A stretch of 64,000 nt of DNA from Streptococcus iniae (GTDB lineage Bacteria; Bacillota; Bacilli; Lactobacillales; Streptococcaceae). The stretch is from the NCBI RefSeq assembly GCF_030732225.1, contig NZ_CP132230.1, forward strand, positions 1,917,001 through 1,981,000, written 5' to 3'. The first letter of the stretch is position 1. Each line of letters starts with the position of its first letter. This document shows, piece after piece, positions 1 through 64,000 of this stretch. The notes below the pieces were generated by a model that saw only the letters and a program-made list of their open reading frames with translations, searched no databases and was not told the origin of the DNA. The translations under genes and the position numbers were made by a program.

Positions 1-671
1 CTATCAAATTCTGTCAATAAGCTAATCATCCCTGTGATTGTTCCGCCACCCTTTAAGAAGTCATCAACAATAAGCACACGGCTATTGGGTTTTAGACTGC
101 GTTTTGACAAGAACATTTTTTCAATACGATCACTTGATGCGCTGGCATAATTGACGGAAACGGTTGATCCTTCTGTAATTTTTAAGTCTCGTCTAACGAT
201 AACAAAAGGTACATTCAAGATATTAGCAACAGCGTTAGCTAGAGGTACACCTTTAGTCGCAACCGTCATAACGGCATCAATTTTTTGATCTTTAAAAGCG
301 TTAGCAATAATACGACCAATATTTTGAAGGGTTTTAGGTGTGCTTAATAGATCTGAAAGATAGATATAACCTCCTGGTAGTATCCGATTATTTTCAGAAA
401 GGCGCTGGCACAAATCTTCGACAATCATGCGAGCTTCATCCTCAGAGATACTTGGTGTATAGATAACGCCACCACTTGCTCCTGTTAGGGTTTCTATTTC
501 ACCAATATTTGCTTCTTCAAATGCTTTTTTGATAATAGCAATGTCTTCTGAAATTGATGATTTTGCTGCTTCATATTTGGTTGCAAATGTGTTCAAACTT
601 GTTAATTTATAAGGGTTGTTAATAAGGTAATTTGAGATAACAACCATACGTTCACTACGTCTTAATTTCAT
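1..671 (-). CDS. purR: Purine operon repressor PurR (3' end cut by window edge)
   Basis: This is the PurR regulator of purine synthesis and salvage genes, which senses PRPP. Translating the minus strand from the ATG at 669-671 gives MKLRRSERMVVISNYLINNP, a winged-helix start, followed by a phosphoribosyltransferase-like domain with the PRPP-binding loop VLIVDDFLKGGGT near residue 205. About 223 codons are visible of a family length near 270; the stop lies outside the window. PurR proteins use the PRT fold as an effector domain and do not catalyse. The gene is the last visible member of the minus-strand core block, behind yhaM and a terminator. Family assignment is secure from the characteristic N-terminus and PRPP loop. 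Confidence 0.93.
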   Translation of the reverse strand, partial: MKLRRSERMVVISNYLINNPYKLTSLNTFATKYEAAKSSISEDIAIIKKAFEEANIGEIETLTGASGGVIYTPSISEDEARMIVEDLCQRLSENNRILPGGYIYLSDLLSTPKTLQNIGRIIANAFKDQKIDAVMTVATKGVPLANAVANILNVPFVIVRRDLKITEGSTVSVNYASASSDRIEKMFLSKRSLKPNSRVLIVDDFLKGGGTITGMISLLTEFD

Positions 672-700
672 ATTTTCCCCATTTAAGTATACTTTAATCC

Positions 701-730
701 ATTATAGCACAAGATATGCAAAAAAACGAA
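701..730 (-). promoter_or_regulatory. purR promoter, possible PurBox pair upstream
   Basis: A TATAAT -10 box sits at 701-706 (minus strand), with only a weak -35. Upstream, two CGAAC cores in opposite orientation (GCGAACCTT and, on the other strand, ACGAACGTT) resemble degenerate PurBoxes. They coincide with the stem of the preceding terminator, so autoregulation by PurR is only a possibility. Confidence 0.45.
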
Positions 731-751
731 CGTTCAATAGTTGAAGGTTCG
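720..751 (-). terminator. Intrinsic terminator after yhaM
   Basis: On the minus strand the stem CGAACCTTCA / TGAACGTTCG (one mismatch) is followed by seven T. It ends the yhaM transcript just before the purR promoter. Confidence 0.75.
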
Positions 752-775
752 CTATTTTACTGGTGTCATCAAAAC

Positions 776-1714
776 TTAATATTTGGGTTTGTAGAAAGAA
801 CGGTTATCCATAGCAAAAATACGATTTGTCATCTCTCCTTCACCAACTCTGTTCAAAGCTGTTAACATCATCATCATATTAGCATCAATATTGTCAATCA
901 TATGAAGTATCTCTGCTTCCATTATTCTTGGGCGAATTGGACTACCATATTCCAATTGCCCGTGATGACTTAAAATCAGATGGCGTAGGACAATAACTTC
1001 TTCTTTGGTATCATCAATATTTAGGTCATTAATAACTTTGGTAATTTCCTCATTAATCAAAGCAATATGACCAATTAAATTTCCTCTTACAGTATATTCT
1101 GTATTATCTGGACCAGTCAATTCAATTACCTTTGCTAGATCGTGTAGCATAACTCCCGCAAATAGAAGACTCTTGTTCAATTCAGGATAAATATCGCCAA
1201 TACTATCTGCTAGTCTGACCATTGTCGCTGTATGAAAAGCAAGTCCCGACTCAAAAGCATGATGGTTTGTTTTTGCGGCAGGAAAGGTGTAAAACTCTTT
1301 ATCGTACTTGCGGTAAAGGGCACGGACAATGCGTTGCCAAGTGGCATTCTCAATCTTAAAAAGCATCTGTTCCAAATAATCACGAACGTCTGCCGCACTT
1401 ACTGGCGCTTTTTCTTTAAAGTCTTTGGGATCATTTGGCTCTCCCTCTCGGGTATTACGAAGTGTGATTTGGTTAACTTGTGGTGTTCCATTATAAACCT
1501 CACGTCTTCCTTTCATGTGAACAACCTTACCTGCAACAAATTCTTCAACATTGTAGGCTTGTGCGTCCCATAAATTCCCCGAAATCTCTCCCGTATCATC
1601 TTGGAAGGTGAAGGTAATGAAATCTTTTCCTGCTCTCGTTTTTCTGACCTCAGCTGTCTTAATTAAATAGTAACCTTCAAACAGTTGGTCTTTTTTCATT
1701 TGGTTAATTTTCAT
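776..1714 (-). CDS. yhaM: 3'-5' exoribonuclease YhaM / CMP-binding factor
   Basis: Single-strand 3'-5' exoribonuclease of the YhaM/Cbf1 family, involved in trimming mRNA 3' ends in Firmicutes. The N-terminal part (residues about 15-100) is an OB-fold nucleic-acid-binding domain (FITFTFQDDTGEISGNLW). The C-terminal half is an HD-type metal hydrolase, with a metal-binding HD in FAGVMLHDLAK near residue 191 and a second histidine cluster LSHHGQ near 250. The 312-residue length is normal for the family. It overlaps the end of rmuC by about 11 bases, so the two are probably co-transcribed. Confidence 0.9.
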   Translation of the reverse strand: MKINQMKKDQLFEGYYLIKTAEVRKTRAGKDFITFTFQDDTGEISGNLWDAQAYNVEEFVAGKVVHMKGRREVYNGTPQVNQITLRNTREGEPNDPKDFKEKAPVSAADVRDYLEQMLFKIENATWQRIVRALYRKYDKEFYTFPAAKTNHHAFESGLAFHTATMVRLADSIGDIYPELNKSLLFAGVMLHDLAKVIELTGPDNTEYTVRGNLIGHIALINEEITKVINDLNIDDTKEEVIVLRHLILSHHGQLEYGSPIRPRIMEAEILHMIDNIDANMMMMLTALNRVGEGEMTNRIFAMDNRSFYKPKY

Positions 1715-2975
1715 CTCTATCCTCTTCTAAAAATGGCATATTTAACAGATTTTCTGTTTCTTGATCCTGATAATTTTCAACCTTACTCAAGGCCCTAACA
1801 ATAGCATTTGTCCGAGTTGAAATCAACTGATCTAAAGTTGTATTTGCTGTATTAATTTGTTTTTGCGCCTTAAGAAGCATACCACCAAATTTTTCAAATT
1901 CCACCTTAACATTGCCAAGGATTTTACTAATATCATCAGCATTTTTTTGAATATTAAGTGTCTTAAATCCAACTGATAATGAATTCAATAAAGCAGATAA
2001 GGTTGATGGACCTGCTACCACAATATTATCATCCCTTCTTAAAGCGTCAAAAAAAGCCGCGTTTCTTACAACTTCTGAGTAAAGACCCTCTGTTGGTAAA
2101 AACATAATACCGAAATTTGTTGTTTCTGGTGGGTTAATGTATTTCTTATTGATGTCTTTAGCAAAACGTTTGACGGCTCCTAAAAGTGCTTTGCGCGATT
2201 GCTCGATAACATCCTTATCAGCAGACTCATAGGCATCTTCTAAACGGTAATAATCTTCAAGAGGGAATTTCGAGTCGATTGGTAAATAAATATGGTCACC
2301 TTGCCCACTCCCTGGAAGCTTAACAGCATACTCAACACGTTCTGTTGACCCTTTTACAGTTGCTACTTCTTTGTCATACTGGTGAACCGTTAGGATATCC
2401 TCAATAATTTGTCCCAATTGCAACTCTCCCAGAATCCCTCTGGTTTTAGTGTTTGAGAGAACTTTATTAAGAGTCCCAACATCCTTAGCAACTGTTCGCA
2501 TCTCACCAAGCCCTTGGTTAACACTCTCCAACTGTTTAGAAACAGTCTCAAATGAAACTTGGAGTCTATTTTTAAGGGTTTGCTCCAATTTTTCTTCGAC
2601 GGTTTGGCGCATTTGCTCAAGGCGTTTTTCATTGGACTCTTGCAAGTTTTTAACAGACTGCTCCATATTTTCTGTGATTTTTTCCAGTCTCAGATCTGTC
2701 TTATCACGAGACTCTGAAAGGTTCTGGTGAAGAACATCCTTAAGGTCATTCAATTGCTGATAAAGGTCTGTTTGCTGACGATTCATAAGGGCGCTGATAT
2801 CAATGACTTGATTTTTACTAGATAAATCCAAAAGGTAAGTCAATTGATCTGAAAGATTGTCTGTGCCGTTTTCAAGTGTTTTTGTCAACTGGCTTTCCAA
2901 AGCTTGTACCTTTAGGTAAAGAAAGACAGACACGGTTGCAGTGATTACCGTTAAAATAATAATGATAATGTTCAT
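1704..2975 (-). CDS. rmuC: RmuC-family DNA recombination protein
   Basis: RmuC-type protein, thought to limit recombination at inverted repeats. It has an N-terminal membrane anchor (MNIIIIILTVITATVSVFLY), a long coiled coil (residues about 30-190), and a nuclease-like core containing LPIDSKFPLEDY, NPPETTNFGIMFLP and the PSTLSALLNSL stretch. I chose the ATG at 2973-2975 because a good ribosome site (AGGAGT) precedes it and it abuts the thiN stop. An upstream in-frame ATG would add 17 residues inside thiN and before the anchor. The biochemical role in Gram-positives is not established. Confidence 0.87.
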   Translation of the reverse strand: MNIIIIILTVITATVSVFLYLKVQALESQLTKTLENGTDNLSDQLTYLLDLSSKNQVIDISALMNRQQTDLYQQLNDLKDVLHQNLSESRDKTDLRLEKITENMEQSVKNLQESNEKRLEQMRQTVEEKLEQTLKNRLQVSFETVSKQLESVNQGLGEMRTVAKDVGTLNKVLSNTKTRGILGELQLGQIIEDILTVHQYDKEVATVKGSTERVEYAVKLPGSGQGDHIYLPIDSKFPLEDYYRLEDAYESADKDVIEQSRKALLGAVKRFAKDINKKYINPPETTNFGIMFLPTEGLYSEVVRNAAFFDALRRDDNIVVAGPSTLSALLNSLSVGFKTLNIQKNADDISKILGNVKVEFEKFGGMLLKAQKQINTANTTLDQLISTRTNAIVRALSKVENYQDQETENLLNMPFLEEDRDEN

Positions 2976-2976
2976 A

Positions 2977-3609
2977 CTAACTCCTGTCTTTACTCTGAAT
3001 AATAATGATATAACCTGAATGGGCACTTACTGTAATAGACTTTCCGTCAAACTCATTACTGGAATAGATTTTTTTCTTAAAAAACTGTGATGCACTTAAT
3101 TCATATTTAGCGCCCCTAATCTCTAAATCAGCGTCACCATCAGTCATAAAAGCGACATAAGACATGCCCAACTCTTTCTCAATCTGATGCCTCCCCGCAG
3201 GTCTATAACTAAGACAATTTTGCTGATCTCGCAGTGAAATAGCCGTCATAAATGGTGCTATCTCACAATCATTAGGTAGAAAAATATTGGATAAGAAATG
3301 ATCCATTCGCCCCCCAAAAGCTCCAAAAATAGTCACTTGAGCATCCGGCCACTTCTTAAAAACCGTTTTCAAGGCTAACTCTGTGTCCGTATCATTTTTC
3401 TCGACATCTGCAAGAACAAGCTTTTTAGCCTTCTCTTTTATATTCGATAATTCTTCCGGAAAAACAGAATCAAAATCACCAACAGCTATATCTAAAGGAA
3501 GCCCATTTTTTACTAAAAACAGGCTGCCGCGGTCAATTCCAACAAAATAATCAAAATCAGTCGTGTAGTAAGACAAATCCCCGCCAGCAAATAAAGCCAC
3601 TCTAGTCAT
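2977..3609 (-). CDS. thiN: Thiamine pyrophosphokinase
   Basis: Converts thiamine to thiamine pyrophosphate with ATP in the cytoplasm. Family hallmarks are GIDRGSLFLVKNGLPLDIAVG, the metal/substrate motif DFDSV near residue 46, DTDTELAL near 75, and GGRMDHFLSN near 100. The C-terminal beta domain has GAKYEL and SNEF. The 210-residue length matches the family. It overlaps the end of rpe by a few bases and precedes rmuC, matching the conserved streptococcal rsgA-rpe-thiN-rmuC order. Confidence 0.92.
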   Translation of the reverse strand: MTRVALFAGGDLSYYTTDFDYFVGIDRGSLFLVKNGLPLDIAVGDFDSVFPEELSNIKEKAKKLVLADVEKNDTDTELALKTVFKKWPDAQVTIFGAFGGRMDHFLSNIFLPNDCEIAPFMTAISLRDQQNCLSYRPAGRHQIEKELGMSYVAFMTDGDADLEIRGAKYELSASQFFKKKIYSSNEFDGKSITVSAHSGYIIIIQSKDRS

Positions 3610-4264
3610 TTAAAGCTGTCCTTAACGTTTCAACTTGACTGACTAAGTCACTTGCCTTAAAGAGGTATGATCCTGCGACAAAAACATTTGCTCCAGCTGC
3701 TTTGCAACTAGCAATGGTTTTATCATCAACACCACCGTCAACTTCAATATCAAAAGATAAGCCTTTTTCTTTTCTTAATCGAGCAATTGCCGTCACTTTT
3801 TGAAGGCATTCTGGAATAAAGGCTTGACCACCAAAACCTGGGTTAACCGTCATGATAAGCACCTGATCAACTAAGTCCAATACCGGCTCCAATGCAGTAA
3901 CAGGAGTTCCAGGATTAATCACAACACCAGCTTTCATACCAGCCGCTTTAATTTTTTGAAGTGCACCATGAATATGAACAGTACTTTCTGTATGAATGGT
4001 CATAATATCTGCGCCTGCCTGAGCATAGGCGTCCACATATCTTTCTGGGTTAACGACCATTAAGTGACAGTCAAAAACAAGTTTGCTATGCTTACGCATG
4101 CTTGCAACAACATCTGCGCCAAAGCTAATATTTGGAACAAATTGTCCATCCATAATATCAATATGCACATACTCTGCACCTGTTTCTTCGATACGTCTTA
4201 GTTCAGATGCAAAATTAGCATAATCAGCAGCAAGGATAGACGGAGCAATTTTATGACTTAGCAT
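3602..4264 (-). CDS. rpe: Ribulose-phosphate 3-epimerase
   Basis: Interconverts ribulose 5-phosphate and xylulose 5-phosphate in the pentose phosphate pathway. It is a 220-residue TIM barrel with all family motifs: PSILAADYANF at the start, HIDIMDGQFVPN with the metal-binding Asp, DCHLMV, MTVNPGFGGQ and the phosphate-binding EVDGGVDDKT. It lies between rsgA and thiN with very short spacing, so it is probably in one transcript with them. Confidence 0.97.
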   Translation of the reverse strand: MLSHKIAPSILAADYANFASELRRIEETGAEYVHIDIMDGQFVPNISFGADVVASMRKHSKLVFDCHLMVVNPERYVDAYAQAGADIMTIHTESTVHIHGALQKIKAAGMKAGVVINPGTPVTALEPVLDLVDQVLIMTVNPGFGGQAFIPECLQKVTAIARLRKEKGLSFDIEVDGGVDDKTIASCKAAGANVFVAGSYLFKASDLVSQVETLRTALND

Positions 4265-4272
4265 GTGTAAAC

Positions 4273-5145
4273 CTACTTTCTTTTAATGACTTTTTTAAAT
4301 GTTTCACGACGGTTTTCAATTTCACTTAAAAATTGAAGGTAATTATCATAACGAACCTGCCAGATATGTCCAGCTTCTAAAGCTGCTTTAACACCACATT
4401 TAGGCTCGTGAAGGTGACTACAGGATCTAAACTTGCAGTCATGACTGTATTTGCGGATTTCTGGAAAAGCCTCACTTAAATCTTCAGCATTATCAATCTC
4501 ATAATCTAGCGATGAAAATCCTGGCGTATCAGCGATTTTCCCATCATAGACATCGTAAAAACTGACAGCCCGAGTGGTATGTTTCCCTCGGCCAAGACTA
4601 TCAGAAATGACACCTGTTTCCAATTCCAAATCTGGTGCAATTCTGTTGAGAAGAGTTGATTTCCCAACGCCTGTTTGCCCCATAAAGACGGTAACTTTGT
4701 CTTTTAGATAAGGCAGCAATTCTTCGAGGCTTAAAGCGAAATCATAACCGATAGCTTGATAATTTCGACAAATTAACGTAATCTCTTCAGCATCTTCCAG
4801 AAGGTCCATCTTAGAAATGTAAATGACTGGCCGAATCCCTTTATGCTCTAAAAGCACCAAAAAACGGTCCAACAAATTACTGTTGAAATCTGGTTCTCTG
4901 GCAGACATAATCACGACTGCTTGATCGATGTTAACAATCGGCGGGCGGACTAGACTATTTTTTCGTTCCTCGATAGCTAAAATATAGCCTTCTGAATCTT
5001 GTTCTGCCGTGAAGTCAACAAAATCACCAACGTAAGGGACTTGACCTGTTTTTCTAAAATTACCACGGGCACGTGTTTGATAGACCTGTCCATCTGATTC
5101 TACATAATAAAAACCAGCCAGGGCCTTGACAATTCTTCCTTGCAA
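4273..5145 (-). CDS. rsgA: Ribosome small-subunit-dependent GTPase RsgA
   Basis: Circularly permuted GTPase that assists late 30S subunit maturation. It has an N-terminal OB fold (residues 1-70), then the permuted G motifs in the order SKMD (G4, near 120), [12 protein letters not shown] (G1, near 165) and DTPGFSSLD (G3, near 210). It ends in a zinc-binding cluster ([16 protein letters not shown]). The 290-residue length is standard. It starts the rsgA-rpe-thiN-rmuC-yhaM run. The usual proximity to ksgA is broken here by a 6-kb arginine-metabolism insert. Confidence 0.96.
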
Positions 5146-5330
5146 ATGAACTCCTTAGTTTTACGCATTAATAATACTATTATAGCAGAAACTTCTGTCA
5201 ATTTCAGATTTTGGCACCAAAGAATACCTGCAAATAAGATCACCTTTCTCATAAAAATTGTGATAGCAAGAGGTCAAGAACTTAAGAAGCTATCACTTGG
5301 TTCTGTCTTTACCACTGTATCTGGTAGAGC

Positions 5331-5376
5331 ATCAAAAAATCCACATCCCAAATTGAGGTCCTGTGGATTTTTTGAT
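5331..5376. terminator. Bidirectional terminator-like hairpin
   Basis: Perfect 15-bp inverted repeat (ATCAAAAAATCCACA / TGTGGATTTTTTGAT) between the transporter stop and rsgA. Its A-run and T-run flanks suit termination in either direction. It marks the edge between the arc-type insert and the core genes. Confidence 0.75.
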
Positions 5377-5409
5377 CTTTATTTCTGGCAAATAGTTTCA
5401 CTTAAGAGT

Positions 5410-6966
5410 TCAAGAGGTCGCAAGAACTAAGAAAACAAGCATTCCTCCACCAAAAACTAGTAAGAAAGCTACTACTGGCCAAACAAACTTAAGCCAATGG
5501 GAATACTTCATGTCAAGCATTTGTAGGGTTGCCATTACCAATCCAGTTGGTGCTAAAAAGAGCATCGCGTATTGACCAAATTGATAAGCCATAACAACTA
5601 TAAACCTTGGAATACCAACAGTATCAGCTAATGGTGCTAATATCGGCATTGACAAAACAGCTAGACCAGAAGAGGATGGCACAACAAAGCCAAGCAAGAA
5701 GTAAATCAACATCATTACAATAATGAAAATTGGTCCACTAACATGTGATGCTGCTTTGGATGCTACAAATAGCATGGTATCTGAAATATTTCCTTGATTT
5801 AAAATAATATTGATTCCTCTAGCCAAGCCAATAATCAAAGACACACCAATTAAACTTGAAGCGCCATCGACAAACTCATCAACAACTTCTTTTTCACCAA
5901 TACCACTAGGTCCTGTTGCTGTTAACAACATGATAATAATAGTGATTGTCAAGAAAGATGATGCCATGGTTGGAAACCACCAGCCTTGCGTCATGACACC
6001 CCAAACCATAAGTGGGAATGAAACCGTGAATAAGACTAAAATCAGTTTTTGTCTTACGGTAAATTTAGCATCTGACAGCCCTGATACTAGACCCCATTTT
6101 TGATTAAAGGCTTCTCTGTCTTCATAAGAATAAGAAAAACTTGGATCAGCTTTGATTTTTTTAGCATACCAATACAGATAAGCCACAACAAACACCGCCC
6201 CTGCGATACAACCAAAGGTACGCCAAGTCAGTCCTTCAGTAAAACTAATTCCTGCAGCATTTGATGCGATAACAGACGAGAAGGGGTTAACTGTTGAAAA
6301 AGATGTCCCTACAGAACTTGCTAAGAATATTGCCCCTACACAAATAATAGAGTCGTATTCCATTGCAAGAAACACCGGTACCAAAATGGGGTAAAAGGCA
6401 ACAGCTTCTTCTTCAATTCCGCAAAGTGTACCACCTAATACCATTAACAAGGAGACAAGGAAAATGAGGGTAAATTCTCTTCCTTTTGTTTTTTTTGTCA
6501 GTGCAATCAACCCCGATTCAAAAGCACCACTCCTACGAACAACACCAATCATTCCACCTAAAACCATGATAAAGACCATGATATCAACAGCTTCAATGGT
6601 TCCGTTGACCATACTATTTGTGACATCACTAGCTTTAGCTGGATTTTGCTTGAGTCGCTTATAGGTGTTTGGAACAGAGACAGGTTTACTAATCGCTCCT
6701 GAGGTAAACTCTTCAACCTTGATTTTGACACCAATTTTGTCCAACTCTTTTTGACTAGCTTCTTTTTTAGAAACCTTACCACTTGGATCTGTTAGCAGCA
6801 ACTTGGAACTTTCCGGGTCATACTGCAACTTGGCATAAGAACCCGAAGGCACTATATAAGTTGCTAAAACAGCAATAATGGTTAGGATAAACAATATCGT
6901 AAAGGCTCCTGGCATTCTAAAACTTTTTTTAGCCTTGCCAGTACTTAGTTTGGCTTCCTTTTTCAT
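5410..6966 (-). CDS. YfcC-family membrane transporter, likely arginine/ornithine or related antiporter
   Basis: Polytopic membrane protein of the YfcC/DcuC (PF03606) family. A basic N-terminus precedes TM1 (FTILFILTIIAVLATYIVPSG), then an unusual extracytoplasmic segment (residues about 50-125), then roughly ten to eleven further helices. Signatures include GGMIGVVRRSGAFESGL, CGIEEEAVAFYPILVP and VPSSSGLAVLSMPILAPLAD. In streptococci this family includes ArcD-like arginine/ornithine exchangers. The position behind arcB and arcC supports transport of an arginine-pathway metabolite, but the substrate is inferred. A terminator separates it from arcC, so its level may depend on read-through. Confidence 0.8.
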   Translation of the reverse strand: MKKEAKLSTGKAKKSFRMPGAFTILFILTIIAVLATYIVPSGSYAKLQYDPESSKLLLTDPSGKVSKKEASQKELDKIGVKIKVEEFTSGAISKPVSVPNTYKRLKQNPAKASDVTNSMVNGTIEAVDIMVFIMVLGGMIGVVRRSGAFESGLIALTKKTKGREFTLIFLVSLLMVLGGTLCGIEEEAVAFYPILVPVFLAMEYDSIICVGAIFLASSVGTSFSTVNPFSSVIASNAAGISFTEGLTWRTFGCIAGAVFVVAYLYWYAKKIKADPSFSYSYEDREAFNQKWGLVSGLSDAKFTVRQKLILVLFTVSFPLMVWGVMTQGWWFPTMASSFLTITIIIMLLTATGPSGIGEKEVVDEFVDGASSLIGVSLIIGLARGINIILNQGNISDTMLFVASKAASHVSGPIFIIVMMLIYFLLGFVVPSSSGLAVLSMPILAPLADTVGIPRFIVVMAYQFGQYAMLFLAPTGLVMATLQMLDMKYSHWLKFVWPVVAFLLVFGGGMLVFLVLATS

Positions 6967-7010
6967 ATATTTTCTCTCTTTATCAATGTAATATAGGATT
7001 GAGATTTCTT

Positions 7011-7053
7011 AAAAAAGGCGTGAAGAATTTGCTTCCTTTTGTCTTCACACCTT
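7011..7053 (-). terminator. Terminator between arcC and the transporter
   Basis: The stem AAGGTGTGAAGA / TCTTCACGCCTT (minus strand, one mismatch) runs into six T. It lies after the arcC stop and before the transporter start, within what would otherwise be one operon. Confidence 0.7.
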
Positions 7054-7058
7054 ATCTG

Positions 7059-7991
7059 TCACTTGATTATTCGCGTACCAATTTTGCCTGCTAGAGCTTC
7101 CTCTAAACTTTCTAGAGAGGTAATGATGGCTTCTCCATTTGGATTATCATCAAGGAAACTGAGACAAGCAATAATTTTAGGGAACATACTGCCTTTAGCA
7201 AATTCTCCTGCATTAGCATAATCAATAACATCTTTTGTTGTGATGTCTGTTAAGGCCTGCTGGTTGTCTTTTCCATAGTGAATGTAAACATGATCAACAG
7301 CTGTTAGAATAATCAATTGCTCTGCTCCAAGTTTACTTGCCAACAATGCACTTGATCTATCTTTATCGATAACTGCAGGAATCCCTTCATAAGCTCCAGT
7401 ATCATTTTTAACCACTGGAACACCACCGCCACCGCCTGCAATTACTAGGGTTCCTGATTCAATTAAACTTTTAATGCTTGCCAATTCCACAATTTGTTTT
7501 GGTTCAGGTGAAGCAACAACACGCCTGTAACCACGGCCTGCATCTTCAACGAAAGTGTAGCCTTTTTCATGTGCTATTTTTTCTGCCGCTTCTTTATCAT
7601 AAAAAGCACCAATTGGTTTTGATAGGTGTTTAAAGGCGGTGTCGTCTTTAGACACTTCAACTTGTGTGATAACAGTAGCTACTTCTTTAGCAATGCCTTG
7701 TTTGCTCAATTCATTTAACAAACTTTGCTGCAGGTGATAACCTATATAACCCTGACTCATGGCTCCACATTCTGGAAACGGAAAACTTGCTCCTTGTCCA
7801 TTTTCAGCCGCGTAATTCATGCCCAAATGGATGGCCCCAACTTGAGGCCCATTGCCATGGCTAATGACAATGTCATGGCCTTGCTTTATCAAGGAAACCA
7901 GGGATTTCGCTGTTTGTGTAACAAGCTGTAACTGTTCTTCTGGAGAAGAGCCTAAAGCATTCCCACCTAGAGCAACAACAATTTTAGACAT
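7059..7991 (-). CDS. arcC: Carbamate kinase
   Basis: Catalyses carbamoyl phosphate + ADP to carbamate + ATP, the energy-yielding last step of arginine or citrulline fermentation. It is an amino-acid-kinase-fold protein of 310 residues with the N-terminal VALGGNAL loop, SHGNGPQVG, the [10 protein letters not shown] loop near residue 210 and KDRSSALLA. It lies just downstream of arcB and shares its transcript. No arginine deiminase gene is adjacent, so carbamoyl phosphate here would come from citrulline. Confidence 0.95.
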
Positions 7992-8002
7992 AGCTACCCC
8001 CC

Positions 8003-9001
8003 CTAATCACCTAGAGTCGCAACCATTACGGCTTTAATGGTGTGCATCCGATTTTCTGCTTCTTGGAAAACAACTGAATGTGGACCTTCAAAGACGTCAT
8101 CAGTAACTTCCATTTCTGTTAAACCATATTTTTCATAAATTTCCTTACCAACTTTAGTGTCGATGTTGTGGAAAGATGGCAAACAATGTTCAAAGATAAC
8201 ATTTGGATTTTGTGTCATGTCAAGCATTTCCTGAGTAACACGGTAAGGTTCTAATAAGGCAATTCTTTCTTTCCAAACCTCATCAGCCTCACCCATTGAT
8301 ACCCAAACATCTGTGTAAAGCACGTCTGAATGCAAGACCCCTTTTTCAATATCATCAGTGATTTCAATTGTCGCACCTGTGGTCTTAGCAATCTCTTGGC
8401 ATTTTTTCAATAATTCTGGGTCAGGATTTAAGGCCTTTGGACATACTAGGTGGTAAGTCATCCCAACAATAGAAGCACCAATCATCAAGGCATTAGCAAC
8501 ATTATTGCGACCGTCACCAACATAGGTAAAGTTAATGTCTTTATAAGGTTTTTTCAAACATTCTTTGGCCGTTAAGAAGTCTGCTAACACTTGAGTTGGG
8601 TGATCAGCATCTGTTAAGCCATTCCATACTGGAACTCCAGCAAATTCTGCCAATATTTCGACAGTTTCTTGTGAGAAACCACGGTATTCAATACCATCAT
8701 ACATGCCTCCAAGAACACGCGCAGTATCTTTAGCAGTTTCTTTTTTCCCCATCTGGCTACCTGTTGGCCCTAAATAAGTGACATGCGCCCCTTGGTCATA
8801 AGCGGCAACCTCAAATGCACAACGGGTGCGAGTTGAGTCTTTCTCAAAAATCAAGGCGATATTTTTACCAACCAATTTTTGTTGTTCAATTCCTGCATAT
8901 TTTGCCCGTTTTAAATCTTCAGAGAGATTCAAGAGAAATTCGACTTCTTGTGTTGTAAAATCTAATAAGGTCAGAAAATTACGGTTTCGTAGATTTTTCA
9001 T
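8003..9001 (-). CDS. arcB: Ornithine carbamoyltransferase (catabolic type)
   Basis: Catalyses citrulline phosphorolysis to ornithine and carbamoyl phosphate, or the reverse. Family motifs are the carbamoyl-phosphate site STRTRCAFE (near residue 57), HPTQ, the ornithine SMG loop ([10 protein letters not shown]), and [10 protein letters not shown]. The STRTRC and SMG signatures point to ornithine rather than putrescine as acceptor. The 332-residue length is standard. A strong AGGAGG precedes the ATG. It leads a minus-strand unit with arcC. A near-consensus CcpA site lies in the divergent promoter region shared with a two-component system. Confidence 0.95.
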
Positions 9002-9037
9002 TGCTTATTACCTCCTTTTTATTTATACTTAAATAAT

Positions 9038-9051
9038 AGTGAGCGCTTTCA
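9038..9051. promoter_or_regulatory. CcpA-binding (cre) site in arcB / sensor kinase intergenic region
   Basis: AGTGAGCGCTTTCA matches 13 of 14 positions of the cre consensus TGWNANCGNTNWCA. It lies about 40 bases upstream of arcB, which would fit carbon-catabolite control of an energy-yielding arginine-type pathway. Confidence 0.65.
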
Positions 9052-9053
9052 TA

Positions 9054-9083
9054 AATACTCAGGAATATTCAAAAATATTCAAA
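9054..9083. promoter_or_regulatory. Three tandem 10-bp repeats upstream of the two-component system
   Basis: AATACTCAGG is followed directly by AATATTCAAA twice, an exact 10-bp period that puts all three on one DNA face. It lies between the divergent arcB and kinase genes. It is a candidate binding site for the adjacent GlnL-like response regulator; the assignment is inference. Confidence 0.5.
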
Positions 9084-9105
9084 AAAAGAAGGAAAAAGTA
9101 TTTTT

Positions 9106-10401
9106 ATGCTAAAAATTTTATCTCAAAAGCACATTGAAAGACGTCAAAGAATTATTATTGCAGCCATCACAATTGCTCTAGCTGCCCAAATTTACATTCC
9201 AGTGATTACAGATGGTTTTATTTTGACCCTATCACTTTTTATTTTGCCAGTTTTTTTGTACTTCAATGATGATGTCAACCCCTTTCAAATTTGCCTTGGC
9301 ATCGCTATGGTTTCTCCTATTTTTAGAGGGCTCATTTTAATCAGTATTGGAGATGCCTCTCTGGCAAAAACCTTTGAATTTGTCTTTACGGATATGGTCT
9401 TTTACCTCTGCTATGGAACAGCTTATTATTTTCTTTATTGGAGACGCCCCTACGGTAACAAGGGAACCTTCTTTTTGACCATTATTATTTGCGACTACAT
9501 TTCAAACCTTGTTGAAATCAGTCTTTTACTTAACTTTAAACATTACAGTGTCACTGTTTTTCAAATTCTCTTTTTGGCAGCTCTTGCCAGAGCCTTTATC
9601 AGCTGTGCCTTATCTTATTGTTATAGTTACCTTAGTTTATTACTTTTGAAAGACTACCATGAACAACGCTATTATTATTTTATTTGGTCAACTTCTGCCG
9701 TAAAAAGTGAAGTTTATTTCATGCAAAAAAACATTCTTGAGATTGAAAACATTATGAAAAACGCCTATCTTCTCAATAAAGAATTGGAACACCATCACTT
9801 ACAACCCGAATTTCAACACCTTTCTTTAGACATTGCGCGCGACGTCCATGAAATCAAAAAAGACTACCAAAATGTCATCAAAGGCCTAGGCACTTATTTT
9901 AGTGTTGAAAATGAATCGAGCATGCTTTTAAAAGACATTTTTAGAATTGCATTATCCTACGTTCGAAGTTTGATTAAAGCCCATCAGCAAGATATTATTA
10001 TCACCGAAAATATCCAAAGCACGCTAACCGTCTCAAATTACTATTTTTTATTGACCGTTATTTCTAACATTGTTTTAAATGCTGTTGAAGCTATCGGCAA
10101 TCAAAAAAAGGGCACCATCACAGTTGTCACACAAGAATGCGATGGTAGCCTTAAAATCATTATCAGTGATAATGGCCCAGGGATTTCAGATAAGATAAAA
10201 GAGCACATTTTCAAACCTGGTTTTTCCACTAAATTTGATGCTAACGGGGATATTTATAGAGGGATTGGTTTGTCAAATGTCAAAGTGATTGTCCAAGAAC
10301 AATTCCACGGTGATATTACTTGCTCAGATAATACTCCTAAAGGAGCCGTTTTTACAATCAGTCTTAACAAACAGTTACTAATGACAGAGGTAATGAAATG
10401 A
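9106..10401 (+). CDS. GlnK/YcbA-like sensor histidine kinase
   Basis: Membrane sensor kinase of 431 residues. Residues about 15-185 form five or six membrane helices with little extracellular sequence. The dimerisation/phosphoacceptor segment is RDVHEIKKDYQNVIKG with His248. The ATPase domain has an N-box (NIVLNAVEAIG), G1 (DNGPGIS) and G2 (RGIGLSNVK). It overlaps the next gene by four bases (ATGA), so kinase and regulator are translationally coupled. The partner has a YcbB/GlnL-type output domain, which in Bacillus responds to glutamine. The ligand here is unknown, but divergence from arcB suggests control of the arc-type genes. Confidence 0.85.
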   Translation: MLKILSQKHIERRQRIIIAAITIALAAQIYIPVITDGFILTLSLFILPVFLYFNDDVNPFQICLGIAMVSPIFRGLILISIGDASLAKTFEFVFTDMVFYLCYGTAYYFLYWRRPYGNKGTFFLTIIICDYISNLVEISLLLNFKHYSVTVFQILFLAALARAFISCALSYCYSYLSLLLLKDYHEQRYYYFIWSTSAVKSEVYFMQKNILEIENIMKNAYLLNKELEHHHLQPEFQHLSLDIARDVHEIKKDYQNVIKGLGTYFSVENESSMLLKDIFRIALSYVRSLIKAHQQDIIITENIQSTLTVSNYYFLLTVISNIVLNAVEAIGNQKKGTITVVTQECDGSLKIIISDNGPGISDKIKEHIFKPGFSTKFDANGDIYRGIGLSNVKVIVQEQFHGDITCSDNTPKGAVFTISLNKQLLMTEVMK

Positions 10402-11246
10402 AATTTTACATCATTGATGATAACCCTTCAATGACTATGGTTTTACAAGATATTATTGAAGAGGACTTTAACCATACCGTAACAAAAACATGCAACGACT
10501 CATTAGTTGCTTATAAGGATCTTTTAGTTGTTGATGTTGATATTGTTTTAATTGACTTATTAATGCCAAACTTGGATGGCGTTTCCTTGGTTGAAAAAAT
10601 CCATAAACAGCGCCCTAAACTGAAATTTATTATGATTTCTCAAGTTAATGACACCACACTCAGGCAAAATGCATACAATGCTGGCATTGAATTTTTCATT
10701 AGCAAACCCATTAACATTGTTGAAGTCAGGTCAGTCGTCCAAAAAGTGACCGAGTCCATTGAAATGGAAGCTAAACTACACTTAATCCAAGAGTTACTTG
10801 GCCCTCAACTAGCCCAGCAAACTCAAGAAGATATCCACACGCGTCAATTGGAAAAAATCCGCTTAATCCTCAGTTACTTGGGCATTACAGCCGATGCCGG
10901 CTATGCTGACATTTTGAGCATTTGCAAGGTGATGCTAAGCCACAATCTGCTCTTTGAACAACTTGATTTCACCAAATACCTCTCACTTGATGCTCACGCC
11001 CAAAAAATCATGCTACAAAGGGTCAGAAGAGCTGTCAAGAAAGCTCTGATTAATACGGCGCATTTGTGCATTGATGACTTTGAAAATGATATCACCCTCC
11101 AATACGCCAAATCCCTCTTTGGTTATCAAAACATCCACTTAGAAATACAAGTTATTCAAGAAAATCGTTTCCAAGGTGGCAAAATTTCCTTACGGCAATT
11201 TTTTGATGAGCTCTTAGTTCAAAGCCACAATGCCTTATATACCTAA
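10398..11246 (+). CDS. GlnL/YcbB-like response regulator
   Basis: It has an N-terminal receiver domain (residues 1-120) with the acidic pair IDD, phospho-acceptor Asp53 in LIDLLMPNLDG and the conserved Lys in FISKPIN. A linker follows, then a C-terminal YcbB-type output domain (about 150-280) rather than a standard winged helix. The same architecture is found in B. subtilis GlnL. It is the last gene of the kinase-regulator unit and ends at a convergent terminator with ksgA. Likely targets are its own promoter and the divergent arcB unit, where three 10-bp repeats lie. That regulatory link is inference from position. Confidence 0.82.
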   Translation: MKFYIIDDNPSMTMVLQDIIEEDFNHTVTKTCNDSLVAYKDLLVVDVDIVLIDLLMPNLDGVSLVEKIHKQRPKLKFIMISQVNDTTLRQNAYNAGIEFFISKPINIVEVRSVVQKVTESIEMEAKLHLIQELLGPQLAQQTQEDIHTRQLEKIRLILSYLGITADAGYADILSICKVMLSHNLLFEQLDFTKYLSLDAHAQKIMLQRVRRAVKKALINTAHLCIDDFENDITLQYAKSLFGYQNIHLEIQVIQENRFQGGKISLRQFFDELLVQSHNALYT

Positions 11247-11250
11247 ACAC

Positions 11251-11290
11251 AAAAACACGTCATTACCTAAAGGTAATAACGCGTTTTTTT
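11251..11290. terminator. Convergent terminator between response regulator and ksgA
   Basis: A long hairpin (AAAACACGTCATTACCT / AGGTAATAACGCGTTTT, two mismatches) with T-runs on both sides serves both converging genes. It overlaps the ksgA stop region by two bases. Confidence 0.8.
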
Positions 11291-12161
11291 ATAAACCTTC
11301 TGCTTTAAAGGCGTCTGCTAAGCGACCATAATCTTCAATGGTTAAGGCTTCACCACGGATAGACGGTTTAATGGCAGCATTTTCTAAACCAGCTTCTAGC
11401 TTAGCCTTGATCTCATCTGTTTTACCAAAATGACTGGTTAAATTATTCCAAAGGGTTTTGCGACGATGAACAAAGCCAACTTTTGCTAAACGAAAGAAGA
11501 AATCTTCATCTTGCACACGAACAAGTGGTTCAGGGCGTCTCACCATTTTTAGAATAGCTGAATCTACATTAGGTGCTGGAACAAACACCGTCCTTGGAAC
11601 AATAAAAGCAACCTTAGCAGTCATATAATATTGAACAGCAATTGATAAACTGCCATAAGCTTTCGTATTTGGCTGCGCTGAAATGCGGTCAGCAACTTCT
11701 TTTTGCATCATGACAACAAATTCTTGGAATGGAATTTTGCTCTCAATCAAATGCATGAGGATTGGCGTTGTGATGTAATAAGGAAGGTTTGCCACAACCT
11801 TAATCGGCAATTCTGGATTTTTAAAAGACTTTATTTGTGTTTGCAAATCAGCTTTTAAAATATCTTGATTGACAACTTGGACATTATCGAAATCCCTTAA
11901 GGTATCTGCCAAAATCGGAACAAGACGGTCATCGATTTCAAACGCCATTACTTCTGCAGCATTTTCTGCTAGAAATTCTGTTAAGGCCCCTATCCCAGGA
12001 CCAATTTCAATAACATTTACACCCTTGTCAATCTCAGCTGTGTCTACAATCTTCTGTAAGATATTGGTATCTGTCAAGAAATTTTGACCAAAGGATTTTT
12101 TAAAGGTAAAACCATGACGATCTAGGATGGCTCTGGTTACACTGTAGTCTGCAATTCTCAT
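11289..12161 (-). CDS. ksgA: 16S rRNA (A1518/A1519) dimethyltransferase KsgA
   Basis: Dimethylates two adjacent adenines near the 3' end of 16S rRNA during 30S assembly. It has a Rossmann SAM-binding motif ([13 protein letters not shown], near residue 52), the N-terminal FGQNFLTD, the catalytic [11 protein letters not shown] (near 128) and the C-terminal helical domain with [10 protein letters not shown]. The 290-residue length is typical. It lies downstream of rnmV with a 36-base gap, matching the conserved tatD-rnmV-ksgA order. Confidence 0.97.
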
Positions 12162-12197
12162 TTTTTCTCTTTCTTTACCCTCAAATAGGGCCTAATG

Positions 12198-12767
12198 TTA
12201 GTTATGATATTCAGCCATTGCTGTTTCAACTTGGGCTAAGCTAATGCCAAAGAGTTCCAAGCGTTTTAGGAGTTGTTTCCCATTAGAATAGCCAATTCTT
12301 AAGCTATCTCCTAGGTATTCACGGCGTTTTCGGCTATCTTTTCCTAAAGTCAGTCCTAGGCGACTCAAGTCAGCTAGACTAATGTCAAACTGATTATCAT
12401 CCTCATAAGCCTGAGTCACTTTAGACAAAGCTTTTTGTAAATCTTCAAAGGAAGCATGTTCAACACCTAGTGAGCGGCCTTTTGATTTCGACCCTGGAAC
12501 TGCTTCATCCCTTTTTAAAAAGGCATGTCTGACAGTTGGAACAGCTGCCATGATTAATTTGCGGATGCGTTCTCCATTATAATCTGGATCTGTAAAAACA
12601 ATGACTCCTCGCAAATGATGAAGCCGCTCAATTCTCTCCAAATCATCGTCATTAATGGCCGAGCCCCTCGTTTCGTAGGTATCCACTTCATAAAAACGGC
12701 GTATATTAGCCGTATCATCTTTGCCCTCAACGACAAGCACTTCTTGAATCTTAATTTTTTTAGTCAA
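12198..12767 (-). CDS. rnmV: Ribonuclease M5 (5S rRNA maturation)
   Basis: Toprim-domain nuclease that processes 5S rRNA precursors. The Toprim motifs are VVEGKDDT near the N-terminus and FTDPDYNGERIR near residue 60. A C-terminal domain carries GRSLGVEHASFEDL and the terminal RLELFGISL. The first ATG (12786-12788) would lie well inside tatD. The TTG at 12765-12767 fits the family N-terminus and has an AAGGA nine bases upstream, so I prefer it. Either way it overlaps the end of tatD, implying coupling. Confidence 0.9.
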   Translation of the reverse strand: MTKKIKIQEVLVVEGKDDTANIRRFYEVDTYETRGSAINDDDLERIERLHHLRGVIVFTDPDYNGERIRKLIMAAVPTVRHAFLKRDEAVPGSKSKGRSLGVEHASFEDLQKALSKVTQAYEDDNQFDISLADLSRLGLTLGKDSRKRREYLGDSLRIGYSNGKQLLKRLELFGISLAQVETAMAEYHN

Positions 12768-13533
12768 GTTTAAAAATCCTTCTTGCATTGTTACTTGTAG
12801 CCTGAGCCACTTCTTCGACGGAGAGTCCTCTTAACTCAGCAATCTTATCCACCACATAGCGGGTATAGGCTGTGCGATTTTCTCGTCCTCGCTTTGGTAC
12901 TGGAGCAAGGTATGGGGCATCTGTTTCTACCAAGATTTTATCTAGGGGTAATTGCTGCGCTGCTTCTTGAATATCTGTTGCTTTTTTGAAAGTCACAACT
13001 CCTGAGAAAGAGATTAACATCCCAAGGTCAATAAATTTTTCAGCCATTTCAAGAGAACCAGAGTAAGAATGCATGATTCCTCCTGCCGGACCAACTCCAA
13101 CTTCTTTGATAAGATCATAGGTGTCTTCCAAGGCATCACGGGTATGTACCACAAAAGGAAGCTTGTGGTCTTTTGACACTTGGATTTGCCGTTTGAAAAC
13201 CTCAATTTGAACTTCTTTAGGGTCTTCCATCCAATAATAATCCAATCCAATTTCACCTAAGGCAATGACTTTAGGATGGTTAAGGTGAGAAATAATCATG
13301 TCTTCAACATCTTGGGTGTAGGCACCAGCCTCAGTTGGGTGCCATCCTATGGTCGCATAAACCTCAGGGTAGGTTTCAGCTAACTGCAAAGCGCCAGCTA
13401 TTGTCTTGCTATCAAAACCAACCACATTGTGATAGGCTACTCCCATTTCTTTTGCAAGGGCTAATTCCTCATCTTCTTTGCCTATAAAATTGTCCACATT
13501 GAGGTGGGTGTGGGTGTCAAAAATACTAATCAT
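12760..13533 (-). CDS. tatD: TatD-family metal-dependent DNase
   Basis: TIM-barrel metallohydrolase with the N-terminal metal site DTHTHL, the glutamate in ALGEIGLDYYW (near residue 94), VHTRDA, the histidine in MHSYSG and the catalytic aspartate in ETDAPYLAP (near 205). The 257-residue length is standard. The family has 3'-5' exonuclease activity and is linked to DNA repair and clearance of damaged DNA. It is the first gene of the tatD-rnmV-ksgA unit. Confidence 0.93.
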   Translation of the reverse strand: MISIFDTHTHLNVDNFIGKEDEELALAKEMGVAYHNVVGFDSKTIAGALQLAETYPEVYATIGWHPTEAGAYTQDVEDMIISHLNHPKVIALGEIGLDYYWMEDPKEVQIEVFKRQIQVSKDHKLPFVVHTRDALEDTYDLIKEVGVGPAGGIMHSYSGSLEMAEKFIDLGMLISFSGVVTFKKATDIQEAAQQLPLDKILVETDAPYLAPVPKRGRENRTAYTRYVVDKIAELRGLSVEEVAQATSNNARRIFKLD

Positions 13534-13687
13534 ATGGTCCTTTTTCTCAATTTTGCTAGAAGTTCTTGTCTGACTATTATATCACAAGTCAAGTCAGACT
13601 TCATCTATGGCCTTACTGACAATTTTTGTTAAAATTCTGTCAATTTTTATGCTATACTAAATGATAAGGCTTACAAAAGGAGGTAGT

Positions 13688-14500
13688 ATGCGACAAAATT
13701 ATTTAATGGCACAAATCGAAGAAGCTTTACCTGAAATGACCAACCTCGAAAAAGAAATTGCCAACTTTTTTATGACTACTGCGTTAAAAGACGCTGACTT
13801 AACTGCGGCAAAAGTCATTGAACAGTTGCACATTTCTCAAGCAGCTCTAACACGCTTTGCCAAAAAATGCGGTTTTTCAGGCTACCGGGCCTTTTCATTT
13901 GAGTACACAAAAAGCTTACAGGAATCTGAAGATAATTTTCAAACCTTTAATTTGGAGCTAACCAAAAGGGTTCTTATTGATTATGATTCTCTGATTAATA
14001 AAACCTACGACTTGGTTAATGAAGATAAATTACAAGAGCTTGCCAGCTTAATTGATAAATCAGAACGCATCTATTTCTATGGTAAAGGCTCCTCTGGGCT
14101 TGTGGCACAAGAAATGAAGTTACGGTTTATGAGACTTGGTTTAATCTGTGACGCTTATTCTGATACGGATGGTTTTACTTGGGCAAATAGCCTAGTCAAT
14201 CATAATTGTTTGGTCTTTGGTTTCTCCTTATCAGGTAAGACAAAATCAGTTATTAATGCTCTAGAAACAGCAAAATCTCGCGGGGCACATACCGTTTTGT
14301 TGACAACCACAAAAGAGAAATCCAATAGCAACAGCATCGATCACATTATTCATGTTGCTTCTACACGCCAACTCAATTATGGCAATAGAGTATCTCCACA
14401 ATTTCCTCTCTTAATTATGATGGATATTATCTACGCTTACGTTCTAGCTATTGATAAAAAACATAAAGAAATGATTTTCAAAAACACAATCATTGATTAA
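13688..14500 (+). CDS. RpiR/MurR-family regulator of the sialic-acid genes (NanR-like)
   Basis: RpiR-type transcription factor of about 270 residues. It has an N-terminal helix-turn-helix (residues about 5-75, with AAKVIEQLHISQAALTRFAK) and a C-terminal SIS sugar-phosphate-binding domain with FYGKGSSGLVAQE and FSLSGKTKSVINA. I placed the start at the ATG with AAAGGAGG seven bases upstream; an earlier in-frame ATG lies upstream of this ribosome site. Its counterpart in S. pyogenes borders the nan operon. Here an IS element and the streptokinase gene separate it from nanK. The palindrome found at both nanE promoters is a candidate operator. Confidence 0.87.
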   Translation: MRQNYLMAQIEEALPEMTNLEKEIANFFMTTALKDADLTAAKVIEQLHISQAALTRFAKKCGFSGYRAFSFEYTKSLQESEDNFQTFNLELTKRVLIDYDSLINKTYDLVNEDKLQELASLIDKSERIYFYGKGSSGLVAQEMKLRFMRLGLICDAYSDTDGFTWANSLVNHNCLVFGFSLSGKTKSVINALETAKSRGAHTVLLTTTKEKSNSNSIDHIIHVASTRQLNYGNRVSPQFPLLIMMDIIYAYVLAIDKKHKEMIFKNTIID

Positions 14501-14573
14501 AAAAGCTTTAGAAAAAATCTGAACTGCACCCCAAAAGTTAGACACAAAATCTAACAGTTGGGGTGTTTTTCTT

Positions 14574-15089
14574 ATGAAATTAAGTTATGAAGATAAACTA
14601 GAAATATATGAGCTGAAAAAGAGCGGCGTGTCGTGGACCAATCTTAGCCAGACATACAAGGTAACCATTGCCAATCTCACATACATGATAAAACTCATGG
14701 ATCGGTATGGCTTAGAAATCGTTGAAAAAGGTAAAAATAGGTATTATTCACTCGAATTAAAGCAGGAAATGATAGATAAAGTCTTGATTCATGGTTGCTC
14801 TCAACTCTCAGTTTCTCTTGATTATACCTTGCCAAATCGAGGGATGCTCCCAAATTGGATAGCGCAATACAAGAAAAACGGTTATACTATTCTTGAAAAA
14901 CCAAGAGGGAGACCTGCTAAGATGGGACGAAAGCCTAAGAAAAAGCTAGAAGAGATGACTGAATTGGAACGTCTTCAGAAAGAATTAGAATACTTAAGAG
15001 CGGAGAATGCTGTGCTAAAAAAGCTGAGAGAATACCGCTTGAGGGACGAAGCAAAGCTCAAAGAGCAACAGAAATCATTCAAGCATTAA
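14574..15089 (+). CDS. IS3-family transposase OrfA
   Basis: DNA-binding part of the transposase. It has two helix-turn-helix modules ([19 protein letters not shown] and a second near residue 65), a basic [15 protein letters not shown] stretch, and a C-terminal leucine-zipper-like helix ([22 protein letters not shown]). The heptamer A-AAA-AAG at 15017-15023 is in the right phase for -1 ribosomal frameshifting into OrfB, giving the OrfAB transposase. Length of 171 residues is typical for IS150-group OrfA. Confidence 0.88.
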
Positions 15090-15157
15090 CGAATCGGTTT
15101 TCCCTAGAGACGCTACTTGAAATCCTTGATTTACCGCGCTCCACCTATTACTATCAA

Positions 15158-15916
15158 GTGAAGCGACTAGCTCAAGGAGATAAGGATATAGAACTAAAGA
15201 ATTTGATTCGAGAGATTTATGATGAACATAAAGGAAACTATGGCTATCGTCGGATTTATTTAGAACTCAGAAATCGAGGATTCCTCATCAATCACAAAAA
15301 GGTGCAACGCTTGATGACAGTTATGGGCTTAGCGGCTCGCATTCGTCGTAAGCGCAAGTACTCTTCTTACAAAGGTGAGGTTGGTAAGAAGGCTGATAAT
15401 CTGATTAAACGTCAATTCGAAGGTTCTAAACCCTATGAGAAGTGTTATACCGATGTGACAGAGTTTGCCTTACCTGAAGGGAAGCTTTATCTATCGCCAG
15501 TTTTTGATGGCTATAACTGTGAGATTATTGACTTTACCTTATCTCGCTCGCCTGACTTGAAACAGGTTCAAACGATGCTTGAGAAGGCTTTTCCAGCGGA
15601 TTCATACAGTGGAACTATTCTCCACAGCGACCAAGGGTGGCAGTACCAGCACCAGTCTTACCATCAGTTTTTGGAAACCAAAGGGATTCGTCCCTCTATG
15701 TCTCGAAAGGGAAATAGTCCAGATAATGGGATGATGGAATCCTTCTTTGGCATTCTCAAATCGGAGATGTTCTATGGACTTGAGAAGTCTTACAAAACCC
15801 TTGATGAGCTTGAACAAGCTATCACAGATTACATTTTTTACTACAACAACAAACGAATCAAAGCAAAACTAAAAGGACTTAGTCCTGTTCAATACAGAAC
15901 CAAATCCTTGCAATAA
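15158..15916 (+). CDS. IS3-family transposase OrfB (DDE integrase domain)
   Basis: Catalytic part of the transposase. An HTH_21-like segment (YGYRRIYLELRNRGF) is followed by an rve-type DDE core: Asp in CYTDVTEFAL, Asp in ILHSDQGWQYQH and Glu in NGMMESFFGILK, all intact. The open frame continues upstream of the first ATG to the slippery site near 15020, so the natural product is probably an OrfAB fusion rather than an independent start. No internal stop was seen, so the element may be active. Confidence 0.9.
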   Translation: MKRLAQGDKDIELKNLIREIYDEHKGNYGYRRIYLELRNRGFLINHKKVQRLMTVMGLAARIRRKRKYSSYKGEVGKKADNLIKRQFEGSKPYEKCYTDVTEFALPEGKLYLSPVFDGYNCEIIDFTLSRSPDLKQVQTMLEKAFPADSYSGTILHSDQGWQYQHQSYHQFLETKGIRPSMSRKGNSPDNGMMESFFGILKSEMFYGLEKSYKTLDELEQAITDYIFYYNNKRIKAKLKGLSPVQYRTKSLQ

Positions 15917-16130
15917 TTAATTGTCCAACTTCTGGGGGTCAGTACAATCTAAGGCTTTTTTGCTACTTGTTTTCTTCTCTTTTAAAGTAAAACTTGGCTC
16001 TTTCCTCACCTAAATAACACTTGATACTTTTTTCACAAATTAGCAAATCATTTTTTTTGAAAATACAAATTTTTTGGTTAGTAATTATATTAGGCATCTT
16101 TTAAACTTTGGTTAGGAGGAATTAAAATTT

Positions 16131-17381
16131 ATGAAAATTTTTAGGATAACGTTAACATCTTTTATTGTCTTTTTATCTCTACTAATGAGCTTTCAGGCAG
16201 TATCTGCACACTCTTATAATAATAGGGCAAACAATAGGGACTTTAGACGCTATAAAATCGCTGGTAATGTTGATGGAAGCGAGTCAAGTCGGGATGAAGA
16301 AAGTCCGGGACGTTTTGTTTCAATCAATGTTCAGGCTGAAGTCATCCACTCGAATGGTCATAGGGAATCATTCAATTTGGAAACAACAGACGTTGATTTA
16401 CCACATCGCTATGTCAGCAAAGAAGAGTTGTTGGAACGCATTATGATTAAAGTCAATATTGCACGCCCAAAACAACGGTATGAGGTCTACGACACTGGTC
16501 ATTTACACTTCCTTGATAGATATGGTTATCAGCTACAAGCAAATAGTAACGGCCAACTTGATTTGTTAATAGACGATCCATTTTCAAAAGTTGGCAATAA
16601 TGAGGATTACAACTACCCTAACCACACCCGTAAGTTTAGATTAGAAGGTAAAATCATTCTGAAAGAAAAAGATTTTACCATTACAGATCCAGCAACTACA
16701 GTTGATTTTCGTCACACCATCACCGTAACCAGTGAAGACATGTACGGCAATAGACAAACTCTCGGTAACCCTTTAAATATTGAAGACGTGACACACTACA
16801 AGGTCGGCGATAACATTTCAAGTCAAACATTATCTGCCCACGCTCAGAAAATTCTGGATGAAACCATTAACCGAGATGAGTCTGATCCTTATAAAATTGT
16901 GCGCAGAGACCAAGCCTACTTGATCATGGATGGTGAATCAGATGACCGTCGTCAAGATTTTCACGTTTACGATGGTCAAGAAGGATTTTTCAACCATGTT
17001 ATCAGACCACGTCAAAAACAAGACGTTTATGATTATTCAAGAAAAGATTATGTGTCAAAAAACAGCGACAGCTTGTCTGAAAACTACACTGTGGTAAGAG
17101 AAAGCCAACTTCCTTATTGGGGATATAAAGCTCAAAAAGCACGTCAAGACTTTAACGTCTACTACTACAACAAGTCAACATTATTATATAGTGAAACAAT
17201 TTCTGATAGTAACATCTTAGCACAATTACAAGCAAAAGATGGTCAAAATTACCGTGTCGAAAAAACTACTTTTGATGACCAAAATAACCTAATCGTTATC
17301 ATGCAAGAGTCTGCTGTTGAAAAAGCAGCATTGGACCAAGAACGAGTTGACTATTTCTACTTCATTCAGCAATTAAACTAA
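16131..17381 (+). CDS. ska: Streptokinase-type plasminogen activator, secreted
   Basis: Secreted 416-residue protein with a signal peptide (hydrophobic core TLTSFIVFLSLLMSF, cleavage predicted after AVSA). The mature part shows three streptokinase-like beta-grasp domains: alpha (about 40-165, KEELLERIMIKVN and FLDRYGYQL), beta (about 168-300, TVDFRHTITVTS, KVGDNISSQTLSAHAQKIL) and gamma (about 340-405, QDFNVYYYNKSTLLYSETI). These line up in order with group C streptokinase but are clearly divergent. It could be closer to the S. uberis-type activators. The mature N-terminus lacks the Ile-Ala-Gly that streptokinase inserts into plasmin(ogen). AGGAGGA precedes the ATG. It is convergent with nanK and directly follows an IS element, suggesting an acquired position. 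Confidence 0.82.
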   Translation: MKIFRITLTSFIVFLSLLMSFQAVSAHSYNNRANNRDFRRYKIAGNVDGSESSRDEESPGRFVSINVQAEVIHSNGHRESFNLETTDVDLPHRYVSKEELLERIMIKVNIARPKQRYEVYDTGHLHFLDRYGYQLQANSNGQLDLLIDDPFSKVGNNEDYNYPNHTRKFRLEGKIILKEKDFTITDPATTVDFRHTITVTSEDMYGNRQTLGNPLNIEDVTHYKVGDNISSQTLSAHAQKILDETINRDESDPYKIVRRDQAYLIMDGESDDRRQDFHVYDGQEGFFNHVIRPRQKQDVYDYSRKDYVSKNSDSLSENYTVVRESQLPYWGYKAQKARQDFNVYYYNKSTLLYSETISDSNILAQLQAKDGQNYRVEKTTFDDQNNLIVIMQESAVEKAALDQERVDYFYFIQQLN

Positions 17382-17456
17382 GCAAAAAGAGTCCTGAACA
17401 AAGAGATTTCTATTTTAGCAATACTTCTTGATCAAGCTCTATGAACTACTATAGGC

Positions 17457-17517
17457 ATAAAAAGGCGAATAAGACTGGCTTTCTGTAACTCAGAATTCCA
17501 ATCTTATTCGTTTTTTC
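17457..17517. terminator. Convergent terminator between ska and nanK
   Basis: The hairpin arms GCGAATAAGACTGG and CCAATCTTATTCG (one mismatch) are followed by T6 on the plus strand. An A-run on the other side lets it serve nanK too. Confidence 0.75.
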
Positions 17518-17554
17518 TATTTAGTGTTGGACTTTTAAGAAAAACTCATTTTCT

Positions 17555-18451
17555 TTACTGAAACAAGTGAGACTGTTTTTGCTGAAAATGATAGAAAGCT
17601 CCTAACATTCCTGCAGCATTTTGATGATGAGCAAATTTGAGACTTAACACATCATAAACACTGGCTACGAGATATTTTTGCAAGGCGCTTCTTATTCTCT
17701 GTGCAAGGTAATCTTCTTGTGCCATAATCCCACCGCCTAGCACAATAACACTGGGATTAACAACATAAGCAATATTAGCCAGGCCTTGACCTAAATAATC
17801 AACCATCTGGTCAATTGCAGCAATACACTCCTTATCACCTGCTCTAGCTTCTGTAAAAATACGTCGGCCATCCCAAGAGTCTTTGTCCTCTCCTTTCATT
17901 TGCGCAACACTAGCCACCAAAGCTGTTGTTGAGGCTAAATCTTGGAAAGAAGCCCCTGCTAAATGCATATAGCCCACTTCACAGGCTGCATTTCCAACGC
18001 CATGAAAAACTTGAGAATCCAGTAACAAACAGCCACCAATTCCAGTTCCAATTGTCAAACACAAGGCAACAGCCTTATCTTTGGCACTTCCAGAAATGGC
18101 TTCTGCTAGACCTGCACAATTGACATCATTTTCAATGTCACATGGAATACCAAAACTTTCTTCAATGGTCTTTTTGAATTGGGTTCCTGCATAATCAGGA
18201 ATTTGTGGACCAGAATAAAAGATTTCTCCTTTAATGGGATCTACCATACCAGCTGATGAGATGGCAACTCCTGCAATCTGATGACTATTTTGGTAAGAAG
18301 CAACAAGACCTTTAACCTTCTCAAGAATAGCTGGCCCACCCTTGTGGGCTTCTGTTGCCATTTCCTTTTTTTCAAGCAGTTGACCGTTACCATCAATAAG
18401 ACCGTACTTGGTTGCAGTGCCTCCAATATCAATAGACAGATAAAGACTCAT
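17555..18451 (-). CDS. nanK: ROK-family N-acetylmannosamine kinase
   Basis: Phosphorylates N-acetylmannosamine produced by the lyase. It has the ROK ATP-binding start (SIDIGGTATKYGLI), the substrate/catalytic motif IENDVNCAGLAEA (Asp near residue 103), GTGIGGCLL and the C-terminal PSVIVLGGGIM. The zinc-type CxCGxxGC cluster of many ROK proteins is reduced (ACEVGYMHL). It is the last gene of nan operon 1, 18 bases after the lyase. Function rests on family and operon context; glucokinase activity is less likely here. Confidence 0.88.
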   Translation of the reverse strand: MSLYLSIDIGGTATKYGLIDGNGQLLEKKEMATEAHKGGPAILEKVKGLVASYQNSHQIAGVAISSAGMVDPIKGEIFYSGPQIPDYAGTQFKKTIEESFGIPCDIENDVNCAGLAEAISGSAKDKAVALCLTIGTGIGGCLLLDSQVFHGVGNAACEVGYMHLAGASFQDLASTTALVASVAQMKGEDKDSWDGRRIFTEARAGDKECIAAIDQMVDYLGQGLANIAYVVNPSVIVLGGGIMAQEDYLAQRIRSALQKYLVASVYDVLSLKFAHHQNAAGMLGAFYHFQQKQSHLFQ

Positions 18452-18469
18452 AAGCTCTCCTCCATTTTT

Positions 18470-19387
18470 CTAACAAAAGTTTGCTTTTGCTTCATTAATC
18501 AGTGCTGCTGCTTTTTGGCATATCGCAAAATCAGCCTCTACTAATTCTGACAGTGGTGAACGAACAGAACCAATATCAAGCCCCTCATTCAGACGGAGCA
18601 CTTCTTTGATAACAGCATACATGTTACCACGCGCTGATACTAAAACTCCAATAATGTCATTGATAGCATATTGAAGCGCTTTGGCTTTTTCCAACTCTTT
18701 TGCTGCAATGTAGTTATCTAAAGTAAGAAACAACTCCGGCATAGCTCCGTAGGTGCCACCAATTCCCGCTTCTGCTCCCATAAGTCGACCTGCTAGAAAC
18801 TGCTCATCTGGACCATTAAAGACAATGTGGTCTTTACCACCAATTGAACAGAAGTTTTGAATATCTTGCACTGGCATTGATGAATTTTTTACACCAATCA
18901 CACGGTCATTTTTAAGCATTTCTTGATAGAGGCTAGAGGTTAGTACAGTTCCAGCAAGTTGTGGAATGTTATAAATGATGAAATCTGTGTTCGGTGCTGC
19001 CGCTGAAATGGCATTCCAATAAGCTGCAACAGCATATTCAGGAAGACGGAAATAAATAGGGGGAATTGCAGCAATGGCATCAACACCCAATTCTTCAGAA
19101 TGTTTAGCCAACTCAATACTATCTTTGGTATTATTGCAGGCAACATGATTGATGATGGTTAGTTTACCTGCAGCTACAGCCATCACATTTTCCAAGACAC
19201 ATTTGCGGTCTTCAACGCTTTGATAGATGCATTCCCCTGATGAGCCATTAAGGTACAAGCCCTTTACACCTTTATCAATGTAATATTGCGTTAGAGCACG
19301 CACCGCTTCAGGATTAATGTTTCCCTCAGCATCATAACAAGCGTAAAATGCTGGAATAATCCCTTTATAGTTATCTAAATGTTTCAT
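18470..19387 (-). CDS. nanA: N-acetylneuraminate lyase
   Basis: Cleaves sialic acid to N-acetylmannosamine and pyruvate. It is a class I aldolase of the DapA/NanA TIM-barrel family. YLNGSSGECIYQS is the substrate loop, the tyrosine lies in FIIYNIPQLAG, and the Schiff-base lysine is in RVIGVKNSS near residue 164. The GSSGE and IYNIP features point to the neuraminate branch rather than dihydrodipicolinate synthase. Length is 305 residues. It sits between yhcH and nanK. Note that 'nanA' also names pneumococcal sialidase; this gene is the lyase. Confidence 0.93.
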   Translation of the reverse strand: MKHLDNYKGIIPAFYACYDAEGNINPEAVRALTQYYIDKGVKGLYLNGSSGECIYQSVEDRKCVLENVMAVAAGKLTIINHVACNNTKDSIELAKHSEELGVDAIAAIPPIYFRLPEYAVAAYWNAISAAAPNTDFIIYNIPQLAGTVLTSSLYQEMLKNDRVIGVKNSSMPVQDIQNFCSIGGKDHIVFNGPDEQFLAGRLMGAEAGIGGTYGAMPELFLTLDNYIAAKELEKAKALQYAINDIIGVLVSARGNMYAVIKEVLRLNEGLDIGSVRSPLSELVEADFAICQKAAALINEAKANFC

Positions 19388-19404
19388 ATCACTTTTATCC
19401 TTTT

Positions 19405-19875
19405 CTACACAACTTGATTGCTATCATCCATCAAGGCTTTAACCACTACCTTTACCATCTCAAAACCAGAATCAGCTAATCCACCAGGTCTATGTCGCTC
19501 TTCTGGGAAGAAGATAAGAAAATAGCCTGGCTTAAGTGTTACCTCTAAAGAAGACTGACAGGCATCAAACCCATAATCTTCTTGAAGCCGATAGTCTACT
19601 AAAGTTTCTTGTGGCTGGTAACCATAAGAAATCGTTTCTGCCCCCTCCATCACAATATGAATATCTGCATAATGGCGATGGTATTCATACTTATTCTCAG
19701 GATTTTCTATCAACTGGTTTTCCCCATAATTTAGGAAAACTTGGTCTCCTTTGATAGCATGTCGCCCATAAGAAAGCTCTTGTAAATCTGTTTGCATGAG
19801 GTAATCAATTGCCCTATCGAGATTAGGATGTAAAAAACGATAATGGGATAAATTGCTGAGGGAATCTATAATCAT
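19405..19875 (-). CDS. yhcH: YhcH/YjgK/YiaL-family protein
   Basis: Cupin-like 156-residue protein of the YhcH family (DUF386), often encoded with sialic-acid genes. The metal-binding histidine/glutamate pattern is visible (YHRHYADIHIVMEGAE near residue 70 and FFPEERHRPG near 130). The family is thought to process or sense sialic-acid derivatives, possibly as an anomerase or epimerase, but the exact reaction is not secure. It lies between the solute-binding protein and the lyase in nan operon 1. Confidence 0.85.
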   Translation of the reverse strand: MIIDSLSNLSHYRFLHPNLDRAIDYLMQTDLQELSYGRHAIKGDQVFLNYGENQLIENPENKYEYHRHYADIHIVMEGAETISYGYQPQETLVDYRLQEDYGFDACQSSLEVTLKPGYFLIFFPEERHRPGGLADSGFEMVKVVVKALMDDSNQVV

Positions 19876-19895
19876 GACTTATCCTTTCTTAGGAA

Positions 19896-21254
19896 TTATT
19901 TTTTAAGGGCTTTGGAGTGTTTTTGCCCTTCTTCAATAGCCTTGTTTCCGTTTTTAACAAATGTGTCCAATGCTTCCTTAGATGATTTTTCACCAGTCAA
20001 TGCTGCTTGTAATTCTGGGAATAAAGCTGTTCTAATTTCAGCATAACCTGGGGTATTGTTTGAGAAGTTGATCACGTATTTGTCATTGTTGATATAAGTT
20101 TCAAGCAGTGGGTTCTTAGCTTTTTCCTTGTCAACGAGTGATTTACGAACAGGCATAAAGTTCATACTTGCTTTAATCAATTCATCGTTTTCAGAGTAGT
20201 ATTTAACAAAATCTTTGGCTAATTTGACACGTTTATCGCCATTGGTATTGAAAACTGCTGACCCCAGTACATAAGTGAAAGATTTAGGGCTATCAACATT
20301 TGGGACATTAGCAAGGCGAGCATCAAATTTGCCCAAAGTTCCATTAGCCATGTTGTCTTGCATGCCTTTATATAGAACTGAATTTGTAAAGCTTACAGCT
20401 ACTTGTTTGTTTTGGAACATCGCATTAACATCATTACTTGTTAAAGATTCTGCCCCTGGTGTTAACATTTTTTTGTCGTTCAATTCTTTGAGGTAATCAA
20501 GAGCCTCTACACCTTTTTTATCATTAACAATCAATTTACCATCTTTGCCAAAGAAAGAAGAACCAAACATTCTGAGATACATCATGGTCCAAGTGTCGCC
20601 TTGATTATTTTTAGCATAAAATCCCAAAGGTGAAACCTTGTCATCACTTGCTTTAAGACTGCTTAAAATGGTTTTAAAGTCGTCCATTGACCAGTTTGCA
20701 ATTTTTTCTTTGTCAGCAACATATTTTTGAAGCCCTGCTTTTTCAAACATTTCAGCATTATAAACTAACATGCCAGGGTTTTGTGCAAATGGGTAAAAAT
20801 AGGTTTTGCCATTGATTGCCACATTATCCCAAACAGAAGCTGAAATATCTGCTTTGTTTTTATCATCAATAACAGAATCAAGCGGTTCTAGCAAACCTTG
20901 GTGAGCAAAGCTTGAAATAGCAAAGGTTGATTCAAAGAAAACATCAGGCAAGGTTTTTGTTTGTGTGGCAACACTCAGTTTACTATCTCTTTCTTCACCA
21001 GGAATAACCTGAACCGTAATTTTCTTCCCTGGATGGTCTTTTTCATACATCTTAGCTGCTGTTTTAAAGAAAGAATCATAGTCTGCACCTTTTTCAGTCC
21101 CGCTATAGGTTCCCTTCCATTGTGGCGTCAACCACACATCAATTTGATTTGGGTCTTTTCCTTCTTTAGCAGACTCCTTTTTAGAAGAGCAAGCTGCTAA
21201 TCCAAGCAGTGGCAACATCGCTACAGTAGCGATTTTAAGCATTTTTTTAGTCAT
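19896..21254 (-). CDS. Sugar ABC transporter solute-binding lipoprotein (sialic-acid type, set 1)
   Basis: Extracytoplasmic binding protein of the carbohydrate uptake (CUT1) family, 452 residues. The lipoprotein signal ends in the lipobox LAACSS, with Cys22 as the lipid site. A family-1 solute-binding fold follows (DVFFESTFAISSFAHQGLLEPLD, NPGMLVYNAEMFEKAGL, VSFTNSVLYKGM, FMPVRKSLVD). It is followed by yhcH and preceded by two permease genes. No ATPase is encoded in the operon, so a shared MsmK-like ATPase elsewhere is expected. Substrate (free sialic acid or a sialylated or derived sugar) is inferred from context. Confidence 0.87.
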   Translation of the reverse strand: MTKKMLKIATVAMLPLLGLAACSSKKESAKEGKDPNQIDVWLTPQWKGTYSGTEKGADYDSFFKTAAKMYEKDHPGKKITVQVIPGEERDSKLSVATQTKTLPDVFFESTFAISSFAHQGLLEPLDSVIDDKNKADISASVWDNVAINGKTYFYPFAQNPGMLVYNAEMFEKAGLQKYVADKEKIANWSMDDFKTILSSLKASDDKVSPLGFYAKNNQGDTWTMMYLRMFGSSFFGKDGKLIVNDKKGVEALDYLKELNDKKMLTPGAESLTSNDVNAMFQNKQVAVSFTNSVLYKGMQDNMANGTLGKFDARLANVPNVDSPKSFTYVLGSAVFNTNGDKRVKLAKDFVKYYSENDELIKASMNFMPVRKSLVDKEKAKNPLLETYINNDKYVINFSNNTPGYAEIRTALFPELQAALTGEKSSKEALDTFVKNGNKAIEEGQKHSKALKK

Positions 21255-21298
21255 TTCTATTTTCCTTTCAGAAATATGTTTTTTAACAGATTAAGACG

Positions 21299-22135
21299 TT
21301 ACTCTTTGATGGCGCCATTTGTAGCACCTTTAACAAAGAAACGTTGGAACATAAAGAATATAATAATCATTGGCAAGGCTGCTATTGCCGCACCTGCAAC
21401 TTTCAAACCAATATTAGGGTTGATATCTTGTTGAAGACTGGCAACACCAATTGTCAGAGTCTTCATGTCTTTGCTTCTAGCCATGAGTAATTGCCATAAG
21501 TAATCATTCCAAGCTGTGACAAAGTTAAGAATAAAGAGGGCACCAATCCCTGGTTTGACAATAGGTAACATTAATGTTGAAAAGACAGTCCACTCACTGG
21601 CCCCATCAATCTTAGCAGACTCCCGAATGGATTCTGGAATCACTTTAAAGTAAGAATAAAGCATAAAGGTTCCAAAACCAGTGGCTAAGTTAGGAACAAT
21701 CATGGATTGATAAGTATCTACCCAATTTAAACTTTCAATAACATCAAATAAGGGAACAATAAAGGTTTCTTTAGGAATCATAATGGATGCTATGACAATC
21801 AAAAAGAGTACTGTTCGACCCTTGAAGGCCAATTTTGAAAAGCCATAGGCAGCTAAAGCTGATACAAAAACACTAAATAAAGCTGTAGCAAAAGACACAA
21901 TGAAACTGTTCATGACCCATTTTAGGGTAGGCTGTCCTGAAAATAATTCACTCAAATTCCCCATATACCATCTTTTTGGAAGAATATCTGGTGGCATTTG
22001 GTAAATTTCCGCTGACGTTTTGAAAGTATTTGTCACCAACCAAAACAATGGTAATAGAAATAAAAGTGCTAAAACCAAAACAATAATATTGGTGATGAGG
22101 TCAAACCTTTCCATTCTTTTTATATTTCTAAGCAT
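21299..22135 (-). CDS. Sugar ABC transporter permease (MalG type, set 1)
   Basis: Inner-membrane permease of 278 residues with about six helices and the MalG-family EAA loop ESIRESAKIDGASEWTVFSTLMLPIVKPG near residue 195. The opening WLVTNTFKTSAEIY is typical of the second CUT1 permease. It pairs with the permease nine bases upstream and the lipoprotein downstream. It shows clear family resemblance to the permease at 27608-28438 of the second transporter set, with the same length and motif order, though sequence differs considerably. Confidence 0.87.
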   Translation of the reverse strand: MLRNIKRMERFDLITNIIVLVLALLFLLPLFWLVTNTFKTSAEIYQMPPDILPKRWYMGNLSELFSGQPTLKWVMNSFIVSFATALFSVFVSALAAYGFSKLAFKGRTVLFLIVIASIMIPKETFIVPLFDVIESLNWVDTYQSMIVPNLATGFGTFMLYSYFKVIPESIRESAKIDGASEWTVFSTLMLPIVKPGIGALFILNFVTAWNDYLWQLLMARSKDMKTLTIGVASLQQDINPNIGLKVAGAAIAALPMIIIFFMFQRFFVKGATNGAIKE

Positions 22136-22143
22136 ATCTTCTC

Positions 22144-23031
22144 CTATTGGTTTGTTTTAACAAATGATCTCAACTGAGGGACACTCAATAAAAGTGCAAT
22201 AATAAACATCAATACACCAATAGCCGATGCTGCCCCGGTATTGTTATAAACAAAGGCATTTTGGTAAAGGTAATACATCATTGTAACTGAAGCATTGTTT
22301 GGTCCACCACCTGTTAAGAGTTGAATAACAACGAAAATCTTCAAGACTGCAATGATATTAATAACAATCAAATAAGCCGTTGTTGGTCTTACTAAAGGTA
22401 TGACAATATGTCTGATGCGTTGCCATCTGCTAGCACCATCTAATTGTGCTGCTTCAAAATAATCTTGCGAAATGCCAATCATCGTTGCTAAATATAAGAT
22501 AATGGCTTGGCCAACATTTCCAACAAATGTGACAAAAACAATAATAGGCATAACCGTTTTAGTATTCCCAAGTAAGTTAACATGACCAAAACCTGCCGTC
22601 TGAAAAAGGTAGCTGATGAATCCGTTGGAAGGATTCAAAAGAAAGTTCCAAACGATACTCATAACAACCATTGATACCATAACTGGTAAATAGTAAGAAC
22701 CTCTGATAAAAGAGACATATCTTGAATTTTTATCATAGACTGTTGTCGCTACAAAAAGAGCGAAAACAATGGTTAACAAGACAATTGCCACGACAAAAAA
22801 GATTGTATTGGCAATGGATTTAACAAAGGTTTGATCTTGCAATAATGCTTTGAAATTATCAAGACCAACAAAGTATGAATCCAGTCCATAAACCTTATAG
22901 AGACTCATTTTGAAGCCTTTAATAACAGGGTAAACAATGAAAATGAGCATTAAAAGCATTTGCGGTGCTATAAAAAGATAGCCCGGATATTGTTTTTTGA
23001 TATTACTGAAATTCACATCAACTCTCCTCAA
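22144..23031 (-). CDS. Sugar ABC transporter permease (MalF type, set 1)
   Basis: The first permease of the transporter, 295 residues, with six predicted helices (PGYLFIAPQMLLMLIFIVYP opens TM1). The EAA loop is DYFEAAQLDGASRWQRIRHIVIPLVRPT near residue 190. It follows nanE by six bases and precedes the MalG-type partner by eight, so the three are surely one transcript. Confidence 0.87.
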   Translation of the reverse strand: MRRVDVNFSNIKKQYPGYLFIAPQMLLMLIFIVYPVIKGFKMSLYKVYGLDSYFVGLDNFKALLQDQTFVKSIANTIFFVVAIVLLTIVFALFVATTVYDKNSRYVSFIRGSYYLPVMVSMVVMSIVWNFLLNPSNGFISYLFQTAGFGHVNLLGNTKTVMPIIVFVTFVGNVGQAIILYLATMIGISQDYFEAAQLDGASRWQRIRHIVIPLVRPTTAYLIVINIIAVLKIFVVIQLLTGGGPNNASVTMMYYLYQNAFVYNNTGAASAIGVLMFIIALLLSVPQLRSFVKTNQ

Positions 23032-23037
23032 TAGATT

Positions 23038-23742
23038 TTAATCTTGTAAAGCCTTGATAAAGCGCTCTGCTATTTCTTTTGGCCTAGTAATGGCACCACC
23101 AACAACGATTCCAGCAACACCTAGCTGATTGATTTGTTTTGCCTCTTTAGGGCAATGAATCTTCCCTTCGGCAATGACAGGAATACCAGCTTGACAAAGC
23201 CTGTCAACCAATTCAATATCTGGCCCTGCTTCCTGACGACTATATGAGGTGTAGCCAGAAAGTGTTGTCCCCACAAAATCAATTCCCGCTTCATAGGCAG
23301 CTAGTCCTTCCTCGTAAGTGCTGATATCTGCCATAAAAAGTTGCTCAGGATACTTGGCCTTGATTTGAGCAATAAAGTCTGCAATACTTAAACCATCATA
23401 ACGTGCCCTATTGGTACAATCTAATGCAATAACTGCAATATCAAGCGCAGCCAATTGATCAATTTCAGTCATGGTAGCTGTGATAAAGGGTTTTTGCGGT
23501 GGGTAGTCCTTTTTGATAATCCCAATAATTGGTAAATCTGTTACCTCTTGTATTTCTTTGATGTCTCTAACTGAATTTGCTCTAATACCAACAGCACCAG
23601 CTTCTTCAGCCGCCTTAGCCATAAGTGGCATGACTCCTCCTTCTTCTCTAAAAAGAGGTTCCCCAGGCAAGGCTTGGCAAGAGACGATGATCCCACCTTT
23701 TATCGCTTGCAAAAGCTTGTCTTTTCGTGATTGATCAGGCAT
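23038..23742 (-). CDS. nanE: N-acetylmannosamine-6-phosphate 2-epimerase (copy 1)
   Basis: Converts ManNAc-6-phosphate to GlcNAc-6-phosphate. It is a 234-residue TIM barrel with the family motifs [38 protein letters not shown], the lysine/aspartate region VIALDCTNR, and [12 protein letters not shown] near residue 190. It is the first gene of nan operon 1. The second copy at 30798-31502 is highly similar along its whole length, so one arose by duplication or import. Confidence 0.95.
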
Positions 23743-23775
23743 TCTATTTGCTCCTTTGCTTACAATTTTTTGTTA

Positions 23776-23789
23776 TGAAAACGTTCACA
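23776..23789. promoter_or_regulatory. CcpA-binding (cre) site, nan operon 1
   Basis: TGAAAACGTTCACA matches the cre consensus TGWNANCGNTNWCA at all 14 positions. It lies just downstream of the -10 box, a repressing position. Confidence 0.8.
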
Positions 23790-23794
23790 AAGAT

Positions 23795-23822
23795 ATTATA
23801 CCAATTACTAAAGTATTTTCGA
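23795..23822 (-). promoter_or_regulatory. Promoter of nan operon 1
   Basis: The -10 is TATAAT (23795-23800) and the -35 is TCGAAA (23817-23822) with a 16-base spacer. The same layout drives operon 2. Confidence 0.7.
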
Positions 23823-23876
23823 CACTTTTCAGCAATTTAGAAAATACATTCACATTTTTTCTTAAAACAATCATTT

Positions 23877-23892
23877 TTGAAACTAGTTTCAA
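23877..23892. promoter_or_regulatory. Candidate operator palindrome upstream of nan operon 1
   Basis: The perfect palindrome TTGAAACTAGTTTCAA lies about 55 bases upstream of the -35. The same core, GAAACTAGTTTC, lies at nearly the same distance upstream of the second nanE promoter. It is a plausible site for the RpiR-type regulator, possibly acting as activator given its upstream position. Confidence 0.6.
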
Positions 23893-23905
23893 CTGTAACA
23901 GCAGC

Positions 23906-23935
23906 ATAAAAAGGCTTTAGCAATGCTAAGGCCTT
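23906..23935 (-). terminator. Terminator downstream of the sialidase gene
   Basis: On the minus strand the stem GGCCTTAGCA / TGCTAAAGCC (one mismatch) runs into five T. It separates operon 2 (ending in the sialidase) from the operator and promoter of operon 1. The 180 bases between it and the sialidase stop show no gene. Confidence 0.75.
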
Positions 23936-24119
23936 AGTTCTTTTTATGCTATGAGAGATTGGGCGGCTTCTAAACAAATAGCCTATAAAAGACTGTTATG
24001 GCACATTATTAGCATGACTTTCTAGCTATTTTAGTTGCCCTTTTTTCTAAAGTACTTATCACTAAACAGCATGAAGACTTATTGGTTTTTAAGCCCTTTA
24101 TCATGCTACCTCTACTAAC

Positions 24120-26879
<2,760 letters not shown>

Positions 26880-26950
26880 TTAATAAATACAAGATGTGCC
26901 ACTTCAAAAATCATAAGAGGTATCTTAATGTCATGCTATTTGTCTTTGTT

Positions 26951-27586
26951 TTACTTTAGTATTCTCTCCATAACGCACATATAAAGGTAAGTCATCCCAC
27001 TTATTCCAATAATAAGAAATAAGGATAGACCTACCAAAAACACTAATAAGGATTGTTTCAAAATAAACATCATAATTCCTAAACTTGCTAAAAAAGCAAA
27101 GCTCCAAGGAAAATGAAGACTCAAGAGGATAAAACTCTTCTTGAGAAGTTTGATAACTGGCTCTTGGCTTTTTGTTGCCAAAGGGTAAAGATAGCACGAG
27201 ACCATAAGGAGTAAAAACAAGCTTGCTAAACAAAGAACCTTAAAAACTTGAAAGACTAGCGCTGTTTGATGCCACACCAAATAGAGGTCAAGTAAAATGA
27301 CCCCTATTAAAGCAGTTTCCAAATTTCCAAGAAGAAACCCCCTTTGCAAATAGTGCTTGAAGAAGCTGACATAGTCTGCCAAAAGGTGTTCTGATTGGCC
27401 AGAGTGATCATTAACAAGGGTAGCATAAAGTGACATTTTAGCCACACCAATTGTCAAAAAAGGTAAGCAGGTCAAACAAAACAGCACATTAAGACACATG
27501 TAATCAAACACGGTAGCAGAACAACGCAACCATTTGCTGTCTAAATTAAAGAGAGAGCTTATCACACTTTTCTTTGTTTTTTTCAT
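26951..27586 (-). CDS. YesL-family membrane protein
   Basis: A 211-residue integral membrane protein of the YesL family (DUF624), with about five hydrophobic helices (YMCLNVLFCLTCLPFLTIG, VFKVLCLASLFLLLMVSCYL, FPWSFAFLASLGIMMFIL, ISGMTYLYMCVM). Members are commonly encoded with CUT1 sugar transporters, but their function is unknown. It follows the permease pair of transporter set 2 and precedes the sialidase. An overlapping same-strand frame of 100 codons is rejected because it lacks family features. Confidence 0.8.
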   Translation of the reverse strand: MKKTKKSVISSLFNLDSKWLRCSATVFDYMCLNVLFCLTCLPFLTIGVAKMSLYATLVNDHSGQSEHLLADYVSFFKHYLQRGFLLGNLETALIGVILLDLYLVWHQTALVFQVFKVLCLASLFLLLMVSCYLYPLATKSQEPVIKLLKKSFILLSLHFPWSFAFLASLGIMMFILKQSLLVFLVGLSLFLIIGISGMTYLYMCVMERILK

Positions 27587-27607
27587 ACTATTACTCTTTT
27601 TCTCATT

Positions 27608-28438
27608 TTACCCTTTAACAGCTCCCATTGTAATCCCTTGCGTAAATGATTTTTGGAAGACAAGGAAGACTGTTACAATTGGAACTGCTGCAAGTGCTGC
27701 GCCAGCCATGATAAGGCCGTAATTGGTTGCCATTTCTGCCTGCATCGTTGCAACGCCTAGTGAAATGGTTAAATTATCCCGTGAGGTTAACATGACTAAC
27801 TGCATAAAATAATCATTCCAAGTGTTAATGAAGGTAAAGATGGCAAGTGCTGCAAATCCTGGCTTCACAATCGGAAAAGCAACACTGAAAAAGGTTCTAA
27901 CTTCACCACAGCCGTCAATCTTTGCTGATTCTAGAAGTTCTGTTGGAATATTTTCTGAGAATTGTTTCATTAGGAAAACACCAAAAGGCCAGCCAACTAA
28001 TGGCAGAATAACTGCTCCTAAGGTGTCATGAATCCCCATAAAGTTAACAATACGAACAAGTGGCACCAAGACAACTTGTTTTGGCAAAGCCATTGCTGCA
28101 ATAAAGAGTGAAAACAAGAGACGCTGCCCATAGAAACGTTTTTTAGCCAAGGCATAACCTGCTAAAGAAGAGGTGCCACAGACTAAAAGCATGGTCATAA
28201 CTGAAATAAAGACACTATTCCAGAGCCATTTTAAAGCTGGATTTTGTACAATGAGAGCTTTAAAGTTCTCTACTGTTGGCATCTTTGGCCACCATTGTGG
28301 CGGTATCATTATGGTATCAGGTTGGGATTTAAAGGCTCCTGTCATAATCCAATAAAAAGGAAAGACAAATAATACTGTCAAGAGGCATAGAATTACCGTT
28401 GTCAGAATATCTGATGCTGTTATTTTCTTTTTCTTCAT
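27608..28438 (-). CDS. Sugar ABC transporter permease (MalG type, set 2)
   Basis: A CUT1 permease of 276 residues with six helices, a WIMTGAFKSQPDTIMIPPQWWP opening and an EAA loop in TELLESAKIDGCGEVRTFFS near residue 180. It is the second permease of transporter set 2 and lies 12 bases after its partner. In S. pyogenes the corresponding operon order is nanE, binding protein, two permeases, yesL, which is exactly the order here; this set therefore looks like the ancestral one. Confidence 0.87.
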   Translation of the reverse strand: MKKKKITASDILTTVILCLLTVLFVFPFYWIMTGAFKSQPDTIMIPPQWWPKMPTVENFKALIVQNPALKWLWNSVFISVMTMLLVCGTSSLAGYALAKKRFYGQRLLFSLFIAAMALPKQVVLVPLVRIVNFMGIHDTLGAVILPLVGWPFGVFLMKQFSENIPTELLESAKIDGCGEVRTFFSVAFPIVKPGFAALAIFTFINTWNDYFMQLVMLTSRDNLTISLGVATMQAEMATNYGLIMAGAALAAVPIVTVFLVFQKSFTQGITMGAVKG

Positions 28439-28450
28439 ATCTATTCTCCT

Positions 28451-29338
28451 TTAGTATTCCACGTCATTGCCTAATATCTTGAATTGGGCGAAACTAATGA
28501 CTGCAATGAGTACTGCTAAGAAAACACCCATGGTATTAGCATAACCATATTCAGATAACTTAAAGGCTTTCTCATAGAGATAATACATTAAGGTACTTGT
28601 TGAATAGTTAGGTCCACCAGAAGTCAATAATTGAATCAAAGCAAAACATTGGAAGGAATTAATTGTTGTAATGACTGCAATATAAAGGGTTGTTGGTAAT
28701 AAACTTGGCCATTTAATGTTCCAGAAAACCTGAAATTCTGTAGCCCCATCAACACGCGCAGCTTCAACCAATGACTGATCAATATTTCCCATTGCTGCAA
28801 TGTAAAGAATGATGGGTTGCCCAACCGAGGTCGTTAGTAAAATAACAATAATGGCTAACAAAGCCCAATGCTTATCTCCTAACCAGCTGATGTTTTGGTC
28901 AATGACATGACTGTATTTTAAAACATAATTTAAAATCCCTGACATAGGGTCATAAATCCATTTCCAAACAACAGTCACAGCAACACTCCCTGTTACAACC
29001 GGTAAAAAGAAGACTGCTCGGTAAAAAGATCTGGAAATCACATTTTTATCATATGTTTTTGCAGCAACAAACAAGGAAAATAAAACAACAACTGGCACAG
29101 ACCCAATAACAATAATTAATGTATTTACCAAGGATTTTATAAAAATAGGGTCTTTAAACATGCGACTGTAGTTGGCAAGGCCGACAAAGGTAAAGTCGGT
29201 CATGGTGTAGTTAAAAAAACTTGTCACAAATCCCATAATCATTGGCAAGAGAACAAAAATAATAAAGAAAACTAGCACTGGCGCCAAAAAGGCATATGAA
29301 ACCAGAGTCTCTCTCATTTTTAATTTATTGACCTTCAC
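28451..29338 (-). CDS. Sugar ABC transporter permease (MalF type, set 2)
   Basis: A CUT1 permease of 295 residues with six helices (SYAFLAPVLVFFIIFVLLPM opens TM1). The EAA loop is in QSLVEAARVDGATEFQVFWN near residue 190. It follows the binding protein by about 100 bases and precedes the MalG-type partner. Same length and topology as the set-1 counterpart, with moderate sequence similarity. Confidence 0.87.
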   Translation of the reverse strand: MKVNKLKMRETLVSYAFLAPVLVFFIIFVLLPMIMGFVTSFFNYTMTDFTFVGLANYSRMFKDPIFIKSLVNTLIIVIGSVPVVVLFSLFVAAKTYDKNVISRSFYRAVFFLPVVTGSVAVTVVWKWIYDPMSGILNYVLKYSHVIDQNISWLGDKHWALLAIIVILLTTSVGQPIILYIAAMGNIDQSLVEAARVDGATEFQVFWNIKWPSLLPTTLYIAVITTINSFQCFALIQLLTSGGPNYSTSTLMYYLYEKAFKLSEYGYANTMGVFLAVLIAVISFAQFKILGNDVEY

Positions 29339-29435
29339 TAAGGACTACCTCTTTCCTATCTTTTCTGATGAAAACAACCCCTTTTCAGTGACCATCTGAC
29401 ATGACAATGAAAAGGAGCCGTATTAATATCACTCG

Positions 29436-30755
29436 TTATTTAGTGCTTTTAATGGTTTTGTTTGCTTTTTCAGTAAATGCTTTCAAAGCATCTGCAGGCT
29501 TGTCATCGCCATTAGAAATTGCTTGAACCATTGGGAACCAAAGCGTTCTCATCTCAGCAAAGCCATCAATAGTGTTGTAGTATGGAGAATAATAGGCTGT
29601 CCATTTAGCTATTTTTTCCATACGGTCATCTTGATAAAGATCACCATAAGAGCTTCTTACAGGGAATGCACCTGTGCGAACAACATTCTTAGGTCCCCAT
29701 TTTTTATCATCTGCGATAAAGGTTACAAACTTCTTAGAAGCTTCAATTTTTTTACTGTCTTTATCATTAAAGACAGCAAAGCCATTAACAAGGTATTCTA
29801 ATTCAGGTTTGCCATCGTCTGATGGGAATGGCACTTCAAGGTAATCAACTTTACTTGCTGCAAGCAATTTCGCTTGAATACCTGGTTGTGCTGGTGCCCA
29901 TAAAATGGTAAATGAGGTTTGTCCATTGGCAAAGTTTTGAATGTCTGCTGATCCATCATATTGAGAACCATTCATCATCAAACCAGATGTGATCCAAGAG
30001 GCTATTTTTTCCATTGATTTAACAGAATTGGCATCATCAGTCGTGTATTTGCTAACTTTTTCATCTGTGATATGACTACTATAGAGGTTTGAGAAAAAGG
30101 CGCGTGGTCCTTGGTCACCACCTTGACCATTAGCAAAGAATGAACCCGGGTTATAACCTTTATCCTTAAGAGCTTTCAAAACTTTTTCAAAGTCATCTGT
30201 TGTCCAACCTTCTTTAACAAGGTCAAGAACACCAGCATCTTTTAGCATTTTTTTATTAAACGCCATGTAAAATGGTGCTGAACTGATGGGGTACATATAA
30301 GCCTTATCGCCTGCTTTAGAAGCCTTAATAATATTACTATTATTCACATCTTTGACAAAATCATCAGTGAAAAGGTCATTTAAATCAGCTAATTTACCAT
30401 TTTTTCCATATTGAATAATACGTCCTGGGGCATCAAATAAAACATTTGGTGCTGTTCCTGCTTCTATGGCTGTCGTAATCTTTTCAGGCCCTGAAGTGAA
30501 ATCAATTGTTTCTAAATTAACTTTGATATTAGGGTTTTCTTTTTCAAAAGCTGCAATGAGTTTCTTTTCGTAAGTACCAACTCCATCTTCTGTTTTTTCT
30601 TGAGTGAAAACTGGGAATGCCCACCAGGTAATCTCTGTTTTTGCAGAGGAATCCGCTTTTCCAGATGCTTCTTTATTTGCCTTAGAACCACATGCAGCAA
30701 GTCCTAAAACAGTAGCACCACATAAAGCCAGTAGAGCCAATTTTTTCATTTTCAT
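29436..30755 (-). CDS. Sugar ABC transporter solute-binding lipoprotein (sialic-acid type, set 2)
   Basis: Family-1 solute-binding lipoprotein of 439 residues with lipobox LAACGS (Cys21). Core motifs include [57 protein letters not shown] and [12 protein letters not shown]. It follows nanE copy 2 by about 40 bases. Resembles pneumococcal SatA-type sialic-acid binding proteins in length and context; the substrate is inferred. It is distinct in sequence from the set-1 protein. Confidence 0.88.
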
Positions 30756-30797
30756 GGGTTTACTTCTCCTTAACCATTAATTATTATCTACAAGGCA

Positions 30798-31502
30798 TTA
30801 AGCCTTTAAAGCTTCAATGAAGCGCTCCGCTATTTCCTTAGGTCTAGTTATAGCGCCACCAACAACGATACTCACAACGCCCAATTCATTAATCCTCTTG
30901 GCATCTTTTGGACAATGAATTTTCCCTTCGGCAATGACAGGAATACCAGCTCGGCAAAGTCTTTCAACCAATTCAAAATCTGGCCCTGCTTCTTGACGGC
31001 TATAGGAGGTGTAACCAGACAGTGTCGTTCCCACAAAATCAACACCTGCTTGGAAAGCTCTAATACCTTCTTCATAAGTACTAATATCTGCCATAAGAAA
31101 CTGATGGGGGTATTTGACTTTCACCTGTTTAATAAAGTCTTCCACAGTCAAACCATCATAGCGGTCACGTTGCGTACAATCTAAAGCAATCACCGCTATA
31201 TCTAAGGCAGCCAACTGATCGATTTCAGCCATAGTCGCTGTAATAAAGGGTTCTTGCGGAGGGTAATCTTTTTTGATAATCCCAATAATTGGAAGTTTAG
31301 TCACTTCTTGTATTTCTTTGATGTCTCTGACTGAATTAGCTCTGATACCAACAGCCCCAGCCTCTTCAGCCGCTTTAGCCAAAAGTGGCATAATCCCACC
31401 TTGACTTGTATAGAGAGGCTCACCTGGCAAAGCCTGACAAGAAACAATAATACCTCCTTTTAGGGATTGTAAAAGACTGTCTTTTGGTGAGTGATCAGGC
31501 AT
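30798..31502 (-). CDS. nanE: N-acetylmannosamine-6-phosphate 2-epimerase (copy 2)
   Basis: Same reaction and fold as the copy at 23038-23742. It has 234 residues with [47 protein letters not shown] and [12 protein letters not shown]. The two differ at scattered positions only, mostly near the N-terminus and in the [13 protein letters not shown] segment. It is the first gene of nan operon 2 and adjoins rpmH, which is the S. pyogenes arrangement. This copy is therefore probably the resident gene. Confidence 0.95.
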
Positions 31503-31535
31503 CTTTTTCGCTCCTTTTAAGAAATTAATTTACTA

Positions 31536-31549
31536 TGAGAACGTTCACA
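31536..31549. promoter_or_regulatory. CcpA-binding (cre) site, nan operon 2
   Basis: TGAGAACGTTCACA matches the cre consensus at all 14 positions, just downstream of the -10. A second cre-like sequence, TCAAAGCGTTTTCA (13/14 on the minus strand), at 31568-31581 overlaps the -35. Confidence 0.8.
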
Positions 31550-31554
31550 AGTTC

Positions 31555-31582
31555 ATTATAACAGTAATCAAAGCGTTTTCAA
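31555..31582 (-). promoter_or_regulatory. Promoter of nan operon 2
   Basis: The -10 is TATAAT (31555-31560) and the -35 is TTGAAA (31577-31582) with a 16-base spacer. Upstream, GTATTTTCTAAAT is shared with the operon 1 promoter. Confidence 0.75.
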
Positions 31583-31636
31583 TAACCTCTTGCTATTTAG
31601 AAAATACTTTCGTTTTTTAATTTTTTTTTAAAGTTT

Positions 31637-31654
31637 TTTGAAACTAGTTTCAAA
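31637..31654. promoter_or_regulatory. Candidate operator palindrome upstream of nan operon 2
   Basis: The perfect 18-bp palindrome TTTGAAACTAGTTTCAAA lies about 54 bases upstream of the -35. It is the same core as at operon 1. It lies between the rpmH terminator and the promoter. Confidence 0.62.
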
Positions 31655-31656
31655 CA

Positions 31657-31692
31657 CAAAAAACCAAGAGTCTCGAGCACCCTTGGTTTTCC
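31657..31692 (-). terminator. Terminator of rpmH
   Basis: The stem AAAACCAAG / CTTGGTTTT with an extended interior (GTGCTCGAGAC) is followed by T-rich sequence on the minus strand, 18 bases after the rpmH stop. Confidence 0.78.
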
Positions 31693-31709
31693 TTATTTTG
31701 TATTCGCAA

Positions 31710-31844
31710 TTATGCAGATAATACTTTACGTCCTTTACGACGACGGCTTGCTAGCACGCGACGTCCGTTTTTAGTTGCCATACGGTGACGGAATCCGTGT
31801 TTACGTTGACGACGGATTTTACTTGGTTGATAAGTACGTTTCAC
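31710..31844 (-). CDS. rpmH: Ribosomal protein L34 (bL34)
   Basis: Translating the minus strand gives a 44-residue basic protein beginning [18 protein letters not shown] and ending KGRKVLSA, an unmistakable bL34. The start codon is GTG (31842-31844), with GAGGAGGT nine bases upstream. The gene is a standard neighbour of rnpA-yidC-jag. Here it is separated from jag by IS elements and the LytTR/ABC module. Confidence 0.96.
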
Positions 31845-31981
31845 AGTGAATACCTCCTCATAGATTTTCGTATTCGTTTAGCCGGCTAGTTGTGATATCA
31901 GTTACTAAACATACCATAATATTCTATAACATATCACATCACTTGTCAAGAAATATTAGGTATCTTTTTCTTTTTAGTAAT

Positions 31982-31998
31982 TTCTCAAAGTAAGTTCC
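31982..31998. repeat. Left arm of a 17-bp perfect inverted repeat flanking the IS block
   Basis: TTCTCAAAGTAAGTTCC recurs in inverse orientation at 34731-34747. The pair brackets the whole nested-IS block of about 2.77 kb and may be the ends of an older insertion. Confidence 0.6.
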
Positions 31999-32146
31999 GT
32001 CTGCCCTCCAAAACCGGAAGTTAGTGTGAAAAGGATTTTTATGGTGGAATTAAGTCTGAGACGTTTGGATTAGAAATGAGTTTATCCATCATGACAAAAC
32101 ACTGAAAAGGCAACACTTTTCTGTACAACATTTATAAAGTGTTTTT

Positions 32147-32926
32147 CTAGGCAATTAATCTTTTAGTCATTGGTGTTTGGTAGTTGAGACTACCATGAAT
32201 GCGGTGGTAATTCCACCAATGAACATAGTCTTTAGTCTTAAGAACTAGTTCTTCCAGCGATTGAAAGGTTTCTTGATAAACAAATTCAATTTTGAAAGCA
32301 CGATACGTACTTTCAGCTACGGCATTGTCATAAGGACAACCAGCCTGACTAAGCGAACGTGTGATTCCAAAGGCTTCCAATATTTCATCAATTAACTGAT
32401 TATCAAACTCTTTGCCACGATCTGAATGGAACATCTTGACTTTGGTCAGGGCGTAAGGGATGCTTTGTATGGCTTGCTTAACGAGTTCAGCGGTCTTGTG
32501 CCAACCAAGAGACAGGCCGATGATTTCACGGTTGTATAGGTCAATGATGAGGCAAACATAAGCCCAACGATTGCCTACACGAACATAGGTTAAGTCAGTG
32601 ACTAAGGCTTGTAGTGGTCTTTCTTGCTTAAACTGCCTGTCTAAGTGGTTGGGAATAGGGGCTTCATTCTTGCCTCTAGAATGTGGTTTGAAGGTGGCTT
32701 TCTGATAAACAGAAACCAAATTGAGTCGCTTCATAATGCGTCGAATCCGACGACGTGAAAGTGTGATACCTTCGTTATTCAAGCATATTTTGATTTTTCT
32801 GGATCCGTATCTGGACTCGCTCTCGAGGAAAATTCTTTTAATAGTTTCTTCAAACTCCGTTTCAGATACTGACTCCACGGCTTGATAGTAATAACTTGAG
32901 CGTGGCATATTCAGCCAGCGACACAT
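32147..32926 (-). CDS. IS981-like transposase OrfB
   Basis: A DDE integrase domain of 259 residues. It has HTH_21 (YGSRKIKICLNNEGI), then the triad: Asp in LVTDLTYVRVG, Asp in MFHSDRGKEFDN and Glu in NAVAESTYRAFK. The frame stays open upstream of the first ATG to an A-rich slip site near the end of OrfA (AAAAAGG), consistent with -1 frameshifting to an OrfAB product. No inactivating change was seen. Confidence 0.9.
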   Translation of the reverse strand: MCRWLNMPRSSYYYQAVESVSETEFEETIKRIFLESESRYGSRKIKICLNNEGITLSRRRIRRIMKRLNLVSVYQKATFKPHSRGKNEAPIPNHLDRQFKQERPLQALVTDLTYVRVGNRWAYVCLIIDLYNREIIGLSLGWHKTAELVKQAIQSIPYALTKVKMFHSDRGKEFDNQLIDEILEAFGITRSLSQAGCPYDNAVAESTYRAFKIEFVYQETFQSLEELVLKTKDYVHWWNYHRIHGSLNYQTPMTKRLIA

Positions 32927-32961
32927 CTTTGAAATGCTGTATTTAGCCTTATTAGCAGTGA

Positions 32962-33252
32962 TTATTTCCCTTTTTGTGCCATAATCACTGCCGCTTGCTT
33001 TAGGATATCTAATTGCATTTCGAGTTCTTTATTGTGTTTCCTGAGTTCAATTAGCTCCCGCTGTTCATCTGTCAGATTATCAACAGACTTGAATGAACCA
33101 GTTGTTTTGGCTTGTCTAACCCACTTATCGAAGGTGGAAGGGGTTAGCTCGTATTCCTTGATGAGGCTGCTACGCTTTCTACCAGCATTGTAAAGGTCCA
33201 CAATTTGTTGCTTAAAATCATCGGTGAAGTGACGACGTACTTTTCTAGACAT
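32962..33252 (-). CDS. IS981-like transposase OrfA
   Basis: A 96-residue helix-turn-helix protein of the IS3 OrfA (HTH_Tnp_1) type. FTDDFKQQIVDLYNAGRKRSSL is the recognition region, and a leucine-rich C-terminal helix (LRKHNKELEMQLDILKQAAV) follows. It ends MAQKGK at the A-rich slip site leading into OrfB. It lies directly inside the right inverted repeat. Confidence 0.9.
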   Translation of the reverse strand: MSRKVRRHFTDDFKQQIVDLYNAGRKRSSLIKEYELTPSTFDKWVRQAKTTGSFKSVDNLTDEQRELIELRKHNKELEMQLDILKQAAVIMAQKGK

Positions 33253-34542
33253 GGTTTTTCTCCCGTTTTTCTTAAGTGTAGAACACTTTATAATTTCTGT
33301 CTAGTTTAGTGTAACCTATTCACACAAACACCTAACTCTCTCAGACCGTAATGACATCCAATCTGGTTTGGATAGAGGAGAAACCTTTAAAGCCATCGGG
33401 CTTAATCTACTGAAACACCCTACTACTATCGCAAAAGAAGTCAAACGAAATAAGCAACTAAGAGAATCAACCAAAGACTGCCTAGACTGTCCGCTACTAA
33501 GAAAAGCTCCCTATGTTTGTAATGGGTGTCCAAAGAGGAGGATCAACTGTGGTTACAAGAAGACCTTCTATCTTGCTAAGCAAGCTCAAAGGAACTACGA
33601 AAAACTTTTAGTTGAATCTAGAGAAGGAATCCCTTTGAACAAAGAGACCTTCTGGAAAATAGATAGAGTCCTTTCTAATGGGGTCAAGAAGGGCCAACGT
33701 ATCTATCATATCCTCAAAACCAACGATCTAGAAGTGAGTTCTTCAACCGTTTATCGACACATCAAGAAAGGCTACCTATCCATCACACCAATCGACCTAC
33801 CTAGAGCTGTGAAGTTCAAAAAAAGGCGAAAGAGCACACTCCCTCCTATTCCAAAAGCGATTAAAGAAGGGCGACGGTACGAGGATTTTATAGAACACAT
33901 GAACCAATCAGAGCTGAACTCCTGGCTTGAAATGGACACGGTTATTGGACGGATTGGTGGAAAGGTCCTTCTCACCTTCAATGTCGCCTTCTGTAACTTC
34001 ATCTTTGCCAAACTGATGGATTCTAAGACAGCTATCGAAACTGCTAAACACATACAGGTCATTAAGAGGACACTCTATGATAACAAGAGAGACTTCTTCA
34101 AACTCTTTCCTGTTATCCTAACGGATAATGGTGGGGAATTCGCTAGAGTGGATGATATTGAGATAGATGTTTGTGGACAGTCTCAACTCTTCTTTTGTGA
34201 CCCTAATCGGTCTGACCAGAAAGCAAGAATCGAGAAGAATCATACCCTCGTGAGAGACATACTGCCTAAGGGGACTTCCTTCGACAACTTGACTCAAGAG
34301 GACATTAATCTGGCACTATCTCATATCAACAGCGTTAAGAGACAGGCTCTAAATGGTAAAACGGCTTATGAGCTATTCTCTTTTACTTACGGAAAAGACA
34401 TCGCAAGTATACTCGGTATTGAGGAAATTACTGCGGAAGACGTCTGCCAATCTCCCAAACTATTAAAAGACAAAATCTAATAAAAGACAAAATCTAACCT
34501 AATCAACTAACTGATACAACCTAAACGTCTCACACTAACTTC

Positions 34543-34747
34543 AACCATAGCGGAACTTAATCTGAAACGCTTTCAGATGAGGAGGTTTTCTTGTACCCTT
34601 TTTTTGCGATTTTTAACTCTGAAAACCTATGAAATCAAGTATTATAAAAACCAACGGAACTTAGTCTGAGACGGATTTTCGTTGGTTTTTATTGGTTTTT
34701 ATCAGACTAAATTCCATTTCTACTAGAGGTGGAACTTACTTTGAGAA
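34543..34747. repeat. Cluster of IS30-like end repeats and hairpins
   Basis: No gene is seen. The stretch holds two more copies of a GGAACTTAnTCTGA-type end (starting about 34552 and 34656). It also holds a hairpin with arms AAAACCAACG / CGTTGGTTTT around the second copy, and the right arm of the outer 17-bp inverted repeat (34731-34747). It looks like debris of repeated insertions at one site. Confidence 0.55.
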
Positions 34748-34748
34748 T

Positions 34749-35138
34749 TTAGCTCTTTTTCTTTTTAGCCAGTTTTTGATTGATAAGGCGACTGCTGTGA
34801 TAATTTAACAGAAAAATCATAAGCCAAACAAGCAAATAAATCACAATGAAATTAAGGAAAAATCCTAAAAAATGCTCCATTTTAAGCCAATTATTATAAT
34901 AATTCATGCCAAAAACGATAATGCTTATCCCTACAAAATGAAGACTTGTTTTTATCATAAAGGACAACTTTTCCAAATGATAAATCATAGAAACAACTCC
35001 CATAAAGCCACTGAAAATCAAGCAAGAAACGATATTTGAAATGGTCTGCGTTTTGACATCACTCGCTAATAAACTTAGCATATAGATAATGCCTCCAACA
35101 CCAATTCCATAGATATAGGCATTGATTATTTTTTTCAT
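34749..35138 (-). CDS. DUF3021 membrane protein, probable inhibitor partner of the LytTR regulator
   Basis: A 129-residue protein with four predicted helices (INAYIYGIGVGGIIYMLSLL, IVSCLIFSGFMGVVSMIYHL, SLHFVGISIIVFGMNYY, FFLNFIVIYLLVWLMIFLL) and a basic tail (KLAKKKKS). This fits the DUF3021 family. Such proteins are encoded next to stand-alone LytTR regulators in LytTR regulatory systems such as S. mutans BrsRM, where the membrane protein restrains the regulator. It follows the regulator by 12 bases. The pairing is visible; the inhibitory role is inferred from known systems. Confidence 0.8.
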   Translation of the reverse strand: MKKIINAYIYGIGVGGIIYMLSLLASDVKTQTISNIVSCLIFSGFMGVVSMIYHLEKLSFMIKTSLHFVGISIIVFGMNYYNNWLKMEHFLGFFLNFIVIYLLVWLMIFLLNYHSSRLINQKLAKKKKS

Positions 35139-35150
35139 ACGGATTCCTCA

Positions 35151-35600
35151 CTAAAGTCCTAATTGACGTTCTAGATTTTTTAAATAGCATCTGCTGATAA
35201 TAATTTTTGTTTTATTTGTTAGTATGGCTAACATATTCCCAGAAAAAGAAGCCTCCATCCTAAGCAAATGGTCACTATTAATAATACTTTGCTTCGAAAC
35301 CTGAACAAAGGTTTTTGTTGGTAACTTCTCTTTGATTTTATACAGTCTTTCTCGATTGTGAAATTTTCCTTGAGTCGTCATAATACAAAGATAATCATTA
35401 TCAACTTCAACAGCAATAATATCTGTGTATTTTAGCAAGTGGATATTATCATCTTGTTTAATGGCAAGTAAGTCTGATTTCATCTCTTGGAAACCTTCTA
35501 AATATGTAATTAAATTTATAACCTCTTTATCATAGTTATTTTTTGAAATAACTATTTGCATTTCTGTATGTGATGCGTTTTCTTTAAAAAACCACTTCAT
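35151..35600 (-). CDS. Stand-alone LytTR-family transcriptional regulator
   Basis: A 149-residue protein with no receiver domain. Residues about 55-149 form a LytTR DNA-binding domain (IHLLKYTDIIAVEVDNDYLCIMTTQGKFHNRERL, FVQVSKQSIINSDHLLRMEASFSGN, IISRCYLKNLERQLGL). It resembles regulators paired with DUF3021 membrane proteins. Directly upstream lies a pair of 10-bp direct repeats 21 bases apart. A similar pair stands before the adjacent ABC transporter operon, so autoregulation and control of that transporter are likely. Confidence 0.87.
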   Translation of the reverse strand: MKWFFKENASHTEMQIVISKNNYDKEVINLITYLEGFQEMKSDLLAIKQDDNIHLLKYTDIIAVEVDNDYLCIMTTQGKFHNRERLYKIKEKLPTKTFVQVSKQSIINSDHLLRMEASFSGNMLAILTNKTKIIISRCYLKNLERQLGL

Positions 35601-35668
35601 GCCACTACTTCCTTTGTTCTTTATATCAGTATCATAACAAAAAAGAAGAGGGCTGTCTTTTCATTTCA

Positions 35669-35699
35669 GTTAAGTGGTTAGTTTTGCTGGCTAAGCGGT
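35669..35699 (-). promoter_or_regulatory. LytTR-type direct-repeat operator before the LytTR gene
   Basis: On the minus strand ACCGCTTAGC and ACCACTTAAC lie exactly 21 bases apart, the spacing LytTR dimers require. The distal repeat touches the stop codon of the ABC permease. A TATGAT -10 lies about 32 bases downstream, with no good -35, as expected for an activated promoter. Confidence 0.68.
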
Positions 35700-36547
35700 T
35701 ACGATTTCTTGGTTTTGTGGATGACAATGAGTGTTGCTAAGAGCAATAACATTCCAAAGATTGTTATCATTACAATCCTATAATCATCATGTAGACTAGT
35801 TAGTTTATCTAGTTTCATTCCAATACCCATAAATTCTCTAAAGTCTGTTTTCGACCATTCTAACAGCTTAATAGAATCTTTGAGCAAAACCTGTCTGTAA
35901 AGCGAAGCAATGTAGGCACCTGGTGTCCCTTTAACAACTAATTTTCCCAAATCTGGTAAAACACCTACTGGTATATAAACCCCTACTAAGAAGCCTGAGG
36001 TGGTTCCTATGATGGTTCCAAGTCGACTTTCGATTGCCATCGTTTTAACAAATTGCAAAACAAGCGTTGCAAAGAGGGATGCTTGTAGAGAACTAAGAAA
36101 TGCAATCAGCAATAATTGTGGGAAAAGCTCTGGCGATATGCTTAGTTGATCCTGCCATGCAAAATAAGTTTGCATAACAAGAAACACAACTACCTGCATG
36201 ATCAAACTGATGATACTGGCACTTAAAAAATAACCTAGATGCAGCTTTAGCGGACTGACATCTGTTAAAAGCAAATCGTCCCAAACCGACTTTTCTTTAT
36301 CCTCAACGATACGAGATAAGGCAGACCAACTTGTCGTAATCCCTGTTACAGCAAGCACCCCTCCCATAACCCATAAATCTAAGGTTTTTTCTGGATTGGA
36401 AAGGGATTTTTCCCAGGATAAGACAAGATTATGTTGTAAAAAAATGATATACAAAACAAAAGCTATCAAAGCTCCTAGAAGGGAGAAAAAAATACCTGAT
36501 TTATCACTAAAATAAAGCTTTAAATGTCTTTCAATAACTGCAGTCAT
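35699..36547 (-). CDS. ABC-2 type transporter permease
   Basis: A 282-residue integral membrane protein with six helices and the ABC-2 permease pattern (VMGGVLAVTGITTSW, SPLKLHLGYFLSASIISLIMQ, FLVGVYIPVGVLPDLGK). The start codon overlaps the stop of the ATPase gene. The pair resembles bacteriocin, lantibiotic or drug efflux ABC-2 systems. The substrate is unknown. The operator of the next gene overlaps its stop codon. Confidence 0.85.
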   Translation of the reverse strand: MTAVIERHLKLYFSDKSGIFFSLLGALIAFVLYIIFLQHNLVLSWEKSLSNPEKTLDLWVMGGVLAVTGITTSWSALSRIVEDKEKSVWDDLLLTDVSPLKLHLGYFLSASIISLIMQVVVFLVMQTYFAWQDQLSISPELFPQLLLIAFLSSLQASLFATLVLQFVKTMAIESRLGTIIGTTSGFLVGVYIPVGVLPDLGKLVVKGTPGAYIASLYRQVLLKDSIKLLEWSKTDFREFMGIGMKLDKLTSLHDDYRIVMITIFGMLLLLATLIVIHKTKKS

Positions 36548-37407
36548 TAGTCTATTTCCTTTCCTGTGATGGTTAAAAATGCATCATTCAATGTTCCTTG
36601 TTGATAAGTAAAGTGAGCAATCTTCTGAGAATGTTCCCCTAAAAAGGCTATGATTTCTTTGACATCTAACCCCTCAAAAATAAGCATCTGGCCCTCTTCT
36701 TGGAAATCTCTCTTCAAAAGCACTTTATCCTCATCTCGACAAAGGCTTAGCCTTAATTTTGATTTACTGTATTGAGTAATCAAGTCTTGACTAGAGCCAC
36801 TTGCAAGAATTTTCCCTTTATCAATAATATAAACCATATCAGCATTGTCAGCCTCTTCTAAATAATGACTGGTTAAAAAAATGGTTAATTTTTCTTCCTC
36901 TTGTAAGGTCTTAAACAACTTCCAAATCATCTGGCGACTTTGAATGTCTAAGCCCGTTGTTGGTTCATCTAAAAAGAGAATATCTGGTTTGTGAATTAGG
37001 GCCCTAGCAATATCAACCCGCCTCTTTTGCCCACCTGACAAGGTTTTATACTTTTGATGTAAGATTGGCCTTAAGGCTGTCATCACAATAATCTTATCCA
37101 ACCAAGCATCATCCTTAGAGGTATACATTTTTAGACGGTTCTTGAGATTATCTTTCACCTTCAACTCACCATCCAAAATACTTTCTTGAAAGACCATCCC
37201 AATTTTAAGATTGTCTTTTGTGACCACTCTTCCAGAACTGGCTTTCACAATCCCTGTCAACATTTTGATTGTCGTTGACTTCCCAGCACCATTTGTTCCC
37301 AAATAGGCCACCAAGCTCCCCTGTTTAATCTGTAAATTGAGGTCTTGAATCACCTGATGTTTTCCATAAGTTTTGTTTAATTGCTGTGCTTCTATTAAAT
37401 AAGTCAT
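36547..37407 (-). CDS. ABC transporter ATPase
   Basis: A 286-residue nucleotide-binding protein with Walker A GTNGAGKSTT, signature LSGGQKRRVD, Walker B DILFLDEPTTGLD, and the H-loop in FLTSHYLEEADNADMVYI. It is of the DRR/NatA-like export class. I chose the ATG giving MTYLIEAQQ because GGAGGT lies eight bases upstream. The earlier ATG would place this ribosome site inside the gene. It is the first gene of an operon with the ABC-2 permease and follows LytTR-type repeats, suggesting control by the neighbouring regulator. Confidence 0.9.
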   Translation of the reverse strand: MTYLIEAQQLNKTYGKHQVIQDLNLQIKQGSLVAYLGTNGAGKSTTIKMLTGIVKASSGRVVTKDNLKIGMVFQESILDGELKVKDNLKNRLKMYTSKDDAWLDKIIVMTALRPILHQKYKTLSGGQKRRVDIARALIHKPDILFLDEPTTGLDIQSRQMIWKLFKTLQEEEKLTIFLTSHYLEEADNADMVYIIDKGKILASGSSQDLITQYSKSKLRLSLCRDEDKVLLKRDFQEEGQMLIFEGLDVKEIIAFLGEHSQKIAHFTYQQGTLNDAFLTITGKEID

Positions 37408-37466
37408 TGCGCTTACCTCCATGACAATAGCTTATCAGAAAAACACGGGCTAAGGTTTCAAAGTTA

Positions 37467-37497
37467 GCTAAGTGGAGAGATTAAGCTCCTATGTGGT
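37467..37497 (-). promoter_or_regulatory. LytTR-type direct-repeat operator before the ABC operon
   Basis: On the minus strand ACCACATAGG and TCCACTTAGC lie exactly 21 bases apart. They match the repeats found before the LytTR gene (shared CC-C-TAG core). A TTGAAA lies shortly downstream. Confidence 0.65.
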
Positions 37498-37512
37498 AGG
37501 ATTTTCTCTTCA

Positions 37513-37540
37513 AAACAAAAAAGCCATCCCAAATGGGATA
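37513..37540 (-). terminator. Terminator after jag
   Basis: ATCCCATTTGGGAT followed by GGCTTTTTT on the minus strand, immediately after the jag stop codon. Confidence 0.7.
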
Positions 37541-37544
37541 ACTC

Positions 37545-38408
37545 TTAATTTTCTAAACTAACAACCACATAACGGTTAGGGTCATTGCCTTCTGAGAAGC
37601 TTGTGACCCCTTCAATCATAGAAACTGTCTTATGAACAATTTTACGCTCGCTGTTACTCATGGGATCCATGGTGTAATTTTCTTCTGTTTCAAGAACACG
37701 AGCTGCAATTTTCTGAGTGAAATCAATCAGGGTTTCTGTACGGTGCTCAACATAGTCATGAACATTAATCGAGATTGAGAAATTCTTAGAATAACGGTCA
37801 TGTAAGAAGTTCTGCGCGAGCAATTGCAAAGATTTTAAGACTTTTCCATGATAACCAATCACACGGCCTGGTTCTTGAGTCTCAATTTGAAGATTAATTT
37901 GGCGACGGTTATGACTAGGCTCAATGCTAGCTTCAATATCCATTTCGTAAATGATTTTAGTCACATAGGCCAAAACTTCTTCCGTAGCTTTTTCAATTTC
38001 TTGACTTGATGTTTGGTTTGAAAATTCAGTGGCAACAAATTCCTCAAAACTTTGTTCTGAAGTCTTAGCCTCTACCACTTCAGCTGATACTTCTTCTTTT
38101 TGCTCAACAGCTTCAGCTGAAACCTGCACATTTTCTGCTTTAGCTTTACTAGATTCTGGCTTAACAACCGGAGCATTTTGACGATTAATTTCTTCTGGAA
38201 CACCTTGAGTTGCTTTTTTATCTGCTTTATAAACAGTCTTCTCATTGATTCCTTCAATATCAACCTGTGCTAATTTTTTACCAAATCCTAGGAAGCCCTT
38301 TTTCTCTTTTGAAATCACTTTGATATGAGCTTTTAGGCGTGGTAAATCAAGTTCTTTAAGGCCCTTTTCAATAGCCTCTTCAACAGTGTTACCTGTGTAT
38401 AATACCAT
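37545..38408 (-). CDS. jag: RNA-binding protein Jag/KhpB
   Basis: A 287-residue cytoplasmic RNA-binding protein, partner of KhpA, linked to cell division and elongation in streptococci. It has an N-terminal Jag domain (TGNTVEEAIEKGLKELDLPR, ending KKGFLGFGKK), an acidic low-complexity linker (about 75-145), a KH domain with the GRVIGYHGK loop, and a C-terminal R3H domain (RHxx-type DPMSNSERKIVHKTV). It follows yidC by 12 bases, as in most Firmicutes. Confidence 0.93.
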   Translation of the reverse strand: MVLYTGNTVEEAIEKGLKELDLPRLKAHIKVISKEKKGFLGFGKKLAQVDIEGINEKTVYKADKKATQGVPEEINRQNAPVVKPESSKAKAENVQVSAEAVEQKEEVSAEVVEAKTSEQSFEEFVATEFSNQTSSQEIEKATEEVLAYVTKIIYEMDIEASIEPSHNRRQINLQIETQEPGRVIGYHGKVLKSLQLLAQNFLHDRYSKNFSISINVHDYVEHRTETLIDFTQKIAARVLETEENYTMDPMSNSERKIVHKTVSMIEGVTSFSEGNDPNRYVVVSLEN

Positions 38409-38420
38409 AAACGTAACTCC

Positions 38421-39239
38421 CTATTTTCTTTGTTTTAACGCTTTTTTACGAGCACGTCTTTCTTTAGAACGACGCTCTCTTTCTTCTTCTGCTTGGCGGG
38501 CACGCTCAGCAATAATTTTAAATGGGTTATTTAATAACAGCAATTGTAAGACTTGGAAGGCATTTGAAACTGTCCAGTAAAGAACAACACCACTTGCTAA
38601 TTTGAATCCCATAAAGAAAATCATGAGAGGCATAACATAAGTCATTATAGTCATAACCATATTTTTTTCTTTTGCTGCAAGGTTGGTCAACCAGGTTGAT
38701 AAGAAAGTAAAGAGGGCTGCCAAGACAGGCAAGATAAAGAGATGATCGTAGTTTGCTAGTTCAACCCACAAGAAGGTTCCTGTCTTAAGGAAAGGCACTC
38801 GAGACAAAGCTCCAAAAAGAGCTAGCATAACGGGCATTTGAATCACTAAAGGCAATAGACTCGCATATGGGTTAACCCCATACTTTTTGTACAATTCTTG
38901 ACTTTCATTAGCGAGAGCCATACGACTATCTGCATCTTTACCTGGGTATTTTTGTTGTAATTTCCGTAGTTCTGGCTGGATATCTTGCATCTTTTGGCTA
39001 GACTTGATTTGCATATTGAACAAAGGCAATAACAAAAGACGAATCAAGACTGTAAATAAGATAATACCAATACCTATTGAGCCGTCAAAAGATAACCATT
39101 GAATAGACTTGGCAAAAAAATAAACCAATTGATCCCAACCACTCGATGAGTGTGCTGTTACTTCTCCTCTACCACAAGCTGCTAAAATAACCAATAAAGG
39201 AAACAGACTTGCTACTTTAATTTTCTTCTTCACTTTCAA
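38421..39239 (-). CDS. yidC: Membrane protein insertase YidC (lipoprotein form)
   Basis: A YidC/Oxa1-family insertase of 272 residues. The lipoprotein signal ends in LAACG. Five helices follow, with the typical [25 protein letters not shown] coiled loop and the conserved arginine needed for insertion in [14 protein letters not shown]. The C-terminus is strongly basic ([19 protein letters not shown]), as in streptococcal YidC1/2. Its start overlaps the end of rnpA by 23 bases, and jag follows. Confidence 0.94.
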
Positions 39240-39576
39240 AACCTTCCTCGAATAATTTGGCTAATTTTAAGACATGTTGTAAATTTTGTTTCATTTCCTG
39301 ATAATCCAAGGTCTCAACACCTTTTCTGGCGATGACAACAAAATCATCTCTCTTAAGTGAATCCGAAAATTCCATTAAAACGTGTCTGATTTTACGTTTA
39401 ACAGCATTCCTAGTCACGGCATTTCCAATCCGTTTACCAACTGAAATCCCCACTCGAAAATGTTTTTGTTCTTTTTCTAAAAAATAGATCACAAACTTAC
39501 GGTTTGCTGTACTTTCACCACCATCAAAAATGGCTTGAAAATCTTTCTCACGCTTGACACGATAGGATTTTTTCAA
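39217..39576 (-). CDS. rnpA: Ribonuclease P protein component
   Basis: The protein subunit of RNase P, 119 residues, which helps the RNA subunit mature tRNA 5' ends. The RNR motif is intact ([19 protein letters not shown]). The N-terminal [15 protein letters not shown] is typical. A TATAAT -10 with TTGAGG -35 (18-base spacer) lies in the gap to argH. It is the first gene of rnpA-yidC-jag. Confidence 0.95.
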
Positions 39577-39663
39577 AATTCAACTCCAACTATCTAAATT
39601 ATTACCATTATACCATAAATACTAAAAAAGCCTCAACCCCAATGGATTTCAGCTCTTTTTACT

Positions 39664-41046
39664 TTATGGGAGCTCTTTTTGAGCCATTTTAATTTGCCAA
39701 GCAACTTGTTTAAAGCCTGTTGCACCTAAGGAATCACGACGCTCGACAGCGCTTTGTGATGTTAGAACAAAATAAACGTCTTCCCCAATCAATGGTGAAA
39801 TACTTTGGTAGTCTTTTAAGGGAATATCTTGTAACAATTGTCCTGATTTAGATCCTACTAAAACCAGACGCCCAACAATTTCATGAGCTTGTCGAAAAGG
39901 CATTCCCTTACTAGCCAGATAATCGGCCAATTCAGTTGCATTTGAAAAATCAGATTCTGTCGCCTGTAACATCTTTGCTTCATTAATAGTAAGACTTGAT
40001 AAGATACCTGCCAGAATATCCAAAGAATATGAGATGGTCTCGACTGTATCAAACATGCCTTCTTTGTCTTCTTGAAGGTCTTTATTATAAGCCAAAGGCA
40101 GAGACTTCATAACCGTCAATAAAGAGAAAAGGTTGCCATAAACACGACCTGTTTTCCCACGAATTAATTCTGCCATATCAGGATTCTTCTTTTGGGGCAT
40201 GATTGATGAACCTGTTGAAAATGCGTCTGACAAGGTCACAAATTGGTATTCAAAAGAGGACCAATTAATAATCTCTTCACACAATCGACTCATATGCATC
40301 ATGAGAATACTGGCGTTAGATAGAAATTCAAGGATAAAATCGCGATCTGACACAGCATCTAAAGAATTGCTATATAAGGAAGAAAAACCAAGTAAATCTG
40401 CCGTTAAGTGTCGATTAATTGGGAAAGTCGTCCCAGCTAAAGCTGCCGCTCCTAAGGGAGACATGTCTGTTCGAACAAGTGCCTCCTTAAAACGTTGACT
40501 ATCTCTCTTAAACATTTGATAATAAGCCATCATATGATGCCCAAATGAGATCGGCTGAGCGTGCTGTAAATGGGTATAGCCAGGCATAATAGTCTCAACA
40601 TGCCTTTGTGCCAAGTCAACTAAGACCTTTCTTAGATGAATAAGTTTTTGCTCAACTTCTTGAAGCTGATGCTTAAGGTATAAATGCATATCTGTAGCCA
40701 CTTGATCATTTCGAGAGCGTGCAGTATGTAATTTCCCAGCTACCTGGCCAACTTTAGCTGTTAGTAACTCTTCAACAGCCATATGAATATCTTCATGACT
40801 AATATCAAATGCTATTTTCCCCGCCTCATAATCCTGAAGAATTTCTGCCAAGCCATTTTGAATGGTTTTGGCTTCATCTAGACTTATTATTCCTTCTTGG
40901 GCAAGCATTTGAACATGGGCTATTGACCCTTTAATATCATAGCTAAAGAGTTTATAGTCAAAGGTAATTGAGGCACCAAACGTTTCAACCCATTTTTCAA
41001 GACCTGCTTCAAAACGTCCTCCCCACAATTTTTGATTTTCTACCAT
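39664..41046 (-). CDS. argH: Argininosuccinate lyase
   Basis: The last step of arginine synthesis, argininosuccinate to arginine and fumarate. A fumarase/aspartase-superfamily enzyme of 460 residues with LWGGRFE at the start, the [13 protein letters not shown] segment, [17 protein letters not shown], and the catalytic-serine signature [12 protein letters not shown] near residue 280. It follows argG by 25 bases and shares its promoter. Together argG and argH convert citrulline plus aspartate to arginine, so citrulline could be a shared node with the arcB/arcC genes elsewhere in the window. Confidence 0.96.
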
Positions 41047-41071
41047 AATATTCTCCTTTTAGTTCTGCAAT

Positions 41072-42271
41072 CTACTTGCTTGATTGTTTGGCATGAACTT
41101 GCGCATTAACCATGGTCGGAAGTCCCCATAGTTTAATGAAACCGACTGCTGCTGACTGATCAAAGCTGTCTGCTGCTGTGTAGGTCGCCAAATCTTCATC
41201 ATAAAGTGAGTTGTCCGATTGACGAGCAACAACTTGTGCCTGACCTTTATAAAGTTTTACTTTTGCTACTCCATTAACCATTTTTTGACTTTCTTTAACA
41301 TAGGCCATAATGGCTTTTGTCGCAGGGTTAAACCAAAGACCATTATAAATTAAATTTGCTAATTCATTTTCCAAAATAGGTTTAAAATGTGACACTTCCC
41401 TAACTAAGGTCAAATCTTCAATTTCTTTATGTGCTGCTAAAAGGGTTATGGCTGCAGGACACTCATAAATTTCACGGGATTTAATGCCAACTAAGCGATT
41501 TTCGACATGGTCAATACGACCAATACCATGAGCACCTGCTATTTTATTGAGTTTTAGAATAAGTTCTGCTAAAGAAAGAGACTGACCATTTAAAGCTACT
41601 GGTTTACCTGATATAAAGCTAATGTCTATAAATTCGGGCTTATCTGGAGCAGCTTCTGGTGATACCGTAATCCCAAAGGCATCTTCAGGTGCTTGATTCC
41701 ATGGATTTTCTAAAACACCGCATTCATTAGCTCGTCCCCAAAGGTTCTGATCAATTGAATAAGGACTATCTAAGTTGGCAGGTACTGGCACACCATTTTC
41801 CTTTGCAAATGCGATTTCTTCTTCACGAGACCATTTCCACTCTCTAACAGGAGCAATGACTTTTAAGTTTGGGTCTAAACTATTAATAGCAACTTCAAAT
41901 CGAACTTGATCATTGCCTTTGCCGGTACATCCATGAGCAACTAGGTTGGCATCATACTGATGCGCTATTTCCACCAACTTTTGCGCAATCAAAGGACGAC
42001 TTAGTGCTGAAATCAGCGGGTATTTTTGTTCATAAAAAGCACGGGCTTGTAAAGCAGGTAAGACATATTCTTCTGCAAAAATATCTTTTAAATCAATGAT
42101 GTGGGATTCAATGGCACCTACTTTTAAGGCCTTGTCATGAATAAAATCCAAGTCCTTACCTTCACCAACATCCATACAGACTGCAATCACATCGTAGGTT
42201 TTTTTCAACCATGCAATGGCAACCGAAGTATCCAAACCACCCGAATAAGCTAAAATCAGTTTTTCTTTCAT
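41072..42271 (-). CDS. argG: Argininosuccinate synthase
   Basis: Joins citrulline and aspartate with ATP. About 400 residues with the PP-loop [13 protein letters not shown], the [13 protein letters not shown] motif and SREIYECPA. The first ATG of the frame (42308-42310) overlaps the -10 box, so I take the internal ATG that yields [12 protein letters not shown]. It is preceded by a consensus-like promoter and lies downstream of the fasX terminator. It leads argG-argH. Confidence 0.95.
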
Positions 42272-42305
42272 CCTAAAAATCTCTTTTCTAATTATTTTGA
42301 TTACT

Positions 42306-42334
42306 ATCATATTGTATATTTATTTAAAAGTCAA
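42306..42334 (-). promoter_or_regulatory. argG promoter
   Basis: TTGACT and TATGAT (minus strand) with a 17-base spacer. The sequence AAATATACA occurs at the promoter and again about 40 bases upstream. It could be part of an ArgR operator, but this is weak. Confidence 0.72.
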
Positions 42335-42414
42335 CAATTTTAGTATTTTTATTCTTATTTTTTAGTAAAAAGGCTTTATCTATGTATATTTATCAAAATA
42401 ACAGAACAAAAAAA

Positions 42415-42436
42415 GACTCGGATAAAAATCCGAGTC
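42415..42436 (-). terminator. Terminator of fasX
   Basis: Perfect 9-bp stem with a 4-base loop, followed on the minus strand by seven T at 42408-42414. It also insulates argG. Confidence 0.88.
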
Positions 42437-42536
42437 CTTGACTGATTCATCACCAGTCTATGTGATATCCAAACAAAGACAACTGAAATATGCGTCTTAT
42501 TAGTAATCGTCACATCAAAAATACTATTTGTTTATG

Positions 42537-42552
42537 GAGAGAGAGAGAGAGA
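42537..42552. repeat. (GA)8 dinucleotide repeat inside fasX
   Basis: Eight uninterrupted GA units on the plus strand, read as (UC)8 in the RNA. Such tracts can change length by slippage. Confidence 0.9.
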
Positions 42553-42627
42553 AAACAATATTTTGATTGAATTGGGGATTGACGACTTACTAACTGACCG
42601 CTCATTAAGTCTTTATTTATATTAGTA

Positions 42628-42695
42628 ATTATACATGAAGAATCTGCTTGTGCTTCTTTTTTTCCTGAAATGTTGATATTTTATCCTAAAATGTT
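42628..42695 (-). promoter_or_regulatory. fasX promoter with FasA-type direct repeats
   Basis: On the minus strand AACATTTTAGGA (42684-42695) and AACATTTCAGGA (42663-42674) lie exactly 21 bases apart, the LytTR-regulator spacing. A TATAAT -10 follows at 42628-42633 without a good -35. This suits direct activation of fasX by phosphorylated FasA. Confidence 0.75.
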
Positions 42696-42709
42696 ATTTT
42701 TTTTGAAAA

Positions 42710-43447
42710 TTAATGCAATTCTTCCCATTTCTCAATCAAATGCTTTATTTTAAGACGAGAAACTGGACAGGAATCGCCATTTTCAAAATAAACCAATTGC
42801 TCATATTTATCAATACGAACCACATTGGCTAAATTAATCAAGTAGGAGCGATGGCACATAAAAAGCTTAGGTGCTGCTTCTTGAATTTCCGACAGGTTGC
42901 CATAAAATTCCAACCTTTCTGTTTGTGTCCATAAACACACTTTATGAGGTGTGGTTGAGGTTGCAAAATATAAAATATCTTTAAAAGGCAGACGTAGTTT
43001 TGTCTGAGCTGTCTCAAAAATAAAGAATTCTTCAGGTTCATGACTCTCCATCATTTTGCTGGTGTACTGAATACATTCTTCGATTTGTTCCTTAAACTGT
43101 TGTTTATCAACCGCCTTGTCAATAAAATCAAGGGCAGAAACTTTATACTTAAACGAAATCGGAGCAAATTCTGAATGTGTGGTAACAAATACAATGACTG
43201 CATTAGCATCTCTTTGCCTAATTTTTGTGGCTAACTCCAAGCCTTTTTTTTGCTCGTTCTTGATTTCAATGTCTAAAAAGAACAATTGGTGATTGCCCTT
43301 TTCCAAAATCGCATCATACAATTTATCTGGATTGGAAAAAATTTCCAATTGATTACAGTTAATACCTGTCTCTGCCAATATTTCTTCAATGGTGGACTCT
43401 ATTCGCGTTTGCTGGATAAAATTGTCTTCAAGGATAAATATATTCAT
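42710..43447 (-). CDS. fasA: FasA response regulator (LytTR output)
   Basis: A 245-residue AgrA/ComE-type response regulator. The receiver domain (1-125) has the acidic residues LEDN, the phospho-acceptor Asp in LFFLDIEIKN and the Lys in FIDKAVDK. A C-terminal LytTR domain follows (FETAQTKLRLPFKDILYFATS, FMCHRSYLINLANVVRIDK, CPVSRLKIKHLIE). In S. pyogenes fasA lies directly before fasX and drives it. Here matching direct repeats precede fasX. It follows the last kinase gene by three bases and is the only regulator for four kinase genes. Confidence 0.92.
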   Translation of the reverse strand: MNIFILEDNFIQQTRIESTIEEILAETGINCNQLEIFSNPDKLYDAILEKGNHQLFFLDIEIKNEQKKGLELATKIRQRDANAVIVFVTTHSEFAPISFKYKVSALDFIDKAVDKQQFKEQIEECIQYTSKMMESHEPEEFFIFETAQTKLRLPFKDILYFATSTTPHKVCLWTQTERLEFYGNLSEIQEAAPKLFMCHRSYLINLANVVRIDKYEQLVYFENGDSCPVSRLKIKHLIEKWEELH

Positions 43448-43450
43448 CGT

Positions 43451-44758
43451 TTATCTCATTTCTAATATTTGTCTTAGCCGATAATGATTGCTTTTACTTG
43501 AAAATATCGTCTCAGGATAGTCTTCTAAAACGGTAAAAAAGCGTTTAAAACTCTTCTGATAATGGCCTGTCGCATCAGGATGATGTTCATTAAAGAGCGT
43601 AGCCATGTCAATTTGCTTTAACTTGGTGCTGTTTTCAATAATAAAAAATTGCTTATTATCTTGGTAAAAATAGGCAATGGAAATAAAGGGCCTATTGCTA
43701 CCTTTGGCTGTATCAATAGCATTATCTAATAAAATCGATAAAACAACAACTAAATCGAGTAATTTTAGAGGCAAATTATCAATTTCATCTGGAATTTCAA
43801 TATGTAAGGTAATGCCATGATTCTGAGCTTCCAATAATTTTGATTGCAAGAGACTTCGAATAACAGCTTCTTTAATATTCCCAAGAGCACCAAAACCAAC
43901 TTCAGGACTAAACATGGCATAGGCTGATTCTTTTACAACAGCGTTATAAACTTCTTTAATCTCTTTACGATTCCCACTGTCAATACTGTCTTTTAAACTA
44001 ATCAGAATATTTTCCGAATCATGCTTAATGGTTCTAATATCTCGATACAACTGTTCAATATAATGATTGTAATTAACCAAGTTTTCAACGCGTTCTCCTT
44101 GAGCAAGAGCAAGTTTTCGTTCCAGGTCATCTTTTGTAAAGCGGTCCAGGCGAATAATAAACCAGATCATCATCAGTAAATAGATTAAAATTAACTTTGG
44201 TCGAATGCTCTGGTAAAGGGCAATTTCTGAAATGAAGGATAAATTAAGCAAATAAACGGAGAAATAATAAGAAAACATGATAGCATTCATGAGTGCCACC
44301 CAACGCCTCATCTTGTCAACTGTAATAAATTTCAACAGTGCAATGTCAACACTAAAAATATAACTCAAGAAAAAGAAAATAGGAAGAACTAACAAATAAG
44401 ACAGTAGTAAAAGTCTAATATCTAAATAAACTTGTGTTGAACTATAGCCCAAACAAACAGGGATAAAAAACATGATAATGGAGCGGTAAAGCGATTCAAC
44501 CATCATCATTGAAAAAAGGGCGTAAAAAATCGTTTCAGTTGCTTTTCTGTGTCTAAGGAATACAAAGCCCATTGTGATAAAAAAGACTTGATTCATTAAC
44601 ATATTGTGCTCAGATAAAAAATTAAGGCCTACAAATAAGCTACCTAGTAAAAAACGTTGGTAGAATCTGAGTTGAAGGCCAGAAATTTTCGAAAAGAAGA
44701 GCCAAATATCACAAAAAACAACCGTGTAAAATAAGGTGAAATAGTAAAAATAAGGCAT
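43451..44758 (-). CDS. fasC: Fas sensor kinase, FasC position: His present, ATP-binding domain degenerate
   Basis: An HPK10-family membrane protein of 435 residues with about six N-terminal helices (1-205), then a cytoplasmic coiled segment. The acceptor motif is intact: IRTIKHDSENIL, His246. The ATPase domain keeps an N-box (LLDNAIDTA, Asn346), but the G2 box expected near 400 is absent (PDATGHYQKSF instead of GxGLxN). It probably cannot phosphorylate efficiently by itself. It lies between its neighbour kinase and fasA with 1-3 base spacing, so it is one operon. The symbol follows the S. pyogenes gene order fasB-fasC-fasA-fasX. Confidence 0.83.
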   Translation of the reverse strand: MPYFYYFTLFYTVVFCDIWLFFSKISGLQLRFYQRFLLGSLFVGLNFLSEHNMLMNQVFFITMGFVFLRHRKATETIFYALFSMMMVESLYRSIIMFFIPVCLGYSSTQVYLDIRLLLLSYLLVLPIFFFLSYIFSVDIALLKFITVDKMRRWVALMNAIMFSYYFSVYLLNLSFISEIALYQSIRPKLILIYLLMMIWFIIRLDRFTKDDLERKLALAQGERVENLVNYNHYIEQLYRDIRTIKHDSENILISLKDSIDSGNRKEIKEVYNAVVKESAYAMFSPEVGFGALGNIKEAVIRSLLQSKLLEAQNHGITLHIEIPDEIDNLPLKLLDLVVVLSILLDNAIDTAKGSNRPFISIAYFYQDNKQFFIIENSTKLKQIDMATLFNEHHPDATGHYQKSFKRFFTVLEDYPETIFSSKSNHYRLRQILEMR

Positions 44759-46105
44759 CTAACTCTTTCCTTTCGCCAGTATGGTAAGCATCTGGCTAAA
44801 TTCATAATCTTGGCTTTTGGTTTGCAAGGACAAGTGCGGGTGTTTGCCTAAAATCGTTTGCACATTTGATAAGCCAATGCCTCGTTTATCTCCTTTGGTT
44901 GAATAGCCTTCTTTAAACAAGCGTGAAATCGAAATGGACGCTTCCTTGGTACTATTAGCAATATGTAACCTTTGCTCATTACCATTGAGGAAGTAGGCAA
45001 TGGTCATACGAGGCTTTTCCGACTTTAAGGCCGCTTCAATTGCATTATCAAGAAAAACTGACAAAATCAGCAAGAGGTCTAGTTCTGGTATAGGCACCTC
45101 AATAATCTGATCTGGAACTTCAATAAGGGTTTCAATGCCTTTTTTTTCAGCCTCAACAATCTTAGCTGACAGTAAACTCTTCACTGAAGAAATTTTAATG
45201 GGCGCTAGCTTTGAAATATTATAATGCTTATCATCCCAAAACTCACTTGATTGATTGAGAATATGATAATACGTTTCTTGAATTTTTTCTGTGGTCTCAT
45301 TATCTATTGCAGCCTCCAAAGTTTGAAGACGCCTGGAATAGTCTTCTTGAAAGATTTTCATTTCACGGTACAACTGTTCCAAGTGTTTCCCATAACTTTC
45401 AAGATTTTCAATATAATCTTCCTGTTCTTTTTTGATTTCAAGTTCCAAGAAATGTTTGGACTTATGATTAAAATAAGACAGCAAAAAAAGAAATAAAAAA
45501 GTGAAAATAAAGAAAAGAACCTGATAAGCTAGATCATTATTTTGGAAAGACTGGTAATGTAAAAAGGGATCATCAAAACCTAGAATCAAGAAAATATCAA
45601 CATAGTAAGCCAAAATAAAAATCAAAAAGATTTTATAAAAATTCTTAGCTCTTATTGTTCCACTTGTGATAAAGATGAGCCGATAATCTTTTCCGATAAA
45701 ATAATTCACTAAAGCAAAACAGGGGTAAATTAAAACAAATGCCAAGATGTTCAAGAGTAAGGCTTGCATTTCGAATTCCTTAACAATAACAAGTGACGGA
45801 AACAAGATGATCAATAAAAATCGGGAAAACAAGTCAATGAAAACACTTGGAAAGAAAGCTAAAAATAAGGTTTGAAGATAGGGTAACTGCTTACTCTTAA
45901 GCTTCAAAATACTAAAAAATAAAACAGGGTCTATCAGGAGAGGGGTTAAAAAATCAACTTGTGAAAAAAATAAGGCTGTTGAAATAATAAACAACTTTTC
46001 CCACAGAACAAGTCTAATATCAGATAAAAAGGTAAAAATTTTTATTTCTGTAATATAGTAAATAATCATCGACAGAAAAAAACACATAATATAAATACCA
46101 ATCAT
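44759..46105 (-). CDS. fasB: Fas sensor kinase, FasB position: no acceptor His, ATP-binding domain intact
   Basis: An HPK10-family protein of 448 residues with about six helices (1-215). At the acceptor position the usual FRHDY is replaced by FQEDY (Glu254), so there is no histidine to phosphorylate. The ATPase domain is complete: N-box FLDNAIEAA (Asn354), and KGDKRGIGLSNV with the G2 box at 409-414. It can plausibly act only as the catalytic partner of a His-bearing kinase. It is first in the transcript with fasC and fasA, and a terminator precedes it. Confidence 0.83.
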   Translation of the reverse strand: MIGIYIMCFFLSMIIYYITEIKIFTFLSDIRLVLWEKLFIISTALFFSQVDFLTPLLIDPVLFFSILKLKSKQLPYLQTLFLAFFPSVFIDLFSRFLLIILFPSLVIVKEFEMQALLLNILAFVLIYPCFALVNYFIGKDYRLIFITSGTIRAKNFYKIFLIFILAYYVDIFLILGFDDPFLHYQSFQNNDLAYQVLFFIFTFLFLFLLSYFNHKSKHFLELEIKKEQEDYIENLESYGKHLEQLYREMKIFQEDYSRRLQTLEAAIDNETTEKIQETYYHILNQSSEFWDDKHYNISKLAPIKISSVKSLLSAKIVEAEKKGIETLIEVPDQIIEVPIPELDLLLILSVFLDNAIEAALKSEKPRMTIAYFLNGNEQRLHIANSTKEASISISRLFKEGYSTKGDKRGIGLSNVQTILGKHPHLSLQTKSQDYEFSQMLTILAKGKS

Positions 46106-46194
46106 AGCTCTCCTTTCTAACTCAGCTTTTCCATTTTAACATATTTGTAAACAAGAAATGACATCTTTTTATAACATTTTTTTAACCTTAATGT

Positions 46195-46222
46195 AAAAAG
46201 CAGTTACGATTTAAGCAACTGC
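46195..46222 (-). terminator. Terminator between the two kinase pairs
   Basis: GCAGTTGCTTAAATCGTAACTGC (hairpin, minus strand) followed by five T. It lies 15 bases after the stop of the upstream kinase pair and before fasB. Confidence 0.68.
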
Positions 46223-46237
46223 TTTGCTATGAAACTA

Positions 46238-47554
46238 TCATGCCTTTGGAATTTTCAGGGTTTGTGTCACCATAAAATGACTACTTTTTGTTGATAATAG
46301 ACTACAAGGGTAAGCTTCTAGAATGGTTCTGACATTATCAAGGCCAAGTCCTCTTTCTGCTCCTTTGGTGGAATAACCTTTCTTAAAAATGGCGCCAATA
46401 TCAACTTTTTCTTCCTGAGTTGAATTTTCAATCACAAAAACAAGCATGTCATCGAGTTCAAAAAGAACAAAATTCATTTTCTTGTCATGGCTTTCTTTAG
46501 CAGCCTCTATCGCATTATCACAAAAGACAGAAATAATAATCATTAAATCTAACAGTTCCATTGCAACTCCTGTGACGTCATCAGGCACTTCAACAGTTAA
46601 ATGGAGGCCTTGTGTCTGTGCTTCAAATAATTTTGAGGCTAGAAAACTTTTTAAAATAGGAATTTTAACATTAATAAGACGTTCTAAATCGTATTTAGAA
46701 CTGTTAAATGGGTTTTCCTTCAAAGAAAAAAGCTGATTAAAGTCACTTTTAACTTGCTCCATATCTCCCGTATCTAAGACTTGCCCAAACCTTATTAAGG
46801 AATCTTTTGTCTGTTTTTTGAAATGGGTTATTTCGCCATATAAGGTTGCAATATAGGTATTGTAACTGCTTAGATTGCGGTAATGATTTTGCCGTTCCAT
46901 AGCAGCTTCACTCTCCACTGACGCAATAGCCTTGCTATTGAATTGGTATAAACTCCACAAAAACAAGAGGGCATAGACAAAGATAAATAAATACCTCATC
47001 CTTGTAACACTGTAAGGTAAATACGCAATATGAGATTCTAGGAAAGTGGAACCATTCACAAATATAAAAAATACAATCATAATCCCATTTGCATAGTATA
47101 AAGCTTTTGAACGACCATTGGCTAAACGGATGGCTTCGTAATCAATATGCAGGAGGTAATGAATAAAAAGATAACAAGGCATTGCTGAAAGATAACAAAT
47201 CGCCACTAACCACTGACTAGCATTGATGTGACTAATAGAGACACGTAAAATGGCCGACAAAACTGTATAGGCAACTATCCTAAACGATAATTCAACAATA
47301 ATTGTCGTGTAAAAACTATAAAAGACATGATAAGCTAAAGGTAAGCTCTTATCAATGACATAAGAAAAGACAAGCAAATAAAGAGGGTCTATAACAAGGG
47401 CGTAAGTGTCTAAAATATTACTAATTGAAGAACTTAATAAAATAAAGAGAACCATTTGCCACCACTTGCCTGTTTTTCCTCTAATAAAGAAAAAAATAGC
47501 CAAATGAGTTGTAAAGATGATGATATAAAAAAGTATTCTTAACGCAACTGACAA
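46238..47554 (-). CDS. Additional Fas-type sensor kinase: no acceptor His, ATP-binding domain intact
   Basis: An HPK10-family protein of 438 residues with six or so helices (1-205). The acceptor segment reads EITHFKKQTKDSL, which places Lys247 where FRHDY would carry His. A nearby His244 is three residues off register. The ATPase domain is complete: FCDNAIEAA (Asn347) and KGAERGLGLDNV (G2 at 402-407). Same catalytic-only type as the FasB-position protein, and similar to it in the KGYSTKG motif. It abuts the upstream kinase gene by one base. Confidence 0.82.
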   Translation of the reverse strand: MSVALRILFYIIIFTTHLAIFFFIRGKTGKWWQMVLFILLSSSISNILDTYALVIDPLYLLVFSYVIDKSLPLAYHVFYSFYTTIIVELSFRIVAYTVLSAILRVSISHINASQWLVAICYLSAMPCYLFIHYLLHIDYEAIRLANGRSKALYYANGIMIVFFIFVNGSTFLESHIAYLPYSVTRMRYLFIFVYALLFLWSLYQFNSKAIASVESEAAMERQNHYRNLSSYNTYIATLYGEITHFKKQTKDSLIRFGQVLDTGDMEQVKSDFNQLFSLKENPFNSSKYDLERLINVKIPILKSFLASKLFEAQTQGLHLTVEVPDDVTGVAMELLDLMIIISVFCDNAIEAAKESHDKKMNFVLFELDDMLVFVIENSTQEEKVDIGAIFKKGYSTKGAERGLGLDNVRTILEAYPCSLLSTKSSHFMVTQTLKIPKA

Positions 47555-47555
47555 G

Positions 47556-48866
47556 TTATTTCACCTCTAAAAATCTGCCTTCTTCTGCAGTAAACTTCAT
47601 GATTTGACTTAACTGATGATCCCTTAAAACAATTTTATAAGAGAATTTAGGGTTACGCTCAGCCAAAATAGACAAGGTCATGTCTGTAATATCAAGTTGT
47701 TCCCTCATTTCTCTGGTAAAAGCTTTGCGAAGGTTTTTAACCTGATTATCAATTCGAATCACCAGACGATCTTGCTCATTGACATAACAGGTAAAATCAA
47801 TTTCCGGTTCCTTAAACCTTTCTGAAATTAAAATGGCTAAATCACCCGTTACTGCAACAACAGTCATTAAATCCATTTCAGACAAAGAGGGTGTCCCTAG
47901 ACTTTGACAAATTCGGTAATTCAAATTTATCCCTTTTCCTTGAGCTTCGAGATGCTTCATCGCCAATAATATTCGAGCATTTTTATTTCGAATTTTTGAC
48001 AGTTGCTCAACTCTAAGTGAGACTGTGGAATCAACAACGCTATTTAACTTCAGCATAATTTCGTGATAGACTATCTTTACCGTCTCAAGGTTACCTGTCT
48101 CGATACTAGCTGATAAAGTCAGCAAAATGTTATCGTAGTCGTGCCTAAAAGAACGAATCTTTTGATAAAGTTTCTCTAAGTAAACATTATAGTGTTCTAA
48201 GAGTAAGATATGCTTTCTTTCTTCTTCTTGCATCATTTTTTTGATGTTTTTTTTGGTCACATCATTCATGTAAGAAATAAGGTAAAGTAACACCAGTAAA
48301 AAAACAAGAACAATACCTTTATGATACCATTCAGTCGTAACTGAAAATGACATTTTGCTCAGAATAAAGAGGTAATAACCTATGAATGACAATTCTGTCA
48401 TTACTAAAAAACGATTGGTCCATTTGGTTTGATAGCGGACAAATGAAAAATTACGAATCGAAAAGATCTTGACTAAAAACAAAAAAGTTGGCAAAACAAA
48501 GGCATAGGCTAGTAAAATGTTGACATCATTGGCGACAACCTTCGAAAAGGAACCATGTTTAAATAAAGGAATAATGAAAAACAAAATCAATTTGGACAGT
48601 AAATCTGTCATAATAATAGGGAATTGTGAGAAAAACACATGATGAGTCCACTTATCATTGCGATGGGTAAAGTAGTGGTATAAAAAGAAGAAAATGGGCT
48701 CTATCCAAACAATATAGTGATTAACAAATCCGACAATAAACATCTGAAAAACAAGGAATAGAAAGACTTTACCCCAAGGAATTTTGATATGACGATCTAT
48801 AAAGTAAATCACTAAATTATCACTAAATCTAAGCAAAAAAATGCTAACTAATACTAGTGTTTCCAT
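47556..48866 (-). CDS. Additional Fas-type sensor kinase: His present, ATP-binding domain degenerate
   Basis: An HPK10-family protein of 436 residues with about six helices. The acceptor motif is canonical (KIRSFRHDYDNILLTL, His242 from the chosen start). The ATPase domain has lost its key residues: the N-box reads VTGDLAIL, with Leu in place of the Mg-binding Asn, and there is no glycine-rich G2 box (TREMREQLDITD at that place). I start at the ATG after GGAGG (METLVLV). The longer frame adds 15 residues overlapping the promoter region. It has its own promoter and forms a two-gene unit with the next kinase. Confidence 0.82.
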   Translation of the reverse strand: METLVLVSIFLLRFSDNLVIYFIDRHIKIPWGKVFLFLVFQMFIVGFVNHYIVWIEPIFFFLYHYFTHRNDKWTHHVFFSQFPIIMTDLLSKLILFFIIPLFKHGSFSKVVANDVNILLAYAFVLPTFLFLVKIFSIRNFSFVRYQTKWTNRFLVMTELSFIGYYLFILSKMSFSVTTEWYHKGIVLVFLLVLLYLISYMNDVTKKNIKKMMQEEERKHILLLEHYNVYLEKLYQKIRSFRHDYDNILLTLSASIETGNLETVKIVYHEIMLKLNSVVDSTVSLRVEQLSKIRNKNARILLAMKHLEAQGKGINLNYRICQSLGTPSLSEMDLMTVVAVTGDLAILISERFKEPEIDFTCYVNEQDRLVIRIDNQVKNLRKAFTREMREQLDITDMTLSILAERNPKFSYKIVLRDHQLSQIMKFTAEEGRFLEVK

Positions 48867-48906
48867 CTCATTCCTCCAAGCACAGGGTGTAAACACCATT
48901 CTCCTA

Positions 48907-48935
48907 ATCATACTATAAGTCTAATGCTTAGGCAA
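48907..48935 (-). promoter_or_regulatory. Promoter of the extra kinase pair
   Basis: TTGCCT and TATGAT on the minus strand with a 17-base spacer, about 40 bases before the kinase start. No LytTR-type repeat was seen here. Confidence 0.65.
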
Positions 48936-48959
48936 TTTTTTAACACTTTAACAATCATA

Positions 48960-49670
48960 ACCACCCGTCTAACGGGTGGTTTGAACAAGGGCTATAAGCC
49001 CAGAATACAAGCCAGCGTCTAAAGGCGCTGGCTTTCACTTTGTTCAAGCCTTATTGCTCTTGACTCGTCACTTGCCTCTCAAAGAGGCCTTTGTATTACT
49101 TGCCACTATCCCTAAAGGGATCTTCATATTCTTTTACACTTAATTTATCCACTGCTATATCATGTTTCTCTTGATCTTGTATGTATTTTTTTATTGTGGC
49201 TTCATTCAATCCAACTGTACTTACATAATAACCTTCAGCCCAAAAATGTCGATTACCAAACTTATATTTGAGATTAGCGTGTTTATCAAACATCATGAGT
49301 GCGCTTTTTCCTTTTAAATATCCCATAAAACTTGAAACACTAATTCTTTGGGGAATACTTACCAACATGTGGACATGGTCTGGCATCAAATGACCTTCAA
49401 TTATTTCTACACCTTTATAGCTACACAGTCTCTGAAAAATCTCACCGAGACTACTTCTGTATTGATTATAGATTATTTTTCCTCTATACTTAGGGGTGAA
49501 CACAATGTGATATTTACACATCCACTTTGTGTGTGATAAGCTATGTGCCTTCTGTGCCATATTTTGACTCCTTTCGCTTTACAATTGGCTTGAACACCTA
49601 TATTGTACCGCGTTAGGAGTCTTTTGGGTATAACCTTTGATGCACACCCGCATAGCGGGTGGTTTTTTGT
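48960..49670 (-). mobile_element. IS200/IS605-family insertion sequence
   Basis: The single transposase gene is flanked by similar hairpins: ACCACCCGTCTAACGGGTGGT at 48961-48981 (stem-loop) and CACCCGCATAGCGGGTGG at 49647-49664. A further hairpin lies near 49012-49034 (AGCCAGCG / CGCTGGCT). There are no terminal inverted repeats, as usual for this family. Exact ends are not resolved. Confidence 0.75.
49096..49560 (-). CDS. tnpA: IS200-type transposase TnpA (HUH/Y1)
   Basis: A 154-residue single-strand transposase. The HUH motif is in MPDHVHMLVS (near residue 63). The catalytic tyrosine is in the AEGYYVSTVGL region (near 112), followed by YIQDQEKHD. N-terminal HTKWMCKYHIVFTPKYR is characteristic. 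Length is normal and the frame unbroken, so it may be functional. Confidence 0.93.
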   Translation of the reverse strand: MAQKAHSLSHTKWMCKYHIVFTPKYRGKIIYNQYRSSLGEIFQRLCSYKGVEIIEGHLMPDHVHMLVSIPQRISVSSFMGYLKGKSALMMFDKHANLKYKFGNRHFWAEGYYVSTVGLNEATIKKYIQDQEKHDIAVDKLSVKEYEDPFRDSGK

Positions 49671-49711
49671 TTCACACCTTCGGAGTGAAACGGACTAAAA
49701 GTCACATAATT

Positions 49712-49742
49712 AAAAAGACTGCCCTAATTAAAGGGACAGACT
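49712..49742 (-). terminator. Terminator after gltX
   Basis: On the minus strand GTCTGTCCCT / AGGGCAGTC (imperfect) with a six-base loop and T5, just after the gltX stop. Confidence 0.7.
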
Positions 49743-49749
49743 TCTTAGG

Positions 49750-51195
49750 TTATAGCATGTTAGCAAGGTGTTGAATGGATTTTTCACGACCTAATAAATA
49801 GATGGTATTTGGTAGGTCTGGGCCATGCATTTCACCGGAAACGGCAATACGAATTGGCATAAAGAGGTTCTTACCTTTGATACCTGTTTCTTTTTGAATG
49901 GCTTTGATTTGTGGGAAAATCGTTTCTGGCTGGAAATCCTCATCTGACATAGCTTCAAGTTTTTCTTTCAAGGCTTGAAGAACTGTTGGAACTGTTTCAC
50001 CAGCCATAACTTCTTTTTCTTCCTCACTTAATTCTGGGAAATCTGCAAAGAATAAATCTGTCAATGGTACAATTTCATCTGCGGATATTAATTGTGGTTG
50101 ATAGAGTTCAACCAATTTTTCAGCTTTATCCGTTAAGCGACCAGCTTCTGCTAAGAAGGGTTTGCAAAGGGCAAAAACCGTTTGCAAATCCGTATTTTTA
50201 AGATAATCATTACTCATCCAGTCCATCTTTTTCTGGTCAAAAGCTGCTGGAGACTTGCTTAAACGGTTTTCATCAAAAAGTTCAATCAATTGCTGACGAG
50301 AAAAAATCTCATCCTCACCACCAGGGTTCCAACCAAGAAGAGCAATAAAGTTGAAAACTGCTTCTGGTAGATAGCCTTTTTTACGGTAATCCTCAATAAA
50401 TTGAAGGGTATTTGTGTCACGTTTTGACAATTTCTTACCTGTTTCTGAATTGATAATCAATGTCATGTGACCAAATTCTGGTGCTTCCCATCCAAGTGCT
50501 TCATAAACCATTAATTGTTTTGGGGTATTAGCAATATGGTCATCTCCACGAATAACATGAGAAATAGCCATATCATGGTCATCAACAACAACAGCAAAAT
50601 TGTAGGTTGGGTACCCATCTTTTTTCTGGATAACCCAATCACCACCAATATTGCCACCTTCAAAGGTAATCTCGCCTTTAACCATGTCATGCCATTTGTA
50701 GATGCCTGCTTCATTAACCTTTAAACGAACCGTTGGAATAATACCTTGTGCCTCGCGGTCTGCGATGTAAGTTGCTTTTTCGTCAGCTGACATGCCAATG
50801 AATTCATTGATGTAGCGAGGAGTTTCACCTTCAGCTTCTTGACGCTCACGCTCAGCAGCTAATTCTTCTTCAGTGACATAAGATTTATAAGCTTTGCCTT
50901 CATCAAGTAACTGATTGATGTACTTTTGGTAAAGCTCCAAACGTTCCGATTGGCGGTAATTAGCATGAGTTTCTGGACTCTCATCCCAATCCATTCCCAA
51001 CCATTTAAGGTTTTCAAGTTGAGAGCGTTCTCCATCTTCGACATGACGTTTACGGTCTGTGTCTTCAATACGAATAATAAAATCACCACCATGGTGACGC
51101 GCATAAAGATAGTTAAAAAGTGCTGTACGGGCATTCCCGATATGTAGCAATCCAGTTGGACTTGGTGCGTAACGCACACGAATGTTGTTAGCCAT
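49750..51195 (-). CDS. gltX: Glutamyl-tRNA synthetase
   Basis: Charges tRNA-Glu (and usually tRNA-Gln in Firmicutes). A class I synthetase of about 481 residues with HIGH motif HIGNARTAL and PSPTG near the start, and KLSKRD (KMSKS equivalent) near residue 255. The chosen start gives [15 protein letters not shown] with AGGAG just upstream. The longer frame adds a 24-residue stretch unlike the family. It stands alone between IS200 and the AIM24-family gene. Confidence 0.97.
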
Positions 51196-51352
51196 TTTCG
51201 TTTCTCCTATTTTTAATGCAAAAGTGTGACTGTCATTTAAAAACAAGCAGGAAAGGATGCCATTCAAGCTTGCTTGTTGATTTTTAAAATACTCTTGCTA
51301 AATGAAATGATTTCAATCACAACTATTATAGCATATTTTCAGGTAGGAAGCG

Positions 51353-51378
51353 AAAAAAATCAGCCAAAGAGCTGATTT
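51353..51378 (-). terminator. Terminator after the AIM24-family gene
   Basis: AAATCAGC / GCTGATTT stem, then a T-run on the minus strand, directly after the stop codon. Confidence 0.7.
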
Positions 51379-51388
51379 CAAAAGTGAT

Positions 51389-52102
51389 TTAGTTACTTCT
51401 GCTAACAATGTATTTTTGTAAAACACCTGCAAATTGTTGGACATTAAGACTTTGCACGTAAACGTCACCATAACCGCTAAAAGTGTTAACCACACCTTCG
51501 CCAGTTCCGATAGACTGCATAAAACCGTTCTCTAAGTGAATATTATAATCCAATTCTTGGCTCCAAGCAACAACATGAGCGTTATCAATCGTCATTTCTT
51601 GCCCATGTAGGCTAATTTTCTTAATAGAACCAAATGCATTAATTAACAGTGTCCCTTGCCCCTGTGTTGACATGACAAAGAAGCCACCTTGACCAGCAAA
51701 CAGAGCTTTTCCAACACTTTGTCTTTCCAGTGTGTATTGAGCAGAACCATCAAGAGCTAAGAAGGCACCATCGTTCAGGCGATATTGTTTAAGGCCAAGT
51801 TCTAAGGCGACAACCTGACCAGGTGTTGACGGAGCAAGAGCCAGCTTTCCTTTTTCATCTGATGCTATCGCTCGAGTGATAAACATAGACTCACCAGAAA
51901 CCATTGATCTGCCAATAGCACCAACTAATTTTCCAAGTCCTGAACCCCTACCATTAAGTTTTGTAGTCAAGGTCACACTCGGGGTGTGGTATACCATGCT
52001 TCCTTTTTGAAGAAAAATAGATTCTCCTGCTTCTAAATCAATTTCAACCAAAGGAAATTGCATGTTTGAATCAATTGTAAACGCCATTTTGTTATCTGCC
52101 AT
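51389..52102 (-). CDS. AIM24/TIGR00266-family protein
   Basis: A 237-residue beta-helix-like protein of the AIM24 family (conserved in bacteria and related to a mitochondrial protein). Typical repeats are AGESIFLQKGSMVYHTPSV, SGESMFITRAIASDEKGKLALAP, LEGS-like FLALDGSAQYTLE and GQGGFFVMSTQGQGTLLINAFG. No catalytic motif is recognised and the bacterial function is unknown. It has its own terminator and no evident operon partner. Confidence 0.82.
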   Translation of the reverse strand: MADNKMAFTIDSNMQFPLVEIDLEAGESIFLQKGSMVYHTPSVTLTTKLNGRGSGLGKLVGAIGRSMVSGESMFITRAIASDEKGKLALAPSTPGQVVALELGLKQYRLNDGAFLALDGSAQYTLERQSVGKALFAGQGGFFVMSTQGQGTLLINAFGSIKKISLHGQEMTIDNAHVVAWSQELDYNIHLENGFMQSIGTGEGVVNTFSGYGDVYVQSLNVQQFAGVLQKYIVSRSN

Positions 52103-52197
52103 CTGATTGCTCCTTTAAAATAATCAGTAATTTACACCTTCATTATAGTCCAAGTTCAAACCCTTGTCTATTTTTTACCGTGAAACAAACCTAAAAA

Positions 52198-52219
52198 GAC
52201 TGGTCCTAACCAGTCCTTT
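52198..52219 (-). terminator. Terminator after can
   Basis: GACTGGT / ACCAGTC hairpin with a four-base loop and T5 on the minus strand, next to the stop codon. Confidence 0.72.
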
Positions 52220-52223
52220 TACT

Positions 52224-52724
52224 TTAAGCTTCAAAAACCTGAGTCATACGACCTGTATCGACATCATAAACAGCACCATTGATTTCAACATCCTTTGGAA
52301 TGAGCGGAGATTGGCGTAAAATTGCCATATCAAGACGTACACTTTCTTCCACATCAGAAAAAGGCAGAAAATCCTGATGGCTCACATCAACCCCTAGTTC
52401 TTTCTGAATATGGTGAGCAAAACCTTCATTGGTAAAGGTTTGGGCGCCACAATCCGTATGATGAAGAACTACAATTTCACGCGTTCCCATTTGTTGTTGT
52501 GAAATCACTAAAGATCGTATCATGTCTTCTGTGACCCGTCCACCAGCATTCCGTAAAATATGGGCATCCCCAAGAGCCAAGCCTAAAGCTTGGGCAACGT
52601 GTAACCGCGAATCCATACAGGTAACAATAGCAACTTTTGTTTTGGGCTTCAAAGGCAAGTGGGCCGTCCCATGTAAAGCGACATAGGCTTTGTTTGCTAG
52701 CATAAAATGTTCAAAATAGGACAT
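52224..52724 (-). CDS. Beta-class carbonic anhydrase
   Basis: Interconverts CO2 and bicarbonate, supplying bicarbonate for carbamoyl phosphate, fatty-acid and aspartate synthesis. About 166 residues. Zinc ligands lie in CMDSRLHVAQ (Cys and the Asp/Arg dyad) and VLHHTDCGAQT (His and Cys). ILRNAGGRV is the family motif. I place the start at the ATG yielding MSYFEHFMLANK, preceded by AAGGAGAAG. The longer frame adds 34 residues unlike the family. Confidence 0.92.
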   Translation of the reverse strand: MSYFEHFMLANKAYVALHGTAHLPLKPKTKVAIVTCMDSRLHVAQALGLALGDAHILRNAGGRVTEDMIRSLVISQQQMGTREIVVLHHTDCGAQTFTNEGFAHHIQKELGVDVSHQDFLPFSDVEESVRLDMAILRQSPLIPKDVEINGAVYDVDTGRMTQVFEA

Positions 52725-52869
52725 TACTTCTCCTTTTTGTCTTCCAAAGTTTTTAACTACCTGTATTTTATCATCTTTAAATGCAAAAGTCTGATTTGTA
52801 GACTCAAAGCAATGGAAGCATTTCAAACGCTGAAAATCTAGCCATACCTACAAGATAACACAATCACAA

Positions 52870-54234
52870 TCAATGTGAGAAGACAGCCTTTAACACTTGA
52901 CCAACTGTCGACACCCCAATGACTTCAATTCCTTTTGGAACACTTATCCCTTGTAAGGAATTCTTAGGAGCATATAGTTTTGTAAAGCCAAGCTTTGCCG
53001 CTTCATTTATCCGTTGCTCAATACGCGTCACACGGCGAATTTCCCCAGTCAAGCCAATTTCTCCAAGAAATGCTTCTTGTGGATTGGTTGGTTTTTCTTT
53101 ATAACTCGATGCAATTGCAACTGCAACTGCTAAATCAATAGCTGGCTCATCTAATTTGACACCACCAGCTGATTTGAGATAGGCATCTTGATTCTGCAAG
53201 AGTAAGCCACAACGTTTTTCAAGCACCGCCATAATTAAACTCACTCGGTTAAAATCAAGACCTGTTGTTGTTCGTCTGGCATTACCAAAAACAGTTGGTG
53301 TCACAAGAGATTGAACCTCAGCTAAGATAGGACGACTCCCCTCCATTGTAACCACAATAGCTGAACCCGTTGCACCATCAAGGCGTTCTTCCAGAAAAAC
53401 TTGACTAGGATTGAGCACTTCAACTAAGCCACCAGATTGCATCTCAAAAATACCAATTTCATTGGTTGAACCAAAACGGTTTTTAACAGCCCGTAAAATA
53501 CGAAAAGTATGGTGGCGCTCCCCTTCAAAATAAAGAACAGTATCTACCATATGTTCCAACATCCGAGGTCCTGCAATAGTTCCTTCTTTTGTCACATGCC
53601 CAACAATAAAGGTTGCGATGTTATTGGTTTTAGCCAACTGCATCAGCTCAGCTGTTACTTCTCTAACCTGACTGACAGATCCTTGAACACCAGTAATATC
53701 TGGACTCATCATGGTTTGAATAGAGTCAATAATAAGAAAGTCTGGTTGTAATTTTTCAATCTCAGCACGAACCTGTTGCATATTAGTTTCAGCATAGAGG
53801 TAAAATTCATTATCCACATCACCAAGACGTTCACTACGCAATTTAATTTGCTCAGCTGACTCCTCACCTGAAACATAAAGTACTGTTCCTTTTGCTGCAA
53901 GTTGAGTTGACACTTGTAATAAGAGGGTAGACTTTCCAATCCCTGGATCACCACCAATCAGAATTAAACTTCCAGGAACAACACCACCACCTAAAACACG
54001 GTTAAACTCATCCATATCAGTTTTCGTTCTGGCATAGTGAATGTTATCAACGTCTTTTAATTTAACGGGTTTACTTTTTTCGCCCGTCAGGCTAACCCGA
54101 GCGTTCTTAACCTCTTTAACTTCAATTTCTTCCACAAAAGATGACCAAGCGGAGCAATTGGGGCAACGCCCTAAGTACTTAGGCGACTGATAGCCACATT
54201 CTTGACAGATAAATTGTGTTTTCTTTTTTGCCAT
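52870..54234 (-). CDS. radA: DNA repair/recombination protein RadA
   Basis: A RecA-like branch-migration ATPase, also used in transformation in streptococci. 454 residues with an N-terminal zinc finger ([18 protein letters not shown]), Walker [13 protein letters not shown] near residue 97, Walker B-like [10 protein letters not shown], the RadA-specific KNRFG loop, and a C-terminal Lon-protease-like domain. It follows dut by 23 bases and may be co-transcribed with it. Confidence 0.96.
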
Positions 54235-54257
54235 TTTTTAGCGTCTTAGACCTTTCT

Positions 54258-54701
54258 TTACTGTCCGGTACTGCCAAAACCACCTGTACGAACACCATCT
54301 GCTTGATCGTCATCTACAAGAAGATAGGGAGCAAAAACAGCTTGAACAATACGTTCGCCTACTTCAAGTCTTACCTCGTGATCAGTGATGTTTTTCATCT
54401 GCGCAAAAATATGCCCTTCGTTTCCTGGGTTACCATAATAATCCCCGTCAATAACACCTACTGAATTGATGAGTACTAACCCCTTTTTACGAGGATTTGA
54501 CGAACGGTCAAACAAGAAAAGCACCTCACCAGCTTGCATATAAGCCTTAACACCTGTTGGGACCAAAGTAATCTCTCCTGGTGCAATAGTCATTGCCTCA
54601 GCTACTTTCAAATCATAACCAGCAGCATGCGCTGTCTCACGCTTGGGAAGCAAATCTTGATTTGTCATTGTTGATAATAATTCAAAGCCACGAATTTTCA
54701 T
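54258..54701 (-). CDS. dut: Deoxyuridine 5'-triphosphate nucleotidohydrolase
   Basis: Hydrolyses dUTP to dUMP, keeping uracil out of DNA. A trimeric dUTPase fold of 147 residues. Motif 1 is AGYDLKVAE, motif 2 DRSSNPRKKGL, motif 3 GVIDGDYYGNPGNEGHI, motif 4 EVGERIVQAVF and motif 5 RTGGFGSTGQ at the C-terminus. All five are present. AAAGGAT precedes the start. It is upstream of radA. Confidence 0.95.
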   Translation of the reverse strand: MKIRGFELLSTMTNQDLLPKRETAHAAGYDLKVAEAMTIAPGEITLVPTGVKAYMQAGEVLFLFDRSSNPRKKGLVLINSVGVIDGDYYGNPGNEGHIFAQMKNITDHEVRLEVGERIVQAVFAPYLLVDDDQADGVRTGGFGSTGQ

Positions 54702-54795
54702 AATAATCCTTTCAAATCTCTTCTATAATTAAACAGTTACAATGTCTCTATTATAAAGTATTCGTAAAAGAATAGCAAAAATGCTAAGTTATGAC

Positions 54796-54825
54796 AAAAA
54801 ACCTCCTTTATTTAAAAGAGGTTTC
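54796..54825 (-). terminator. Terminator after the PTS gene
   Basis: AAACCTCTTT / AAAGGAGGTTT hairpin and a T-run on the minus strand, about 10 bases after the stop. Confidence 0.72.
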
Positions 54826-54835
54826 TAGGAGATTA

Positions 54836-56251
54836 TTAAATATCATCTTCTACAAGGATTTCTGCTGGGATGGCAAACAACTTTGTTAAGGTAAAACATA
54901 GTCCCATACTTAATAGAGAAACCACAAAGTAGGTCAACAATTGGTAAGTATCATAGATATACATTAGGTAAGATGGTAATACTGCCAAACCATATGAATT
55001 TGATTGGATATGGAACAAGGAAAGCAAGGCAGCACCTGTCCCTGATGAAATCAACATCATATACAGTGGTTTTAAGTTATAGCGTAGGTGTAAACCAAAG
55101 AGGACTGGTTCACTGACACCAAATAATTGTGACATAAATGCCCCCATAACGGTTTGTTTGACACGGTCACTTTTAGCAGAGGTGTAAAAAGCCAAACAGG
55201 CACCTAAATTGGCAAAACCATACATGGCACATAGGGTAATTAATTGGTTAAAGCCTGTATTGGCAAGTAGGGATGTTTCAATCACAACATACATATGATG
55301 TAAGCCGGTAATGACAGCTAAAGGATATGTTGCTCCAACAAAGAAACCACCTAAGCCAAATGGTAAATTCATTAAGCCCTGCGTTAATGCAATCAAGCCT
55401 TTTTCTAACCAATGTACAATTGGGGCAAATCCCATTAAAGCAACAACAATCATCACTAGCATGGTAATAAAAGGGGTTAGGATTAAATCAAGTGAATTTG
55501 GCATCACCTGACGCAATTTACGTTCTAACTTAGCACCAAGAAAACCCGTTAAAATAGCTGTCACTACTGACCCTTGTGCCCCCATAACAGGTAAAACCCC
55601 TGCAACCATAATGGCTTTGGCATCACCTGATGCAACCCCATAGGCATTAGGAAGAATTGGTGATACTAGCATCAACCCCGTCACTAAACCAATCATCGGA
55701 GTACCGCCAAACACCCTAAAGGCAGACATGGTAATTAGAGCTGGAAGAAAAGCAAAAGCCGTATCTGTCAACACACTAACGAGTTGATTGAGATAAGCTG
55801 GGAAAATAGCTGTTGAGAGACCCATTAACCCTAAAATATGATCATTGAAAATAACACCTTTAAGCCCTAAAAAGAGACCCGTTGCTGCAATAACAGGAAC
55901 AATCGGAACAAAAATATCTCCAAGTGTTCGCATCAGCGCCTTAACACCTTTTTCTTGCGATTTGACATAAGCGTCTTGGTCAGCTTTAGCCGCAGTTGTC
56001 ACATTTAACTGCTCAACTTCAGCAAAGACCTTGTTAACAATTCCAGTTCCTAAAATAATTTGATATTGCCCACTATTGTAAAAAGTCCCTTTAACTTCAT
56101 CAATCTTTTCAACTGCTTTACTATCAATTTTGCTATGGTCTTTAACCACTAGTCTTAAGCGTGTTGCACAATGGGTTGCTGAGATGATATTTTCAGCTCC
56201 TACTTCATTAATAATTGCTCGCGCAATGTGTTGGTATTTTTCAGTTGCCAT
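54836..56251 (-). CDS. PTS alpha-glucoside (trehalose/sucrose-type) EIIBC
   Basis: A phosphotransferase permease of 471 residues, the sucrose/trehalose branch of the glucose superfamily. EIIB (1-85) has the phosphorylated Cys28 in ATHCATRLRLV. A short linker leads to EIIC with about ten helices (IVPVIAATGLFLGLKGV, FGGTPMIGLVTGLM, ITGLHHMYVVIETSLL, FGVSEPVLFGL). There is no EIIA domain, so it depends on another EIIA. It abuts the GH13 glucosidase gene, which would cleave its phosphorylated product. Trehalose or a related alpha-glucoside is likely, but the exact sugar is undetermined. Confidence 0.87.
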   Translation of the reverse strand: MATEKYQHIARAIINEVGAENIISATHCATRLRLVVKDHSKIDSKAVEKIDEVKGTFYNSGQYQIILGTGIVNKVFAEVEQLNVTTAAKADQDAYVKSQEKGVKALMRTLGDIFVPIVPVIAATGLFLGLKGVIFNDHILGLMGLSTAIFPAYLNQLVSVLTDTAFAFLPALITMSAFRVFGGTPMIGLVTGLMLVSPILPNAYGVASGDAKAIMVAGVLPVMGAQGSVVTAILTGFLGAKLERKLRQVMPNSLDLILTPFITMLVMIVVALMGFAPIVHWLEKGLIALTQGLMNLPFGLGGFFVGATYPLAVITGLHHMYVVIETSLLANTGFNQLITLCAMYGFANLGACLAFYTSAKSDRVKQTVMGAFMSQLFGVSEPVLFGLHLRYNLKPLYMMLISSGTGAALLSLFHIQSNSYGLAVLPSYLMYIYDTYQLLTYFVVSLLSMGLCFTLTKLFAIPAEILVEDDI

Positions 56252-57913
56252 TTAGTTTTCCTCCAAAATGAGAGCAGCAAAAGGCTCTAAAGTGATGTGT
56301 TTTTGAGTTAATGTAACTTTTGCTAAATTATGGAATAAAATGTTAGTAAGGGGTTTGTTAATCGTCGTTTTTCTTTCTTGATTACTGAAATTAACGATGA
56401 TAAGCAAGGACTTTCCCTTATACTGACGACGGTATTGAAAAATGGTGTCATCATCTGACTTTGGAAAAGAAATGTCTCCAAACGTTAAAAGCTCCGCCCA
56501 TTCCCCCTTAGAAAAAGCAATCATCTCTTTGTAAAAATTTAAAATAGATGACTTATCTTTTTCTTGGTATTCCACTGTTAACTGAGGATTATTCCCAGCC
56601 ATTGCTAACCAAGGGTCCTTATCAGAAAAACCGCCATACTTAGTCATATCCCACTGCATCGGTGTTCTAGAATGATCTCGGCTTCTTTTATTGATAACTG
56701 CCAAGGCTTCTTCTTGAGATAACCCTTCTTGCATCCCTCGGTGGTATTGATCAATTGAGGAAATGTCATCAAATGCTGCAATAGAACTTCTTTGTGCATT
56801 TACCATTCCTATTTCTTGACCTTGATAAATAAAAGAGCTTCCTCTTAAAAAGAAATATAAGATTGCCATAGCTTTAACAGCCTCAGGATTTTCAGCATCT
56901 TCCTTTAAATACTTGCTGCTTGCTCGTGGTTGGTCATGATTCTCAATAAAAGGTGCCCCCCAGCCTACTTTTTGAATGGCTAGTTGAGAGGCCTTTAAAT
57001 AATCATAAAGATCAGAAGGCTTCCAATCCACTGGTTTAAACCATTCACTGCCACTTGCAACATCAAGATCAGCATGTTTAAAGTCAAAAATCATTGAAAA
57101 ATAGCCATCTGGACCAATGAATTCTTCCAATTGATCATAAGGAACACCTGGTGCTTCAGCTACTGTAACAGCCTGATAAGGTTTGAAACATTTCTCATTT
57201 AATTCTTTCAGAAACACATCAATACCAGGTTGATTTCGGCTAACCTTTGTACATTTTGCCAGACCATCAACACCATCTGGCTCAATACTTTTAAAACTAA
57301 GGTCTTTTTTGATAAAGGTTATGGCATCAACTCTAAAACCTGCAATCCCAAGATCCAACCAACTATTAACCATTTTGTAGATATCTTGACGCATCTGAGG
57401 GTTTTCCCAATTTAAATCAGGTTGCTTCTTGTGAAAGGTATGATAGTAATAGGTATCTTCATTTGGTAATTTTTCCCAAACAGACCCTCCAAAGATGGAT
57501 CTCCAATTATTGGGAATTTCTTTAGATGACTTAAAAATATAATAATCGCGGTATTTACTTGTTGGGTCTGAAAGTGCTTCTTGAAACCATTCATGCTCAT
57601 CAGACGTGTGATTGATAACTAAATCCAGCAGAATCTTGATGTTTTTTTCCTTAGCCTGTAAAATTAATTCTTTTAGATCATCCATATCACCAAATTCATC
57701 TTGAATTGCAAGATAATCTGAAATATCATAACCATTATCAGCCATAGGAGACTTATAAATGGGGCAAATCCAAATACTAGTAATCCCTAGGTCTGCTAAA
57801 TAATCTAATCTATTGATAATCCCTTTTAAGTCACCAATGCCATCATGATTGGAATCCTGAAAACTTTTGGGGTAAATCTGATAAATAATTTCTGACTGCC
57901 ACCACTTTGTCAT
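56252..57913 (-). CDS. GH13 alpha-glucosidase / trehalose-6-phosphate hydrolase-type enzyme
   Basis: A 553-residue (beta/alpha)8 enzyme of family GH13 (oligo-1,6-glucosidase/TreC group). It has the catalytic nucleophile Asp196 in GFRVDAITF, acid/base Glu253 in VAEAPG and the stabilising Asp327 in ENHDQPRA. N-terminal WWQSEIIYQIYPKSFQDSN is typical. Pairing with a PTS permease suggests a phosphorylated disaccharide such as trehalose 6-phosphate. Relatives also act on isomaltose or sucrose isomers, and I cannot separate these. GGAGG precedes the ATG, and a cre site lies before it. Confidence 0.87.
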   Translation of the reverse strand: MTKWWQSEIIYQIYPKSFQDSNHDGIGDLKGIINRLDYLADLGITSIWICPIYKSPMADNGYDISDYLAIQDEFGDMDDLKELILQAKEKNIKILLDLVINHTSDEHEWFQEALSDPTSKYRDYYIFKSSKEIPNNWRSIFGGSVWEKLPNEDTYYYHTFHKKQPDLNWENPQMRQDIYKMVNSWLDLGIAGFRVDAITFIKKDLSFKSIEPDGVDGLAKCTKVSRNQPGIDVFLKELNEKCFKPYQAVTVAEAPGVPYDQLEEFIGPDGYFSMIFDFKHADLDVASGSEWFKPVDWKPSDLYDYLKASQLAIQKVGWGAPFIENHDQPRASSKYLKEDAENPEAVKAMAILYFFLRGSSFIYQGQEIGMVNAQRSSIAAFDDISSIDQYHRGMQEGLSQEEALAVINKRSRDHSRTPMQWDMTKYGGFSDKDPWLAMAGNNPQLTVEYQEKDKSSILNFYKEMIAFSKGEWAELLTFGDISFPKSDDDTIFQYRRQYKGKSLLIIVNFSNQERKTTINKPLTNILFHNLAKVTLTQKHITLEPFAALILEEN

Positions 57914-57925
57914 GCATTTTCCTCC

Positions 57926-57939
57926 TGTTTACGCTTACA
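57926..57939. promoter_or_regulatory. cre-like site before the glucosidase-PTS operon
   Basis: TGTTTACGCTTACA (minus strand TGTAAGCGTAAACA) matches 13 of 14 cre positions, between the -10 and the start codon. Confidence 0.68.
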
Positions 57940-57944
57940 AAACT

Positions 57945-57973
57945 ATCTTAACCTAGAAAAAACCTTTAGACAA
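57945..57973 (-). promoter_or_regulatory. Promoter of the glucosidase-PTS operon
   Basis: TTGTCT and TAAGAT with a 17-base spacer (minus strand). The -35 lies in the terminator stem of the upstream regulator gene. Confidence 0.6.
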
Positions 57974-57990
57974 GATAATCTAAAGGTTTT
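57956..57990 (-). terminator. Terminator after the RpiR pair
   Basis: Perfect 12-bp stem AAAACCTTTAGA / TCTAAAGGTTTT with an 8-base loop and T-run on the minus strand. Confidence 0.85.
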
Positions 57991-58010
57991 GGAAATCGGT
58001 TCTTTTTTGG

Positions 58011-58039
58011 AACGATTTTACTCTATTTGTAAAATCGTT
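58011..58039. promoter_or_regulatory. Inverted repeat, candidate RpiR operator
   Basis: AACGATTTTAC and GTAAAATCGTT form perfect 11-bp arms around a 7-base spacer, next to the regulator stop codon and 60 bases upstream of the operon -10. Function is inferred from position. Confidence 0.5.
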
Positions 58040-58753
58040 TCAAGTTAGTTGTAATTTTAAATAGAGTATTTCAATAGCAAGGCTATAAGGAGTGATATGC
58101 CCAGTTGGAATCAATTGTTTTTGAGAAAGATTAGGAATATAAAGATGCTCGTCAGACAGAATATGTGTCTCTTTAAAATCACTGATTAAAACAAGAAAAA
58201 TGGATGCCATCCACTGTGGCGATTGCAACTCTAATGGAAAATCCTCCGGGGAGTCCAACTGAAAAACCCATAAAATCTGATGATCTAAACCTTGCTTATG
58301 ACTTAACAAGGCCTGATAACTGGGTAAAATGATCACTGTCTTTCCCAATGGAAAAAAAATCCGTTGAAAATCCTTTGCAAGTCGCAGCTCTAAATCTGTC
58401 CTTGCTAGCAGATAAATACGATCTGCCCTTCGAAGGGTTTTTAGGATTTTTTCTGTGTCAAAACGTGCAATGTAGTCAACCACCTGATGATAGAGTTCCT
58501 GAAAATCACGGCGAACAATAAGAGTTGCCTCTTGTTTAGCATATTTAAGCACGGCTTTTAACTCAGAAAAGCCAGTTAAGCCTAATTTTTTACACAATCG
58601 AAACACACTTGTCGTTGACACATGACAGCTATCTGCTATTTCTTGAATGTTGTAGGAATAGGCGCTTTTATCTTCATTTAAAAAATGGAAAATCAACCAT
58701 TCTGTTTCTGATAATTGCGCTTTTGAGCTTTCTACAAGTTCTTGTAAGTTCAT
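58040..58753 (-). CDS. RpiR-family regulator with a degenerate SIS domain
   Basis: About 237 residues. The N-terminal HTH is clear (DSCHVSTTSVFRLCKKLGLTGFSEL). The C-terminal region is weakly SIS-like: the sugar-phosphate loop (normally GxGxS) reads LLARTDLEL, and the usual SxSGxT serine motif is missing (VFQLDSPEDF). It may have lost effector binding. The chosen ATG gives MNLQELVESS and overlaps the stop of the upstream RpiR gene (ATGA), so the two are coupled. It faces the PTS operon, which it probably regulates. Confidence 0.8.
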   Translation of the reverse strand: MNLQELVESSKAQLSETEWLIFHFLNEDKSAYSYNIQEIADSCHVSTTSVFRLCKKLGLTGFSELKAVLKYAKQEATLIVRRDFQELYHQVVDYIARFDTEKILKTLRRADRIYLLARTDLELRLAKDFQRIFFPLGKTVIILPSYQALLSHKQGLDHQILWVFQLDSPEDFPLELQSPQWMASIFLVLISDFKETHILSDEHLYIPNLSQKQLIPTGHITPYSLAIEILYLKLQLT

Positions 58754-59505
58754 TTTTTTTGCTCCATTGCCAAACAATAATCGTAGAACAACTGATCTAT
58801 GATAAAGTAGAAAGTTGTCGAAATTTCATAAGTTCTCTTGGTTGGCGTTCTAATAGATTCCGTCGGAACATAAAGTTGGTAGTCAGCTAATTTTGCCATG
58901 CTATTATTGCTAGACTGGGTCATTACCATGGTTTTGGCAGAATGATACTGCAAGTCCTTTAGAATATTAATCGCCTCTTTAGACTCTCCCTTATAAGATA
59001 AGAGTAGCACTAAATCCTGAGAGGTAACATTTACCTTGATGTAATCATATTCTCCTTGATCAAAGAAAACAATAACTTCTTTACCAACCGAAGTAAACAA
59101 ATGCCGCAAGGATTCAACTTCCATTTTTTGGGCATTGCCGGTTCCATAGACATAAAGTCTATTGGTTGTTGTTAAGAGTTTGACCAATTGATGCAAATCT
59201 TGTTTTTCAAAAATTTGATCAATGTACCTGTGATACCTGCTAAGAACACGGCTAAAATCTGTCTGATTGACAGGTGCTTTAGACTCTTTTTGAGCTAAAA
59301 GAAACTTTAATTCTGCAAAACTATCTATTTCTAATTTCTTTAGCAAACGAGAAATGCTCGAGCGCGAGACAAAACAAGCATCGGCTAAGTCTTGGCTTGT
59401 CATTTCTGCTAGTTCTTGCTGATGCTTTTCCAAATAAGTAATAATGGCTAAATCTTGTTCGGTTAACTTCTTATAACAGTTATCTGTTCGTTTGACCCAA
59501 TCCAT
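58750..59505 (-). CDS. RpiR-family transcriptional regulator
   Basis: A 251-residue RpiR protein with an N-terminal HTH (ADACFVSRSSISRLLKKLEIDSFAEL) and a full SIS domain: VYGTGNAQKMEVES near residue 135 and LLSYKGESKEAINI near 180. It is the first gene of a tandem regulator pair upstream of the alpha-glucoside PTS genes. It lies 10 bases after the DUF454 gene, so a longer transcript is possible. Confidence 0.85.
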   Translation of the reverse strand: MDWVKRTDNCYKKLTEQDLAIITYLEKHQQELAEMTSQDLADACFVSRSSISRLLKKLEIDSFAELKFLLAQKESKAPVNQTDFSRVLSRYHRYIDQIFEKQDLHQLVKLLTTTNRLYVYGTGNAQKMEVESLRHLFTSVGKEVIVFFDQGEYDYIKVNVTSQDLVLLLSYKGESKEAINILKDLQYHSAKTMVMTQSSNNSMAKLADYQLYVPTESIRTPTKRTYEISTTFYFIIDQLFYDYCLAMEQKK

Positions 59506-59515
59506 TCAAAAACTC

Positions 59516-59875
59516 CTATTGTTCAGGCACAAAAAGTATTAATACGGCAGTCATGACACAAGTCATAACAAATAAGACTATTTTAAGCATTATGATGGGA
59601 CTTAATGTGATTGAAATCGCCATTAACACATAGACTTGAATTAAAATATGTCGCTTACGTTTGCGTGACATGACTCTTGTTTCAGGATAATCACCAACGT
59701 AAAGCTCATATAATCGACTGTTTTTAAGCCAGTTGGTAAATCTATCTGAACTTCTAGAAAAGCAAAAAGCTGCTAGTAATAAAAACGGGGTTGTTGGTAA
59801 AACAGGTAAAAGAATCCCAATAATCCCTAAAATAAAGCTTACCAAACCAAGGGCAAGATAGATTATTTTTTTCAT
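59516..59875 (-). CDS. DUF454 (YbaN-family) membrane protein
   Basis: A 119-residue protein with helices in KKIIYLALGLVSFILGIIGILLPVLPTTPFLLLAAFCFSR-type order (split here as LALGLVSFILGIIGILLP and TPFLLLAAFCF) and a C-terminal pair (VYVLMAISITLSP, IVLFVMTCVMTAVLIL). RSSDRFTNWL is the family loop. Start chosen at the ATG after AAAGGAGT; the longer frame adds 42 residues over the intergenic region. Function unknown; members are often near redox or haem genes. Confidence 0.82.
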   Translation of the reverse strand: MKKIIYLALGLVSFILGIIGILLPVLPTTPFLLLAAFCFSRSSDRFTNWLKNSRLYELYVGDYPETRVMSRKRKRHILIQVYVLMAISITLSPIIMLKIVLFVMTCVMTAVLILFVPEQ

Positions 59876-59949
59876 AATACTCCTTTGATTACTTGTTATT
59901 ATAACAAAAAAATGCTGTATCTGCTTTCTAGTACTGCTTGACGCATTTC

Positions 59950-59967
59950 TCGTGAATAAATTCACAG
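59950..59967. promoter_or_regulatory. Rex-like operator upstream of the flavin reductase genes
   Basis: TCGTGAATAAATTCACAG differs from the Rex pattern TTGTGAA-N4-TTCACAA by one base in each arm. Rex senses NADH/NAD+, which suits the NAD(P)H-flavin genes and formate channel downstream. Confidence 0.55.
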
Positions 59968-59983
59968 TTTTCCCTATTTTTCC

Positions 59984-60012
59984 TTGCATTCTAATGGTCA
60001 AAGCGTTATGAT
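59984..60012 (+). promoter_or_regulatory. Promoter of the flavin reductase genes
   Basis: TTGCAT and TATGAT with a 17-base spacer, about 50 bases before the first start codon. Confidence 0.72.
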
Positions 60013-60063
60013 ATGTTTATAAGATTAAATTATCTTGAACTTTCAGAAAAAAGAGGAAACAAT

Positions 60064-60666
60064 ATGAAACTTATTGGACTTGTGGGAACCAATTCAAACC
60101 GTTCTACCAACCGTCAACTTCTTCAGTACATGGAGAAACATTTCTCTGATAAAGCAAGTATTGAACTTATCGAAATCAAAGATATTCCTATGTTTAATAA
60201 GCCTGCTGATAAAAAAATCCCAGACATTGTTTTGGAAATTGCAGGTAAAATCGATGACGCTGATGGTCTCATCATTGGAACTCCGGAATACGACCATTCC
60301 ATTCCGGCAGTACTAATGAATGCCTTAGCTTGGCTATCTTATGGTGTTTTCCCACTCTTTAATAAACCTGTCATGATTACAGGTGCTTCTTATGGGGCTC
60401 TTGGCTCATCGCGTGCACAACTACAACTGCGCCAAATCCTTAATGCTCCTGAGTTAAAAGCAAGTGTTCTACCTGATGAATTTTTACTTTCTCATTCTCT
60501 TCAAGCCTTTGACAGCGAAGGAAACCTCATTGATCTTGAGACTATTCAAAAATTAGACGCTATTTTTGATGATTTCCGAATCTTCGTTAAGATCACTGAA
60601 AAATTATCACACGCACAAGCACTTCTTAAAAAGGAAGCTGAAAACTTTGACTGGGAAAGCCTCTAG
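60064..60666 (+). CDS. NADPH-dependent FMN reductase-family flavoprotein
   Basis: A 200-residue flavodoxin-like flavoprotein (FMN_red family). The FMN phosphate loop is GTNSNRSTNRQLLQ near the N-terminus. Also IIGTPEYDHSIPAVLMNALAW and PVMITGASYGALGSSRAQ. I start at MKLIGLVGTNS because GAGGAAAC precedes it. It shares its fold and motif order with the N-terminal part of the next protein, so the pair arose by duplication. It sits behind a Rex-like operator and upstream of a formate/nitrite channel. Confidence 0.88.
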   Translation: MKLIGLVGTNSNRSTNRQLLQYMEKHFSDKASIELIEIKDIPMFNKPADKKIPDIVLEIAGKIDDADGLIIGTPEYDHSIPAVLMNALAWLSYGVFPLFNKPVMITGASYGALGSSRAQLQLRQILNAPELKASVLPDEFLLSHSLQAFDSEGNLIDLETIQKLDAIFDDFRIFVKITEKLSHAQALLKKEAENFDWESL

Positions 60667-60684
60667 GCCAGAAAGGAAGAACCT

Positions 60685-61911
60685 ATGAAACTTGTTGGAA
60701 TCGTCGGCTCAAATGCTGAACAATCATATAATCGTACCCTACTTGAATTTATTAGACGTCAGTTTAAGCTGAAATTTGAATTGGAACTGTTAGAAATTAA
60801 AGATGTTCCTATGTTCAATCAAGATAAAGACCAGTCAAACTGTTTTGCCATTCAATACCTCTATAACAAAATTACTCGTGCAGACGGTGTTATTATTGCT
60901 ACACCTGAACATAACCATACCATCACTCCGGCATTAAAAAACACATTAGAGTGGCTATCTTACAACCTTCACCCCTTAGAAAACAAACCTGTTATGATTG
61001 TTGGAGCATCCTATTATGATCAGGGAACATCTAGAGCTCAAGTCCATTTACGTAAAATTTTAGAAGCTCCAGGAGTCAATGCCTACACACTTCCAGGAAA
61101 TGAATTTTTACTTGGTAAAGCTAAAGAAGCCTTTGACGACAACGGTAATATTATCAACGAAGGTACTGTAACATTTTTAGAATCTTGCCTAGATAATTTC
61201 ATTAAATACGTAGGAGTTGTATCATCCTTGAAAAAACCAAAACCTATTCTACCTGAAGACCTAGATGCTGGTAAACCAATTGCAACAAGCATCACTGAAG
61301 TTGATCCTGATGATCCCGACTGGTTGGAAAAAGCATCACAGCTTGTTAATGCTGTCGAAGGAGATACTTATGTTAAGTTGGATCAAGGATTATTAACAGT
61401 TAATCAAATCAACATGTTCTTAAACGCAATGCCATTTGAATTAACCTATGCTGATGACAATAATCAATTCCTCTATTATAATAATGCCCATCAAGATCCA
61501 GAAACCATGTTTGCTAAGCGTGTCCCATCTCAAGTTGGTAATCGTATGTCAACTGTACACGGCTCCCTCCCACCAGCACGTATGAAAAACGTTGAGTGGG
61601 TAATCGGTACTCTTCGTAATGGTAATCAGGAATATGTTCGCACTATTGTTCCTGGCTCCCCAGCTGAAGTTATCAATACACACAATTATCAAGCCATGTA
61701 TTATCCTGACGGCTCTTATGCAGGTATCAATGAAATTGTCTTTAACTTTAAGCCTTGGTTGGACTGGTACCTTAAAGAAACAGGTCAGCATTTAGCCGGC
61801 GGAAAAGCTGCAGCTATGCCCCATGCTGTCGATGCAACTTCAGGTGCTTCTGATGCCACATCTGCTCATGGAGCTGATGTGGATGCGACTTCTGGCGCTT
61901 CTGAGCATTAA
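60685..61911 (+). CDS. FMN reductase-PAS fusion with C-terminal flavinylation-like motifs
   Basis: A 408-residue protein. Residues 1-185 form an FMN reductase domain (VGSNAEQSYNRTL, IIATPEHNHTITPALKNTLEW, MIVGASYYDQGTSRAQ). After a linker, residues about 235-370 form a PAS domain (NAMPFELTYADDNNQFLYYN, RVPSQVGNRMSTVHG, WVIGTLRNG). The tail carries two copies of DATSGAS (residues about 383-389 and 400-406) plus a degenerate DATSAHG between them. DATSGAS fits the Dxx[S/T]GA[S/T] pattern at which ApbE attaches FMN. It follows the smaller reductase by 18 bases. Electron transfer to an unknown acceptor is a reasonable guess. Confidence 0.83.
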   Translation: MKLVGIVGSNAEQSYNRTLLEFIRRQFKLKFELELLEIKDVPMFNQDKDQSNCFAIQYLYNKITRADGVIIATPEHNHTITPALKNTLEWLSYNLHPLENKPVMIVGASYYDQGTSRAQVHLRKILEAPGVNAYTLPGNEFLLGKAKEAFDDNGNIINEGTVTFLESCLDNFIKYVGVVSSLKKPKPILPEDLDAGKPIATSITEVDPDDPDWLEKASQLVNAVEGDTYVKLDQGLLTVNQINMFLNAMPFELTYADDNNQFLYYNNAHQDPETMFAKRVPSQVGNRMSTVHGSLPPARMKNVEWVIGTLRNGNQEYVRTIVPGSPAEVINTHNYQAMYYPDGSYAGINEIVFNFKPWLDWYLKETGQHLAGGKAAAMPHAVDATSGASDATSAHGADVDATSGASEH

Positions 61912-61929
61912 GCCAAAAAACTCTTGTCT

Positions 61930-61967
61930 TCAGACGGGGATTTGCCATTCCCGTCTTTTCTATTTTT
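61930..61967 (+). terminator. Terminator between the flavin reductase fusion and the FNT gene
   Basis: AGACGGG / CCCGTCT stem with an 11-base loop and a T-rich tail. Confidence 0.75.
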
Positions 61968-61985
61968 ACATGTAATGAGGTTTTT

Positions 61986-62777
61986 ATGTCTGTATTTCAA
62001 GAAAAAATCGAGGCTGCCTGTGCTAAAAAGGTCGCTCTCTATGATGAAAGTCTTGCAAGATATGCTTTACGCTCTATCTTTGCTGGAGCTTTTCTGACCA
62101 TGTCAACAGCTGTTGGTATCTTAGCTGCGGACCTTATTAGTACCCAATTCCCATCTTTAGCCCGTTTCTTCTTTACCTTTTTATTTGCGATTGGATTGAT
62201 TTACGTTTTAATCTTCAACGGTGAATTGGCCACATCAAATATGATGTACTTGACTACTGGTGCTTATTATAAAAAACTTAAATGGTCAAAAGTAAGTCTA
62301 ATGCTCTTATACTGTACATTCTTTAATTTGGTTGGAGCTATTATTTTAGCATGGCTTTTTAACCAATCCTTTACTTATGGACAGCTAACAGATAAAAGTT
62401 TTGTGATCAATGCTGTTCAACTCAAACTTGGAAAAACAGATTGGATGAACTTCATTGAGGGTATTACAGCAAATATGTTTGTCAATATGGCTATCTTAGG
62501 CTATATGCTCTTAAAAAGCGAAGGAGCCAAGTTTTTCATTGCCTTGTCTGCAATCTTTATGTTTGTTTTCTTGATTAATGAACATTTAATTGCAAATTTT
62601 GCTTCATTTATGTTAGCAGGTTTCAGTCCAGTAGAAGGCATTAAAGGCTTTACTTTAGTCAACATCCTACGACAATGGACAGTTGTTTTCTTTGGTAACT
62701 GGCTAGGTGGTGGACTTTTCATTGGTATTGCTTACGCCTGGCTAAATCAAACCAAAACAAATCATCAAGAAAGTTAA
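61986..62777 (+). CDS. Formate/nitrite transporter (FNT) family channel
   Basis: A 263-residue pentameric channel of the FNT family, moving formate or nitrite across the membrane. Six helices are visible, with conserved FNGELATSNMMYLTTGAYY near residue 80, FNLVGAIILAWLFNQS, WMNFIEGITANMFVNMAIL, NEHLIANFASFMLAG with the pore histidine segment, and NWLGGGLFIGIAYAWL. A terminator precedes it, and no separate promoter is obvious. Streptococci form formate via pyruvate formate-lyase, so formate export is likely. Confidence 0.9.
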   Translation: MSVFQEKIEAACAKKVALYDESLARYALRSIFAGAFLTMSTAVGILAADLISTQFPSLARFFFTFLFAIGLIYVLIFNGELATSNMMYLTTGAYYKKLKWSKVSLMLLYCTFFNLVGAIILAWLFNQSFTYGQLTDKSFVINAVQLKLGKTDWMNFIEGITANMFVNMAILGYMLLKSEGAKFFIALSAIFMFVFLINEHLIANFASFMLAGFSPVEGIKGFTLVNILRQWTVVFFGNWLGGGLFIGIAYAWLNQTKTNHQES

Positions 62778-63026
62778 TCAAAAATATTGAAAACTTTCTC
62801 CGTCAGAAAAAGTCAGAGATTCGCTATTAATGTGCGGCTCTGATTTTAATTTCCTGTAATTCTTATATCAATTTCCACTCGGCTTTCCCTGAAGGTTACA
62901 ACAATTGTCTGTCTGTCTTTTCACTTCAACTGTCGGTCGTTTTCTCTGATTCACATAGAGACCTTTCTAATAATTGTTGCAACTAATAAATTATTAAAAA
63001 ACCAAGACATGTAATCGCTTTCGTTA

Positions 63027-63032
63027 TATAAT
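63027..63032 (+). promoter_or_regulatory. -10 element of the EcsC-family gene
   Basis: TATAAT with only a weak -35 (AAGACA, 17 bases upstream), followed by an AAAGGA ribosome site. The 277-base gap before the gene holds a weak hairpin (TCAGAG / CTCTGA) after the FNT stop and nothing else I recognise. Confidence 0.5.
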
Positions 63033-63054
63033 AAAAATAAAAAGGAATGAGTTT

Positions 63055-63855
63055 ATGTCAAATCTTCAAGAACAATCTTATGATTTTTTTATTAGTACTG
63101 TTAATGCAGCGAGTAAATTACCCTTTGTTAAGGTAAATAGGGATGAGTTTTTAAAAAAACAATTTAAAAATGACCCTCATTTAGATGATATTTTACGATA
63201 TGGACCCCAAGTTGTATTTACAGCAGATTCTTTACTTAAGATGGCTGATAAAATATCATCTGATATGACAAAGCAAACCTCTAGTCTTTCTTTTATGGCT
63301 GGTTTACCATCTAATCCCCTAACTGCCCCAGTGTCAGCAGGTGCAGATATTGTTCAATTTTTCGGTTATGCTTTAAATATGTCACAAAAAATAGCCTATC
63401 TTTTCGGAGAAGACGATTTATTCAATGGTGATACAAATCATCTGCCAGAAGAAGTTAAAATAAAAATTGTTTCTTATTTGGGAGTAATGTTTGGTGCAAG
63501 TGGTGCTAGCACTTTATTAATTAATTTTTCAAAAACTATGGGGGAAAATGTTGGTAAGAAAGTCGCTCAAAAAGCTTTAACTAAAACAACCTGGTATCCT
63601 CTTGTAAAAAAAATAGCTACTACTATTGGAGCTAAATTTACAAAAAAAACTGTACAAAATGTTTTAACAAAATCAGTACCAATTATTGGTGGTGCAATTT
63701 CTGGAGGAATGACTTATCTGACATTTAAACCGATGGGGAATCGCTTGGCAAAAACTTTATACCAAAATCTAAATGGTGAATTTGAAAACCATGATATGGT
63801 CTATAATGAAAGTTATATTAATAAAATTATTGAAAATGATTGTGATTTGATCTGA
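63055..63855 (+). CDS. EcsC-family protein
   Basis: A 266-residue protein resembling the EcsC family (PF12787): AGLPSNPLTAPVSAGADIVQFFGYALNMSQKIAYLFGE-type opening (seen here as SNPLTAPVSAGADIVQ and MSQKIAYLFG), a middle YLGVMFGASGAS, and a C-terminal PIIGGAISGGMTYLTFKPMGNRL. Hydrophobic glycine-rich stretches suggest membrane association. B. subtilis EcsC belongs to an ABC operon of unclear role; here the gene stands alone with its own promoter. No biochemical function can be assigned. Confidence 0.68.
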   Translation: MSNLQEQSYDFFISTVNAASKLPFVKVNRDEFLKKQFKNDPHLDDILRYGPQVVFTADSLLKMADKISSDMTKQTSSLSFMAGLPSNPLTAPVSAGADIVQFFGYALNMSQKIAYLFGEDDLFNGDTNHLPEEVKIKIVSYLGVMFGASGASTLLINFSKTMGENVGKKVAQKALTKTTWYPLVKKIATTIGAKFTKKTVQNVLTKSVPIIGGAISGGMTYLTFKPMGNRLAKTLYQNLNGEFENHDMVYNESYINKIIENDCDLI

Positions 63856-63929
63856 AACCTTAAATTTAAAAATACTAAGTCAACTCAAAGTAGATAACAT
63901 AGAATGTTATTATCAAAAATATTGAGAAA

Positions 63930-64000
63930 TTAAACGACACCCCAATCGTTAGAGTTTTGCTATGTCCCCCTTTCACTGGATTAGTCCAGTAAAAAGGGGA
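63930..64000. repeat. IS-end-like sequence and hairpin at the window edge
   Basis: GACACCCCAATCGTTAGA resembles the left end of the IS3-family element at 14523 (14 of 18 bases with TGCACCCCAAAAGTTAGA). It is followed by a hairpin with arms CACTGGA / TCCAGT inside CCCC...GGGG. It may be the start of, or a remnant from, another IS element cut by the window. Confidence 0.35.

Follow-up and report, generated by a model that had tools for sequence, protein, structure and literature searches.

The closest described relative of the locus studied here is the FasBCAX system of Streptococcus pyogenes. In a two-hybrid test, its kinases FasB and FasC bound each other and neither bound itself; His246 of FasC was required and the FasC kinase domain was dispensable, and FasA was phosphorylated at Asp60 (Baral et al. 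2025, PMC12675982). The passages of that study considered here treat one pair of kinases and do not mention a second, do not state the loss of the acceptor site in FasB, leave His284 of FasB open, propose FasB as a phosphatase, and, in the discussion, count in vitro kinase assays among the work still to be done.

Histidine and ATP functions likewise lie on separate proteins forming one kinase in CheA3/CheA4 of Rhodobacter sphaeroides (PMC3591291), and Hik36/Hik43 of Synechocystis, with one regulator, has also been termed a split histidine kinase (PMC7656254). However, according to the consulted parts of these reports, CheA3/CheA4 is a CheA split by whole-domain loss and Hik36/Hik43 is a single pair in which a CheA homolog is split in two genes, whereas most of the streptococcal halves are full-length membrane proteins with residue loss. 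A membrane sensor, a DHp and a catalytic domain of GHKL-type fold also make up Staphylococcus aureus AgrC (PDB 6e52, 4bxi) and the complete HPK10 kinases of streptococci, and these can be aligned with the four kinases of this study (K1–K4) through the acceptor, N and G2 boxes.

Four kinase genes with complementary motifs in the fas locus

The window analyzed was a stretch of 64,000 nucleotides of Streptococcus iniae (contig NZ_CP132230.1), in which four kinase genes lie in a row before the regulator gene fasA (Table 1). K3, K4, FasA, and FasX are orthologous to FasB, FasC, FasA, and FasX of S. pyogenes and their genes have the same order: the fasB and fasC orthologs lie directly upstream of fasA, as in the other loci compared, and fasA is followed by the FasX RNA with a FasA box, indicating a Fas system. 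The open reading frames of K1–K4 contain no internal stops, and an in-frame ATG at 48911 lies upstream of the K1 start.

Table 1. Features of the S. iniae fas locus (positions within the window)
Feature	Position	Strand	Details
K1, acceptor half, 436 aa	47556..48866	(-)	His242 (48141-48143); Leu343 instead of the N-box Asn; G2 box absent
K2, catalytic half, 438 aa, TTG start	46238..47554	(-)	acceptor column Lys247 (46814-46816); N, G1, G2 present
Gap between pairs, 132 bp	46106..46237	(-)	hairpin with T run, then promoter-like stretch; read by eye
K3 (FasB ortholog), catalytic half, 448 aa	44759..46105	(-)	acceptor column Glu254 (45344-45346); N, G1, G2 present
K4 (FasC ortholog), acceptor half, 435 aa	43451..44758	(-)	His246 (44021-44023), HDSEN; N-box Asn346 kept; no G2
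FasA response regulator (receiver and LytTR)	42710..43447	(-)	Asp59
Predicted FasA box, ACATTTTAGGA-N10-ACATTTCAGGA	42663..42694	(-)	upstream of fasX; one genome-wide site at <=2 mismatches
FasX small RNA	42412..42620	(-)	RF02384, 160.8 bits

None of the four kinases (0/4) carried the acceptor histidine, N box and G2 box of an HPK10 or AgrC-type kinase on one chain. Alignment to solved AgrC placed its FRHDY motif opposite FRHDY of K1 and FKKQT of K2. The acceptor column that the first-pass annotation had read from the sequence was borne out (K1 His242, K4 His246, K3 Glu254, and K2 Lys247). The damage that this annotation had described in the ATP-binding domains of K4 (no G2) and K1 (Leu343 for the N-box Asn, no G2) was also found, as were the complete N and G2 boxes of the histidine-less K2 and K3 (DNAIEAA and RG(L/I)GL), so that each adjacent pair holds one acceptor half and one catalytic half. 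All four were homologous to AgrC over the DHp and GHKL domains, and AgrC entries of the PDB were found using K2 and K1 as queries. The top solved structure matching the AlphaFold models in Foldseek was AgrC for both K1 (mean pLDDT 80.0; 6e95/6e52) and K4 (mean pLDDT 81.4; 6e52); the structure modelling drew on proteins of the window and of loci L008-L015. In the NCBIfam AgrC model, K1–K4 scored 56–115 bits, all below the 500-bit equivalog cut-off.

We conclude that K1–K2 and FasB–FasC (K3–K4) are probably AgrC/ComD-type (HPK10) histidine kinases that have each been split over two proteins and work as heterodimers on FasA. The heterodimer logic and the acceptor His246 are common to this locus and the published parts of the S. 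pyogenes work (PMC12675982). The split mechanism is already known from FasB/FasC, and what is new here is the multi-pair arrangement. The earlier remark that neither split Fas kinases nor a doubled pair had been described is outdated for one pair, because Baral et al. 2025 reported FasB/FasC (PMC12675982); multiplied pairs did not appear in the papers that our searches brought up.

Conservation of the split across streptococci

The motif count covered 31 pairs selected across 23 genomes of streptococci, comprising 14 extra pairs (K1–K2 type) and 17 FasB/FasC rows. The sequences are related, and the pairs do not represent independent events. As judged by motifs, acceptor and ATP functions lay on separate co-encoded proteins in 31 of 31 pairs: the catalytic halves lacked the acceptor histidine and kept N, G1, and G2 (31/31), while the acceptor halves kept the histidine (31/31) and never had G2 (0/31). 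The extra pairs alone kept the catalytic boxes in 14 of 14 catalytic halves and the histidine in 14 of 14 acceptor halves. Since the pattern recurred in every counted pair, chance is an unlikely source of the split. Together with the FasB/FasC genetics and two-hybrid test in the published passages (PMC12675982), this conservation supports the split-function heterodimer that had been proposed for each pair.

Unlike K1–K4, AgrC and 29 of 33 HPK10-like ORFs outside Fas clusters carried the histidine, N and G2 together on one chain; the 33 ORFs were drawn from loci returned for best matches and include many close copies. The 11 control kinases in the motif count, two of them from irregular Fas clusters, were picked for completeness and therefore serve only to confirm the choice of columns. 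The count excludes S. ictaluri, whose FasB is broken, G038, whose FasC is broken, the broken extra pairs of S. penaeicida, and the FasA-linked clusters of G181, G175, G182, G183, and G078; it includes the FasC row of S. uberis, a 365-aa ORF from a gene interrupted close to its start. A shifted acceptor histidine was also considered and rejected, nearby histidines in the K2 and FasB rows being scattered, with one at -3 in 2 of 14 K2-type and 1 of 17 FasB sequences.

The extra pairs showed reciprocal conservation. Over the 14 of them, mean identity was 42% in the DHp and 18% in the catalytic (CA) domain for acceptor halves, and 31% and 49%, respectively, for catalytic halves. In FasC-type halves the catalytic-like domain was well conserved (CA 56% versus DHp 60%), with the G1 Asn kept in 17 of 17 and the N-box Asn in 9 of 17, which counts against a purely vestigial domain and suggests that it probably retains some function. 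G181, G175, and G182 have acceptor halves of only 296 aa with no catalytic domain, much like the working FasC1-286 reported in the published passages (PMC12675982). The claim that S. pyogenes has one pair agrees with G174, which we infer to be S. pyogenes: only two such kinases occur in the stretch read, and its FasB (448 aa) and FasC (427 aa, His246) agree in numbering with the published proteins.

Phylogeny of the halves

K3 and K4 grouped as FasB-type and FasC-type, respectively, each with 100/100 support, and the four pyogenic subfamilies (K1, K2, FasB, and FasC types) were supported at 100/99 or 100/100. In a quick tree of 113 rows, the catalytic halves came together on a single branch (SH-aLRT 90, not starred), and the Fas-type rows as a whole were separated from the other kinases (99). 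In a careful tree of 64 rows, the deep order was without resolution and most control kinases fell among the Fas-type groups. AU tests rejected neither one catalytic clade (p 0.449), nor one acceptor clade (p 0.157), nor the separation of all Fas-type rows from the controls (p 0.09), and we therefore claim neither a single origin nor several for the halves. Nine more rows were left out of the careful tree and the AU tests, eight of them closely related to another row of the set and the ninth a long branch.

Proposed mechanism and alternative readings

The two membrane proteins of each pair would form an obligate heterodimer, in which the catalytic half (K2, FasB) uses its ATP domain to phosphorylate the acceptor half (K1, FasC) on its histidine. 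The acceptor half would hand the phosphate to FasA, and FasA-P would bind the predicted FasA box and switch on FasX. From their motifs, K1–K2 probably share this chemistry with FasB–FasC, and the extra pair would be a second input into the same regulator. Convergence on FasA, claimed from the outset, is argued by elimination: among three LytTR matches in the genome, FasA alone looks AgrA/ComE-type, and no FasA paralog was found at 1e-30, so all pairs probably feed it. Because every acceptor half (31/31) and no catalytic half (0/31) carried H[DE]xx[NT], the acceptor half is predicted to be the FasA phosphatase as well, which runs against the proposal of FasB as phosphatase in the published passages (PMC12675982).

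The K1–K2 and fasBCA genes may be separate transcription units, given the hairpin with T run and the promoter-like stretch in the 132-bp gap; the hairpin was absent from the sites listed by the scan. Within the window, no FasA box was found before K1 or FasB. A point against the proposed scheme is that no FasA box at <=2 mismatches was found in G155 and G061, where an extra-type pair lies beside FasA.

It is improbable, in our judgment, that only FasB–FasC works as a split kinase and that K1–K2 is a decaying or modulating pair, which sequesters halves or antagonises the main pair and does not phosphorylate FasA. K1-type kinases do evolve fast (sensor 24%, CA 18%), and the extra pair is patchy, being broken in S. 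penaeicida and unseen in S. catagoni, the nearest by FasA. However, the full retention of the catalytic boxes and acceptor histidines noted above speaks against decay, as does the finding that, in the stretches read, G155, G049, G061, and G270 have no kinases next to FasA other than extra-type pairs.

Two further readings concern the origin of the phosphate, and we consider both very unlikely. Acceptor halves might be Spo0B-like phosphotransferases fed by another phosphoprotein instead of the adjacent catalytic half, and K1 does match the Spo0B helical domain PF14689 weakly (E 0.0026; 17.8 bits, below the 28.1 cut-off); yet no SPOB_a domain above the Pfam cut-off was found in K1–K4, with K2–K4 unlisted at E up to 1, each of the 31 counted pairs has a catalytic partner adjoining its acceptor half, and the published passages report complementation by the FasB DHp and HATPase domains and FasB–FasC interaction (PMC12675982). 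Each half might also be a homodimer, with an unrecognised acceptor in FasB and K2. His284 is the published candidate, which the passages of PMC12675982 keep open as FasB H284A could not be made, and all 17 FasB orthologs have His294, which lies in the linker that follows the DHp. Against this, position 284 is histidine in only 5 of 17 orthologs and position 241 in 13 of 17; according to the same passages, H241A FasB is functional and neither FasB nor FasC formed a homodimer in the two-hybrid test (PMC12675982).

Multiplied pairs and irregular clusters

Two split-kinase pairs in a row before one shared regulator gene were found in this genome and in four relatives, and S. bovimastitidis had four alternating pairs and a second FasX-like RNA. 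With these loci, one recently described odd kinase pair becomes a class of membrane receptor kinases split at the level of residues, which is conserved in many streptococci and reaches four copies before one regulator. The multi-pair loci permit direct tests of signal integration by paired receptors, of which half bears the phosphatase, and of insulation versus mixing of pairs. A speculative and rather doubtful extension is that rows of half-kinases are combinatorial receptor arrays, in which halves of different pairs mix in the membrane, n pairs yield as many as n x n kinds of receptor for a single regulator with AND-like gating from the sensor of each half, and phosphatase activity is confined to unpaired or inactive acceptor halves. 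If true, this would allow up to 16 receptor types in S. bovimastitidis, whose FasX output likewise looks doubled.

Some clusters, which count against the proposed scheme, broke the one-to-one rule in two ways. G181, G175, and G182 each had two further kinases with neither the histidine nor full catalytic boxes, and G183 and G078 had a complete kinase beside FasA together with histidine-less catalytic kinases.

Complementary motif loss in the four kinases

The fas locus lies in a streptococcal chromosome of 2,175,659 bp and has gaps of 1 bp (K1-K2), 132 bp (K2-K3), 0 bp (K3-K4), 3 bp (K4-FasA) and 89 bp (FasA-FasX). The names K1-K4, acceptor half (with the HPK10 acceptor histidine) and catalytic half (with the N, G1 and G2 boxes) were coined in this analysis.

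Genes of the fas locus in the window
Feature	Position	Strand	Remark
K1	47556-48866	minus	extra pair, with K2
K2	46238-47554	minus	extra pair, with K1
K3	44759-46105	minus	FasB ortholog
K4	43451-44758	minus	FasC ortholog
FasA	42710-43447	minus
FasX	42412-42620	minus	RF02384, 160.8 bits

In the alignment, the acceptor column is occupied by His242 in K1, Lys247 in K2, Glu254 in K3 and His246 in K4, and its register was fixed independently by alignment to solved AgrC. The N, G1 and G2 boxes are all present in K2 and K3; K4 lacks G2, and K1 lacks both G2 and the N-box Asn. The half-kinase motifs that the first-pass annotation had read in all four proteins were thus borne out. The GHKL domain PF14501 (Pfam) was detected in K2, K3 and K4 (positions 2-59 of 102), and was not found in K1. 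AlphaFold single-chain models of K1 and K4 (mean pLDDT 80.0 and 81.4) contain, besides membrane helices, a helical hairpin resembling DHp and a C-terminal domain of alpha/beta fold, with AgrC as the best solved structural match of both. AgrC dimers phosphorylate in trans.

Elsewhere in the window, a transposase gene (49096-49560, IS200/IS605 TnpA-like by eye) lies between a gltX-like gene and K1, and at 9106-11246 another sensor kinase, matching PF14501, has a neighbor that reads by eye like a response regulator.

The main idea of the annotation, split-function Fas kinases, of which the annotation knew no description, is already known for FasBC of S. pyogenes. According to Baral et al. 2025 (PMC12675982), FasB and FasC interact in a two-hybrid assay and neither self-interacts, FasC His246 is required, FasC1-286 and FasB216-448 are sufficient, and FasA is phosphorylated at Asp60; FasC is termed a pseudokinase.

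Conservation of the split across streptococci

Searching 284 genomes of the genus at a threshold of 1e-30 gave a FasA match in 255. Among the matches listed, identity to FasA was 48-60% for most places, which we took for paralogs or distant relatives. Upstream DNA was fetched for 20 of the best matches, with G061, G270 and others added later. Defining a pyogenic-type Fas locus by a FasA at least 72% identical, we obtained 19 loci (the window, L008-L015 and L046-L055), each with a gene resembling FasB and another resembling FasC, broken copies counted. Among eight species-named loci, the FasA nearest to that of the window was from S. catagoni (80%).

The counted set comprised 31 pairs from 23 genomes, which are related sequences and not independent events: 17 FasB/FasC pairs, including that of S. 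uberis with FasC broken near its start, and 14 extra pairs (eight in pyogenic-type loci, four next to a more distantly related FasA in G155, G049, G061 and G270, and two not beside FasA in G035 and G078). Complementary motif loss was conserved in all 31. Every catalytic half had the N-box Asn, G1 Asn and G2 GGL (31/31 each) and none the acceptor His (0/31); every acceptor half had the His (31/31) and none the G2 GGL (0/31). The N-box Asn was kept in 9/17 FasC and 0/14 extra acceptor halves, and the G1 Asn in 17/17 and 1/14. Ten different residues occupy the lost acceptor site among the 17 FasB orthologs, as expected of a site without its old function.

The gathered loci held 122 unique HPK10-like ORFs, 89 from Fas-cluster loci; 29 of the 33 others carried His, N and G2 on one chain. 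The four exceptions were both split-pair halves of G078 (L100), the catalytic half of the G035 pair (L103) and a 388-aa ORF of G231 without a G2 box (L101).

Across the 14 extra pairs, mean identity in acceptor halves was 42% for DHp (the part with the acceptor site) versus 18% for CA (the catalytic domain), and in catalytic halves 31% versus 49%. FasC retains conservation in its CA-like domain (56% versus 60% for DHp), although this domain is reported in PMC12675982 to be dispensable in S. pyogenes. Acceptor halves of 296 aa without a CA domain occur in G181, G175 and G182, close to FasC1-286, the truncation reported there as working. Irregular Fas clusters exist in G181, G175, G182, G183 and G078. 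Kinase trees gave no resolved deep branching order.

In FasA-linked four-kinase clusters (L059, L060, L061), one kinase is 296 aa long and has no catalytic domain, another is His-less with catalytic boxes, and the remaining two lack both His and the full box set. Split pairs without a neighboring FasA gene in the stretch read were seen at L126:4908-7594 and L127:96-2770. Apparently broken in single genomes are FasC and fasA of S. uberis CAIM 1894 (L015/L130), FasB and fasA of S. ictaluri (L013), FasC of G038 (L052) and the extra-pair kinases of S. penaeicida (L011).

PMC12675982 leaves the role of FasB His284 open and proposes FasB as phosphatase. This position is His in 5/17 FasB orthologs, none of which has a His in the acceptor column. 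H[DE]xx[NT], given as the phosphatase motif in PMC3591291, occurs in 31/31 acceptor halves, 0/31 catalytic halves and 10/11 controls; [DE]xx[NT] without the His is kept by 3/31 catalytic halves. We infer that H[DE]xx[NT] may be the phosphatase motif in HPK10 kinases too.

Multiplied pairs and their likely common target

Two pairs were present in the window, S. uberis, S. didelphis, G151 and G274, and S. penaeicida retained remnants of two extra pairs. In S. bovimastitidis, eight halves, four of each type, lie upstream of one fasA; the acceptor half comes first in each of the three extra pairs and second in FasB-FasC. In the other 12 pyogenic-type loci, only FasB/FasC-type genes were found in the approximately 9-10 kb read upstream of fasA. 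No description of extra Fas pairs was found in the open-licence literature, among the matches listed and the text read; the annotation, too, knew of no description of a doubled pair.

A LytTR search of 14 genomes gave three matches in that of the window: FasA, a receiver-LytTR protein read as LytR from its neighbor genes, and a LytTR protein of 149 aa that lacks a receiver. No FasA paralog was found there at 1e-30 among the matches listed. S. bovimastitidis, with four pairs, likewise had three LytTR matches, and at 1e-30 a single FasA match among those listed. FasA is therefore, by elimination, the likely target of all pairs, so that the proposal of both pairs feeding a single FasA stands as likely.

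A FasA box (ACATTTYAGGA-N10-ACATTTYAGGA) was present behind fasA in 17/17 loci read, once with a mismatch (L013 and L015 are outside this count). The genome of the window has one copy; allowing up to two mismatches, the box was found in 17 of 19 genomes searched, and not in G155 and G061. Of 13 loci scanned for FasX, nine (L046-L054) reached the Rfam gathering score and four (L055-L058) did not. In S. bovimastitidis (G010), FasX scored 117.8 bits, and a second FasX-like RNA (L164:1321-1503) lies 0.9 kb further along and has a perfect FasA box of its own. This RNA scored 63.6 bits with an E-value of 4.8e-9, short of the gathering score of 100.

The window also encodes a LytTR-only protein (35151-35600) followed by a small membrane protein (34749-35138), and in several relatives, too, LytTR matches occur at a distance of approximately 4-8 kb to fasA.
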